42,365 nt of DNA from Candidatus Woesearchaeota archaeon (lineage in GTDB: Archaea > Nanobdellota > Nanobdellia > Woesearchaeales > GW2011-AR4). Positions 1 through 42,365 of this stretch are shown in pieces. The stretch is taken from NCBI GenBank assembly GCA_016177615.1, contig JACOUX010000032.1, positions 1-42,365 of the forward strand. The letters are read 5' to 3'. How positions within the stretch are numbered: position 1 is the stretch's first letter; each line of letters starts with the position of its first letter. A program made the position numbers and the translations under genes. Under the pieces are notes generated by a model, which saw only the letters and a list, made by a program, of their open reading frames with translations, did not search any database and was not told the origin of the DNA.

Positions 1-122
1 ATAGCATTTGTTTCATTTAGTCCTAAATAAGAGCCGGTAATGCTTGAATTAGCGCATCCTTGTATTAATAAAAATGCAAATGCAAATATTAAAGTAAATT
101 TAACAAATGTACGTTCCCCCAT
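1..122 (-). CDS. Partial lipoprotein, N-terminal 40 residues
   Basis: An open frame on the minus strand starts at ATG 122-120 and runs off the left edge of the window. The visible N-terminus has basic and polar residues (MGERTFVK), a hydrophobic stretch and then L-I-Q-G-C, which resembles a lipoprotein signal peptide with the lipidation cysteine at residue 23. After the cysteine the chain is Ser/Thr/Asn rich, as expected for an exported linker. It is divergent from the TrmB-type regulator on the plus strand. The function of the mature protein cannot be judged because the rest lies outside the window. Confidence 0.55.
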   Translation of the reverse strand, partial: MGERTFVKFTLIFAFAFLLIQGCANSSITGSYLGLNETNA

Positions 123-212
123 AGAAGTAGCAAATATAAAACTTGTTTTAAATCTATGTGGTATTCTCCCAACACCATAAACTTTAAATATAGTATTAAA
201 TTAGTTGGAAAT

Positions 213-974
213 ATGCCGCTTGAAATTTTAAGAAAAATCGGCCTTTCGGAAGGGGAAATTAAAGTCTATAATTCATTACTGGATTTAGGCTCCTCTTCAT
301 TAAACCAGATTCATGAAAAAACAGGAATAGAGAGAAGGAACATCTATGATATTCTAAACAAGCTGATAGAGCGCGGATTGGCAGGGTATGTAATTGAAAA
401 CAGCAGAAAGGTCTACAGCATTTCGCATCCCAAGAAGATTTTGGGGCATGTTGAGGAGAAAAAGCAGGAACTCGACAGGATTAAGGAGGAGATAAATGCC
501 GAACTGCCCGCAATGCTGGAAAGGCATGATTCCAAAAAATCAAAAATCAATGCCCAGATTTACAGAGGCCCAAATGGAGTCAAGGCAATATACGAGGATA
601 TCTTGAATTACAAAGAGCATTACTTCATTGGAGGAGGCAGGTATGTGATGAAGAGTATGCCGAATTATTGGAATAACTTTAACCTAAGGAGAATAAAAGC
701 AAAGATAAAATTCTACAATCTTGTTAGATATGAACTGAAGGATGAAATCAAAAAGCTGAAGTACGAACAAATAAAAGTGCTGCCGAGGGAATTCAGCTTA
801 AACCCGAATGTCATTTTTATCTGGGGCGACAAAGTTGCAAATGTGTTATTTGAAGAGGAATTTTTCGCTTTTGTGATTGAGAGCAGGAAAATTGCCGAGA
901 ATTATAAAAAATACCATAAGTTTTTATGGTATAAAGTTGCAATGAAATTTAATGACACTAAACCAATAAATTAA
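213..974 (+). CDS. TrmB-family transcriptional regulator
   Basis: About 253 residues. The N-terminal 70 residues form a winged helix typical of TrmB proteins: L-S-E-G-E-I-K-V-Y, then a recognition helix around E-R-R-N-I-Y-D-I-L and a wing ending near Y-S-I-S-H-P. A charged helix (about 75-110) and a C-terminal effector-like domain follow. TrmB proteins are archaeal sugar- or metabolite-responsive regulators; the ligand cannot be read here. An in-frame ATG exists at 156, but ATG 213 is preferred because homologous N-termini begin near MPLEILRKIGL and a TATA-like box (about 181-192) lies roughly 25 nt upstream. It is divergent from the partial lipoprotein, a possible target. Confidence 0.85.
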   Translation: MPLEILRKIGLSEGEIKVYNSLLDLGSSSLNQIHEKTGIERRNIYDILNKLIERGLAGYVIENSRKVYSISHPKKILGHVEEKKQELDRIKEEINAELPAMLERHDSKKSKINAQIYRGPNGVKAIYEDILNYKEHYFIGGGRYVMKSMPNYWNNFNLRRIKAKIKFYNLVRYELKDEIKKLKYEQIKVLPREFSLNPNVIFIWGDKVANVLFEEEFFAFVIESRKIAENYKKYHKFLWYKVAMKFNDTKPIN

Positions 975-1000
975 TATATCAATTTATTTCTTGGCATATT

Positions 1001-1357
1001 ATGGGTGGTTACAAGCTATTGGAAGGCAAAGTAGTCATTGGATTGGAAGAGAAAGTCAAAGTCCACAACAACAGCGGCAAAAAGATTGTCGTTGCAAAAA
1101 TAGACACAGGCGCAACAAAAAGCTCGATTGATACAAATCTAGCTGCTGAACTTAGGCTTGGCCCGGTTATAAAATCAAAGCTGATAAAATCAGCCCACGG
1201 CTCCAAGCTGAGGCCGATAATAGAGGCTACAATAGAGCTGGCAGGGAAAAAAATAACATCTGAATTTACGCTGGCAGACAGGGCGCACATGAAATACAGG
1301 ATTTTGATAGGGCAGAATATTTTAAAAGACGGGTTTTTGATTGACCCGATGAAATAG
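1001..1357 (+). CDS. RimB-like retropepsin-type protease (Zn_protease family PF05618)
   Basis: 118 residues. The motif K-I-D-T-G-A-T-K-S-S-I-D around Asp35 is the aspartyl-protease-like DTGA signature of the family once called ATP-dependent zinc protease. The later I-L-I-G-Q-N-I-L matches the hydrophobic strand that closes the fold. In bacteria a member (RimB) acts with the RimK glutamate ligase on ribosomal protein S6. Here the next plus-strand gene, 318 nt downstream, is a RimK-type ligase, which supports a coupled addition/removal pair. The target is unknown. The protein is small, essentially one retropepsin domain, so it would have to dimerise to form an active site. Confidence 0.8.
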   Translation: MGGYKLLEGKVVIGLEEKVKVHNNSGKKIVVAKIDTGATKSSIDTNLAAELRLGPVIKSKLIKSAHGSKLRPIIEATIELAGKKITSEFTLADRAHMKYRILIGQNILKDGFLIDPMK

Positions 1358-1675
1358 AATTTTGTTTTTTAAAAATTATAATTAAAAAAATTGGTTTAAT
1401 GCGTTAGGAAAGTCATTAAACAAAACAATAAAGCTGGCATCAACAAAATATTTGCAAAATTTTAATGAAATATGTACATTAACGATTGAACATTAACGAA
1501 AACTCATTAAAAAAATAAATCAATATAAAAATTTTAATAATTAATAATAATATATTAATGGCAACCAGTCTAATGCGCTGTGAAAGCAAGTTAAATATGA
1601 ACTTAAAATATAACGCTTAAAGAAAAATAAATATAACCTAAAATTTTAATGAAAAAATCAATCTAAATTAAAAAG
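1358..1675. other. AT-rich gap before rimK-like gene
   Basis: This 318-nt gap holds no convincing gene. Visible elements are two copies of the short direct repeat acattaacga (about 1478-1500, separated by only a few bases), two copies of aaaattttaatgaaa (about 1457 and 1643), and a loose repeat beginning aatgcg and containing gaaag (near 1399 and 1570). Together with runs of A and T they suggest a promoter/operator region for the ligase at 1676. No C/D-box pair, tRNA or strong hairpin was found. Confidence 0.4.
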
Positions 1676-2749
1676 ATGAAAGCAGCAGTAATGTCCCTCG
1701 GAAGCAAGTCATCATTGATGATACTTGAAGCAATGAAAAATTACTTTGATTCTGTCGATAATATCGACCTGAGGGATGTTGAAGTCAATCTTGGGGCTGG
1801 AAAGCTGGATGTTTTATACGAGGGAAATCAGCTGCCGCAATATAGCTGTATCTATGCAAGGGGCTCATTCAGATATGCTCCGCTTCTTAGGTCTGTAACA
1901 AGGACGCTTTACAGGAATTCCTATATGCCGATAAGGGCGGAAACATTTACACTGGGCCATGACAAGCTTTTGACTCATCTTGTGCTCCAGCACTTCAGCA
2001 TTCCAATGCCCGCAACTTATCTTGCTTCGTCAACAAGGGCTGCAAAGAAAATATTGAATGAGGTAACATACCCGATCGTGCTTAAATTTCCGCATGGCAC
2101 AGGCGGCAAAGGAGTGATGTTCGCCGAGAGCTATGCAGCAGCCTCTTCAATGCTTGATGCGCTGATTGTGCTTAAGCAGCCGTTTCTCATACAGGAGTAT
2201 ATAGAAACAGGAGGGGTTGACATAAGGGCGCTTATTGCCGGCGACAGGGTTGTCGCGTCAATGAGAAGAAAGGCCGTAAAAGGCGAGATGAGAGCTAATA
2301 TACACGCAGGCGGCTCAGGAGAGTCTGTAGTCCTAGATGAGAGGACAAAAAGAATCGCGATTGACACTGCTGCCTCAATAGGCGCAGATGTTTGCGCCGT
2401 TGACATGCTGGAAAGCGGCAAAGGCCCGTTGGTAATAGAAGTAAACCTATCACCAGGATTGCAGGGAATAACAAAAGCAACGGGCATAAATGTTTCTGAT
2501 AAGATTGCAAAATACCTCTTTGAAAGGTCAGAGATATTCTCCGCAAGGGACAGGGACGAAGCCACGTTGAAGATTTTTGAGGATTTGGGATTAAGCGGGG
2601 AGATGGCACAGCAGATAATTACCAATTTAGATTTCAGGGCTAACAGGATATTGCTGCCTAAGATTGTGACCGATATTTCAAAGTTCGGCGAAAAAGACGA
2701 GGTTGTTTTGAAGGTGGAGAAGGGAAAGCTGGTGGTGGAGAGGGTTTGA
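1676..2749 (+). CDS. RimK-type ATP-grasp ligase (alpha-L-glutamate ligase family)
   Basis: 357 residues. The ATP-grasp fold is clear: the nucleotide-binding loop F-P-H-G-T-G-G-K-G (about 136-144), the Q-E-Y-I-E-T-G-G-V-D-I-R-A segment, and the metal-binding E-V-N-L-S-P-G-L-Q-G near 258-267. The start A-V-M-S-L-G-S-K-S-S matches RimK-like ligases, which add glutamate or another amino acid to a protein or small-molecule acceptor (S6, LysW, cofactor F420 and others). The C-terminal ~60 residues extend past the core and end in a beta-rich stretch. The acceptor cannot be read. The upstream RimB-like protease suggests a protein-tail modification system. Confidence 0.85.
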   Translation: MKAAVMSLGSKSSLMILEAMKNYFDSVDNIDLRDVEVNLGAGKLDVLYEGNQLPQYSCIYARGSFRYAPLLRSVTRTLYRNSYMPIRAETFTLGHDKLLTHLVLQHFSIPMPATYLASSTRAAKKILNEVTYPIVLKFPHGTGGKGVMFAESYAAASSMLDALIVLKQPFLIQEYIETGGVDIRALIAGDRVVASMRRKAVKGEMRANIHAGGSGESVVLDERTKRIAIDTAASIGADVCAVDMLESGKGPLVIEVNLSPGLQGITKATGINVSDKIAKYLFERSEIFSARDRDEATLKIFEDLGLSGEMAQQIITNLDFRANRILLPKIVTDISKFGEKDEVVLKVEKGKLVVERV

Positions 2750-2783
2750 AATACAATTCTAATTAAAAAATTGAGAAGTGCGA

Positions 2784-3068
2784 TTATTTTTTTAAGTATG
2801 GCCCACGCATATCCTCTTCAGGCGGGCCAACGGGCCTTTCCATATACGTGTCAAACACAAAAGTAATTGTTCTACCAAGCTGCGGAATAATTATATCTTC
2901 GCCCTGCCTACACCCGGCACCAACGTTTTTTGGCACTTCGGGAAGTTTATGAATGGAATCATAAAAAACATCAATTGAAGCATCTACATCTGGTATGCCC
3001 CACGGCTTTCCCAAGTGATAATAAACTCTTATCCTATCTTCAAGAAAATGAATACTTTTTATTTGCAT
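2784..3068 (-). CDS. Unknown 94-residue protein
   Basis: A complete frame with good codon use and an ATG start, on the minus strand just upstream of purA. It has no signal peptide or membrane segment. The sequence is rich in aromatic residues and Pro/Gly (for example G-K-P-W-G-I-P-D-V-D and R-P-V-G-P-P-E-E), with one cysteine. No family is recognised. It could be read from its own promoter, since the region upstream on its strand (3069-3130) is AT-rich. Similar small soluble proteins of unknown function are common in this window. Confidence 0.6.
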   Translation of the reverse strand: MQIKSIHFLEDRIRVYYHLGKPWGIPDVDASIDVFYDSIHKLPEVPKNVGAGCRQGEDIIIPQLGRTITFVFDTYMERPVGPPEEDMRGPYLKK

Positions 3069-3141
3069 TCTTATTCTCAGATTTAGTAATCATATGAAAT
3101 TAATAAACTTTTTGTTTTTGGGTTAAAAGGAAATAAAAATT

Positions 3142-4410
<1,269 letters not shown>

Positions 4411-4484
4411 GGTTTTGAAATGATGGTAAAAATTAATTTTCCATACTGAAAATAATTTTATTGTCACTATGTAAGTGGATAAGA

Positions 4485-4496
4485 TTTATATATAAA
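4485..4496 (+). promoter_or_regulatory. TATA box of the purP gene
   Basis: TTTATATATAAA lies about 24 nt upstream of the ATG at 4514, the usual archaeal distance from TATA box to transcription start. A leaderless purP mRNA is predicted. With the purA box on the other strand this forms a divergent promoter pair. Confidence 0.6.
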
Positions 4497-4513
4497 AGCA
4501 TATTTACTATGAT

Positions 4514-5527
4514 ATGGCGCGACCGGATTATAAGATTGCTACAATTGGCTCTCATTCTGCACTGCAAATATTCAAAGGAGCGCACGATGAAGGCTTCAAG
4601 ACTATTGCCATCTGCAAGAAGGGCTCTGAAAGAGTTTATAAGATGTTCAACGCCGCAGATGAGATTATAACTTTGAATTCTTACAAAGATTTTCCAAAAA
4701 TACAGAATGAATTGATTAAGAAAAACGCTATTGTCATTCCGCATGGGTCTTTTGTGACTTATATGGGATATGAGCAAGTAGAGAAGCTCAAGGTAAGCTA
4801 TTACGGCAATAAGCGGATTTTGAAGTGGGAATCAGACAGGCATTTGGAAAGGCAATGGCTTGTCAATTCAGGGTTGAAAGTGCCCCTGCTCTTCAAAAGC
4901 CCAAAGGACATAGACAGGCTGTCTATAGTAAAATTCATGGGCGCAGAAGGAGGCAAGGGATATTTCCTGGCAAAGGATGAAAAGGATTTCAACAAAAAGA
5001 TAAAGCCATACAAATTAAGAAAGTATGTGCTGCAGGAGTATATTATAGGAGTTCCGCTTTTCATTCATTACTTTTATTCTTCTTTAACTGGCGAGATAGA
5101 GCTCATGGGAATGGACATAAGGTATGAAAGCAATGTTGATTCGCTTGGGAGGATAACAGCAAGAGACCAGATATTGCTTCCAAAAATTGACCCGAGCTAT
5201 GTTATTGTTGGCAATATACCAGTTGTTGTTCGGGAATCTTTCCTTCCGAGACTGATAGAGATGGGCGAAGCAGTTGTTGAACAATCAAAAAAGCTTGCCC
5301 CCCCTGGATTATTCGGGCCATTCTGCTTAGAGACAATTTTGACTCCGGAAGAGGAAATCTACACATTTGAGATATCTGCCAGGATTGTGGCAGGAACCAA
5401 CCCATTCATTGAGGGAAGCCCTTATACTGCATTGAAATACGGCAAGCCAATGTCAACAGGCAGAAGGATTGCGATTGAGATAAAGAATGCGATTAAAACG
5501 AATCAGATGAAAAAGGTGCTGGGATGA
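4514..5527 (+). CDS. purP: Formate-dependent AICAR formyltransferase PurP (first copy)
   Basis: 337 residues. PurP is the archaeal ATP-grasp enzyme that makes FAICAR from AICAR, ATP and formate in late purine synthesis. The start A-T-I-G-S-H-S-A-L-Q-I-F-K-G-A and the glycine-rich E-G-G-K-G-Y-F-L match the family, as do Q-E-Y-I-I-G-V, G-M-D-I-R-Y-E-S-N-V-D and the C-terminal F-E-I-S-A-R-I-V-A-G-T-N-P metal/substrate region. It is divergent from purA and overlaps the next gene by ATGA, so it heads an operon-like run. A second PurP-like gene lies at 6427. Confidence 0.93.
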   Translation: MARPDYKIATIGSHSALQIFKGAHDEGFKTIAICKKGSERVYKMFNAADEIITLNSYKDFPKIQNELIKKNAIVIPHGSFVTYMGYEQVEKLKVSYYGNKRILKWESDRHLERQWLVNSGLKVPLLFKSPKDIDRLSIVKFMGAEGGKGYFLAKDEKDFNKKIKPYKLRKYVLQEYIIGVPLFIHYFYSSLTGEIELMGMDIRYESNVDSLGRITARDQILLPKIDPSYVIVGNIPVVVRESFLPRLIEMGEAVVEQSKKLAPPGLFGPFCLETILTPEEEIYTFEISARIVAGTNPFIEGSPYTALKYGKPMSTGRRIAIEIKNAIKTNQMKKVLG

Positions 5528-6303
5528 AAATGCACAAAAAATTATTACCATTTTTTTTAATTTGTTTATTCATACCCATTTCATATGGCCAACAATGTAA
5601 CGAGATTGCTTTATATGCTAATGTAAATCTAGTTTCTAAAGTTAGATGGCAAAATATAGATAGTAATTACCAATTTCCCCGTTTTAGAGAATTTGATACG
5701 TTAAGAGTTGAAGATATAACATTTTTTAATGACGGGCCTTGCGATATTTCTAAAACAAGACTTATATTACAAGTAGAACCTGTAAATGGGTATACTCCAA
5801 AAGATAAGCATCCCACAAATTATGGACATTTTGAAATACCAATTCTAGATCTTAAAAAGGGGGAAAGCGTCATTTTAAAACATAATCAATCTGGTGGATA
5901 TTACTATGAAAAAAATGGAAAAATAATACAGAACAAGGGTTATCAGCATCATTATATTGATTTAGACGAATTAGGAGACTGGTTTATTAAATATGAAGTT
6001 AATACGGATTTAAAAGGTATTGGAGCGATAGGATACACAATTAGGATTAATAATAACGATATTGATGGTTTTCGTGTCTATTCATTTTTAGATTTATTAT
6101 TGCTGGAATACAACCAAAAAGCCCAAAAATTAAACATATTGATTGTTGTTTTAACTCTGATATCATTAGTCATAGCGATAATCACGATTTGGATGGGTGT
6201 AAAATCATTAAAAGACTCCAAGAAATATTTAGAGATATTAAATAAAATTGAATCACACCTCAATCAAATTAAGAGTAAATTTAAGACAAAAAAGATAAAG
6301 TGA
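5524..6303 (+). CDS. Exported membrane-anchored protein of unknown function
   Basis: 259 residues. It begins with a signal peptide (K-K-L-L-P-F-F-L-I-C-L-F) with a plausible cut after Y-G. A beta-rich extracellular part of about 175 residues follows, then one C-terminal membrane helix (about 202-224) and a basic cytoplasmic tail rich in Lys. This is a type I membrane topology. Its start overlaps the purP stop (ATGA), so translation may be coupled, although the function looks unrelated to purines. Its codons are clearly more AT-rich than those of both purP neighbours, which hints at later arrival between them. No family is recognised. Confidence 0.7.
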   Translation: MKMHKKLLPFFLICLFIPISYGQQCNEIALYANVNLVSKVRWQNIDSNYQFPRFREFDTLRVEDITFFNDGPCDISKTRLILQVEPVNGYTPKDKHPTNYGHFEIPILDLKKGESVILKHNQSGGYYYEKNGKIIQNKGYQHHYIDLDELGDWFIKYEVNTDLKGIGAIGYTIRINNNDIDGFRVYSFLDLLLLEYNQKAQKLNILIVVLTLISLVIAIITIWMGVKSLKDSKKYLEILNKIESHLNQIKSKFKTKKIK

Positions 6304-6426
6304 TAACTCAAAAAACAAAAAAAATAAGAAAGTCGCTCAATCCAATAGATACTGTCTTCCCAGACAATGACTAACTTAACCTAATCGTATATAAATGTTT
6401 CCCAAAATAAATTAAATTCAAATAAA

Positions 6427-7554
6427 ATGATCACCCAAAACCAAATCTCAAAAATACTGGAAAGCTATGACAAGAAAAACATAACAATAGGTGTGCTTGG
6501 AGGCCATTCTGCATTGGATGTCTGCAGGGGCGCCCATTCTCATGGCTTTAAGACATTGGTTGTTGCCCAAAAAGGAAGGGAAAAAACATACACAAAATAT
6601 TATAGGAGAAGGGAAGGAATAGGATTTGTTGATGATGTCATAGTCGTTAATAAGTTTTCAGACGTAACAAAGAAAGAAGTCCAGGAAGAACTGAGAAAAA
6701 GAAACACAATATTCATTCACAACAGATATTTCTGGGTTTATTTCAATTTCAAGGATGTTGAAAACAAGTTTTTAGTTCCAATCTTTGGGACAAGAGCCAT
6801 GGTAAAATTAGAGGAAAGGTATGTTCAAAAAAATCAATACTATCTCTTGCAGAAAGCCGGAATAAGGGCGCCCAAAATATTCAATGATCCGAAGAAAATT
6901 AACAGATTGGTTATTGTTAAAGTCGCAGAAGCGAAAAGAGGCTATGAAAGGGCTTTCTTTTTGTGTTCAAATTACAGAGAGTATGAAGAGAAATCAGCGG
7001 AATTATTGAATGAAAAAATCATAAAAAACTCCGATTTGAAAAAAGCCGTCATTGAGGAATATGCAATAGGCGCCCATGTTAATTTTAATTTCTTTTACAG
7101 CCCCTTAAATGACCAACTGGAATTGATGGGTACCGATACAAGAAGGCAGACAAACCTTGATGGTATTTTAAGGCTGCCAGCAGCCGAGCAGTTAGAAGTC
7201 CTGAAGCATATAAAGCCGAAGATGATAGAAACCGGGCATTATGCAGTAACCGTGAAAGAATCGCTGCTGGAAAAAATACTTGAGCTTGGGGAAAAGTTTG
7301 TAGCAGCAGCAAAAAAAGAGCATCCACCCGGCATCATTGGGCCATTCGCCCTTCAGGGCGCTGTTATAGCAGAAGAAGGAAAAGAGGACATTGTTATTTT
7401 TGACGTGAGCATGAGGATTCCAGGAAGCCCCGGAACTTTATTCACTCCTTATTCTGGCTACCTTTACGGCTTTTCAATCAGCTACGGCGAAAGAATAGGG
7501 CTGGAGATAAAGAAAGCATTGGAGCTTGGAAAGCTGGATTTAATCTGCACTTAG
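6427..7554 (+). CDS. PurP paralog (second copy)
   Basis: 375 residues, clearly homologous to the gene at 4514: G-V-L-G-G-H-S-A-L-D-V-C-R-G-A at the start, E-E-Y-A-I-G-A-H-V-N-F-N-F-F-Y, G-T-D-T-R-R-Q-T-N-L-D-G, and H-P-P-G-I-I-G-P-F-A-L-Q-G followed by F-D-V-S-M-R-I-P-G-S-P. The nucleotide loop differs: E-A-K-R-G-Y-E-R-A-F replaces the E-G-G-K-G-Y of copy one, and there are extra residues near 190-200. Several archaea carry two PurP paralogs, and one may have a different role. Which copy is the classical formyltransferase cannot be decided here; copy one keeps the more typical loop. Confidence 0.88.
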   Translation: MITQNQISKILESYDKKNITIGVLGGHSALDVCRGAHSHGFKTLVVAQKGREKTYTKYYRRREGIGFVDDVIVVNKFSDVTKKEVQEELRKRNTIFIHNRYFWVYFNFKDVENKFLVPIFGTRAMVKLEERYVQKNQYYLLQKAGIRAPKIFNDPKKINRLVIVKVAEAKRGYERAFFLCSNYREYEEKSAELLNEKIIKNSDLKKAVIEEYAIGAHVNFNFFYSPLNDQLELMGTDTRRQTNLDGILRLPAAEQLEVLKHIKPKMIETGHYAVTVKESLLEKILELGEKFVAAAKKEHPPGIIGPFALQGAVIAEEGKEDIVIFDVSMRIPGSPGTLFTPYSGYLYGFSISYGERIGLEIKKALELGKLDLICT

Positions 7555-7561
7555 ATTAAAA

Positions 7562-8371
7562 ATGAAAAAAATAGCATTGCCAATAATGGCATTTTTATTG
7601 GTTGTTAACGCTGCTTTTGCTGCTGATTTTGCAAACTATCCCGGCATATTCACGGACTATGGTAATTTTGACGCTGTCATAGTTGTCGGGGACAGCGCGC
7701 CGGCAAGTGATGTAATTGCCCAAAGCAGCCTTGTGCAGTTCTTTGTCGGCTATCTGGGAAAGCCCATAGTCGGCTCTGCAAAATTGTCAAGCGAGATTGA
7801 TACGCTTGAGCAGAACATCATTTCTGTTGGAAGCCCGTGCCATAACCCGGTCTCAGCCCAAATTATGGGCAACCCTGAGCCGTGCAGTAAAAATCTTGAG
7901 CCCGGCAAAGCAGTTATTGCCTTATACGACTACAAGTCATATTCGCATTTGGTCATAGCAGGATACAGCGATAAAGGGACAAGGGATGCTGCAAATGAGC
8001 TGGTAAACAAATGGAAAAGCTTCAGCGGAAACAAGTTGATTATCGAGGTAGACGAGCCAAAGCCGCAGATTGGCAGTTCTGGCTCTGAAGAGAAAACAGC
8101 GGAAGATTATACTGCTATAGACATCAAAGAGGAGAGCGTAGCAATAAACCTTGAAGATGAAAAGGAAAAATTGGTTGCAGAATTGAATGAAAAGATTGCA
8201 AACAAGTCAAAAAACACAAACGAAAAAACAGCACTTTCAATAAACGAAACAAAAAAAACAGCCTTACAAAAAAATGATGCAATTAAGGCAGAGCAAAAAC
8301 AACAGGCAGAAGAAAAAAGCATAATGAAAAAGGTAATTGAATGGCTCTCGTCATTATTCGGAAGGCACTAA
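7562..8371 (+). CDS. Exported protein with S-layer-like domain and charged tail
   Basis: 269 residues. The signal peptide M-K-K-I-A-L-P-I-M-A-F-L-L ends at A-F-A. The next ~150 residues include V-V-G-D-S-A-P-A-S-D-V-I and the pattern K-L-S-S-E-I seen in archaeal S-layer-type domains (V-V-G-x-x-A...D-V). The C-terminal 90 residues are low-complexity Lys/Glu/Asn/Thr, probably a coil or linker. It sits 7 nt after purP copy two and 1 nt before guaA, so it is co-transcribed with purine genes. The S-layer link is inferred from pattern only, and the function is unknown. Confidence 0.55.
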   Translation: MKKIALPIMAFLLVVNAAFAADFANYPGIFTDYGNFDAVIVVGDSAPASDVIAQSSLVQFFVGYLGKPIVGSAKLSSEIDTLEQNIISVGSPCHNPVSAQIMGNPEPCSKNLEPGKAVIALYDYKSYSHLVIAGYSDKGTRDAANELVNKWKSFSGNKLIIEVDEPKPQIGSSGSEEKTAEDYTAIDIKEESVAINLEDEKEKLVAELNEKIANKSKNTNEKTALSINETKKTALQKNDAIKAEQKQQAEEKSIMKKVIEWLSSLFGRH

Positions 8372-8372
8372 A

Positions 8373-9837
8373 ATGATTTTAGTCTTGAATTTCGGCGGGC
8401 AGACAGCCCATTTAATCTCGAGAAGAATCAGGGAGCTTGGAGTTTATTCTGAAGTCCTGCCTTGTGACATTTCCCTGGCAGAAGTTGGAAAATTGAGGCC
8501 TAATGGCATAATTTTGTCAGGCGGCCCTGCAAGCGTCTATGATCATACTGCCCCAGCCGTGAACAGGAGGATTATTGACCTGGGCATTCCGATTTTGGGA
8601 ATTTGCTACGGCGAGCAGCTCATTGGCAAGCTTGTTGGAGGCATTGTTCTTGGCGGCAAATTGAAGGAGTTCGGAAGCAAAATCCTGAATGTCAAAAAGG
8701 AAGGAAAGCTGCTTAAAGGGCTTTCAAGGCGCGAGCAGGTATGGATGAGCCACGGAGATTTGGTTGAGAGTTTGCCTAAAGAGTTTGAAATTCTTGCATC
8801 AACCGACACATGCAGGATAGCTGCTTTCGAGAACAACACAAAAAAACTCTATGGCATACAGTTTCATGCGGAAGTCGCCCATACTCCGAAAGGCGCGCAG
8901 ATTCTTAAGAATTTCATTTTTGACATATGCAGGGCAAAAAAAGACTGGGAAATGAAAAGCCTTTGGAAAGATATTATCAGGGGGATGAAAAAGGAAGTGC
9001 GCAAAAGCTCTGTGATAATAGGGGTTTCTGGAGGAGTTGACAGCACAGTAGCAGCCACTTTGCTGCACAATGCAGTAGGCAACAGACTGTATTGCGTTTT
9101 TGTTGACCACGGATTGATAAGAAAGCAGGAGCTCGAGGAAGTAAAAGATTTTTTTGAGAAGTCCAGAAGAAAAGAGGAGGTTGATTGGGCATACTTTTAT
9201 TGAAGTCTTCCAGAATAAGGTAGCAGAGCTGGAAAAAAAATTCCGCCAAATAAAGTTTTTGGGCCAGGGCACTATTTACCCTGACAGGATTGAAAGCGCG
9301 CAGCCATCAAAGTTTGCCTCGAAAATAAAAAGCCACCATAATGTCACTTTGCCTGAAAAGATGAAGCTGAAGCTGATTGAGCCGCTGAAAGATTTTTATA
9401 AAGATGAAGTCCGGCAGCTTGGAAAGGAATTAAGGATCCCTGATCAAATCCTGAACAGGCACCCGTTTCCGGGCCCCGGCCTGGCAATAAGGATCTTAGG
9501 AGAAATTACCGAAGAGAGGCTGAAGATTTTAAGGGAAGCAGATTATATTTTCATCGAGGAGCTGAAGCGCTCAGGCTATTACGACAAGACTTGGCAGGCG
9601 TTCGCCGCATTGATTCCTGTAAAAGCAGTAGGAGTCATGGGCGATGCGAGAACTTACGAATACTTAATCTCTCTGCGGGCAGTAACAAGCGTTGATGCAA
9701 TGACAGCAGACTGGGCAAGATTGCCTGATGAATTGCTGGAAAGGATTTCTGCAAGAATCATGAATGAAGTTCGGGGAGTTAACAGAGTTCTTTACGACAT
9801 CAGCCAGAAGCCTCCTGCGACTATTGAGTATGAGTAG
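8373..9837 (+). pseudogene. guaA: GMP synthase (glutamine-hydrolysing), interrupted by frameshift with internal deletion
   Basis: One GuaA coding region in two frames: 8373-9203 and, in another frame, about 9154-9837. The first part holds the glutaminase (G-I-C-Y-G-E-Q-L, then F-H-A-E-V-A-H-T) and the PP-loop G-V-S-G-G-V-D-S-T. The second holds [39 protein letters not shown] and the dimerisation end P-P-A-T-I-E-Y-E. Relative to the family about 22-25 residues with the H-V-D/P-A-x-x-R-F-L motif are missing at the junction near 9150-9165. The fused layout is bacterial-like; many archaea split the subunits. It may be a real pseudogene or an assembly collapse. Confidence 0.9.
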
Positions 9838-9847
9838 AAAAAATATT
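9802..9847 (+). repeat. Repeat copy 1: 3' end of guaA
   Basis: 46 nt covering the last codons of guaA, its stop codon and ten following bases. A 45-nt copy lies at 10549-10593 beyond the toxin-antitoxin genes. Over 46 aligned columns there are two substitutions and one gap. The direct repeats bracket about 700 nt carrying the TumE-like pair. Confidence 0.85.
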
Positions 9848-10215
9848 TATTTTATCTTCTCTCTTATAAATCTTAAAAATTCCTTCACAGAACTTTCTGT
9901 ATCATCGCTAAGATAGCTCTCCTTCACATTATTTTCAGAGCCGTCATGGAAGTGTTTCGGAAATGTTTTTACATGCTTATGCTTTTTATGAGGCGCATTA
10001 TCGTGCCTGTAAACCATTCCATCTGTTCTCCGCCAATGGTACGAATACTTGCTACCGCTTATCCATATCTCAAGAAAGGAGTTGTCAATGAGGAACAGCC
10101 TCAGGCTCTTTATAATGCCCAAAGGGCCCCTAATAAAATTGGCAGAAACTACAATATCTGGAAATTCCTGCAGCGCAATATTTTTCAGCTCGATATATGT
10201 ATTTTCTGCATCCAA
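9847..10215 (-). CDS. TumE-like toxin (DUF6516 family)
   Basis: 122 residues. The core R-L-F-L-I-D-N-S-F-L-E-I-W followed by K-Y-S-Y-H-W and Y-R-H-D-N-A-P-H, then a His/Lys run and T-F-P-K-H-F-H, is the pattern of the DUF6516/TumE toxin family. These are small proteins encoded beside a short antitoxin. The histidine cluster is the likely functional centre, though the target is not known from the sequence. The upstream partner (10185-10475) overlaps its start by 31 nt. The gene is antisense to guaA and lies inside a segment bounded by copies of the guaA 3' end, which marks it as inserted DNA. Confidence 0.75.
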   Translation of the reverse strand: MDAENTYIELKNIALQEFPDIVVSANFIRGPLGIIKSLRLFLIDNSFLEIWISGSKYSYHWRRTDGMVYRHDNAPHKKHKHVKTFPKHFHDGSENNVKESYLSDDTESSVKEFLRFIREKIK

Positions 10216-10475
10216 TTATTAACCACCTTTATTCTCTTATTGAGATTTTCCCAGTAAATAAGCTGCTCCCATGCCGGATGCTCATCTATTTTGCCAGCTT
10301 CAATCTTATTTTTTAATTCTTTAGGATTAGACACCTTAAACTGGGATTTGATATTCAGAATTTCAGCAGACGCGTTCCTTAATTCTTTATCGAGAAAAAC
10401 TTCTATGCTTTCATCTAAAATCTTATCTTCTGAAAGCTCCAGTTCCTTAGATAATCTGCTTAATATGGATTTCAT
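10185..10475 (-). CDS. Putative antitoxin partner of the TumE-like toxin
   Basis: 96 residues, strongly charged and probably all helical (L-S-K-E-L-E-L-S-E-D-K-I-L-D-E-S). The N-terminal half has a short helix-turn-helix or ribbon-like region that could bind DNA, and the C-terminal half would wrap the toxin. The assignment is from position: it precedes the TumE-like gene on the same strand and overlaps it by 31 nt, the usual antitoxin-first order. No family motif is certain. Confidence 0.6.
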   Translation of the reverse strand: MKSILSRLSKELELSEDKILDESIEVFLDKELRNASAEILNIKSQFKVSNPKELKNKIEAGKIDEHPAWEQLIYWENLNKRIKVVNNWMQKIHISS

Positions 10476-10548
10476 AACACTTTTAAAATTAAACTACTAT
10501 AAAAATCTATGCCCTGATTTCCACATACCCCTGATTCTGCTAAATATG

Positions 10549-10593
10549 AGCCAGAAGCCCCTGCAACGATTGAGTATGAGTAGAAAAAATATT
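10549..10593 (+). repeat. Repeat copy 2: displaced guaA 3' end
   Basis: 45 nt nearly identical to 9802-9847, including the former stop codon context tgagtatgagtag and the A-run. A one-base deletion means it no longer encodes the GuaA tail in frame. The bases upstream of 10549 do not match guaA, so this is a short boundary copy and not a second gene. Confidence 0.85.
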
Positions 10594-10625
10594 ATAGATA
10601 TAGGTAAATTCAATAAAAAATAACA

Positions 10626-10942
10626 ATGGACGATCTTGCTAACAGGGTAAGGGTTAAAACAGGAAATCTTAGACGTAATTTAGCCATCTACTTTTTTTAG
10701 CTATAAATGCCCCTACGGCTTATTATCTTGGAAACATACAATCTGCCAGGTACATGCAGGAGTCCAAAATGCATATGCAGGAGCTTCAATATATGCATGA
10801 GCTTGAAGAAAGCCGAAAAAATAAGATTTTTAAAATGCATGGGGGGAGATTAGAGCGCGCTCTTGAAGATTCCAATTTCCCCAGGAATGGCCTCGGTCAG
10901 ATAATGCGGTATGAAATTGGAAATAAAGGTCAAGATTATTAA
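10626..10942 (+). pseudogene. Small membrane-associated protein, frameshifted at a T run
   Basis: From ATG 10626 the frame reads M-D-D-L-A-N-R-V-R-V-K-T-G-N-L-R-R-N-L-A and stops at TAG 10698 inside a run of seven T. Adding one T joins it to the downstream frame, which continues A-I-N-A-P-T-A-Y-Y-L-G-N-I-Q-S-A-R-Y and then a Met/His/Glu-rich helix up to 10942. The joined product would be about 105 residues with a hydrophobic segment at 20-35 and a long polar helix. A shorter start at ATG 10754 gives 62 residues. It may be a decayed gene, a sequencing homopolymer error or a slippage site. The family is not recognised. Confidence 0.5.
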
Positions 10943-11037
10943 TATTAAAATTCCAATTCATTTTGGAATAAAACCCTAAGAGTTTTTTAACCCCAAGAAC
11001 CATACTCTTTTAAACTAGCGCGATATTTAAGCCATAT

Positions 11038-11232
11038 ATGAAAAAGCGCACTTTCCTTCCCAAGCCGGTGAAGCCAAAGAGATTCTACAAGATGATAGGC
11101 ACCTGCAGGGCCTGCAAGGAAAAATTTACAGTGGACTTGGACAACAGGTCTTCGTCCAGAAATTACTGCAGGAAATGCACAGATTCTTTTAAGAAATATC
11201 AGCGCTCAAAGGGATTTTCTCAGCACGAATAA
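11038..11232 (+). CDS. Small zinc-ribbon-like protein
   Basis: 64 residues, very basic. Two cysteine pairs, C-R-A-C and, 20 residues later, C-R-K-C, form a likely zinc ribbon. Basic tails at both ends suggest nucleic acid binding. The start at ATG 11038 follows an AT-rich stretch (gatatttaag). The end overlaps the end of purF, which is convergent, by 13 nt. Small zinc-ribbon proteins of this type are frequent in archaea; no specific role can be given. Confidence 0.7.
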   Translation: MKKRTFLPKPVKPKRFYKMIGTCRACKEKFTVDLDNRSSSRNYCRKCTDSFKKYQRSKGFSQHE

Positions 11233-12758
11233 GTCCTTTCCTTTACCCCTTTCCTGTAATTCTCCCAAGCTTTCATATAAAGCTTCTTTCCCCAGGGAGT
11301 CGGATAATCTCCTGTCAGGCAAGCCATGCAAAGCTCTTTTGCAGGCTTTCCAATGCTCTTGACAAGCCCCTGAATGCTCTGATATTTCAAAGAATCTGCG
11401 CCAAGGTCCTTTGCAACCCTTGTAATCACTTCCTTGGAAACTTCGCCCACTACAGGCTTACCTTCATATCTAGGGACTAGCAACTCGGAAACAGTTGACA
11501 TGTCAATGCCGTAAAAGCACGGCCCTTTTATCGGAGGGCATGATATCCTGACATGGACTTCTTTTGCACCGCCTGCTTTTTTGATGTAGTTAACAATTTG
11601 CTTGGTTGTAGATCCCCTCACAATGCTGTCATCAACAAGGATTACCTTTTTTCCATCCAGTATTTCTTTAAGCGCAGTGTATTTATTCTGTACCCGTTCG
11701 TCCCTTGATGAGCCCTCAATGAATGTCCTTCCCACGAACCTGTTTCTTATCAGCCCTTCTGCAGCAGGGACTTTAAGCTCATAAGCCATTGCATCTCCTG
11801 CTGCTTTTGCAGTGTCTGGCACAGGAACAAGAATATAATCTTCATTGACTTTTTCAGTTTCCTGTTTTGCCAGTTCCTTGCCGAGATTAGTCCTTGTGAT
11901 ATACACGGACTGTCCGTCCAAAACAGAGCTAACATTTGCAAAATAGACCCACTCAAACATGCAATGGGCTTTTCTCGGGCTTTCAGCATATTTTTTTATT
12001 TGAATATGCCCATCGTTGATGTAAATCAGGTGCCCCGGCTCCAGGTGCTTGTATTCAGTTACACCGCAGTTTATTAAGGCATTTGACTCAGAAGCAGCAA
12101 GAAACATATCGTCTTTCCAGCCATAGACAACCGGCCGGAATCCATAAGGGTCGCGGAGAATGATCATCTCGCCGTAAGAATTGATAAAAGCTATGTTATA
12201 GCATCCGTCGAGCTTTTGCGCCAGCCTTGTAAAAGCCTTGATAAGGTTTGGCCTTTTCTGGCCCATGAGCTCCCTTGAAATGTAGTGCATCAGGATTTCC
12301 GTGTCAGTATCGTAAACAATATGATAGTCTGTTTTGTCAAGGAGATGCTGCTTCAGCTCTGTGTAGTTTGCAAGGTTGCCGTTCCAGCAGAAGCTGAACC
12401 ATTTCCATTTCCTTCCGTGGTGCCTTTCGAATGGCTGCGCAAGGCTTTTATCCTCGCTTCCTGATGTAGCATACCTTACATGGCCTATTCCCTTGTTGCC
12501 GGCATACCTCTTGAATATTTCCAGTGACTGCTGCCTGTCGCTTGTCTTGAATACCTCATTAACAGGCCCTAAATCCTTGTAAGTGTCAAGAACCTGCATT
12601 CTCTTTTGGTTGAATGTTGTAATGCCAGCGCTTAATTGCCCCCTGTTTTGCTGGTTGAGAAGAAGCTTGTAAAGGTAGAATAGGGCTCTGTTGGCGGAAT
12701 CGCCGTTTTCCTTGATGTAAACGGCAGCTATGCCGCATTGATGCATTGCTTCTGACAT
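11220..12758 (-). CDS. purF: Amidophosphoribosyltransferase
   Basis: 512 residues. PurF makes phosphoribosylamine from PRPP and glutamine, the first committed purine step. Cys8 in H-Q-C-G-I-A-A-V-Y is the glutaminase nucleophile, so a seven-residue propeptide must be removed. The PRPP loop reads V-I-L-V-D-D-S-I-V-R-G-S-T-T. Cysteines matching the 4Fe-4S ligands of the Bacillus-type enzyme are present: H-C-M-F-E-W-V-Y-F-A, G-P-C-F-Y-G-I-D and L-C-M-A-C-L-T-G. An iron-sulfur, propeptide-bearing enzyme is therefore expected. A G-rich ribosome site (12763-12767) precedes ATG 12758, and a TATA box lies at 12791-12802. Confidence 0.97.
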   Translation of the reverse strand: MSEAMHQCGIAAVYIKENGDSANRALFYLYKLLLNQQNRGQLSAGITTFNQKRMQVLDTYKDLGPVNEVFKTSDRQQSLEIFKRYAGNKGIGHVRYATSGSEDKSLAQPFERHHGRKWKWFSFCWNGNLANYTELKQHLLDKTDYHIVYDTDTEILMHYISRELMGQKRPNLIKAFTRLAQKLDGCYNIAFINSYGEMIILRDPYGFRPVVYGWKDDMFLAASESNALINCGVTEYKHLEPGHLIYINDGHIQIKKYAESPRKAHCMFEWVYFANVSSVLDGQSVYITRTNLGKELAKQETEKVNEDYILVPVPDTAKAAGDAMAYELKVPAAEGLIRNRFVGRTFIEGSSRDERVQNKYTALKEILDGKKVILVDDSIVRGSTTKQIVNYIKKAGGAKEVHVRISCPPIKGPCFYGIDMSTVSELLVPRYEGKPVVGEVSKEVITRVAKDLGADSLKYQSIQGLVKSIGKPAKELCMACLTGDYPTPWGKKLYMKAWENYRKGVKERTYSC

Positions 12759-12790
12759 AGGACCCCCATTTCAGCATTTGAATGGAAGCT

Positions 12791-12802
12791 TATTTATATA
12801 AA
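12791..12802 (-). promoter_or_regulatory. TATA box of purF
   Basis: TTTATATAAATA on the minus strand, about 38 nt upstream of the purF start. This would leave a leader of roughly 10-15 nt carrying the GGGGG ribosome-binding stretch just before ATG 12758. Confidence 0.5.
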
Positions 12803-12916
12803 TGTTTCGCATTTTTAAAGAAGAGCTTTATAATTTATATAAAAATAGAAGTCTTCTGACTATCTAAAATGACTCATTCAGCTTCTCCTTTCTTGGTATC
12901 TCATCAGTATCCTTGG

Positions 12917-12981
12917 AAAAAAATTTCAATCCACGAACGCGAGTGAACTAACATTCACAGCTACTCGATTGAAATTTTTTT
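12917..12981 (-). terminator. Long hairpin with A/T-run arms, possible terminator or structured RNA
   Basis: A perfect 15-bp inverted repeat: AAAAAAATTTCAATC at 12917-12931 and its complement at 12967-12981. The 35-nt loop itself contains a small hairpin (GTGAA 12943-12947 with TTCAC 12954-12958). On the minus strand it starts just past the stop of the 39-residue gene at 12987 and its 3' arm ends in a U run, so a transcription terminator is likely. The structured loop leaves a small RNA possible. Confidence 0.55.
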
Positions 12982-12986
12982 AATTT

Positions 12987-13106
12987 TTATTTGTACTTTA
13001 AATCGTCTGTTGTATCAACAGCGAAGAAGCTAAATTCTTCATCAACATCCTCTTCTTCCAATGCCCTGCCCAAATCCACAAACTTGGACATGTCTCTTCG
13101 GTTCAT
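12987..13106 (-). CDS. Very small acidic protein, 39 residues
   Basis: ATG 13106 to TAA 12987 on the minus strand gives M-N-R-R-D-M-S-K-F-V-D-L-G-R-A-L followed by an acidic run E-E-E-D-V-D-E-E and an end at D-D-L-K-Y-K. An AGGTG ribosome-site-like stretch lies about 10 nt upstream of the ATG, a TATA-like AATTATATAAAA further up, and a strong hairpin directly after the stop. This set of signals makes a real small gene likely. The family is unknown. Confidence 0.55.
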   Translation of the reverse strand: MNRRDMSKFVDLGRALEEEDVDEEFSFFAVDTTDDLKYK

Positions 13107-13240
13107 TTTGTCAACACCTAGCTTTTAGCTCCTTTTTTTAACAAAGGGAGGTAACTTCTTAGTTTTATATAATTTGCCCTTAAAGTTTATAAAATGTATA
13201 TTATTTATATAAAAAAGAAAAATTTATATAGTAATTTGAA

Positions 13241-13264
13241 AATCTTTAATGTACTACAAAGATT
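13241..13264 (+). promoter_or_regulatory. Inverted repeat upstream of the AbrB/PhoU regulator
   Basis: AATCTTT (13241-13247) and AAAGATT (13258-13264) are perfect inverted arms separated by 10 nt. The site lies just downstream of a TATA-like AAATTTATATAG (about 13220-13231) and about 50 nt before the GTG start at 13314. It fits an operator, possibly for autoregulation. Confidence 0.4.
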
Positions 13265-13313
13265 AAGGGGGATTTTTATAATCATATATGGATATTTATA
13301 AAATCTATACGGG

Positions 13314-14240
13314 GTGGTTGCCATCAAAAGAAAGGTAATACAGATAGCGAACTCAACTCAGCTTATTTCCCTGCCCAGAAAATGGACGCTGAAGTATGGG
13401 GTTAAAAAGGGGGATGAGCTGGAGATAACTGAAAATGGCACTTCATTAAAAGTTTCTACTGAAAAAACTCCGCATTTTGAAGAAATAACTGTTGACGTGA
13501 GTGGTCTAACTCCAAGGCTAGCTGATAGGTTTTTGGCTAGGGCTTATCAAAAGGGGTATGATAAAATAACGATTAAATTTGATAAGCCGGAATTAATGAT
13601 TGCTATTCAGAACAAAGTTCCCGAACTCTTAGGTTTTGAGATTATGGAGCAAAACAATAAAAGTTGCGTTATACAAACTATCTCATCGAAATTAGAGGTT
13701 GATTTTGATTCTTTATTAAGAAAAGCGTTTATAATAACATTAGATATGGCTGACAGTTGTTTAGAAGCTCTGGAAAATAATGATAAAAAAACTTTGGAAA
13801 ATTTGCATTTTAAAGATTTTGATGTAAACAAATTCTGCTACTTTTGCTTAAGGTTTATTAATAAAGGGCAGCACGAGGGCTTCGGCAATTATATCGTTTA
13901 TTATCTGATAGAACTTCTTGAAGATGTAGGCGATGAATACAAAGCATTGGCACAATTGCTGATAAAAACGGAATCCAAAAAAGAGATTATTAAGATTTTA
14001 GGAAATACTAACAGGGCTTTTAAAATGGGCTATGAGTTTTTCTATAAGCCGGAGAAATCCAAAGCTACGGAAGCGATGGAGCTTTATAATAAAACAAAAG
14101 CCGATATAGAAAACTCTTTTGGAAAACTAAAAAATTCTAATGATTTAAAAGCATTAGCAACAATGAATTATATATTAAAATTAGTATACCACTACCCTAC
14201 CATGAGATTAGATACTTTAAAGGAGTTGAGCGGCGTATAG
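13314..14240 (+). CDS. AbrB-domain/PhoU-like regulator
   Basis: 308 residues. Residues 5-48 (K-R-K-V-I-Q-I-A-N-S-T-Q-L-I-S-L-P-R-K-W) form a SpoVT/AbrB swapped-hairpin DNA-binding domain with the typical L-P-R-K-W and K-K-G-D-E-L-E-I pieces. The rest is a PhoU-like helical domain (F-I-I-T-L-D-M-A-D-S-C-L-E-A-L near 140). Archaeal proteins with this architecture are annotated as phosphate-uptake or general regulators. The start is GTG 13314 after a GGGG stretch. The gene is AT-rich, alone, and faces the convergent kinase-like gene at 14263. The target is unknown. Confidence 0.8.
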   Translation: MVAIKRKVIQIANSTQLISLPRKWTLKYGVKKGDELEITENGTSLKVSTEKTPHFEEITVDVSGLTPRLADRFLARAYQKGYDKITIKFDKPELMIAIQNKVPELLGFEIMEQNNKSCVIQTISSKLEVDFDSLLRKAFIITLDMADSCLEALENNDKKTLENLHFKDFDVNKFCYFCLRFINKGQHEGFGNYIVYYLIELLEDVGDEYKALAQLLIKTESKKEIIKILGNTNRAFKMGYEFFYKPEKSKATEAMELYNKTKADIENSFGKLKNSNDLKALATMNYILKLVYHYPTMRLDTLKELSGV

Positions 14241-14262
14241 GAACAGCAACAGAATGTCAAAA

Positions 14263-15282
14263 TTAATCTTTTGTAATAACAGACCCACTATAATGTTTTC
14301 CTTTGGCATATCCTTCAAAGGCATTTCGCACGTCGTTTTGATTATTGATATTAATAACCTGCAGCCATCTTACTGTGGATTCCGGATTCAAGTATAATCT
14401 TAATCCCAAAGACTCAGCTAGATGCTGTTCCCTCATATCTTTGCCAAGGCGCGCAATTTTTCCCTCTAATACATCTGTTGCTTTTAATTTGGGTATCTTC
14501 ATATTTTCACTGTGACCTAGCGCTATTAATCTGGCTTGAAGTGTATTATAAACCTCGCCATGTTCAGGACGTACATTTGGGTCAACGATCCAAACGCCAT
14601 CGGTGAATTTTGCAAATACCGCCCCTTGTTGGCCTAAGTAGTGGGCGAAAACCATCGTATGCGCATCTGATTGGTCTTCAGGTATACCGTTTACAATGCG
14701 TTTTACGCCACCATTATCCTGAATTTCTACAAAATCAATATAATCTTTACCTACCATTGACACTACAGGTATTTTATCCTTTAACATGCTCGCACTGATA
14801 TAATGTAAAGCGTCAGGCTCAACATAAATTCCCTCACCTCCAAGTAAATCAGCAAGCGTTTGTGCTTGAGTAGCTAAAGCCCTTCCTGCAGATTCTCTGT
14901 AGGTCTCCTCTGATATGCCCAAAGCATCGTACATATCCTTTGACAGTTCCTGTACCTTACCGCCCCCGGTTGTTAAAATCATGCTATATCTCGGGTGTAA
15001 CTCTTTTAATTGTTTGATTCTATCAATAATGTTTGCCTGCCAATCTTCCTGGCGCCATGCACTGCCTCCGAATTTAAAAATTATGGTGGGTTCGTGAATG
15101 TAGTTTGTGCTGCTCAATTTATAATTCAATCTCCATTTTTCAGCCAAGCTGGTATCTTGATCTTGTGTCATAGTATTTTTATTAGGCGTTTCCTTCAAGT
15201 CATCTTCGATTTCTCTTTTGGATAATAAAGCGCTTCCCACTAATGCGCTTAGACTCCACCAATTAATTTTTTTATATGTCAT
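14263..15282 (-). CDS. Amino acid kinase-fold protein (UMP-kinase/MoSto-like)
   Basis: 339 residues. From about residue 68 the amino acid kinase fold is clear: I-I-F-K-F-G-G-S-A-W, then I-L-T-T-G-G-G-K-V-Q-E, S-D-A-H-T-M-V-F-A-H and F-T-D-G-V-W-I-V-D-P-N. The last matches the T-D-G-V-x-x-x-D-P motif of uridylate kinase and molybdenum storage proteins. The N-terminal 65 residues are extra, with a short hydrophobic stretch W-W-S-L-S-A-L-V-G-S-A-L-L and a polar linker; initiation at the internal Met (M-T-Q-D-Q-D) would remove the hydrophobic part. The substrate cannot be assigned. Confidence 0.75.
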   Translation of the reverse strand: MTYKKINWWSLSALVGSALLSKREIEDDLKETPNKNTMTQDQDTSLAEKWRLNYKLSSTNYIHEPTIIFKFGGSAWRQEDWQANIIDRIKQLKELHPRYSMILTTGGGKVQELSKDMYDALGISEETYRESAGRALATQAQTLADLLGGEGIYVEPDALHYISASMLKDKIPVVSMVGKDYIDFVEIQDNGGVKRIVNGIPEDQSDAHTMVFAHYLGQQGAVFAKFTDGVWIVDPNVRPEHGEVYNTLQARLIALGHSENMKIPKLKATDVLEGKIARLGKDMREQHLAESLGLRLYLNPESTVRWLQVININNQNDVRNAFEGYAKGKHYSGSVITKD

Positions 15283-15494
15283 ATTTAACTGTTTATAAAT
15301 CTAATTGTGTTCCTAAACATTAAAGAGGATGTATAGTGATTAATCTACTTCTTTTATCATTATAATGCATTTTTATATTTAAATCTATCGTATTTATATA
15401 AAGTATATAAAAAATTAGTCAAAACTGATATTAACAACCGTTAAGTGCGTTTAATCAAAAAAAATATAAACAAATCCAAGACCCGTGATTAGTG

Positions 15495-16814
15495 ATGAAA
15501 ATCCTCCTAATCGGCAGCGGCGCCCGCGAGCATGTAATAGCTGAAACGCTCAAAAAGAATTCAAATACGCAGCTTTATTCTTACCTAAAATCAAAAAATC
15601 CGGGAATAATCTCACTGTCAAAGGATTTTGAGCTTGGAAGCTACAGCGATTTGGACAGGATAAAAAGATATGCGCAGAAGATAAAGCCGGATTTCGCTTT
15701 TATCGGCCCGGAAGGTCCCTTAGGAAATGGTGTTGTAGATTTATTGGACGAGATTGGCATTCCTTCAATTGGCCCGACAAAAAGCCTTGCCAGACTGGAG
15801 ACAAGCAAATCATTTACCAGATTATTGTTAAGAAAATATAAGATTAGCGGCAATCCGAAGTTTGAGATTTTTACCAAAAAAAAATTACATTCGGCGAAAC
15901 TTTTTTTAAAAGAAATGGAGGAATGCGTTGTTAAGCCTGATGGGCTGACTGGCGGCAAAGGCGTAAAAGTTCAGGGCGACCATTTTCAAACGAAAAGGGA
16001 GGCTTTGGATTATTGTAATGAAGTTCTAAAAACTCATCCAAGAGTTATTGTAGAGGAGAAGATGGAGGGGGAAGAATTCTCGCTTCAATGCCTGACTGAT
16101 GGGAAAATAGTAATTGCAACTCCGCCTGTGCAGGACCATAAAAGAGCTTATGTTGATGACAAAGGACCAAACACCGGAGGCATGGGAAGTTACAGTTGCG
16201 AAAATCATTTATTGCCATTCTTAACAAAAAGAGATGTTGAGGATGGACTAACCATCACTAAAAAAGTTGCTGGAGCACTCTATAAGGAAACAGGAGAATA
16301 TTACAAAGGAGTCATGTATGCTGGTTTGATTGTTACAAAAGATGGGGTTAAATTAGTCGAATATAATGCAAGATTTGGCGACCCTGAAGCAATGAACGTG
16401 CTTCCTTTGCTGGAAAATGATTTTGTGGATGTATGCAATTCAATAATTAATCAAAATTTGAATAAAATAAAAATAAAATTACAAAATAAGGCAACAGTCT
16501 GCAAATATGTTGTTCCAAAAGGGTACCCTGATAATCCTGTGAGGAATAAAAAAATTGAAATCGGCAAAATTCAGAAAGGTGCGGGAATTTATTATGCATC
16601 TGTTGACCAGAAAGATGATGGAATATATTTAACATCCTCAAGAGGAGTTGCCTGCCTTGGGATTGCAGATTCCCTTGAAAAAGCGGAAAAAATCGCTGAA
16701 ACTGCAGCCAAGTCAATAAAAGGGGATGTTTTCCACAGGGAGGATATCGGGACAGAAAAACTGGTTGAGAAAAGAGTAAGGCATATGGAAAGTTTAAAAA
16801 ACAAAAAACTTTAA
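15495..16814 (+). CDS. purD: Phosphoribosylamine-glycine ligase
   Basis: About 439 residues from ATG 15495 (a GTG sits one codon earlier). PurD makes GAR from phosphoribosylamine, glycine and ATP, the second purine step. The N-terminal I-L-L-I-G-S-G-A-R-E-H, the ATP-grasp loop K-P-D-G-L-T-G-G-K-G-V-K-V and the metal site V-E-Y-N-A-R-F-G-D-P-E-A are all intact. A TATA-like AAAATATAAA (about 15468-15477) lies about 25 nt upstream. It is isolated from the other pur genes but within 3 kb of purF. Confidence 0.96.
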   Translation: MKILLIGSGAREHVIAETLKKNSNTQLYSYLKSKNPGIISLSKDFELGSYSDLDRIKRYAQKIKPDFAFIGPEGPLGNGVVDLLDEIGIPSIGPTKSLARLETSKSFTRLLLRKYKISGNPKFEIFTKKKLHSAKLFLKEMEECVVKPDGLTGGKGVKVQGDHFQTKREALDYCNEVLKTHPRVIVEEKMEGEEFSLQCLTDGKIVIATPPVQDHKRAYVDDKGPNTGGMGSYSCENHLLPFLTKRDVEDGLTITKKVAGALYKETGEYYKGVMYAGLIVTKDGVKLVEYNARFGDPEAMNVLPLLENDFVDVCNSIINQNLNKIKIKLQNKATVCKYVVPKGYPDNPVRNKKIEIGKIQKGAGIYYASVDQKDDGIYLTSSRGVACLGIADSLEKAEKIAETAAKSIKGDVFHREDIGTEKLVEKRVRHMESLKNKKL

Positions 16815-16839
16815 ATATTATCATAAATCTTAATGCCAT

Positions 16840-17586
16840 ATGGTTAAAAAAAGAGTTAAAAAGAGCAGAGTAATTTCTAAAAATAAGCCAAAAGCTGCTT
16901 CTAAGGAAAAACCCGAAGCTAAGAGGGCTGAAAAAATTAAAATTGAGCAGCCAGCTGACACAAAAATCACGCTGCAGGATGCCCTGCACAACCTTGAGAT
17001 CCTTTCTGAGGAGAAAAAAGTTGAGCATAGGATTGAGGGTGTTGAGAAAAAAGAGGCAGCCATTGAAAAGAAAGAAGCGGACATAGAAAAAAAGGAAGCT
17101 GCGATAATGAGTGAGGAAAGAAAGATAGAGAAAGAGGCGGAAAAAGTCGAGAAGATTGAGAAGGAAATAAAGCGCGAAGTCACTCCAAAGCCCCTTAAAG
17201 CCATCAAGTTTGTGGATATAAACAAGGGCATAATAGGTGCTTTTATCGGCGTTGTGGCGCATTATGCATTCATCTACGGAAGGGAGATAGCCAAGGACAT
17301 ATCGACAGCAAGAGCCACCATCCTCATCATATTCTCCTATTTCCTGATAATCATCCTTATGTATGAGACCGGCTACAGGCAGATTAAGGAAAAAAGGCTG
17401 TTTTATGTGCTTCCGAGAAGGGCAACCATTATTTACCTTACCTCAATTGCAGTCATAATCCTGATATTTTTCCTGTTCAACCAACTCAACTTATCCAACA
17501 TTGACTTGCTGTATAAGGAAATAGCCGTGACTTTGGTCCTTGCCTCTGTAGGCGCAGGGACTGCCGACCTGATTGGGAAGGATTAG
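16840..17586 (+). CDS. Membrane protein with N-terminal coiled coil (DUF2391-like)
   Basis: 248 residues. The first 45 residues are highly basic. Residues 50-115 form a strong Glu/Lys coiled coil with repeated K-K-E-A-x-I-E. Four membrane segments follow (about 128-148, 155-178, 193-215, 225-243). The four-helix part and its ending G-A-G-T-A-D-L-I-G-K-D resemble DUF2391 integral membrane proteins. The role is unknown. It follows purD by 25 nt, so it may be co-transcribed. Confidence 0.6.
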   Translation: MVKKRVKKSRVISKNKPKAASKEKPEAKRAEKIKIEQPADTKITLQDALHNLEILSEEKKVEHRIEGVEKKEAAIEKKEADIEKKEAAIMSEERKIEKEAEKVEKIEKEIKREVTPKPLKAIKFVDINKGIIGAFIGVVAHYAFIYGREIAKDISTARATILIIFSYFLIIILMYETGYRQIKEKRLFYVLPRRATIIYLTSIAVIILIFFLFNQLNLSNIDLLYKEIAVTLVLASVGAGTADLIGKD

Positions 17587-17623
17587 AAAGCTTTTTATTG
17601 GTTATTTGAAATTCTTGCCTTGA

Positions 17624-18184
17624 ATGAAAACCGAAATAAAAGAGCCTATCCTGCATAAGAGAGATTCTATGGCTAAAGGTGAAATTCTGCAGAAAAGCAA
17701 TAAAATAAAAGAAAATCTTTTTAATCTTGAAGAATATAAAAAATCAAAAACAGTGATGTTCTTTGTCTCTTTTAATAATGAAGTTGATACGCATGAAATT
17801 ATTAAATCTGCATTAAAAAATAAGACAGTTGTCGTGCCAAAGGTCGTTCATCATGAGATTGAGCCGTCTTTGATAATTGATTTTGACAATCTTGTGCCTT
17901 CAGGCAGGTTTAATATTCCCGAGCCGATTGAGATAATGAAAATCGCGAACAAGAATATTAATATGGTATTGGTTCCTGGGATTGCCTTTGATAAAGAAGG
18001 ATACAGATTGGGCTATGGATTTGGATTTTATGACAAATTCCTTAAAAAAGTCCCTAAGGCAATAAAGATAGGATTGGCTTTTGATTTCCAGGTTGTTGGC
18101 AATGTGCCAAGAGAAAGCCATGATGTGCCTGTTGACTTGGTTGTGACGGAAGAAAAGATTGTTAAGTGTAAAAGAACATTATGA
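17624..18184 (+). CDS. 5-formyltetrahydrofolate cyclo-ligase
   Basis: 186 residues. The enzyme converts 5-formyl-THF to 5,10-methenyl-THF with ATP. The family signature G-Y-R-L-G-Y-G-F-G-F-Y-D-K-F-L is perfect (about 127-141). The N-terminal H-K-R-D and the conserved V-P-G-I-A-F-D-K-E-G-Y are also present. It overlaps the methyltransferase start by ATGA. Its presence implies that folate-type one-carbon cofactors are used. Confidence 0.92.
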   Translation: MKTEIKEPILHKRDSMAKGEILQKSNKIKENLFNLEEYKKSKTVMFFVSFNNEVDTHEIIKSALKNKTVVVPKVVHHEIEPSLIIDFDNLVPSGRFNIPEPIEIMKIANKNINMVLVPGIAFDKEGYRLGYGFGFYDKFLKKVPKAIKIGLAFDFQVVGNVPRESHDVPVDLVVTEEKIVKCKRTL

Positions 18185-18906
18185 AAAAACAGATAATGTA
18201 TAAAAAACTTGCAAAATATTATGATTTAATTTATTTTGATAAAGATTATAAAACCGAGTCAAAAATTATCAAAAAATTAATTCAAAAGTATAAGAAATCA
18301 AGAGGAAAAGAGCTTCTTGATGTAGCTTGCGGTACTGGGCATCACCTCGAATATTTGAAATCTGACTTTTCATGTATTGGAATCGATATTAACAATGAAA
18401 TGTTAAATGAGGCGAAACAGAAAGTCAAAAAAGTTATTTTCAAAAAGGCGGACATGGTTAATTTTGACCTTCATAAAAGATTTGATGTTATCATGTGTTT
18501 GTTTAGCTCCATTGGCTACGTAAGAACCTATAAATATTTGTCTAAGGCTATTCAAAACTTTTCAAGGTGTTTAAAAGCTGGTGGCATTCTGTTAATTGAG
18601 CCATGGTATAATAACCCTGCGTTTAAGCCAGGATTTCCATTTATGAGCACTTATAGCTCAAAAAACATAAAGATAGCCAGACAAAGCACTTCCAAGGTAA
18701 TTGGAAGCCTGTCGGTGCTTAGAATGCACTATTTGATTGCCGAGAAGGATAAAGAAGTAAAACATTATTCTGACGAGCATGAGCTAGGGCTTTTTGATAC
18801 AAGCAAAACATTGAAGATTATGGAACATGCAGGTTTACGTTCAAAATTTTTCAAGAATGGCTTGCGTACGGACAGAGGGCTTCTTATCGGTGTTAAAAGA
18901 AAGTAA
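18181..18906 (+). CDS. Class I SAM-dependent methyltransferase
   Basis: 241 residues. Motif I reads E-L-L-D-V-A-C-G-T-G-H-H (about 40-51), followed by the acidic ribose-binding G-I-D-I-N-N-E-M-L and A-D-M-V-N-F-D. The N-terminal Y-K-K-L-A-K-Y-Y-D-L-I-Y is typical of small-molecule methyltransferases in this class. The start overlaps the cyclo-ligase stop (ATGA), which suggests a link to one-carbon metabolism, but the acceptor cannot be read. The gene ends just before a convergent tRNA. Confidence 0.85.
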   Translation: MKKQIMYKKLAKYYDLIYFDKDYKTESKIIKKLIQKYKKSRGKELLDVACGTGHHLEYLKSDFSCIGIDINNEMLNEAKQKVKKVIFKKADMVNFDLHKRFDVIMCLFSSIGYVRTYKYLSKAIQNFSRCLKAGGILLIEPWYNNPAFKPGFPFMSTYSSKNIKIARQSTSKVIGSLSVLRMHYLIAEKDKEVKHYSDEHELGLFDTSKTLKIMEHAGLRSKFFKNGLRTDRGLLIGVKRK

Positions 18907-18908
18907 AA

Positions 18909-19002
18909 TGCGCAGGCCGGGACTTTCGCCAAATTTCCATTTGATTCGAACCCGGGTCTCAGCCTTGGCAAGGCCGAATCTTAACCACTGGACTACCCGC
19001 GC
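18909..19002 (-). tRNA. tRNA-Gly(GCC) with 22-nt intron in the T loop
   Basis: Read on the minus strand from 19002. The 7-bp acceptor pairs GCGCGGG with CCTGCGC (one G-U). The anticodon arm CGGCC-TTGCCAA-GGCTG gives anticodon GCC (18967-18969). The T arm is CCGGG-TTCGAA, then 22 extra bases (18923-18944), then T-CCCGG. Removing them restores a normal 7-base T loop and 5-bp T stem. The pre-tRNA folds a bulge-helix-bulge: outer helix CCGGG/CCCGG, 4-bp central helix TTCG/CGAA, 3-nt bulges AAT and AGT. The mature length is 72 nt with the discriminator A; CCA is not encoded. Confidence 0.9.
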
Positions 19003-19058
19003 AGTAAGAAAAGAGATTTTTACATCTGCTTATAAATATTATTGTTAAGGATAATAAA

Positions 19059-19146
19059 TGGGCCCGACCAGATTCGAACTGGCGACATTCACCTTTCAAA
19101 GATTTCTCCTGTAAGGGTGACGTCATAACCGCTAGACCACGAGCCC
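19059..19146 (-). tRNA. tRNA-Val(UAC) with 15-nt anticodon-loop intron
   Basis: Read on the minus strand from 19146. The acceptor GGGCTCG pairs with CGGGCCC. The D arm is GTC...GAC, the anticodon stem TCACC/GGTGA, and the T arm GCCAG-TTCGAAT-CTGGT. The anticodon is TAC (19111-19113). Fifteen extra bases (about 19095-19109) sit at the usual 37/38 intron position; removing them gives a 7-base loop and a 73-nt tRNA. The bulge-helix-bulge is weaker than in the neighbouring tRNA-Gly (G-U rich), and the exact boundary may shift by a base. CCA is not encoded. Confidence 0.88.
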
Positions 19147-19203
19147 AATAGGAAGATTTTGTATTAACAGAGTGTATAAAAAGGTTGCGAAAAAATTTTG
19201 GAA

Positions 19204-19212
19204 AAATATTTA
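19204..19212 (+). promoter_or_regulatory. TATA box of the small zinc-finger gene
   Basis: AAATATTTA about 29 nt upstream of ATG 19237. It supports that start over the in-frame ATG further upstream, which would lie on top of the box. Confidence 0.45.
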
Positions 19213-19236
19213 AACATGTTTTTTGGATACGCATTT

Positions 19237-19401
19237 ATGGCATTAAAGTTTGAATCCTACAGCCAGTTGGCAGATTTTATAGGCTCTACTGAAAAGAGAT
19301 TTTGCAAGGTGTGCCAAGAGCAGGCCTACCATATCCTCTCTGGATATAAGGATTACCACCACAGGCATGACTGTCTGAAATGCCGCCTGAAGAAGTTATA
19401 A
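19237..19401 (+). CDS. Small zinc-finger-like protein
   Basis: 54 residues from ATG 19237 (M-A-L-K-F-E-S-Y). It has C-K-V-C, then an H-x-x-H segment (Y-H-H-R-H-D) and C-L-K-C, a likely zinc-binding knuckle. The C-terminus is basic (C-R-L-K-K-L). The TATA box position selects this start and predicts a leaderless mRNA. It is monocistronic between the tRNAs and a convergent nuclease-like gene. Nucleic acid binding is plausible; no family is identified. Confidence 0.6.
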   Translation: MALKFESYSQLADFIGSTEKRFCKVCQEQAYHILSGYKDYHHRHDCLKCRLKKL

Positions 19402-19483
19402 AGTGGCAATGACAACCCAAAAAAAGCTATTAAGATATTCCTTAATTCCTTATATACAACTTGGATATTTCGTTCATTTTGCG

Positions 19484-19783
19484 TCAAATAGTAAGCAGCG
19501 CCTTCGAATTCCCGCAGTAGAAGTAGCTTCTTGAATTTTCAAGCTTCAGGTATTTCCTGATCCTTTCCAACTGCTTTTTTGCCTTCACAATCCTGAAGGA
19601 GCATTTAACCTCGTATAAATCCAGGCGATTTCCTTTCTTTGCCACTATGTCAATCTCGCCAAGGGACCTTTTGTGATGCTTTACCGGAACATTCAAAGAC
19701 AAAGAATCATATTCATTCTTGATTTTGCTGCTTAGCTCCAGCACATATCTATCGTGTTTGGACAGTTTTAAGCCTTTCATCAA
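19484..19783 (-). CDS. PD-(D/E)XK nuclease-like protein
   Basis: 99 residues. The core L-G-E-I-D-I-V-A-K-K-G-N-R-L-D-L-Y-E-V-K matches the PD-(D/E)XK nuclease signature: D of G-E-I-D, then E-V-K 12 residues later, preceded by an N-terminal helix with a conserved Glu. It resembles the UPF0102/YraN-like and Holliday-junction-resolvase-like groups, cut down in size. A TATA-like TATATAAA on the minus strand (about 19811-19819) sits about 30 nt upstream and is divergent from the scpA promoter. The substrate is unknown. Confidence 0.65.
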   Translation of the reverse strand: MMKGLKLSKHDRYVLELSSKIKNEYDSLSLNVPVKHHKRSLGEIDIVAKKGNRLDLYEVKCSFRIVKAKKQLERIRKYLKLENSRSYFYCGNSKALLTI

Positions 19784-19845
19784 AACACATTTTTAGTTTG
19801 GAGCAGCTAGTTTATATACATTTCGTTTTTCACTATCAAATGAAT

Positions 19846-19859
19846 AAATTTATATATAA
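19846..19859 (+). promoter_or_regulatory. TATA box of scpA
   Basis: AAATTTATATATAA centred about 26 nt upstream of ATG 19879. It fixes the scpA start at 19879 and argues against the longer frame opening at 19798, whose first codons overlap the promoter. Confidence 0.55.
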
Positions 19860-19878
19860 TTACTGCGAGAGAGATCAT

Positions 19879-20655
19879 ATGGAACAAAAGATAATAGACC
19901 CGCATGAGCGGATATTTAATATAATCTTCTCAAAAGCCGATGAAATAACCTGGCAGAGCATCATATTCGACCTTGTAAAGACCGAGCAGATGGACCCATG
20001 GGACATTGATGTCAGCATTCTGACCCAGAAATACATCGAAATGCTGCGCACGCTTAAGGAGCATGATTTCAGGGTTTCAGGAAAGGTCGTGCTTGCAGCA
20101 GCCATACTTCTCAAGCTCAAATCCAACAAGCTTGTCGGTGATGATTTAAGCGAGCTTGATCGGCTGCTTATGGGCGTTGAGGAAGAGATGGAAGAGCTTG
20201 GATTTGAAGAAACAGGGCAGCGAGAGAAACTAGGCGAAATTCCTGCATTGATTCCCAGAACACCCCAGCCAAGGAAGAGAAAGGTTTCAATCTTTGACCT
20301 TGTTGACGCACTTGAACGGGCATTGGAAGTCAAGAAGAGAAGGCTGCTTCATTCAATTCCCCCAATGAATTTGGAGGCGCCGAAGAAAAAGAAAGACATA
20401 ACAGAAATAATAAGGGAAGTATATGGGAGGATTAAGGCATTTTTTTACAGCGCTTTGCAGGGAAAATTGACATTTGCCAAGCTGCTGCCTTCTGAATCAA
20501 GGGACGACAAGGTCCATACTTTTATTCCGCTTCTTCACCTTGCGCAGCAGAACAAGATAGAGCTGGTGCAGGAAACTCCTTTTGGGGAGATTGAGGTTGT
20601 GCTGAAGAAGAAAGAGGGAAGCCCTCAGGCAGAATTGAAGCCTTCCCAGAATTGA
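19879..20655 (+). CDS. scpA: Segregation and condensation protein A
   Basis: 258 residues from ATG 19879. ScpA is the kleisin that bridges SMC heads in chromosome condensation. The N-terminal part W-Q-S-I-I-F-D-L-V-K-T-E-Q-M-D-P-W-D-I-D-V and A-A-A-I-L-L-K-L-K-S is the typical ScpA start. A charged middle linker with P-R-T-P-Q-P-R-K-R-K and a C-terminal winged-helix-like F-I-P-L-L-H-L-A-Q-Q-N-K-I-E-L follow. The upstream TATA box selects this start. No scpB or smc is in the window. Confidence 0.92.
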   Translation: MEQKIIDPHERIFNIIFSKADEITWQSIIFDLVKTEQMDPWDIDVSILTQKYIEMLRTLKEHDFRVSGKVVLAAAILLKLKSNKLVGDDLSELDRLLMGVEEEMEELGFEETGQREKLGEIPALIPRTPQPRKRKVSIFDLVDALERALEVKKRRLLHSIPPMNLEAPKKKKDITEIIREVYGRIKAFFYSALQGKLTFAKLLPSESRDDKVHTFIPLLHLAQQNKIELVQETPFGEIEVVLKKKEGSPQAELKPSQN

Positions 20656-20660
20656 CCTCT

Positions 20661-21206
20661 ATGATAAATATAAATATGGTAATTTTATACGGTTTTGTTC
20701 TAATAGCCCTGCTATTTTTTCTGTATTTTGAAAAAATTAAGAAGTTTTTTGTAAATGAGGCAAACTCAAATAATGAAAAATACCGAAAGATATGCCCAAA
20801 ATGCGGCTCGACTGATGTTCAAACAGACTTTTCCAATCCTGTTGTTTGGGCATATGGGGCTAATACAAAGTACAAGTGCAGATCATGTGGCCATATTTCG
20901 GCATTATTTCCAGAAATTTCAAAATATGAAATTAAAAGTTATAAAAAAGAACTGAAAAAGAAGATTGGCGAAGGTGTAATAAATGCAAAAAAGGAGCTGG
21001 TGGACATATCAAGCGGTTTTAGCATTGGCTTATTTGAGATGATTTTTATAGCAATTGGGTACATTTTTGTGCCGCTGATGCTTTTTTTGCATGAAGGCAG
21101 CTCAAGCCAAAATTCTAACATTATTGTGGTGATAAGTTCTATATGGTATTTGATTCTCGGATACTTTATATTCAAAATCGGAAGAAGCGCCTATCAAAGA
21201 AAATAA
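20661..21206 (+). CDS. Membrane protein with cytoplasmic zinc ribbon
   Basis: About 181 residues from ATG 20661; a TTG three codons earlier is possible but less likely. One membrane helix opens the protein (about 6-24). A zinc ribbon follows (I-C-P-K-C-G-S-T-D-V ... Y-K-C-R-S-C-G-H-I), then a Lys-rich helix and two further membrane helices (about 127-147 and 157-177). The ribbon resembles those of transcription factor S/TFIIB type but is membrane-tethered. The gene starts 5 nt after the scpA stop. The function is unknown. Confidence 0.6.
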   Translation: MININMVILYGFVLIALLFFLYFEKIKKFFVNEANSNNEKYRKICPKCGSTDVQTDFSNPVVWAYGANTKYKCRSCGHISALFPEISKYEIKSYKKELKKKIGEGVINAKKELVDISSGFSIGLFEMIFIAIGYIFVPLMLFLHEGSSSQNSNIIVVISSIWYLILGYFIFKIGRSAYQRK

Positions 21207-21256
21207 TTTAAGTTTGCCCGAAATCTATTTAAACACCGTCTTTTTCTGCAATACTG

Positions 21257-22240
21257 GTGGTTTTGTTGCTCAAAGAACATTTCAAGCTGATTTCCGGGAC
21301 TGCAAACAGGCCTCTCGCAGAGGAAGTTGCCAAAATTCTGAAAGTCCCTCTGACTCCGGTGGATATCAAAAGATTCCATGACGGCGAGATTTACTGCAGG
21401 GTGCTTGAAAGCGTAAGAGGCGCTGATGTCTTTATAATACAGCCCACTTCCCCTGACGCGAACCTGCATCTTATGGAGCTTCTGATAATGGCAGATGCAT
21501 TGAAGCGCTCATCCCCTCAAAGCATAACTGCAGTAATACCCTACTATGGATACTGCAGGCAGGACAAGAAGACAAAAGCCAGGGAGCCGATAACCGCAAA
21601 ATTAATTGCAAATTTGCTTGAGGTTGCTGGCGTGAAAAGGGTTATATTTTTTGACCTCCATGTTGCCCAGGTGCAGGGATTTTTTGACATACCAAGCGAC
21701 AACCTCGATGTAATCCCGGTTTTTGCGGATTATATTGCCAGAAAAAACCTGAAGGATGCTGTAATTGTAAGCCCTGATGCAGGCGGAGCGTCAAGGGCGA
21801 GGTCATATGCAAAAATACTAAATGCCCCGATAGCAATTGTTGACAAGAGAAGGCCTGAGGCAAATGTGGCTGCAGTTGAGAACGTGATTGGAAGCGTAAA
21901 GGGCAGGAATGCAATCATAATTGATGACATAATAGACACAGCAGGATCCATTACAGAGGCAGCAAACATATTGGTTAAATTCGGGGCAAAAGATGTTTAT
22001 GTTTTTGCAACTCATGGGCTGCTGTCAAGCCCTGCAATCGAAAGAATCCAAAACTCAAAGATTAAGGAAGTGATAGTTACAAATACAATAAGCCTTCCTG
22101 AGGGAAAAAGGATAAGCAAGCTGAAAGTCGTGTCAATAGCCCCATTGCTTGCGGAAGACATCAAAAGAACGCACGAGGGCCTTCCTATGGGAATTGTTTA
22201 TGAGGGGATGTATAGGAAACTGGAGAAAAAGATAAAATGA
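21257..22240 (+). CDS. prs: Ribose-phosphate pyrophosphokinase (PRPP synthetase)
   Basis: 327 residues, start GTG 21257 (nearby TTG codons are also possible). The enzyme makes PRPP from ribose 5-phosphate and ATP, the substrate of PurF. Diagnostic parts are S-G-T-A-N-R-P-L-A near the start, Y-Y-G-Y-C-R-Q-D-K-K (catalytic flexible loop), D-L-H-V-A-Q-V-Q-G-F-F, and the PRPP loop I-I-D-D-I-I-D-T-A-G-S-I-T-E-A. It overlaps the prefoldin gene by ATGA. Confidence 0.95.
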   Translation: MVLLLKEHFKLISGTANRPLAEEVAKILKVPLTPVDIKRFHDGEIYCRVLESVRGADVFIIQPTSPDANLHLMELLIMADALKRSSPQSITAVIPYYGYCRQDKKTKAREPITAKLIANLLEVAGVKRVIFFDLHVAQVQGFFDIPSDNLDVIPVFADYIARKNLKDAVIVSPDAGGASRARSYAKILNAPIAIVDKRRPEANVAAVENVIGSVKGRNAIIIDDIIDTAGSITEAANILVKFGAKDVYVFATHGLLSSPAIERIQNSKIKEVIVTNTISLPEGKRISKLKVVSIAPLLAEDIKRTHEGLPMGIVYEGMYRKLEKKIK

Positions 22241-22650
22241 CAGAAGAAAAGCAGAAAAAGGCGCAGGACATGTATATGGAGTTTCAGGCTCTCGACCAGC
22301 ACATCAAGCAGCTGCAAAGCCAGCTTGAAATGATAACCAGGCAGCTTTTCGAGCTTAGGTCAACAGCAAGCGCGCTGGAAGAACTCAAGGCAGTCAAAGA
22401 GGGCAAAGAGATATTTGTGCCTTTAAGCTCAGGAATTTTTGCCAAGGCAGCCATAAAAGACACTTCGGAATTGCTTGTAAACGTAGGCGCAAATGTAGTG
22501 GTGCAGCAGGACATAGCTTATGCAAAAAAGCTTATCATGAGCCAGGTTGAGGAAGTAGGCAAAGTGCAGAAGCAGATGATTGAAAACCTGGAGAAGACGG
22601 CAAACAGGGCAGCCCATCTTGAAATGGAGCTGCAGAAGATAGTGGGGTAA
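22237..22650 (+). CDS. pfdA: Prefoldin alpha subunit
   Basis: 137 residues. Two long coiled-coil helices (about 5-50 and 95-135) flank a beta hairpin region with F-V-P-L-S-S-G-I-F-A-K-A and L-L-V-N-V-G-A-N-V-V-V, the classic alpha-class prefoldin centre. Prefoldin captures unfolded proteins and passes them to the thermosome. The gene overlaps the prs stop by ATGA, so it is co-translated with it. The beta subunit is not in the window. Confidence 0.93.
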   Translation: MTEEKQKKAQDMYMEFQALDQHIKQLQSQLEMITRQLFELRSTASALEELKAVKEGKEIFVPLSSGIFAKAAIKDTSELLVNVGANVVVQQDIAYAKKLIMSQVEEVGKVQKQMIENLEKTANRAAHLEMELQKIVG

Positions 22651-22695
22651 GGATAAAATCAATTTAATATATTCTTTTTTATTCGACGATCCTCT

Positions 22696-23268
22696 ATGCT
22701 AAACCGCTTCGCCAAAGAAAAATCTGACTTTCTAAGCAAGAAAGACAAAAGCAGGAAAGGTTCAATAGATAAAGGCATCATTAGGTTGGTGAGCCTGATA
22801 AACTCTAAAAATGATTATTATACTACCAGCAGCTGCGCAGGCCGAATAGTCTTGCTGGAGATGCACTCTTCCAAGAAATACGAGTGCCACTGGATTCTGG
22901 CAAAGCATGAAAAAGTGAAGTTCAATGAAATTTTCAATGCCTTAAAAAATCATAAATCCAAAAATGAAGTTTGGCTGAAGCAGCAGCCTGTGATTCTGCA
23001 TGTTGCCTGCATGGATATTGAAGCGTCAAAAATGTTGCTTGAGTCTGCGCAAAAAGTTTTCAAAAGGTCCGGGATAATAAGCATAAAAGAAAACAAGGTC
23101 ATGCTTGAAGTCATAGGAAGCGAGCATCTTGAAACATTAATCAAAAAAGGCAGGATAATGCCTGATGAAGAATACCTGAAAGAGCTGGTTAAACGCGCAA
23201 ATTATAATTTTGGGGAGAATAGGAAGAAGATTGGTAAGTTTGAAAGATTATTGCAAAATATTCTTTAA
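22696..23268 (+). CDS. taw3: tRNA(Phe) wyosine-synthesis methyltransferase Taw3/TYW3
   Basis: 190 residues. TYW3 proteins N-methylate the tricyclic base at position 37 of tRNA-Phe. Recognisable parts are D-K-S-R-K-G-S-I-D near the start, the signature S-S-C-A-G-R-I-V-L-L, W-I-L-A-K-H-E-K-V and L-H-V-A-C-M-D-I-E-A-S-K. The family is confined to archaea and eukaryotes, which supports the lineage call. It stands 45 nt after the prefoldin gene on the same strand. Confidence 0.92.
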   Translation: MLNRFAKEKSDFLSKKDKSRKGSIDKGIIRLVSLINSKNDYYTTSSCAGRIVLLEMHSSKKYECHWILAKHEKVKFNEIFNALKNHKSKNEVWLKQQPVILHVACMDIEASKMLLESAQKVFKRSGIISIKENKVMLEVIGSEHLETLIKKGRIMPDEEYLKELVKRANYNFGENRKKIGKFERLLQNIL

Positions 23269-23269
23269 C

Positions 23270-23520
23270 TTAAAATAGAAAAACCGGAGCCGGAATTGGC
23301 TCGCACTCAGATAAAATTTTAGTCAATCTTGAAGAATCATTTGCCAATTCTCTCGCTTCTTCTGCCAATTCATAAGGCGAATTAAAGCCTATCTTAATTG
23401 AAGCCACATGTAGGTTTTGTAATCTTTTCTTTGGCTGGTTAGGCGCAACTAACACGATTACAATATCCCCTTGGTATTCTGTACCATTGGGCAGAGCGTG
23501 AGGCGACCAACTTTTTTCAT
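23270..23520 (-). pseudogene. Small protein gene, frameshifted at an A run next to its start
   Basis: On the minus strand the frame ending at 23270 stays open upstream and reads S-W-S-P-H-A-L-P-N-G-T-E-Y-Q-G-D-I-V-I-V-L-V-A-P-N-Q, but it has no ATG. The only ATG (23520-23518) is one base out of frame behind a run of six A; one extra A would give about 83 residues starting M-K-K-S-W-S-P. As written only a GTG at 23455 (61 residues) is available. The C-terminal half is an acidic helix (L-A-E-E-A-R-E-L-A) and ends hydrophobically. It is either decayed or a homopolymer sequencing error. The family is not recognised. Confidence 0.45.
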
Positions 23521-23609
23521 ATATCTTTTAAATAATCCAAATTAATCCCCAAATGTTAAGGAGTATTACATTATTTATAAAGATATATGTAAAAATAAGG
23601 TCAAGGGCA

Positions 23610-23620
23610 AAAATTTAAAT
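23610..23620 (+). promoter_or_regulatory. TATA box of the hicB relic
   Basis: AAAATTTAAAT, centred about 29 nt upstream of ATG 23644. It is the promoter left in front of the decayed HicB-like gene. Confidence 0.4.
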
Positions 23621-23643
23621 AGAGGCGCACTATCATTATTCTT

Positions 23644-23862
23644 ATGGCAAATGCATTTGACATTGTGGTTAATGAAGAACCATTAGGCAAAAAAAGATTT
23701 TCGTAGCTCATTGCTTAAACTTTGGGATAGCAAGGCAAGACAGTTGAAAAAGCCATGGAAAACATAAAGGATGCAATCAAGCTATACTTGGAAGAAAATC
23801 CCGAGGAGATGCCAAAAAGTGAAGGCCTGATGCCTCCAATGGCAACAAGAGTTTTTCTATGA
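23644..23862 (+). pseudogene. HicB-like antitoxin, decayed
   Basis: Pieces of a HicB-type protein appear in different frames. ATG 23644 gives M-A-N-A-F-D-I-V-V-N-E-E. A second frame gives F-V-A-H-C-L-N-F-G-I-A. The last frame gives G-K-T-V-E-K-A-M-E-N-I-K-D-A-I-K-L-Y-L-E and runs to TGA 23862. The order and content match HicB (F-V-A-H-C-P-x-L ... S-Q-G-x-T-x-E-E-A). A small deletion at the short repeat caag near 23730 explains the second shift. No hicA is seen beside it, so this is a dead antitoxin remnant. Confidence 0.65.
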
Positions 23863-23885
23863 TTTTTTCTTAGGTTTATTATAAA

Positions 23886-24584
23886 ATGCTAAATAAATTA
23901 AAAAGGGAGCTCAAACAGCATTCAAGCGCCAAGAAAGCCAAAATCTACGCCAGATTCTTCAAGACAGGGAAAGGCCAGTATGGTGAAGGCGATGTTTTTC
24001 TTGGTTTAACTGTTCCTGAGCAGAGGAGAATAGCGCAAAAATATGTTGATTTGGGCTTTGGCGGCATTAAACAACTGCTTCACAGCAAATATCACGAGCA
24101 CAGATTGACCGGATTATTTATTTTAGTCTATAAATATCAGAAAGCCGATGATGCTGAAAAACAAAAAACAATAGATTTCTACCTAAGGCACAGGCACCGG
24201 GGCAATAACTGGGACCTGATTGACTGCATAGCGGACAAGCTGCTGGGGAAGCACATAATCGGCAAAGATAAGTCATTGCTGTATGAATTTGCAAAATCTG
24301 AAAGCCTGTGGGACAGGAGAATTGCAATAATAGCAACATTTGAATTCATCCGAAACGGTAAATTTGAAGACACGATAAAGATAAGTGAGATTTTGCTGAA
24401 CGACAAGCATGACCTTATTCAGAAAGCGGTGGGGTGGATGCTGAGGGAAGCGGGGAAAAGAAATGGAAAAGTGCTGCTCAAGTTTCTTGACAGGCATCAC
24501 CAAAAAATGCCAAGGACTATGCTGAGGTATGCGGTTGAAAGGCTGGATGAAAAGAAAAGAATGTTTTACCTGGGAAAATTCTAA
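23886..24584 (+). CDS. AlkD-like DNA alkylation repair protein
   Basis: 232 residues. A HEAT-like repeat protein with the family motifs G-L-T-V-P-E-Q-R-R-I-A, the conserved N-N-W-D-L-I-D-C-I-A-D and L-W-D-R-R-I-A-I-I-A-T-F. AlkD enzymes are DNA glycosylases that remove bulky or cationic alkylated bases (7-methylguanine, 3-methyladenine) without flipping them. The Trp and Asp of N-W-D-L-I-D and the W-D-R-R segment correspond to catalytic-site residues of the family. It is monocistronic between two toxin-antitoxin loci. Confidence 0.88.
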   Translation: MLNKLKRELKQHSSAKKAKIYARFFKTGKGQYGEGDVFLGLTVPEQRRIAQKYVDLGFGGIKQLLHSKYHEHRLTGLFILVYKYQKADDAEKQKTIDFYLRHRHRGNNWDLIDCIADKLLGKHIIGKDKSLLYEFAKSESLWDRRIAIIATFEFIRNGKFEDTIKISEILLNDKHDLIQKAVGWMLREAGKRNGKVLLKFLDRHHQKMPRTMLRYAVERLDEKKRMFYLGKF

Positions 24585-24633
24585 ATCAAAACATTTATAT
24601 ATAAGTTTACGTTAAATCGTATTTGTAAACAAA

Positions 24634-24951
24634 ATGGCGCATCAATATGAAAATATAGCTGCAAGGGTTTCGGAATCAGTAGTGCATGACATAGACTATG
24701 TTGCGCAGGAGGAGAATACTGACAAGTCCAAGGTCATAAGGGAGCTTCTTTCGAATGCTATCAAGGAAAAGCTTTTGGAGCTTGCATTGACCAAGTATTC
24801 CAAAAGAAAAGTGTCATTGGGCAGGGCTGCAGAGCTGGCAAAAATGCCCCTCGCTGATTTCATGCTAAGGGCCGCAGAGAGAAGAATATCAATAAGCTAT
24901 TCACTGGATTCTCTAGAAGATGATTTCAGGTCGGCTTTAAAGGCAAAATGA
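24634..24951 (+). CDS. UPF0175-type antitoxin
   Basis: 105 residues. The N-terminus (A-A-R-V-S-E-S-V-V-H-D-I-D-Y-V-A and S-K-V-I-R-E-L-L) is a ribbon-helix-helix-like DNA-binding part. The C-terminal half (K-V-S-L-G-R-A-A-E-L-A-K-M-P-L-A-D-F) is the UPF0175 helix-turn-helix region. These proteins pair with PIN-like DUF3368 toxins, and one follows immediately with a 4-nt overlap. A TATA-like ACATTTATATATAAG precedes the gene (about 24590-24604). Autorepression is likely by analogy. Confidence 0.85.
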   Translation: MAHQYENIAARVSESVVHDIDYVAQEENTDKSKVIRELLSNAIKEKLLELALTKYSKRKVSLGRAAELAKMPLADFMLRAAERRISISYSLDSLEDDFRSALKAK

Positions 24952-25433
24952 TTGTCTCTGATTCTTCGCCAATAATTAATTTTGGCAGGCATGGAATGCT
25001 TGACATTCTAAGGAGATGCTTTAAGAAAGTGCTTATTTCAGATAGTGTATACAGGGAAGTAATGCAAAAAAAAGAAAGCCCCGAGTCAGTTGACTTGGAA
25101 AATGCCATTAAGTCAAAATGGATATCGGTTGAAAAAATGCGCGTTATGGAACAGCTTGGTACAAAGAACCTCGGGCAGGGTGAAAAAGAATCGATATCTT
25201 TGGCATCAAAGTATAAATTGATTTTGCTGATTGATGATGATTCTGCCAAGAAATATGCTGCTATCTTTGGAGTTGAAGCGCATGGAACCCTGTACGCGAT
25301 TTATCTTGCGTATTCAAAGAAATCCATTGACAAGGCAGAAGCTGCCTCTTTATTAAACAGGATGATTGAAGCCGGATTTTACATTTCGCCTGAGGTTAAG
25401 TCAAGGTTTGTGGAATTATTGAATAAAAGATAA
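24948..25433 (+). CDS. DUF3368 PIN-domain toxin
   Basis: 161 residues. PIN-fold hallmarks are the N-terminal V-S-D-S-S-P-I-I-N-F (first acidic residue), E-V near 38, G-Q-G-E-K-E-S-I-S-L-A and L-I-D-D-D-S-A-K-K-Y-A. The A-H-G-T-L-Y-A-I-Y-L-A segment is typical of DUF3368. It should be a metal-dependent RNase; the RNA target cannot be read. All four acidic positions seem present, so it is probably intact. Its start overlaps the antitoxin stop (ATGA). It is convergent with EF-2, 3 nt apart. Confidence 0.87.
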   Translation: MIVSDSSPIINFGRHGMLDILRRCFKKVLISDSVYREVMQKKESPESVDLENAIKSKWISVEKMRVMEQLGTKNLGQGEKESISLASKYKLILLIDDDSAKKYAAIFGVEAHGTLYAIYLAYSKKSIDKAEAASLLNRMIEAGFYISPEVKSRFVELLNKR

Positions 25434-25436
25434 ATA

Positions 25437-27629
25437 TCAAACCCCAACCATCGCATCCGTAAGCCCTTTCCTGCTCTTTATCTCCTGCGCTACTTTTCCA
25501 ACCAATTCTGTGGGCAGCCTCTCGAACGACTGATCAACAAGCGATGAAACGCCTCTTCCTTCTGTTGCAGATCTTAAATCAGAACTCCATCCAAGCATGT
25601 TCATGACAGGCAGCTTTCCTTTCACAAAAACCATTGACCCTTCCTGGTTCACGTCAAGCAATTGGCCCCTCATGCTGTTGACAAGCTTTGTCAATGATCC
25701 CATGTAGTCAAGCGGCGCTTCAATCAGCATGACCTGCATCGGCTCAAGCAGCAATGGATTAGCAGTCAGCATCGCCCCTCTTATACCTTCCCTTATTGCA
25801 GGATAAACCTGCGCAGGCCCCCTGTGGATCGCATCCTCATGCAAAGTCATGTCCATCAGGTTGACTTTAACTTTTGTGCACGGCTCCCTAACCAATGGTC
25901 CTTTTCTCATCACTTCCTCAAACATGTCCAAAATCATCTCAAGCACCTCTCCAAGGTGGACCTGCCCTCTTGTCTTGTCAACAAAAATATTTCCATTGTA
26001 AACATCCTTAACCTGGTCAGCTTCCTTGCTTTCCATGCCTGCTTCCATCAGCGCCTTCCTGAGCTCCAGATTCTTCTTTTTTATCCTGCCTTCAGAAACC
26101 TTAGCTTCCTTGATTGCATGATATACATTGTCGCTCAGCGGCTCAACGATAAAATAAAACTTGTTGTGCTTGTTCGGGGTTTTTCCCTCCACTTCCTGTG
26201 AAGTTTTAGTTATAGACTCCCTGAAAACGACGATTGGAGGCGATGTCTTAACTTCGACACCTTTCTCTGTTATTATCCTGTTTTCAATTATCTCAAGGTG
26301 AAGCTCACCCATGCCTGATATAAGATTTTCTCCAGTTTCCTCGTTTATCTCTATAACAATAGATGGGTCTTCCCTGCCTACTTTCCTCAGAACTTCAACC
26401 AGCTTTGGCAAGTCACTGGCCTTCCTGGGCTCGATTGCCTTGGTAATGACCGGCTCAAAAATGTGTTTCAGCTCCTCAAAAGCCTGCTCGGGCTCGGCAG
26501 TCACTGTCTCGCCTGCATTTCCTATCACGCCTGAAATAGCGCAGACATTGCCAGCAGGAATGTTATCTATAAGCTCGGGCTTTACTCCGTTATAAATGTA
26601 AAGATTCTGTATCCTCTGCCTCATGTTTGCATTGTTCAAAAATACCTCTGTTCCGCTTTGAAGAGTGCCTGAGAACAACCTTCCTGCAGAGATGTCCTTT
26701 CCTGACCTCGGGTCAACGACAATTCTTGTAATGACAAATGCAAGCTTTCCGTTTGGGTTGCATGTAACTAAGTCTTTTCCAAACTCGCTTTCCAAATCCC
26801 CGTGCCAAATCTTAGGTATTCTATATTGCTGGGCAGTCAAAGGGTCAGGATGGTGCTTGATTACCATGTCCAAAATGACTTCATGCAAAGGCGCGTTTGC
26901 CCATACCCACTCTTTTCTTTCCTCCTCGCCCATCTCATAAATCTTCAGTATGTCCTTGAAGCTTATGTTTTTTTTCTGCATGTACGCAAAAGACAATGCC
27001 CAATTCTCCCTTGCAGAACCGAATGCCACAGAGCCGTCCATTATGCTGACTTTCCATTTCTCTGCATATTCCTTTTCCGCAATATCCTCTATCAGCTTGT
27101 TGAATCCTGCAATGAGCTTGACAAACCTTTCCTGAATCTTTTCGGGCGTAAGGTGGAGCTCCTTGACCAGCCTGTCAACCTTGTTTATGAAGAGAACAGG
27201 CTTGACTCTTTCCCTCAATGCCTGCTTGACAACTGTCTCTGTCTGCGGCATTATTCCTTCGACTGCGCAGATTAATACAACAGTCCCGTCAATTGCCCTC
27301 ATCGCCCTTGTGACATTGCCTCCAAAATCAACGTGGCCCGGAGTGTCAATGAGATTAATGAGATACTCATTTCCCTGAAAGTCATGGACCATTGAAACAT
27401 TTGCAGCATCAACTGTCATCAGCCTTTCCTGCTCGTCCTTGTGCTGCCAGGTCTGCATGCCCTCTTCCAGGTCACCTGCATATTTTGATGCCATGTGGCC
27501 TGCTGCAGCGAGAAGATTGTCTGTGAATGCAGTTTTTCCGTGGTGAATATGTGCAGAAGTGCAGATGTTCCTGATGAACTTGGGATTTTTTGTAATCCTT
27601 GCAACCTTGTCAGCCATCCGCTCTGCCAT
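25437..27629 (-). CDS. fusA: Elongation factor 2
   Basis: 730 residues, full length. EF-2 is the GTPase that drives translocation. Present are D-T-P-G-H-V-D-F (G3), N-K-V-D (G4), G-E-L-H-L-E in domain III and the domain IV tip D-A-I-H-R-G-P-A-Q, where the His is the site modified to diphthamide. Two parts differ from most EF-2 proteins: the P-loop reads A-H-I-H-H-G-K-T (usually A-H-V/I-D-H-G-K-T) and switch I reads E-Q-E-R-L-M-T-V (usually R-G-I-T-I). It is monocistronic, with its own AT-rich upstream region. Confidence 0.97.
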   Translation of the reverse strand: MAERMADKVARITKNPKFIRNICTSAHIHHGKTAFTDNLLAAAGHMASKYAGDLEEGMQTWQHKDEQERLMTVDAANVSMVHDFQGNEYLINLIDTPGHVDFGGNVTRAMRAIDGTVVLICAVEGIMPQTETVVKQALRERVKPVLFINKVDRLVKELHLTPEKIQERFVKLIAGFNKLIEDIAEKEYAEKWKVSIMDGSVAFGSARENWALSFAYMQKKNISFKDILKIYEMGEEERKEWVWANAPLHEVILDMVIKHHPDPLTAQQYRIPKIWHGDLESEFGKDLVTCNPNGKLAFVITRIVVDPRSGKDISAGRLFSGTLQSGTEVFLNNANMRQRIQNLYIYNGVKPELIDNIPAGNVCAISGVIGNAGETVTAEPEQAFEELKHIFEPVITKAIEPRKASDLPKLVEVLRKVGREDPSIVIEINEETGENLISGMGELHLEIIENRIITEKGVEVKTSPPIVVFRESITKTSQEVEGKTPNKHNKFYFIVEPLSDNVYHAIKEAKVSEGRIKKKNLELRKALMEAGMESKEADQVKDVYNGNIFVDKTRGQVHLGEVLEMILDMFEEVMRKGPLVREPCTKVKVNLMDMTLHEDAIHRGPAQVYPAIREGIRGAMLTANPLLLEPMQVMLIEAPLDYMGSLTKLVNSMRGQLLDVNQEGSMVFVKGKLPVMNMLGWSSDLRSATEGRGVSSLVDQSFERLPTELVGKVAQEIKSRKGLTDAMVGV

Positions 27630-27770
27630 TTGTTTATCCTCGTGAAATAATTCAGAATATTTAATTAATGGATTTTAATCCTGTTTTTAAATGTTTAGAT
27701 TTAATTGATTGCTTGAATGATTATCGACAGCTATATAAAGAAGAAAAATATTTGTTTAAAATATCTCAAA

Positions 27771-28610
27771 ATGGAAAATATTATTTTTGAGGGAAGGTTT
27801 AATGAATTGTTTCCCAAGATCTACAAGTATCTTCAGAAATACGTTAGAGTAAGGCATCCTGAATATAAAAGAGCCCCAATTCCAAAAGTTTTTGTTGTTT
27901 ACAATCCTAAAATCAAAGAATTTGCTAGATGCGCTCTTGGAGAATTGGTTATCTATTTGCCTGCGTTATTGAGTAGGATTTTAGGGTCAAAGCAAATCCA
28001 AAATCAACTATTAGAAATTATGGATGAAAGGCATGCAAATCTGGTAAATCCGGGCTTGTTTTTTAAATTATTGGATTCAAGACCGCTGGCAGCAGAGATA
28101 GTAATTCACGAATATGAGCATATGTTAAATGAGTTCCATCCCGTGGAAGATATTATGCCTAAGAAGATTAGGCTTGCATCTAAGAGGACTTTTTTGGAAA
28201 GAAAAGCTCGGGATTACATCTCTAAAAGTGCCACTTTAAGCAGGTTTTTAGGGATATACAGGATTACTAATTCTCAATCGCGCATAATTGGATACAGGTT
28301 TAGCGTTAATGAAATAGCATCAAGGTTAAGCAGCATGGTTTATGATTTTTATTCTGGAAGAAATCCTGAAACTGATACAGCATTTGAAATAGAATTGAGC
28401 AAAATTCCAGACCATATTGAATATTTAAAGAGATCTATAAAGGAGCAGAAATCTATTGTGACAAAAGAAAATTACAAAACAATTAATCAAAGAATTCAGT
28501 ATATGAAAGAAACAATTTGGTACTACAAGCAAATATTGAAGCTTGTTCCCTTAATGATAGAGGAAGCTAAATACATAGCTAAAGAAATAAAAAGAAAAGA
28601 AGGTTCCTAG
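27771..28610 (+). CDS. Unknown protein with an HEYEH zincin-like motif
   Basis: About 279 residues from the internal ATG 27771 (M-E-N-I-I-F-E-G); an upstream in-frame ATG at 27717 adds 18 less convincing residues. Near residue 110 stands A-E-I-V-I-H-E-Y-E-H-M-L-N-E, an H-E-x-x-H metal-binding motif on a predicted helix. Otherwise the protein is basic and helical, with a Lys/Ile-rich C-terminal coil (about 215-278) and no signal peptide. A cytoplasmic metalloprotease-like fold is possible, but the third ligand is not obvious and no family is recognised. It is convergent with ndk, overlapping by 4 nt. Confidence 0.6.
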   Translation: MENIIFEGRFNELFPKIYKYLQKYVRVRHPEYKRAPIPKVFVVYNPKIKEFARCALGELVIYLPALLSRILGSKQIQNQLLEIMDERHANLVNPGLFFKLLDSRPLAAEIVIHEYEHMLNEFHPVEDIMPKKIRLASKRTFLERKARDYISKSATLSRFLGIYRITNSQSRIIGYRFSVNEIASRLSSMVYDFYSGRNPETDTAFEIELSKIPDHIEYLKRSIKEQKSIVTKENYKTINQRIQYMKETIWYYKQILKLVPLMIEEAKYIAKEIKRKEGS

Positions 28611-29086
28611 AACACATGCTTCTCATGCACTGTAATGTAAGAATGCAGCTCATCTTTCCCAAACCAAAGCTTGATTTCATCTTCAGCTTCCTTTTTGCTT
28701 CCTGAAGCATGAATGACGTTTTTTCCGCCGAGCCCTTTCTTTGAAGCGTAAGCCATGCTCAAGTGCGCAAAGTCACCCCTTATTGTTCCTGGCGCAGCTT
28801 CATGAGGAGATGTCGAGCCAACAAGCTTCCTTACATTGTCAACAGCGTGCACGCCTTCAACAACGAATGCAACAACAGGGCCTTCTGTTATGAAGTCAAC
28901 CAGCTCCTTAAAAAAAGGCTTTGACCTGTGGGCGCTGTAATGCTTCTCGGCAAACTTTTTATCTATCCATGCCATCTTCATGCCTATGAGCTTGAGTCCT
29001 GTGTTCTCAAATCTCTTGATTATCTCCCCTACTAAGCTTCTTTCCACTCCGTCCGGCTTTATTATCACTAAGCTTCTTTCAATCAT
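28607..29086 (-). CDS. ndk: Nucleoside diphosphate kinase
   Basis: 159 residues from ATG 29086; an in-frame extension to 29146 overlaps the L24e gene and is not favoured. Ndk phosphorylates NDPs to NTPs through a phosphohistidine. I-I-K-P-D-G-V-E-R opens the fold and N-V-I-H-A-S-G-S carries the catalytic His126. Residues T-I-R-G-D-F and H-R-S-K-P-F-F are the nucleotide-binding parts. It is the last gene of the L7Ae-S28e-L24e-ndk run, a cluster conserved across many archaea. It also serves the purine pathway encoded nearby. Confidence 0.96.
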   Translation of the reverse strand: MIERSLVIIKPDGVERSLVGEIIKRFENTGLKLIGMKMAWIDKKFAEKHYSAHRSKPFFKELVDFITEGPVVAFVVEGVHAVDNVRKLVGSTSPHEAAPGTIRGDFAHLSMAYASKKGLGGKNVIHASGSKKEAEDEIKLWFGKDELHSYITVHEKHVF

Positions 29087-29097
29087 TTTGTTGTTTA

Positions 29098-29292
29098 TTA
29101 TTCCTGCTGTGCCTCGGGCTTTTCCCTTTTGAACTTTTTGCTCCACCTGGTCTCAAGGAATTTCCTTCCAAGCTTTATGTGGTTCTTTTCGCATTTGGAT
29201 GAGCAGAAGTATAAAACTTTTGCGTCTTTTTGGACGTAAATCTTGCCAGTCCCCCTTTCAATGCTGTTTCCGCAAAAAGTGCATTTTGCCAT
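29098..29292 (-). CDS. rpl24e: 50S ribosomal protein L24e
   Basis: 64 residues. The zinc-ribbon start M-A-K-C-T-F-C-G-N-S-I-E-R-G-T-G with the second pair Y-F-C-S-S-K-C-E-K-N-H and K-L-G-R-K is diagnostic. It is a zinc-binding large-subunit protein found only in archaea and eukaryotes. It lies between S28e and ndk on the same strand, as in many archaea, although 125 nt separate it from S28e. Confidence 0.95.
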   Translation of the reverse strand: MAKCTFCGNSIERGTGKIYVQKDAKVLYFCSSKCEKNHIKLGRKFLETRWSKKFKREKPEAQQE

Positions 29293-29417
29293 TTTGATTT
29301 ATCAATTAGTCTCATTACAACATTAAAATTTATTATTTTATTTGTTCTGTATTCTTTATCGGATTATTTTTTGATGTTCAATCGTTAATGGGCTTTTCAA
29401 AGCTAAATCTAAAAGTG

Positions 29418-29744
29418 TTATCCGGAGCCCCTACCACCCTTATTCAGCTGCCCGGCCTCGAACTCCGTCTCTCTCAGCATTAAAATGTCGCCAATCTGGA
29501 TTGGGCCCTTCACGTTCCTTCTCAATATCTTGTTTTTATCCCTGCCATCAGTTACCCTGCATCGGACTTGGATTGCCTCTCCCCTTGTGCCTGTCCTGCC
29601 TATTACCTCTTCCACTTTTGCAGGAGTTGCAAATGAGAAGTTAACGCTTCCCTTGGCTTGCTCTTCCTGCTGGAGCTGTCTTGGCCTTTTTTTGACCTGA
29701 CCCCTATCACCAGCTATCTGTTTTTCTGGATTTTCGCCTGCCAT
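29418..29744 (-). CDS. rps28e: 30S ribosomal protein S28e with terminal extensions
   Basis: 108 residues; typical S28e is about 65-75. The core A-K-V-E-E-V-I-G-R-T-G-T-R-G-E-A-I-Q-V-R-C-R-V and the end I-L-M-L-R-E-T-E are the family hallmarks. An N-terminal extension of about 35 Gln/Lys/Arg-rich residues and a Gly-rich tail (G-G-R-G-S-G) are extra. The long N-terminus is probably real, because the ATG at 29744 directly follows the L7Ae stop and suggests translational coupling. Confidence 0.9.
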   Translation of the reverse strand: MAGENPEKQIAGDRGQVKKRPRQLQQEEQAKGSVNFSFATPAKVEEVIGRTGTRGEAIQVRCRVTDGRDKNKILRRNVKGPIQIGDILMLRETEFEAGQLNKGGRGSG

Positions 29745-29745
29745 C

Positions 29746-30087
29746 TTACTTTTTCATGGCCTCTGTTATCTCCTTTATCAATTGCTTTGCCTCGCCATGC
29801 TCCACTATTGCCACGCTTCCTGTCGGAACATCCAGGCCAGCTGCCGCTCCAAGGTCTTCCTTGCTCGGCACCTGCACGCATGGAATACCCTTTTCATCCG
29901 CCAGAAGTGGCATGTGCATGGTGATTTCAGGAGGGCTCACATCCTTTGCGATGACAACAAGCTCAGCCTTTCCCTTTTCAATCAGCTTGGTAGCCTCATT
30001 TGTGCCTTTCCTAATCTTTCCTGTTGCTTTTGCTACCTCAACAGCCTCATAGACCTTGTCAACCAATTCCTTTGGCGCTTCAAAAAC
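29746..30087 (-). CDS. rpl7ae: Ribosomal protein L7Ae
   Basis: About 113 residues from ATG 30087 (M-V-F-E-A-P-K-E-L); the longer frame to 30117 would start inside a hairpin. L7Ae binds K-turns in 23S rRNA and in box C/D and H/ACA guide RNAs, and in RNase [12 protein letters not shown] and the RNA-binding [11 protein letters not shown] plus the loop [11 protein letters not shown] are intact. It is the first gene of the ribosomal/ndk operon. Confidence 0.96.
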
Positions 30088-30105
30088 CATTTTAATCATC
30101 TCCAA

Positions 30106-30136
30106 AAAAAATTTCATTTCAAAAATGAAATTTTTT
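30106..30136 (-). terminator. 14-bp hairpin upstream of the L7Ae gene
   Basis: AAAAAATTTCATTT (30106-30119) pairs perfectly with 30123-30136 around a 3-nt loop. It lies between the stop of the 132-residue gene (30301) and the L7Ae start (30087). With the hairpin at 30154-30186 it forms a tandem. The U-rich 3' arm on either strand fits a terminator. Confidence 0.5.
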
Positions 30137-30153
30137 CTTATATTTTACTTATG

Positions 30154-30186
30154 AAAATTTTTGATTCTCAGAGAATCAAAAATTTT
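30154..30186 (-). terminator. 16-bp near-perfect palindrome
   Basis: AAAATTTTTGATTCTC (30154-30169), one central base, then the exact complement (30171-30186). As RNA the tip would be strained, so the outer 13-14 bp matter. It is next to a second hairpin (30106-30136) in the 184-nt gap between two minus-strand genes, probably as a double terminator; a dimer-binding DNA site is also possible. Confidence 0.45.
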
Positions 30187-30300
30187 AGTGAGAATTGCTT
30201 ACCTCACTCGGCCAACAACATTATTGGCTTCATCAATCATAGGTATCCTAATGGAATAAAACTCTATTTAAATAGGTTTCGAAAAAATGAAAATGTCGGA

Positions 30301-30699
30301 CTAAATTCTTTTTACCTTTATTGGCCAGCCATAATATTTTTCATGCCATTTTGAATATTTAGTAAGATTAAGGAAGGGCGCATCTTTCAGCGATAGCGGT
30401 ATCTCTCCAGCCATAGCTATGACTTCAAGTGTGTCTATTGGGACAATCAAATCAACTTTTCTTTGGTCAAGATCGTGCAATGCCCTGCATCTGTGGCAAA
30501 AATCTATTAGCTGAACAAATTCAAGACCATCTAGCTCATACCACCCGGCAAAATGAGGTTCCCCCTCCCTTTGTCTCTCATTTAATTGTTCTAAAATCCG
30601 GTTTATTCCATAAGTTTTGTATTCTTCAACTTTATCCCTTGATAATACTTTTTCTACTATTCGGACTTCTTCTAGATTCAAAGAATGTATTAATGTCAT
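30301..30699 (-). CDS. Unknown 132-residue protein
   Basis: A soluble, charged protein without signal peptide or membrane segment. Landmarks are G-W-Y-E-L-D-G-L-E-F, F-C-H-R-C-R-A-L-H-D and the end Y-Y-G-W-P-I-K-V-K-R-I. The F-C-H-R-C-R stretch offers two Cys and two His that could bind a metal, but only one such pair is visible. Codon use resembles the neighbours and an ATG is at 30699. It is followed by the tandem hairpins. No family is recognised. Confidence 0.6.
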   Translation of the reverse strand: MTLIHSLNLEEVRIVEKVLSRDKVEEYKTYGINRILEQLNERQREGEPHFAGWYELDGLEFVQLIDFCHRCRALHDLDQRKVDLIVPIDTLEVIAMAGEIPLSLKDAPFLNLTKYSKWHEKYYGWPIKVKRI

Positions 30700-30747
30700 T
30701 GGCTTAAGGAATGTATATTAATTTAAAAAGATAGTTGTGCAAATGCT

Positions 30748-31824
30748 TTATTTCTTTAGAATAAGAATCGGCTTGTTCGAAAGCACAGTATACAAATAAG
30801 GAACCAATTCAGGCTTATATTTTGAAAAATACCTAAATGCTTCGGCTGGTGGCGATACTGAATATGTTTGATCACTTCTGATTCCTGAATACCAATCCCA
30901 GTAACTTTCTTCCAGGTAGCCTAAAGCTCTTGAGATGGACCCAGGAAACATTTTTTCAAAATATGGGCTGTTTTCCATCACCCATTGCACATCTCCTTTT
31001 TTCTTGCTAAGCTGTGAGAAATATTTATCATGTAATTTTATAAGGATTGAATTTGTAAGATTTACGTGAGGGTGCATTGGTCCCAAATTCCTATCCATCC
31101 AATTAACATATTCAAATGAATTGCCCTCATAAAAACTAACATCCCTGCATTCGCCTGGAGAAAAACCTGGAGATGAACTGACGAGTTGATTAAAAAAATC
31201 TACAATTCCCCTCTCTGCCATGGAAATCATTTTTTGCTTCCTTTCTTGAATTTCTGCTCCATAAATTTTGAAATTGGCAGCGTTTGAATCAGCGGCATCA
31301 ACTAGTAACATAATTTCTTTAACTCTGCCTGTATCATTAATGACTTCATCACATTCTTTAAAAGACTTAAAACCTAAATCATATCTTTTCATTATTTCAT
31401 CCAGTCCAGCAAGCAAGTTTGGATGATAGCAGCCGTCACGCAGTTCCCATTCTGCTGGCCAGATTAAATTCCGCTCATAATCGATAGAATTATACTCTTT
31501 TTCCTGTATTGTTAGTTCAAGTTTGCTGCAACCGGGATTCTCATTTCTCTCTACTCTTACCGTATCAAGCTCTACTTCAATTTCTTTAAGTAGTGAATCA
31601 AGTTCAGGACTCTTCGGTTGCGGCTGGTAAAAACGATTGAAATTTGCAAGATAGCGCTCTTCATTGTTTGATTTGGTAGAATGATTTTTTGGCGCTGAAT
31701 CTCTTGGTTCGCTGTTTGCCTGTTTAACAGTATGGGGTAAATATGTTATAATCTCAGGATCCTTAATTCTCTCTGCAAGAAAAAGTGAGGAAGCAAGAAG
31801 GCCAATGTATAATATTCTTCTCAT
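30748..31824 (-). CDS. Exported protein of unknown function
   Basis: About 358 residues from ATG 31824 (M-R-R-I-L-Y-I-G-L-L-A-S-S-L-F-L), which gives a clean signal peptide; the upstream in-frame ATG 31887 would add a second hydrophobic stretch overlapping the promoter. After a polar linker (Pro, Ser, Asn) the body is helical and acidic. The ending S-P-P-A-E-A-F-R-Y-F-S-K-Y-K-P-E resembles the end of the exported protein at 37313 (E-S-P-P-V-F-L-F-K-K-F-Y-P-D), so the two may be distant paralogs. It is divergent from the A24 peptidase. Confidence 0.6.
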   Translation of the reverse strand: MRRILYIGLLASSLFLAERIKDPEIITYLPHTVKQANSEPRDSAPKNHSTKSNNEERYLANFNRFYQPQPKSPELDSLLKEIEVELDTVRVERNENPGCSKLELTIQEKEYNSIDYERNLIWPAEWELRDGCYHPNLLAGLDEIMKRYDLGFKSFKECDEVINDTGRVKEIMLLVDAADSNAANFKIYGAEIQERKQKMISMAERGIVDFFNQLVSSSPGFSPGECRDVSFYEGNSFEYVNWMDRNLGPMHPHVNLTNSILIKLHDKYFSQLSKKKGDVQWVMENSPYFEKMFPGSISRALGYLEESYWDWYSGIRSDQTYSVSPPAEAFRYFSKYKPELVPYLYTVLSNKPILILKK

Positions 31825-31916
31825 TTTTGCTGATAATAGGCATAACCATATAAATTTAAGCAAAAAAATAACAGGGAAAAAATACATTTATAAACTTCTT
31901 ATTTTTATTTTATTAA

Positions 31917-32813
31917 ATGACTACCAACTGGCTTCAGCCAATCCTTGTACCTTCTGCAATCACTTACATTATCTCTTTTGCTGCCCTATTTGTCGGCTCA
32001 ATCACAGACTTAAAGACAAGAGAAGTTCCTGACTGGATTAATTACGGCCTTGTCGCCTCCGGGCTCGGGCTTAACCTCCTGTTTTCAGCGGTATATTCAA
32101 ACTCAGACTTTATTATAAACAGCATAGCAGGGCTGGCCATTTTCTATGGGGTCGCGTACATAATGTTTTATACAGGCCAATGGGGTGGCGGAGATTCAAA
32201 GATGCTCATGGGCTTAGGGGCAGTGATTGGTTTGGATGTCAGCTTTAAATCTCAGCAGTTTCTGGCCGCGTTCTTAATCAATGCTTTGCTTGCAGGCGCT
32301 GCTTATGGAATGCTGTGGAGCCTGTTCCTTGGCCTGAAGAACAGAAAGAATTTCCTAAAGGAATTCGGAAAAGCGCTGAAGCAGAAGAATATGATGCTCT
32401 CAAAGAAAATTCTGCTCGTGCTGGCCGCAATTGTTATTATTGCATCATTTTTCATCGAAGACTATTCCATCAGAGCTGCGCTTATGCTCATTGCATTAGC
32501 CTCAGCCTTGTCATTTTACCTTTGGATTTCAATCCGGGCAATAGAAAAATCGTCTATGTTCAAGCTTGTAGAGCCATCCAAGCTTACTGAGGGAGACTGG
32601 ATTGTGAATGATATCTATGTCGGAAAGGAATACATTTGCGGTCCAAAAGACCTGGGAATACAAAAAAGCCAGATTAGGAAACTATTGCATTACTATAAGC
32701 GCGGCAAAGTGAGAAAGATTTTAATAAAAGAAGGAATTCCTTTTGTGCCGAGCTTTTTCATTGCTTTTATTGCAACCTGGATTTTTGGCAGCGCTTTAAT
32801 ATGGCTGATCTGA
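31917..32813 (+). CDS. A24-family prepilin/preflagellin peptidase
   Basis: 298 residues with about seven membrane segments. The two catalytic aspartates are present: Asp31 in I-T-D-L-K-T-R-E-V-P-D-W and Asp93 in W-G-G-G-D-S-K-M. These enzymes cut the short leader of archaeal type IV pilins and archaellins at the cytoplasmic membrane. A soluble insertion (about 215-270, with E-G-D-W-I-V-N-D) before the last helix is seen in the longer EppA/PibD-like members. A pilin-like gene lies 1.5 kb downstream on the other strand. Confidence 0.9.
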   Translation: MTTNWLQPILVPSAITYIISFAALFVGSITDLKTREVPDWINYGLVASGLGLNLLFSAVYSNSDFIINSIAGLAIFYGVAYIMFYTGQWGGGDSKMLMGLGAVIGLDVSFKSQQFLAAFLINALLAGAAYGMLWSLFLGLKNRKNFLKEFGKALKQKNMMLSKKILLVLAAIVIIASFFIEDYSIRAALMLIALASALSFYLWISIRAIEKSSMFKLVEPSKLTEGDWIVNDIYVGKEYICGPKDLGIQKSQIRKLLHYYKRGKVRKILIKEGIPFVPSFFIAFIATWIFGSALIWLI

Positions 32814-32814
32814 A

Positions 32815-32994
32815 ATTGGACTCTCAGGGGATATTCAGGTTCCCTGAAAGATTGTATTGGGTACACCTTACGATGGAGCGGCATGAAATTTGCCGGTGTA
32901 GGGGTTAGAGCAGTTAAGCCGGTTAGCGAAGCCACGCTAAAGCTAATCGGCCACTATGGCCGCGTCTTAGCAAGCTACTACCATAATAACCAAT
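32815..32994 (+). ncRNA. Candidate structured RNA between convergent genes
   Basis: A 180-nt gap rich in inverted repeats and with higher G+C than other gaps. The ends can pair (ATTGG 32815-32819 with CCAAT 32990-32994). Inside are TCAGGG 32824-32829 with CCCTGA 32842-32847; ACAC 32863 plus CGGCA 32879 with TGCCG 32891 plus GTGT 32896; GCCGGTTAGC 32918-32927 with GCTAATCGGC 32942-32951; and CGGCCA-CTA-TGGCCG 32948-32962. The last two helices overlap, so they are alternatives. No open frame of note exists. The strand is uncertain, and no known RNA family was recognised. Confidence 0.4.
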
Positions 32995-33005
32995 CTGAAG
33001 AAAAT

Positions 33006-33542
33006 TCAAGGCAGCCTTCTCATCTGCCTTGAGAAATATTCCTCTTCCTCATCTGACAAAACTGCCTGCCTTGGTGCCTGCACTCTTGGCTTTTTCTCCT
33101 CTCTTTCAAAAGCACCTATATTTTTTGTCTGCTCCTTTAGTTTAAGCTCTACTGTGGACAGCTCCTCTTCAGTGAGCTGCTTGGGCTGCCATTGCAGGTT
33201 TACCCCGTCATTCTCTTTTCTGGGGATCACATTTATTGTAAAATGGGCCACTGTCTGGCCCGCAGGTATTCCGTTGGCAACGAATATGTTCGTGCCGTGG
33301 GCGCCAAGCGACTCAAATATCGCAGTGGAGATTCTGTTTGAAACCTGAAATAACTTCCCTATTTCAGCGTCAGGGACCTGCTCAAGTATTGGGTAATGGG
33401 CTTTTGGGATCACAAAGCAATGCCCCGGATTAGCGCCATTGACGTCCAGTACAGCCATAACAGCATCGTCTTCGTAAATTTTCTTTGAGGGTATCTGGTT
33501 AGCTACAATGCTGCACACGATGCACTGCGTCGGCTTTGTCAT
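33006..33542 (-). CDS. HIT-family protein lacking the catalytic histidine (second of tandem pair)
   Basis: 178 residues. The HIT fold is clear: a zinc-type C-I-V-C-S-I-V, I-Y-E-D-D-A-V-M-A-V-L-D, N-P-G-H-C-F-V-I-P-K and the tail motif V-A-H-F-T-I-N-V-I-P-R-K. Active HIT hydrolases have H-x-H-x-H there with the middle His as nucleophile; here the three positions are H, T and N. A charged C-terminal extension (about 130-178) is added. It directly follows a paralog (33542-34219) whose stop overlaps this start. It is probably a binding protein, not a hydrolase. Confidence 0.85.
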   Translation of the reverse strand: MTKPTQCIVCSIVANQIPSKKIYEDDAVMAVLDVNGANPGHCFVIPKAHYPILEQVPDAEIGKLFQVSNRISTAIFESLGAHGTNIFVANGIPAGQTVAHFTINVIPRKENDGVNLQWQPKQLTEEELSTVELKLKEQTKNIGAFEREEKKPRVQAPRQAVLSDEEEEYFSRQMRRLP

Positions 33543-34219
33543 TATTTCACTCCCAATATCCTCGAGATGTCATCAAGATTGAGTCCGTCTCTGGATTTTT
33601 TTGAAGTTTCTTTCCTCGGCTTGGACTGATTGGGCGTGGGAAATTCTTCCCCTTGGGGTGGCCGTGAAATCTGCGGCACTGGCAATTCCTGCTTTTCCTC
33701 TTTTTTTTCAGCAGCTCCCCCAAGCGCGGCAATCAGCTTGTTCCCGACCGCTTCGATCTCATTTGTCTCCATTGCATTCTGGGGGATTGCAAAATTAATC
33801 CCATCTTTTTCCTTTCTGGGGATTATGTGCACCATAAAGTGCTGCGCCCTCTGCCCTGCTGCAACCCCATTTGCAACAATAATATTGGTGCCTTGCGCAT
33901 CAATGCTCCTTAACATAGAATTTGACAATGATTTTGCTGCCATGAATATGCGTGATATTTCATTGTCCGGAACCTGGGGCATTATGGAATAGTGCTCCTT
34001 TGTCAAAAGAAGTATGTGGCCGGGATTTGCCGGATTGATGTCCAGGATTGCAACTGCCCGCTCATCCTCATAAACTTTCCTTGCCTGAATCTTGCCTGCT
34101 ATAATCTGGCAGAAAATGCACTGCTTCTTCTGGAATTCCTTAAGCTCTTCCGGGCTCATCTGGCTGATTTTTTCCTGAAGCGCTTTCAGCTGCTCCTGGC
34201 TCAGGTTTTGCTCTGGCAT
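33542..34219 (-). CDS. HIT-family protein lacking the catalytic histidine (first of tandem pair)
   Basis: 225 residues. An N-terminal helical extension (Q-E-Q-L-K-A-L-Q-E-K-I-S-Q-M) precedes the HIT domain with C-I-F-C-Q-I-I-A-G-K, N-P-G-H-I-L-L-L-T-K and Q-H-F-M-V-H-I-I-P-R-K. In the H-x-H-x-H triad the middle nucleophile is replaced by Met, while the outer two His remain. The C-terminal 70 residues are polar (Pro/Lys/Ser) with a final helix L-D-D-I-S-R-I-L-G. Partnership with the adjacent paralog, perhaps as a heterodimer, is an inference. Confidence 0.85.
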   Translation of the reverse strand: MPEQNLSQEQLKALQEKISQMSPEELKEFQKKQCIFCQIIAGKIQARKVYEDERAVAILDINPANPGHILLLTKEHYSIMPQVPDNEISRIFMAAKSLSNSMLRSIDAQGTNIIVANGVAAGQRAQHFMVHIIPRKEKDGINFAIPQNAMETNEIEAVGNKLIAALGGAAEKKEEKQELPVPQISRPPQGEEFPTPNQSKPRKETSKKSRDGLNLDDISRILGVK

Positions 34220-34275
34220 TTTGGCTCAACTATTCTGGTTGGTTTATTTAAACTTATTGAAAATGGAAAAAAAGT

Positions 34276-34779
34276 TTAGTTGCACAAAGGCTGGCTGCTT
34301 GGTACTGTTACTGTGACATAACTACCGCTTCCTTCCAGAAAAACAGATATCATGTCATTTTTTGGCGCAAGGCATAAGTAATGTGGGGCTGAAATTCTTA
34401 GCTTGCCTGCATAGAACGATCTCTTGACCTGGCCGTCTTTTACCAAGAAAATGTTGCTGCTGCCGCTCCTTATGGAGTCTCTTATCAAGGGGATGCCAGT
34501 GAATTGGCTTGCATCAACCCCTGCATCAAGGTCAAACAAATATAATTTATCAATGCTGCAGGGGGCCTTAAAATCCCTCTTCTCCCGGCTGCCGTACCTC
34601 AATTCTACTCCAAGGTTTCTGGCTTCAATTTCAAACTGCGCCAGCTCGGTTTTGCACGCCTTGTCCCTTACAGAATTAATTGAATTGTAGCCGATCCCCA
34701 ATACAAGGAGTGCAAGCAGCAGCGCAAGCACATATTTGAATATTTCAAAAATGGCCTGGGATTTTTTATATCTCAGCAT
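34276..34779 (-). CDS. Pilin-like single-pass membrane protein
   Basis: 167 residues. A short basic start (M-L-R-Y-K-K-S-Q-A-I-F-E) leads directly into a long hydrophobic helix (about 13-33). The order K-K-S-Q-A then hydrophobic helix with a Glu near the start resembles class III (type IV pilin) signal peptides. A soluble beta-rich part with four cysteines follows, at C42, in A-P-C-S, in Y-L-C-L and near the end (P-L-C-N), possibly two disulfides. The A24 peptidase at 31917 could process it. The pilin assignment is by pattern only. Confidence 0.55.
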   Translation of the reverse strand: MLRYKKSQAIFEIFKYVLALLLALLVLGIGYNSINSVRDKACKTELAQFEIEARNLGVELRYGSREKRDFKAPCSIDKLYLFDLDAGVDASQFTGIPLIRDSIRSGSSNIFLVKDGQVKRSFYAGKLRISAPHYLCLAPKNDMISVFLEGSGSYVTVTVPSSQPLCN

Positions 34780-34886
34780 GTCTAAAATCGCTTTCCATTG
34801 CTGCTTATTTAAATCTTGCTAATTAATAAATGATAAATAGATATAAATAAATATAAATAGAATGCGGCAAACCTGAATCAGGAAAA

Positions 34887-35675
34887 ATGGCACAGATATC
34901 TTTGGACTTGACAAAAACAGTTGAAGAGAACGCGGCAGTTTATTTTGAGAAAGCAAAAAAGATTAAGAAGAAGATAGAAGGCGCCAAAAATGCCTTGAGC
35001 GAAAGCATGAAAAAATTAAGTGAACTGGAATTAAAGAAAGGCAGGGGGCTGCTTAAGGAGTCAAAAGAGCTCAGGTTTAGGGAAAGGAAACAGGAGTGGT
35101 ATGAAAAATTCAGGTGGTTCTTTAGCTCAGAGGGATTTCTTGTCATAGGGGGGAGGGATGCAACTTCCAACGAGATAGTTGTCAAGAAGCATACTGAAGC
35201 AAACGACCTTGTTTTTCATACTGATTTGGCAGGCTCTCCTTTTTTTGTTGTAAAAAGCGAAGGCAGGCAGATAGGAGAAAAGGCAAAGGAGGAAGCTGCT
35301 GATGCAACATGCACATTCAGCAAAGTGTGGAAGCTTGGGCTGCAGACAACCTCTGTTTTTTATGTCAATCCCGGGCAGGTAAGCAAGAAGACAAAATCAG
35401 GGGAGTACATGGGAAAGGGGGCTTTCATGATCTATGGGAAAACAAACTACATCAACAACAAGATTAACTTAGCAGTCGGAATGAATAAAAAAAGCCAGCT
35501 AATGGCGGGGCCGATTGATGCTGTCAAGGCTCATTGTGAAAAACACGTTGTTCTGCTCCAGGGCAGCGAGAAGGCCAGCAAAATTGCAAAGTATGTCCAG
35601 CACCAGGTAGGCGGCACAATTGATGAGATAATAAGAGCGCTGCCGAGCGGGGGGTTTAGGGTGAAGAAGGATTAA
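34887..35675 (+). CDS. Stand-alone NFACT-R (DUF814) domain protein, RqcH C-terminal half
   Basis: 262 residues. A coiled coil (about 12-65) leads into W-F-F-S-S-E-G-F-L-V-I-G-G-R-D-A-T-S-N-E-I-V-V, V-F-H-T-D-L-A-G-S-P-F-F-V-V-K and G-A-F-M-I-Y-G-K-T-N-Y, the NFACT-R domain found at the C-terminal end of RqcH/NEMF. Full proteins have about 600-700 residues with NFACT-N and HhH domains in front; those are absent here. It may work with a separately encoded N-terminal half, or bind RNA alone. TATA-like repeats (about 34844-34860) precede it. Confidence 0.85.
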   Translation: MAQISLDLTKTVEENAAVYFEKAKKIKKKIEGAKNALSESMKKLSELELKKGRGLLKESKELRFRERKQEWYEKFRWFFSSEGFLVIGGRDATSNEIVVKKHTEANDLVFHTDLAGSPFFVVKSEGRQIGEKAKEEAADATCTFSKVWKLGLQTTSVFYVNPGQVSKKTKSGEYMGKGAFMIYGKTNYINNKINLAVGMNKKSQLMAGPIDAVKAHCEKHVVLLQGSEKASKIAKYVQHQVGGTIDEIIRALPSGGFRVKKD

Positions 35676-35697
35676 TTCAAAAATAAAATGGCAGGCG

Positions 35698-35847
35698 AAA
35701 AATAAGGGAATAAAAAAGTTGAGATTGGATGTTCCTAAGCATAATATAAAATTAATAAAATATTATATAGATGCTGGGTTTAATCCTGCTAAAAAAGCAA
35801 TCTTGAAATTAATGCCGTCAATCCTTATGGAAAAGCGACTAAAATAA
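35698..35847 (+). pseudogene. Small protein gene frameshifted at an A run
   Basis: ATG 35698 reads M-A-G-E-K and stops. One extra A in the run of five joins it to an open frame K-K-L-R-L-D-V-P-K-H-N-I-K-L-I-K-Y-Y and A-G-F-N-P-A-K-K-A-I-L, ending at TAA 35847, about 50 residues in all. The basic helical product looks coherent. As written only a TTG start would be available. It is decayed, a homopolymer error or non-coding; the family is unknown. Confidence 0.35.
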
Positions 35848-35858
35848 TCTTAAATAAA

Positions 35859-36662
35859 ATGCTCATCCCAATCCAGCCAGAAACAAAGTTCCAATGCAGT
35901 GCCTGCGGAAGCTGCTGCAGCCATATAAGGGGAATTATTCCGAAGGTAGATGCTGAATTCATGAAAGAGTACGCATTCGGAAAGCTACCGGTAGTCCAGC
36001 TCGCCCCTTTCGAGCAGATGACATTTCCATTGTGGGACTGGGAGGCAAAAAGATTCATGCAGTGGCAGAAAGAAGTCAATATAGACGCAAACATAAAGCC
36101 GCTGAGGGCAATTTACGATTTAAAATCAAACAAGGCCATAATTCTTACTTATTTCATGGACAGCAAGACTGATGCCTGCCATTTTTTAAAGGATAATAAA
36201 TGCTCGATTTATCATACAAAAAGAGCCTATGTCTGCAGGCTGTTTCCTTTCAACCGGAGCCCGTTCATTAAAACCGGAATTGAAAATGTAAAGGAAGGAA
36301 TGTTTGGGAACTGCGGGGCAATGGAAAAGATAATTCCCGCATTGCCTGAAGGCTTCAGCAATATGGTAAGATTTTTAAATGAGGCGTTTCCTGACGGCTC
36401 TTTCCTCAACGCAGTGCAGAATGACATAGTCATAGAGTGGGCGAACAGGACGATAATTGACCTGATGAGGAAAAAGATTATAAAGCCCGCAATAAATTAC
36501 CCCTATAATTTTTTGCTGAAGCGGATTGAAAGCAGCGAAAAGGTCGATTTCACCGATTTTTTGGTTGAAAGCGGCCATTTAACACTTAAGGAAAAGGAAG
36601 ATTTAATAAGATGTTTCGACAATAATGCACAAGCACAGGAAAAAGTGAAGCAATATTTATAA
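35859..36662 (+). CDS. YkgJ-family cysteine cluster protein
   Basis: 267 residues. F-Q-C-S-A-C-G-S-C-C at the start, then C-H-F-L-K-D-N-K-C-S-I-Y-H-T-K-R-A-Y-V-C-R-L-F-P and F-G-N-C-G-A, form the cysteine pattern of the YkgJ (CxxCxxCC ... CxxY...RP..CR) family, thought to bind zinc or an iron-sulfur cluster. The C-terminal 100 residues are helical. It ends next to a long hairpin. The biochemical role is not established for the family. Confidence 0.85.
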   Translation: MLIPIQPETKFQCSACGSCCSHIRGIIPKVDAEFMKEYAFGKLPVVQLAPFEQMTFPLWDWEAKRFMQWQKEVNIDANIKPLRAIYDLKSNKAIILTYFMDSKTDACHFLKDNKCSIYHTKRAYVCRLFPFNRSPFIKTGIENVKEGMFGNCGAMEKIIPALPEGFSNMVRFLNEAFPDGSFLNAVQNDIVIEWANRTIIDLMRKKIIKPAINYPYNFLLKRIESSEKVDFTDFLVESGHLTLKEKEDLIRCFDNNAQAQEKVKQYL

Positions 36663-36696
36663 AAAAAATTCAAAATTTCAGATTTTGAATTTTTTT
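36662..36696 (+). terminator. 15-bp hairpin with A/U-run arms
   Basis: AAAAAAATTCAAAAT (36662-36676) pairs perfectly with 36682-36696 around TTCAG, and the 3' arm ends in seven T. It starts at the YkgJ-type gene's stop and ends 8 nt before the nnrE ATG. It fits a terminator of the upstream gene, but its position so close to nnrE also allows control of nnrE translation. Confidence 0.6.
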
Positions 36697-36704
36697 CTTT
36701 CAAG

Positions 36705-37298
36705 ATGATTTCATCACAGGAGATGCGCAGTCTCGAACTGCAAAGCCAAATTCCGCGCAGCACTCTTATGGAGAATGCAGGCAGGGCTGTTTATCAGGCA
36801 GTAAAAGAGAAGGTAGGGCTGAATGACAAGAAAGTTCTGGTAGTTTGCTACCATGGCAATAATGGCGGTGACGGATTTGTTGCAGCAAGGCACCTAAGCG
36901 GCGATGCTGAAACAGATATTCTATTTATCGGCGATGAGAATAAATTAAAAAAAGAAGCCCTGGCAAATTTCAGGAAGATCGAGCATAACGAAAGAATCCA
37001 GTTTCTTGTCGATGACGAAGTTGATTTCGATGAGTACGATGTAATAGTTGATGCCATTCTTGGAATAGGAATCCATGGAAGGCTGAACAGGGAGATTTCC
37101 GCCGTGATCGATGACATTAACAAGTCAAAGGCGTTCAAGGTTTCTGTTGATATTCCGACAGGGCTGGATCCTGATACAGGAGAAGCTGTTGATAAGTTTG
37201 TGAACGCTGATTTGATTGTGACATTCCACGATATGAAACCAGGGCTTGAAAACTTCAGGGACAGGACTGTTGTAGCAGATGTCGGATTGCCAAAATAA
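36705..37298 (+). CDS. nnrE: NAD(P)H-hydrate epimerase
   Basis: 197 residues. It epimerises damaged NAD(P)HX for repair by the dehydratase. L-M-E-N-A-G-R-A-V, G-N-N-G-G-D-G-F-V-A-A-R-H-L and D-A-I-L-G-I-G-I-H-G plus S-V-D-I-P-T-G-L-D are the YjeF_N signatures. The dehydratase nnrD is a separate gene at 39149; the two are often fused in bacteria and many archaea. A foreign-looking segment and an exported-protein gene separate them here. Confidence 0.93.
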   Translation: MISSQEMRSLELQSQIPRSTLMENAGRAVYQAVKEKVGLNDKKVLVVCYHGNNGGDGFVAARHLSGDAETDILFIGDENKLKKEALANFRKIEHNERIQFLVDDEVDFDEYDVIVDAILGIGIHGRLNREISAVIDDINKSKAFKVSVDIPTGLDPDTGEAVDKFVNADLIVTFHDMKPGLENFRDRTVVADVGLPK

Positions 37299-37312
37299 TT
37301 TCAGGATTCAAA

Positions 37313-38401
37313 GTGATAAATTTGAATAAAAAAATATACGGTATGCTTGTAGGGCCTGTTTTGGCAGGTATCGCATTTCTGGCTCTTGATAAAATTCCAT
37401 CAGGAAGGTATAGGCAGCAATTGCCGCCAGGAAATGGGTATGCTGAATATTTCAAAATTGAAGGCAAAAAAGACATTGCCGGAAACATCAAAGATATGCT
37501 CAGAGGAGAAGCAGTAACTCTTTACATCCCAAGACCAAAGCCGCTAATAGATATCCTAAGCGATAATCTGCTTGCAGTTGACAGGCAGAATACGAGGAAT
37601 CATCACTTAAATGAGCATTATGCTGCAGTCAGGGACAATAATTTTGAACTGGCAGAATATCTTAGAAATTTTTACGGCTTAACGAATGAAGAGCTTATTG
37701 CAAATTTAGACAGAGTAAGATATCACAGGAAGGAATATTCCAGGCTGATGAATAATTTTCTTTCTCACTACAGGCCGGATGACGCCCTACATTGGCTAAG
37801 AGAGATTAATGAAAATGGTGATTCTTCGGATCCAAATATAGGCACATTAGTCTTTGCAATTAAGAATGGAATGGCCCAAGGCAACTACACTTCTAATCCG
37901 ATTGGTCTTGCATCATTAAAAATTGGAGAAGGCAATTTATCCGAAGGAATTTATGACGAAATTGTCAATCAAGTTCAAGAAATTTCTACGAGCGATGCGA
38001 TTCAAACGGGAATTATAAGCCAGGGGGTAAAACTTCTTCAGGAAAGAGGAAAATATGAAGATTTAGCTGGAAATAAGAATCTTAATGACGCAATTTTACG
38101 CAGATTTGAGGATTTTGTATATTATCTTGAGCATAACAAGCATCCAATTGACTGGGTAGATTATGAAAGTATAGCCGAGCTTTGGGACATAAGCCCAGAA
38201 GTCGAGAGATTAAGGCCGGGATCATTAGATTATCTGATAGCGCTAACCCTTAGTCTAAATTCGAGATGGGACCCTTCCTATGTGGATGCGTGGGGAGACA
38301 AAAACCATGAGTCTCCGCCGGTTTTTCTGTTTAAAAAATTTTATCCTGATAAAATCGACAAATTACTGCCGCTTTCACAAAAACTTTTTAAGCAAAAATG
38401 A
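37313..38401 (+). CDS. Exported or membrane-anchored protein of unknown function
   Basis: 362 residues. A basic start and one hydrophobic helix (about 10-26) form a signal peptide or anchor. The rest is a helical, charged domain with many Asp/Asn/Arg/Glu pairs (H-Y-R-P-D-D-A-L-H-W-L-R-E and P-I-D-W-V-D-Y-E-S-I-A). The ending E-S-P-P-V-F-L-F-K-K-F-Y-P-D resembles that of the protein at 30748. The start is GTG 37313, 14 nt after nnrE. No family is recognised. Confidence 0.6.
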   Translation: MINLNKKIYGMLVGPVLAGIAFLALDKIPSGRYRQQLPPGNGYAEYFKIEGKKDIAGNIKDMLRGEAVTLYIPRPKPLIDILSDNLLAVDRQNTRNHHLNEHYAAVRDNNFELAEYLRNFYGLTNEELIANLDRVRYHRKEYSRLMNNFLSHYRPDDALHWLREINENGDSSDPNIGTLVFAIKNGMAQGNYTSNPIGLASLKIGEGNLSEGIYDEIVNQVQEISTSDAIQTGIISQGVKLLQERGKYEDLAGNKNLNDAILRRFEDFVYYLEHNKHPIDWVDYESIAELWDISPEVERLRPGSLDYLIALTLSLNSRWDPSYVDAWGDKNHESPPVFLFKKFYPDKIDKLLPLSQKLFKQK

Positions 38402-38414
38402 CATCATTTTTCAA

Positions 38415-38516
38415 ATGAAATTCATAACAAGAAAAGATATTAAGATCCCAAAGAGAAATCCGGAAAGCCACAAGGGCCAGAATGGATTAGTCTTAGCTGT
38501 CGGCGGCTCAGAGTAG
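38415..38516 (+). pseudogene. Displaced 5' fragment of nnrD
   Basis: ATG 38415 encodes 33 residues (M-K-F-I-T-R-K-D-I-K-I-P-K-R then S-H-K-G-Q-N-G and L-A-V-G-G-S-E) and stops. This is the first third of the YjeF_C nucleotide fold and matches the true nnrD start at 39149 residue for residue, with conservative changes. DNA identity is about 84 of 99 bases, mostly third-position changes. The copies bracket the small-protein/protease pair at 38564-39152, so the fragment marks one edge of an insertion. Confidence 0.88.
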
Positions 38517-38563
38517 GGATAAGTTTTATAAAGTATAGGATTATTAATACTACATGAAGCAAA

Positions 38564-38737
38564 ATGCAGGAAATAAAACAAGTTCTAAGGAAATATGAAT
38601 ATGTTATTAAAGTTGACGGCAAAGAAGTTTGGAGAGGCCTGAATCCAAAAGATAAATATTGGGAAGTAAAAGAAAAAAATCCCAACAAGGAAGTAGGAAT
38701 AGCATGGCACAGCCAAGACGATGTTCTGATATGCTAA
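38564..38737 (+). CDS. Small DUF5678-like partner of the retropepsin-like protease
   Basis: 57 residues from ATG 38564: Y-E-Y-V-I-K-V-D-G-K-E-V-W-R-G-L, then E-K-N-P-N-K-E-V-G-I-A-W-H and an end V-L-I-C. The pattern (short beta hairpin, helix, strand) resembles DUF5678-type small proteins that precede aspartyl-protease-like genes in bacteria and archaea. The next ATG (38739) is 1 nt past the stop, so the pair is translated together. A TATA-like TTTTATAAAGTAT (about 38523-38536) lies about 30 nt upstream. Confidence 0.6.
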   Translation: MQEIKQVLRKYEYVIKVDGKEVWRGLNPKDKYWEVKEKNPNKEVGIAWHSQDDVLIC

Positions 38738-38738
38738 G

Positions 38739-39152
38739 ATGAAGATTCCTTATTTACAGCAAAAAAGCAGTATTTTCGGAACAATATCAAGGCCGCTTGT
38801 TACAATAAAGGTGTACTCTAAAACAAAAAATATGTGGGTACCAGTTTATGATGCGCTTGCAGATACGGGCGCAGATTTGACATTGCTACCGAGATACTTA
38901 GGAGAGATGGTTGTTGATGATATAACAAAAGGAGATTATATAAAAATTAAAGGAATAGCGGCAAGCACGGTTATAACTGGATTTATTCATAAAGTTAGAT
39001 TGGAAGTTTTTCATAAGGAAATTAATGCAAGCTTGATAATTGCTGACACAGATGATGTGCGGCCTGTTCTTGGAAGGCTTGACGGATTGGACTTGTTTAG
39101 TGTAACATTTGACAAAGGTAAACATGTTATAGTTGAAAGTATTTCCGAATGA
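38739..39152 (+). CDS. Retropepsin-like aspartyl protease
   Basis: 137 residues. D-A-L-A-D-T-G-A-D-L-T-L-L-P around Asp42 is the catalytic DTG(A) motif of single-domain retropepsins, and V-L-G-R-L-D-G-L-D-L-F is the typical closing strand (L-G-R-x-D). It should work as a dimer. Its end overlaps the nnrD ATG (39149) by 4 nt. With the small partner upstream and the duplicated nnrD edge it forms a mobile-looking two-gene cassette. The substrate is unknown; a toxin-like or protein-maturation role is possible. Confidence 0.78.
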   Translation: MKIPYLQQKSSIFGTISRPLVTIKVYSKTKNMWVPVYDALADTGADLTLLPRYLGEMVVDDITKGDYIKIKGIAASTVITGFIHKVRLEVFHKEINASLIIADTDDVRPVLGRLDGLDLFSVTFDKGKHVIVESISE

Positions 39153-40015
39153 AATACATAACAAAAAAAGACATTAAGCTGCCAAAAAGAAGTTCAGAAA
39201 GCCATAAAGGCCAGAATGGCTTAGTCCTTGCTGTCGGCGGCTCAGAAGATTATGTTGGCGCCATAACATTAGCCGGACTTGCTGCCTTAAGAAGCGGCTG
39301 CGATTTAGTAAAAATAATTGCGCCTGAAAAAGTTGCCTGGGCTGTTAATTCTTATTCTCCTGACCTGATGACGGTTAAGTTAAAGGGGGATTTTTTTAAT
39401 TTGAATCATCTTAAGATTATTAAAGAGTCAATGAAAAAATTTGATGTATTGCTGATTGGAAACGGAATTGGTTTAGATCCTGAAACAAAAAATTTCTGCA
39501 GAAAAGCAATAAAAGAAATAAAAAAGCCCAAAGTCATTGACGCTGACGCAATAAAATCAATATCTATGTACGATGCTAAAAATTCTATAATAACGCCGCA
39601 TTCAAAAGAGCTTGAGCATTTTCTCATTAACTCAAAAATACATAAATCAATGATAAAAAAACTCAATGACGAAAATAACATTATAAAAAAATCAAAAATA
39701 ATAAAAAAAATAACTCAAAAATTCCTTGATAAAAATAACATTATATTATTAAAGGGAAAAATTGATGCTGTCATTTCAAAAAATAAGATTTTCTATAACA
39801 AAACAGGAAATGCTGGCATGACTAAGGGAGGAACGGGCGATGTTCTTGCTGGATTGTGCGCGGGATTTCTTGCGCAGGACAAAAATATTGTGCAAAGCAC
39901 CATTAATGCGGCTTATTTCAATGGCTTAATTGGCGACATTCTGCTGAAGAAGAAAAAAGGATTTGCATATCTGGCCAGCGATATGGTTGATGAGATAAAG
40001 AAAATAAATGGCTGA
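39149..40015 (+). CDS. nnrD: ADP-dependent (S)-NAD(P)H-hydrate dehydratase
   Basis: 288 residues. The ribokinase-like YjeF_C fold shows S-H-K-G-Q-N-G-L-V-L-A-V-G-G-S near the start, N-G-I-G-L-D-P-E-T and the catalytic N-A-G-M-T-K-G-G-T-G-D-V-L-A-G motif. It dehydrates the S form of NAD(P)HX after the epimerase has acted. The codons for the middle part (about 150-200) are very Lys/Ile/Asn rich. Its 5' end is duplicated at 38415. Confidence 0.93.
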   Translation: MKYITKKDIKLPKRSSESHKGQNGLVLAVGGSEDYVGAITLAGLAALRSGCDLVKIIAPEKVAWAVNSYSPDLMTVKLKGDFFNLNHLKIIKESMKKFDVLLIGNGIGLDPETKNFCRKAIKEIKKPKVIDADAIKSISMYDAKNSIITPHSKELEHFLINSKIHKSMIKKLNDENNIIKKSKIIKKITQKFLDKNNIILLKGKIDAVISKNKIFYNKTGNAGMTKGGTGDVLAGLCAGFLAQDKNIVQSTINAAYFNGLIGDILLKKKKGFAYLASDMVDEIKKING

Positions 40016-40024
40016 TAAGGCAGC

Positions 40025-40861
40025 ATGGACGAAGAAAAACACTTTAAAAAGCTGAATGAATATTTTGCAAAATCCGAATTTGCATATGATTTTATCCTGT
40101 GGGGTGCCAAGCATTTTGGTTTCTACCCGAAAAACAGGAAAGTCTCGGAAAAGGAAGCTCAAATGCTGATGCAGGACAAGATTGGCGAAAAGCTAAGGCT
40201 CTTAGGATCGAATAACGTGCTTGACGCGGGCTGCGGCCAGGGCGTTGTCTCGGCATATTTGGCAAAAAAATACGGCTGCAGGATAACAGGAATAACAAAG
40301 GTTCCGTTTGAAATTCCAAAAGCAAATCAGCTTGCGGCAAATATGGGTGTCGGCAGCAAGACAAAGTATTATCTGATGGATTACTCCAAAACTTCATTCA
40401 AAGATAGCGCTTTTGACAGGATATACACTATTGAAACATTATGCCACTCAACCAGTCTTGAAAGGACTCTGCGCGAGTTTTTCAGGGTTTTGGGGAAAGG
40501 CGGCAGGATTGCAATGTTCGAGTACAACATAGCGGAAAATGACAAGCTAACAGGTTATGAAATTTGGATAATAAATAAAGTGATTGAATCAACTGCCTCT
40601 CCAAGCCTTCGGAAATTCGCCCCCGGAAAATTCGAGATGCTGATTAAAAAGTCCGGCTTTAAAAACATCAAGGCAGAGGATATAACCGAAAACTTTGAGC
40701 CGTCGTTAAACAGGCTAAGGAAATTCTCTCAATTTCCATATTTCTTCGTCAGGCTTTTCAGGCTCCAGAAATATGCCCCAAACCTGGCCATTGCCGTTGA
40801 ATTCCATAAGCTGGTTAAAAAAGGCCTCATAAAGTATTTCATATTTACGGCTGAGAAATGA
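40025..40861 (+). CDS. SAM-dependent methyltransferase (sterol/tocopherol C-methyltransferase-like)
   Basis: 278 residues. Motif I reads V-L-D-A-G-C-G-Q-G-V-V-S (about 62-73), followed by G-I-T-K-V-P-F-E-I and F-D-R-I-Y-T-I-E-T-L-C-H-S. The order V-L-D-x-G-C-G ... G-I-x ... E-x-x-x-H matches the SMT/cyclopropane-type group that methylates lipids or small molecules. The N-terminal K-H-F-K-K-L-N-E-Y-F-A-K-S also fits. The start is 9 nt after nnrD. The acceptor is unknown. Confidence 0.83.
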   Translation: MDEEKHFKKLNEYFAKSEFAYDFILWGAKHFGFYPKNRKVSEKEAQMLMQDKIGEKLRLLGSNNVLDAGCGQGVVSAYLAKKYGCRITGITKVPFEIPKANQLAANMGVGSKTKYYLMDYSKTSFKDSAFDRIYTIETLCHSTSLERTLREFFRVLGKGGRIAMFEYNIAENDKLTGYEIWIINKVIESTASPSLRKFAPGKFEMLIKKSGFKNIKAEDITENFEPSLNRLRKFSQFPYFFVRLFRLQKYAPNLAIAVEFHKLVKKGLIKYFIFTAEK

Positions 40862-40862
40862 G

Positions 40863-41273
40863 TCATTCCTGGACGTATTCTGTCCCAAGGGCCATGCAAA
40901 GCTCTGCCTTTTTCAGCTCTTTGCCGATATATGCAATATGGTCTGGAACAGTAAACCATTTCTTGTTATTTTCTTCATCAAACTTGAACATGGCAACATA
41001 GATGTCTTGTGCTCTGGTGCCCCTGAATTCCTTCAGGATCGTGTGCTTATAATCACAGACCGCAACGCCGATCTCATGAGTGTCCCAGTATATCCTTATC
41101 AAGGTGTAGCAGCCGTTGTCATTCCTGTGGTCTTTATAATCATCATACGGCTTTGCCCTTATGATCTCAAAATCATCTGCAATTTTCTTGTCCTTGACCC
41201 ATGCTGGCTTGTCGATTGGCATTTTTAAGATGATGAATTCTAATTTATTTAAAATATTTTTGGTTTCGCTCAC
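40863..41273 (-). CDS. DUF4346-like protein
   Basis: 136 residues. The C-terminal D-H-I-A-Y-I-G-K-E-L-K-K-A-E-L-C-M-A-L-G-T-E-Y-V-Q matches the end of the DUF4346 domain (D-H-A-A-Y-L-G-R-E-L-x-K-A-E), found alone or beside methanopterin or thymidylate enzymes in archaea. The middle (Y-T-L-I-R-I-Y-W-D, I-G-V-A-V-C-D-Y) is beta-rich. It follows the UPF0175 gene by 15 nt on the same strand, a position a toxin might hold, but nothing in it looks toxin-like. The function is unknown. Confidence 0.6.
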   Translation of the reverse strand: MSETKNILNKLEFIILKMPIDKPAWVKDKKIADDFEIIRAKPYDDYKDHRNDNGCYTLIRIYWDTHEIGVAVCDYKHTILKEFRGTRAQDIYVAMFKFDEENNKKWFTVPDHIAYIGKELKKAELCMALGTEYVQE

Positions 41274-41288
41274 GTTTTTCTACTTTTT

Positions 41289-41594
41289 TTAAGCAAGCAA
41301 TTCCAATCCTTCCCTGTACTCTGAAATCGTTTCGCTTGATTTTATTCCGGCTTTTGCGGCTTCCTGCATCATCTCGGCTACAGTTATCCCGACTTCTTCA
41401 GCCGCTTTGTCTATAGAGCATCTTCCAGTCCTGTAAATTTCCAGAAATTTCTGTATCAAGAACTGCTTCCTTCCCAGAATTACCAGCTCTTTAAGCGCCT
41501 TTGTTTTGTCTACTCTTTCTTCCCTGGCTGTATCCTCGACCATTTTAATAATTTCCTCCTCCAGACGCGCGCCTAAAAATAATATTTCGCTCAT
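41289..41594 (-). CDS. UPF0175-family antitoxin-like protein
   Basis: 101 residues. The N-terminal part F-L-G-A-R-L-E-E-E-I-I-K-M-V-E-D-T-A and the helix-turn-helix R-C-S-I-D-K-A-A-E-E-V-G-I-T-V-A-E-M place it in UPF0175, like the gene at 24634. Its ATG overlaps the stop of a truncated PIN fragment (41591-41689), so the original layout here was toxin piece then antitoxin. With the neighbouring toxin copies damaged it may be an orphan antitoxin. Confidence 0.8.
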   Translation of the reverse strand: MSEILFLGARLEEEIIKMVEDTAREERVDKTKALKELVILGRKQFLIQKFLEIYRTGRCSIDKAAEEVGITVAEMMQEAAKAGIKSSETISEYREGLELLA

Positions 41595-41689
41595 TTTAAG
41601 TCCTCGATTTTCTTATCTGAAGCCAGCCTACCAACAAGCAAGGCATCTGGAAGCATCTTTTCTTTTCCTTTTTCTGCTTCATTAAACAT
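41591..41689 (-). pseudogene. 5'-truncated PIN toxin fragment
   Basis: 32 residues from ATG 41689 (M-F-N-E-A-E-K-G-K-E-K-M-L-P-D and L-V-G-R-L-A-S-D-K-K-I), then three foreign residues and TGA. Bases 41606-41688 are identical over 83 nt to 41991-42073 inside the longer PIN gene. It lacks the first PIN acidic residue. The stop overlaps the UPF0175 ATG, keeping translational coupling. It is a remnant of a tandem duplication of the toxin gene. Confidence 0.75.
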
Positions 41690-41830
41690 AAAAAGCAAAC
41701 ATTTATATACTATTATTTGAAATATTCTAAAAATTATGTTTAAAAATATATTTAATAATATTAAAAATACTATTATTTGGAAAAAATCCTCAATTGGATG
41801 AAAAAAATTTCAATAAAATGAAAAAATGGT
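41690..41830. repeat. 141-nt exact direct repeat, copy 1
   Basis: Identical to 42225-42365, offset 535 nt. It is AT-rich and holds on the plus strand a TATA-like ATTTATATA (41701-41709) about 30 nt before an ATG (41736) that opens a short frame M-F-K-N-I-F-N-N-I. The PIN gene at 41790-42173 ends inside this copy. Confidence 0.92.
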
Positions 41831-42173
41831 GGTTATTAACTAATGCGGCTTTTCTTCCCTGCAGGTTGTCTGTAGCCACTATCCTGTTTTTTTCTTTAAT
41901 CACTGCTGCGATAGTTGAAGCCTCGCCGCCGCCCATGTTGAAATCTGCCATAAGCTTGCTTTTTAATTTGACATCGCTCTTGATAATAGAGATTTTCTTA
42001 TCTGAAGCCAGCCTACCAACAAGCAAGGCATCTGGAAGCATCTTTTCTTTTCCTTTTTCTGCTTCATTAAACACATCTTCAGTAATAATGATGTTGTTGA
42101 GGCTAGTCAGCGTCTCAAGCACTGTTGCTTTTGCTAAAAGCACTATACTGCAGGTATCCATGATCATATTCAT
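41790..42173 (-). CDS. PIN-domain toxin with altered C-terminus
   Basis: 127 residues. M-D-T-C-S-I-V-L-L-A-K carries the first acidic residue, E-D-V-F-N-E-A-E the second, G-G-G-E-A-S-T-I-A-A-V the third and A-T-D-N-L-Q-G-R-K-A the fourth, so the RNase centre of a VapC/DUF3368-like PIN looks complete. The expected last strand and helix after G-R-K-A are replaced by N-N-H-H-F-F-I-L-L-K-F-F, encoded up to and inside the 141-nt repeat. The gene therefore seems cut at its 3' end by the repeat. It may still be active. Confidence 0.7.
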   Translation of the reverse strand: MNMIMDTCSIVLLAKATVLETLTSLNNIIITEDVFNEAEKGKEKMLPDALLVGRLASDKKISIIKSDVKLKSKLMADFNMGGGEASTIAAVIKEKNRIVATDNLQGRKAALVNNHHFFILLKFFSSN

Positions 42174-42224
42174 TAAATGATATTAAATATTGTTAAATAT
42201 ATAAATCTTTCTATTACTTTCCCA

Positions 42225-42365
42225 AAAAAGCAAACATTTATATACTATTATTTGAAATATTCTAAAAATTATGTTTAAAAATATATTTAATAATATTAAA
42301 AATACTATTATTTGGAAAAAATCCTCAATTGGATGAAAAAAATTTCAATAAAATGAAAAAATGGT
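42225..42365. repeat. 141-nt exact direct repeat, copy 2, at the window edge
   Basis: Identical to 41690-41830 and cut off by the window end, so its true length is not known. It stands 51 nt upstream of the PIN start. Ending exactly in a repeat is typical of a contig end where an assembler could not pass a duplication. Confidence 0.92.

Follow-up and report, generated by a model that had tools for sequence, protein, structure and literature searches.

On the minus strand of the window (the whole 42,365-nt stretch of DNA analysed here), positions 19002–18909 encode a tRNA-Gly(GCC) with 22 nt inserted into the T loop between positions 59 and 60, which raises the question of whether this insert is an intron that can be spliced out and, if so, by which enzyme. 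From the gene, its predicted fold, and its relatives, we consider it highly probable that the insert is a genuine archaeal bulge-helix-bulge (BHB) tRNA intron at the non-canonical 59/60 site, spliced by a single-unit alpha endonuclease. This explanation is supported by the exact restoration of the tRNA upon excision, covariation in the central helix of the motif, the single copy of the gene, and the presence of a single catalytic endonuclease gene in the genome. Counting against it are an exon ligase (RtcB) search without a match, an inner helix that is one base out of register, the draft state of the assembly, and the expectation that an alpha enzyme would act poorly on relaxed motifs (PMC6379350, PMC4033280).

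The interrupted tRNA-Gly gene and the fold of its T arm

The gene runs from G1 at 19002 to the discriminator base A73 at 18909 and, by ARAGORN and Rfam, corresponds to a 94-nt precursor and a 72-nt spliced tRNA in which CCA is not encoded (75 nt once CCA is added). Its 58-nt 5′ exon (18945–19002, minus strand; tRNA positions 1–59, assigned by sequence and ARAGORN) carries the anticodon GCC at 18967–18969, and its 14-nt 3′ exon (18909–18922, minus strand; likewise by sequence and ARAGORN) extends from U60 to A73. Between them lies the 22-nt intron, TCAAATGGAAATTTGGCGAAAG (18923–18944, minus strand), delimited by sequence, T-arm fold, and a covariance model. The borders given in a preliminary description of this DNA proved exact, and its reconstruction of the mature arm can be read directly from the sequence: once the insert is removed, the T arm becomes CCGGG-TTCGAAT-CCCGG, comprising a perfect T stem (5′ strand CCGGG at 18951–18955 and 3′ strand CCCGG at 18917–18921, both on the minus strand, by sequence and fold) and T loop. 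The acceptor stem (GCGCGGG/CCTGCGC) is also complete in the spliced tRNA, and all stems are intact.

The intron conceals the gene from standard tools. ARAGORN returned no tRNA from the unspliced gene, reported only the neighbouring tRNA gene when run on the window, and called tRNA-Gly(gcc) once the gene was spliced in silico. The Rfam tRNA model scored the unspliced gene at 21.8 bits against a cut-off of 29 and missed it. Our own covariance model matched this T-loop intron at 44.3 bits, a score obtained with the sequence present in the training alignment. The neighbour, upstream of tRNA-Gly, is a tRNA-Val(TAC) (19059–19146, minus strand; sequence, Rfam, and fold) with an intact T arm and a short intron at the canonical 37/38 site, and this adjacency of tRNA-Val and tRNA-Gly is also present in relatives. 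The tRNA-Val intron is ~15 nt long with a poor central helix, and the copies in several genus relatives carry D-loop introns.

Folding of the 40-nt T arm gave an outer stem formed by the two T-stem strands, a 4-bp UUCG/CGAA helix, a 3-nt AGU bulge, and a hairpin. The central helix joins UUCG of the T loop (54–57; 18947–18950, minus strand) to CGAA of the intron (18925–18928, minus strand), both sides being assigned by the T-arm fold and covariation. The two bulges, assigned by the T-arm fold on the same strand, consist of A58, A59, and intron U1 on the 5′ side (18944–18946) and AGU, with the predicted cut after G, on the 3′ side (18922–18924). The 5′ bulge reads AAU if the inner helix begins at intron base 2; in the MFE fold, U1 of the intron instead forms a pair with G and the bulge shrinks to 2 nt (AA). 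The inner helix comprises 5–6 bp shifted one base out of register, and because of this displacement the motif is a BHB that is not perfectly strict. The BHB and 4-bp TTCG/CGAA helix of the preliminary description therefore stand, and its use of the word strict was slightly too strong.

Considered alone, the folding energy of the T arm lends weak support to the motif (z = −1.93 relative to shuffles, with 5 of 200 equally stable). A scanner combining T stem, acceptor stem, and 4-bp central helix in one criterion was applied to 594 kb of DPANN loci, where it identified 70 T-loop introns; it identified none in either 1.78 Mb of shuffled sequence or 338 kb of bacterial loci. Across 24 aligned T-loop introns, base 57 and its intron partner form A-U (11), G-C (9), G-U (2), or other (2) combinations, proportions that are biased upwards by the selection of these introns for a near-complete helix. 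Sliding and shuffling provide fairer controls for this set, and the whole-structure covariation score was 0.51, compared to 0.17 in shuffles and at most 0.15 with the partner slid. This covariation supports the central helix as a real RNA structure.

We propose that, in the precursor, T-loop bases 54–57 (UUCG) would pair with the intron CGAA rather than form the T loop, so that a bulge-helix-bulge would stack on the regular T stem. The alpha endonuclease encoded on contig C21 of this genome, which probably works as an alpha4 homotetramer, would cut each bulge between its second and third bases (AA^U and AG^U) to release the 22 nt, and joining of the exons would then yield a normal T arm. Cleavage and ligation of the tRNA-Gly(GCC) precursor in the cell, like the tetrameric form of the enzyme and the choice of ligase, are inferred from the sequence evidence, by which splicing is very likely.

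T-loop introns in the genome, the genus, and the phylum

The genome containing the window is a draft assembly of 67 contigs (99% complete, 3.6% estimated contamination). A covariance model of the T-loop-intron motif, run over this genome, returned 14 tRNA candidates with T-loop introns, 12 of them at E < 0.002, with several of the matches being training sequences. ARAGORN recognised all 14 after in silico splicing and only one before. The set includes Gly GCC and CCC, several Leu, His, Asp, Pro, and others; the name ARAGORN gave to the tRNA on contig C46 is probably wrong, owing to further introns in that gene. Further tRNAs of the genome are interrupted at 37/38 or in the D loop. We also noted long D-arm inserts in two tRNA genes (C5:16946–17080 and C62:38103–38259; L202 and L207), one of which ARAGORN calls Glu(CTC) and the other Ala(CGC) with an intron, so the intron habit of this genome extends beyond the T arm.

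The preliminary description had named an intact second tRNA-Gly(GCC) as evidence that would speak against splicing; in our search of the 99%-complete genome, none was found. Candidates for such a copy on C23 and at C43:25683 both lie outside tRNA genes, and a third at C43:2483 is a tRNA-Gly(CCC), itself with two introns.

By EF-2, the nearest named genome is Candidatus Woesearchaeota isolate NC_groundwater_207_Ag_S-0.1um_44_9 (86% identity), with identities of 59–62% to other Woesearchaeota and 49–52% to Aenigmatarchaeota. Given that the nearest EF-2 relatives are Woesearchaeota, we place the window in that group by sequence similarity, in agreement with the DPANN-like genome of the preliminary description. 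The tRNA-Gly(GCC) of the same isolate is also split at 59/60, by a 29-nt intron of different sequence.

T-loop introns are a lineage-wide habit, not a single oddity. Matches occurred in 92 of the 116 genomes sampled from the order (E up to 0.05) and in 152 of the 279 sampled from the phylum (E up to 0.001). A pattern scan of named genomes identified real T-loop-intron genes in eight DPANN records (four Woesearchaeota, one 'DPANN group', and three Aenigmatarchaeota), which account for all archaeal matches of the scan; its many bacterial matches were attributed to chance. The earlier statement that T-loop introns are mainly crenarchaeal holds for the older literature, but not for this DPANN phylum, throughout which they are common.

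Parsing of 87 T-loop introns gave 26 with a strict motif, 14 with a shifted inner helix, 32 without an adjacent inner helix, and 15 with a 3-of-4 central helix. As only contiguous pairs count in this classification, imperfect inner helices may be present in part of the 32, and chance may account for a few of the last 15. Some introns without an adjacent inner helix are only 13–14 nt long. Identical or nearly identical T-loop introns were also observed in two different tRNA genes of one genome on several occasions (L227 in G276, L168 in G109, and L038 and L171 in G038), including the 19-nt ACAAATAAAATTGTGAAAG, which is present twice in G276. Such duplicates suggest copying between tRNAs, a process reported for Thermoproteales.

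The tRNA-Gly locus itself varies within the genus. Syntenic tRNA-Gly genes, with ScpA, tRNA-Val, and 5-FTHF cyclo-ligase as neighbours on one or both sides, were found in three relatives (G002, G008, and G012). At this shared locus, the intron lies at 59/60 in the window (22 nt) and in G002 (34 nt), and at 53/54 with a CCCG/CGGG central helix in G008 and G012; excision of the differently placed T-arm intron restores the same tRNA in these orthologues. Among other members of the genus, the tRNA-Gly intron is at 53/54 in G011, G014, G016, and G006 (the last also with a 37/38 intron), G013 combines a 37/38 intron with a 13-nt 59/60 intron, G015 has a 37/38 intron only, G019 has a D-loop intron, and G001 and G017 have none. 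These mixed sites indicate that introns in the tRNA-Gly T arm have been gained, lost, or moved within one genus, and the intron in the window would be one of many gained and lost in Woesearchaeota-like T arms. The coexistence in one genus of tRNA-Gly genes interrupted at 59/60, interrupted at 53/54, or free of introns provides good material for studies of intron gain and movement. Separately, the tRNA-Gly(GCC) of G010 (L213) is ~16 nt short around 53/54 compared to its genus relatives, reflecting a broken gene or an assembly error.

The splicing endonuclease, the exon ligase, and rival explanations

An epsilon2 or alpha2beta2 endonuclease had been expected alongside such an intron; instead, the only endonuclease gene in the genome (on C21) encodes a 201-aa, single-unit alpha protein lacking both the CSL and the ASL. 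The protein comprises an N-terminal domain (PF02778) and a catalytic domain (PF01974), and it scores above the curated cut-off of the NCBI endA model, TIGR00324. By eye, the catalytic Y, H, and K lie at the motif positions in a sequence alignment; our conclusions rest on the PDB comparison, in which 3iey_A, the alpha subunit from N. equitans, was the best match (E 1.3e-33), followed by 1a79. At the crenarchaeal loop (CSL), the C21 protein shows a 10-residue gap compared to S. tokodaii 2cv8, and two loop residues of ARMAN-2 (ASL), including K161, also face a gap; both loops have been assigned roles in broad specificity (PMC6379350). No beta subunit was detected in the genome using PF02778, PF01974, and the C21 protein as queries, with nothing else matching at E up to 10. 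By these tests, a broad-specificity endonuclease of known type appears to be absent from the genome.

The same holds more widely. Exactly one PF01974 match was found in 106 of the 111 genomes of the order that have the enzyme, the longest endonuclease open frame being at most 301 codons, and when the two surveys were combined, 82 genomes of the order had both T-loop introns and exactly one endonuclease match. Alpha4 and alpha2 enzymes are described as cutting the canonical BHB only, with relaxed motifs needing an (alpha-beta)2 or epsilon2 enzyme (PMC4033280, PMC6379350). Many relaxed T-loop motifs beside a single-unit alpha enzyme therefore imply either a wider substrate range for this enzyme than has been described or a beta subunit that escaped detection. 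The accepted view is that non-canonical introns go with endonucleases having an extra subunit or loop, and the 82 genomes make that rule directly testable.

The joining step carries its own puzzle. RtcB is the known archaeal exon ligase, part of the host pathway and not a property of the intron itself, and a search for it (PF01139) found nothing in the 99%-complete genome, with control searches matching in all four archaea. As at least 14 spliced tRNAs are predicted here, either RtcB is missing from the draft assembly or another ligase acts. A wider reading, which we offer tentatively and hold to be slightly more doubtful than probable, is that Woesearchaeota-like archaea process many T-arm introns, including relaxed motifs and 13–14-nt mini-introns, with a single-unit alpha enzyme lacking CSL and ASL, and that at least this genome may ligate without a recognisable RtcB. 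If true, the rule that intron diversity requires (alpha-beta)2 or epsilon2 would be broken.

The intron could be real and nonetheless be cut by an (alpha-beta)2 enzyme with a beta subunit so divergent that it escapes detection, as in Nanoarchaeum equitans. The alpha subunit of that species is the closest solved relative of the C21 protein, and crenarchaeal beta subunits can be nearly undetectable from alpha (2zyz_A at only E 0.88). However, the C21 protein has a clear N-terminal domain beside its catalytic domain, the N. equitans beta subunit was detected from the C21 sequence at E 1.7e-16 with the rest of the genome remaining unmatched, and a lone PF01974 match is the norm across the order, leaving a hidden beta subunit unlikely.

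Explanations that dispense with splicing by a BHB endonuclease fare worse. Were the tRNA-Gly(GCC) dead or non-spliced, the insert would be retained or another tRNA would decode GGC/GGU, and the invisibility of the gene to standard tRNA finders would fit; we regard this as very improbable, given the lack of a second copy, the intact stems, the recurrence of the same architecture with covariation in many essential tRNAs, and the genus orthologues at the same locus with the intron elsewhere or absent. It is less credible still that the insert is what remains of a self-splicing group I intron or of another mobile element. While group I introns exist in Woesearchaeota, in rRNA genes (PMC6125680), 22 nt is far below a ribozyme core of hundreds of bases (a length that rules out a group I intron for this copy), Rfam is silent at the site, and the bases fit the BHB rule. 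We accordingly favour a BHB intron cut by the single-unit alpha enzyme as the explanation for this locus.

Comparison with known systems

The 53/54 and 59/60 sites were both listed in a 2014 review, in which Crenarchaeota and Nanoarchaeota were rich sources (PMC4090602). Like the non-canonical BHB introns of Crenarchaeota (especially Thermoproteales) and Nanoarchaeota, the introns described here share the site, BHB recognition, and precise predicted excision from the tRNA body. In contrast to them, the Woesearchaeota-like introns are mostly of a UUCR/YGAA T-loop form, many without an adjacent inner helix, and their hosts appear to lack the broad-specificity enzyme type. Regarding the enzyme, the alpha4 endonuclease of Methanocaldococcus jannaschii (1a79) is likewise encoded by a short single gene with N-terminal and catalytic domains, but that type is described as canonical-BHB-only (PMC4033280), whereas here a gene of this form, whose product is probably a homotetramer, occurs alongside many relaxed T-loop motifs. 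The (alpha-beta)2 enzyme of N. equitans (3iey), also from a DPANN archaeon, achieves broad specificity without an obvious CSL; the C21 protein differs in having the N-terminal domain, and a second subunit was not detected in its genome. The epsilon2 enzyme of ARMAN-2 (4fz2, 9w2k) is again from a DPANN archaeon with non-canonical introns, with three units there and one here.

T-loop introns are, then, of a known kind, and it is the host group, the scale, and the enzyme mismatch that merit follow-up. We found no paper in the open-licence literature describing tRNA introns in Woesearchaeota or DPANN, with an earlier description elsewhere being possible. These introns hide essential tRNAs, most of which are missed here by Rfam and ARAGORN, so an apparent lack of tRNA genes in many DPANN genomes is probably misleading. 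Lastly, in one Aenigmatarchaeota genome (CSMAG_3099, G039; L119 and L126), we noted a single-unit alpha endonuclease together with a 398-codon frame resembling the three-unit ARMAN-type enzyme, a pair that reflects either contamination or true co-occurrence.
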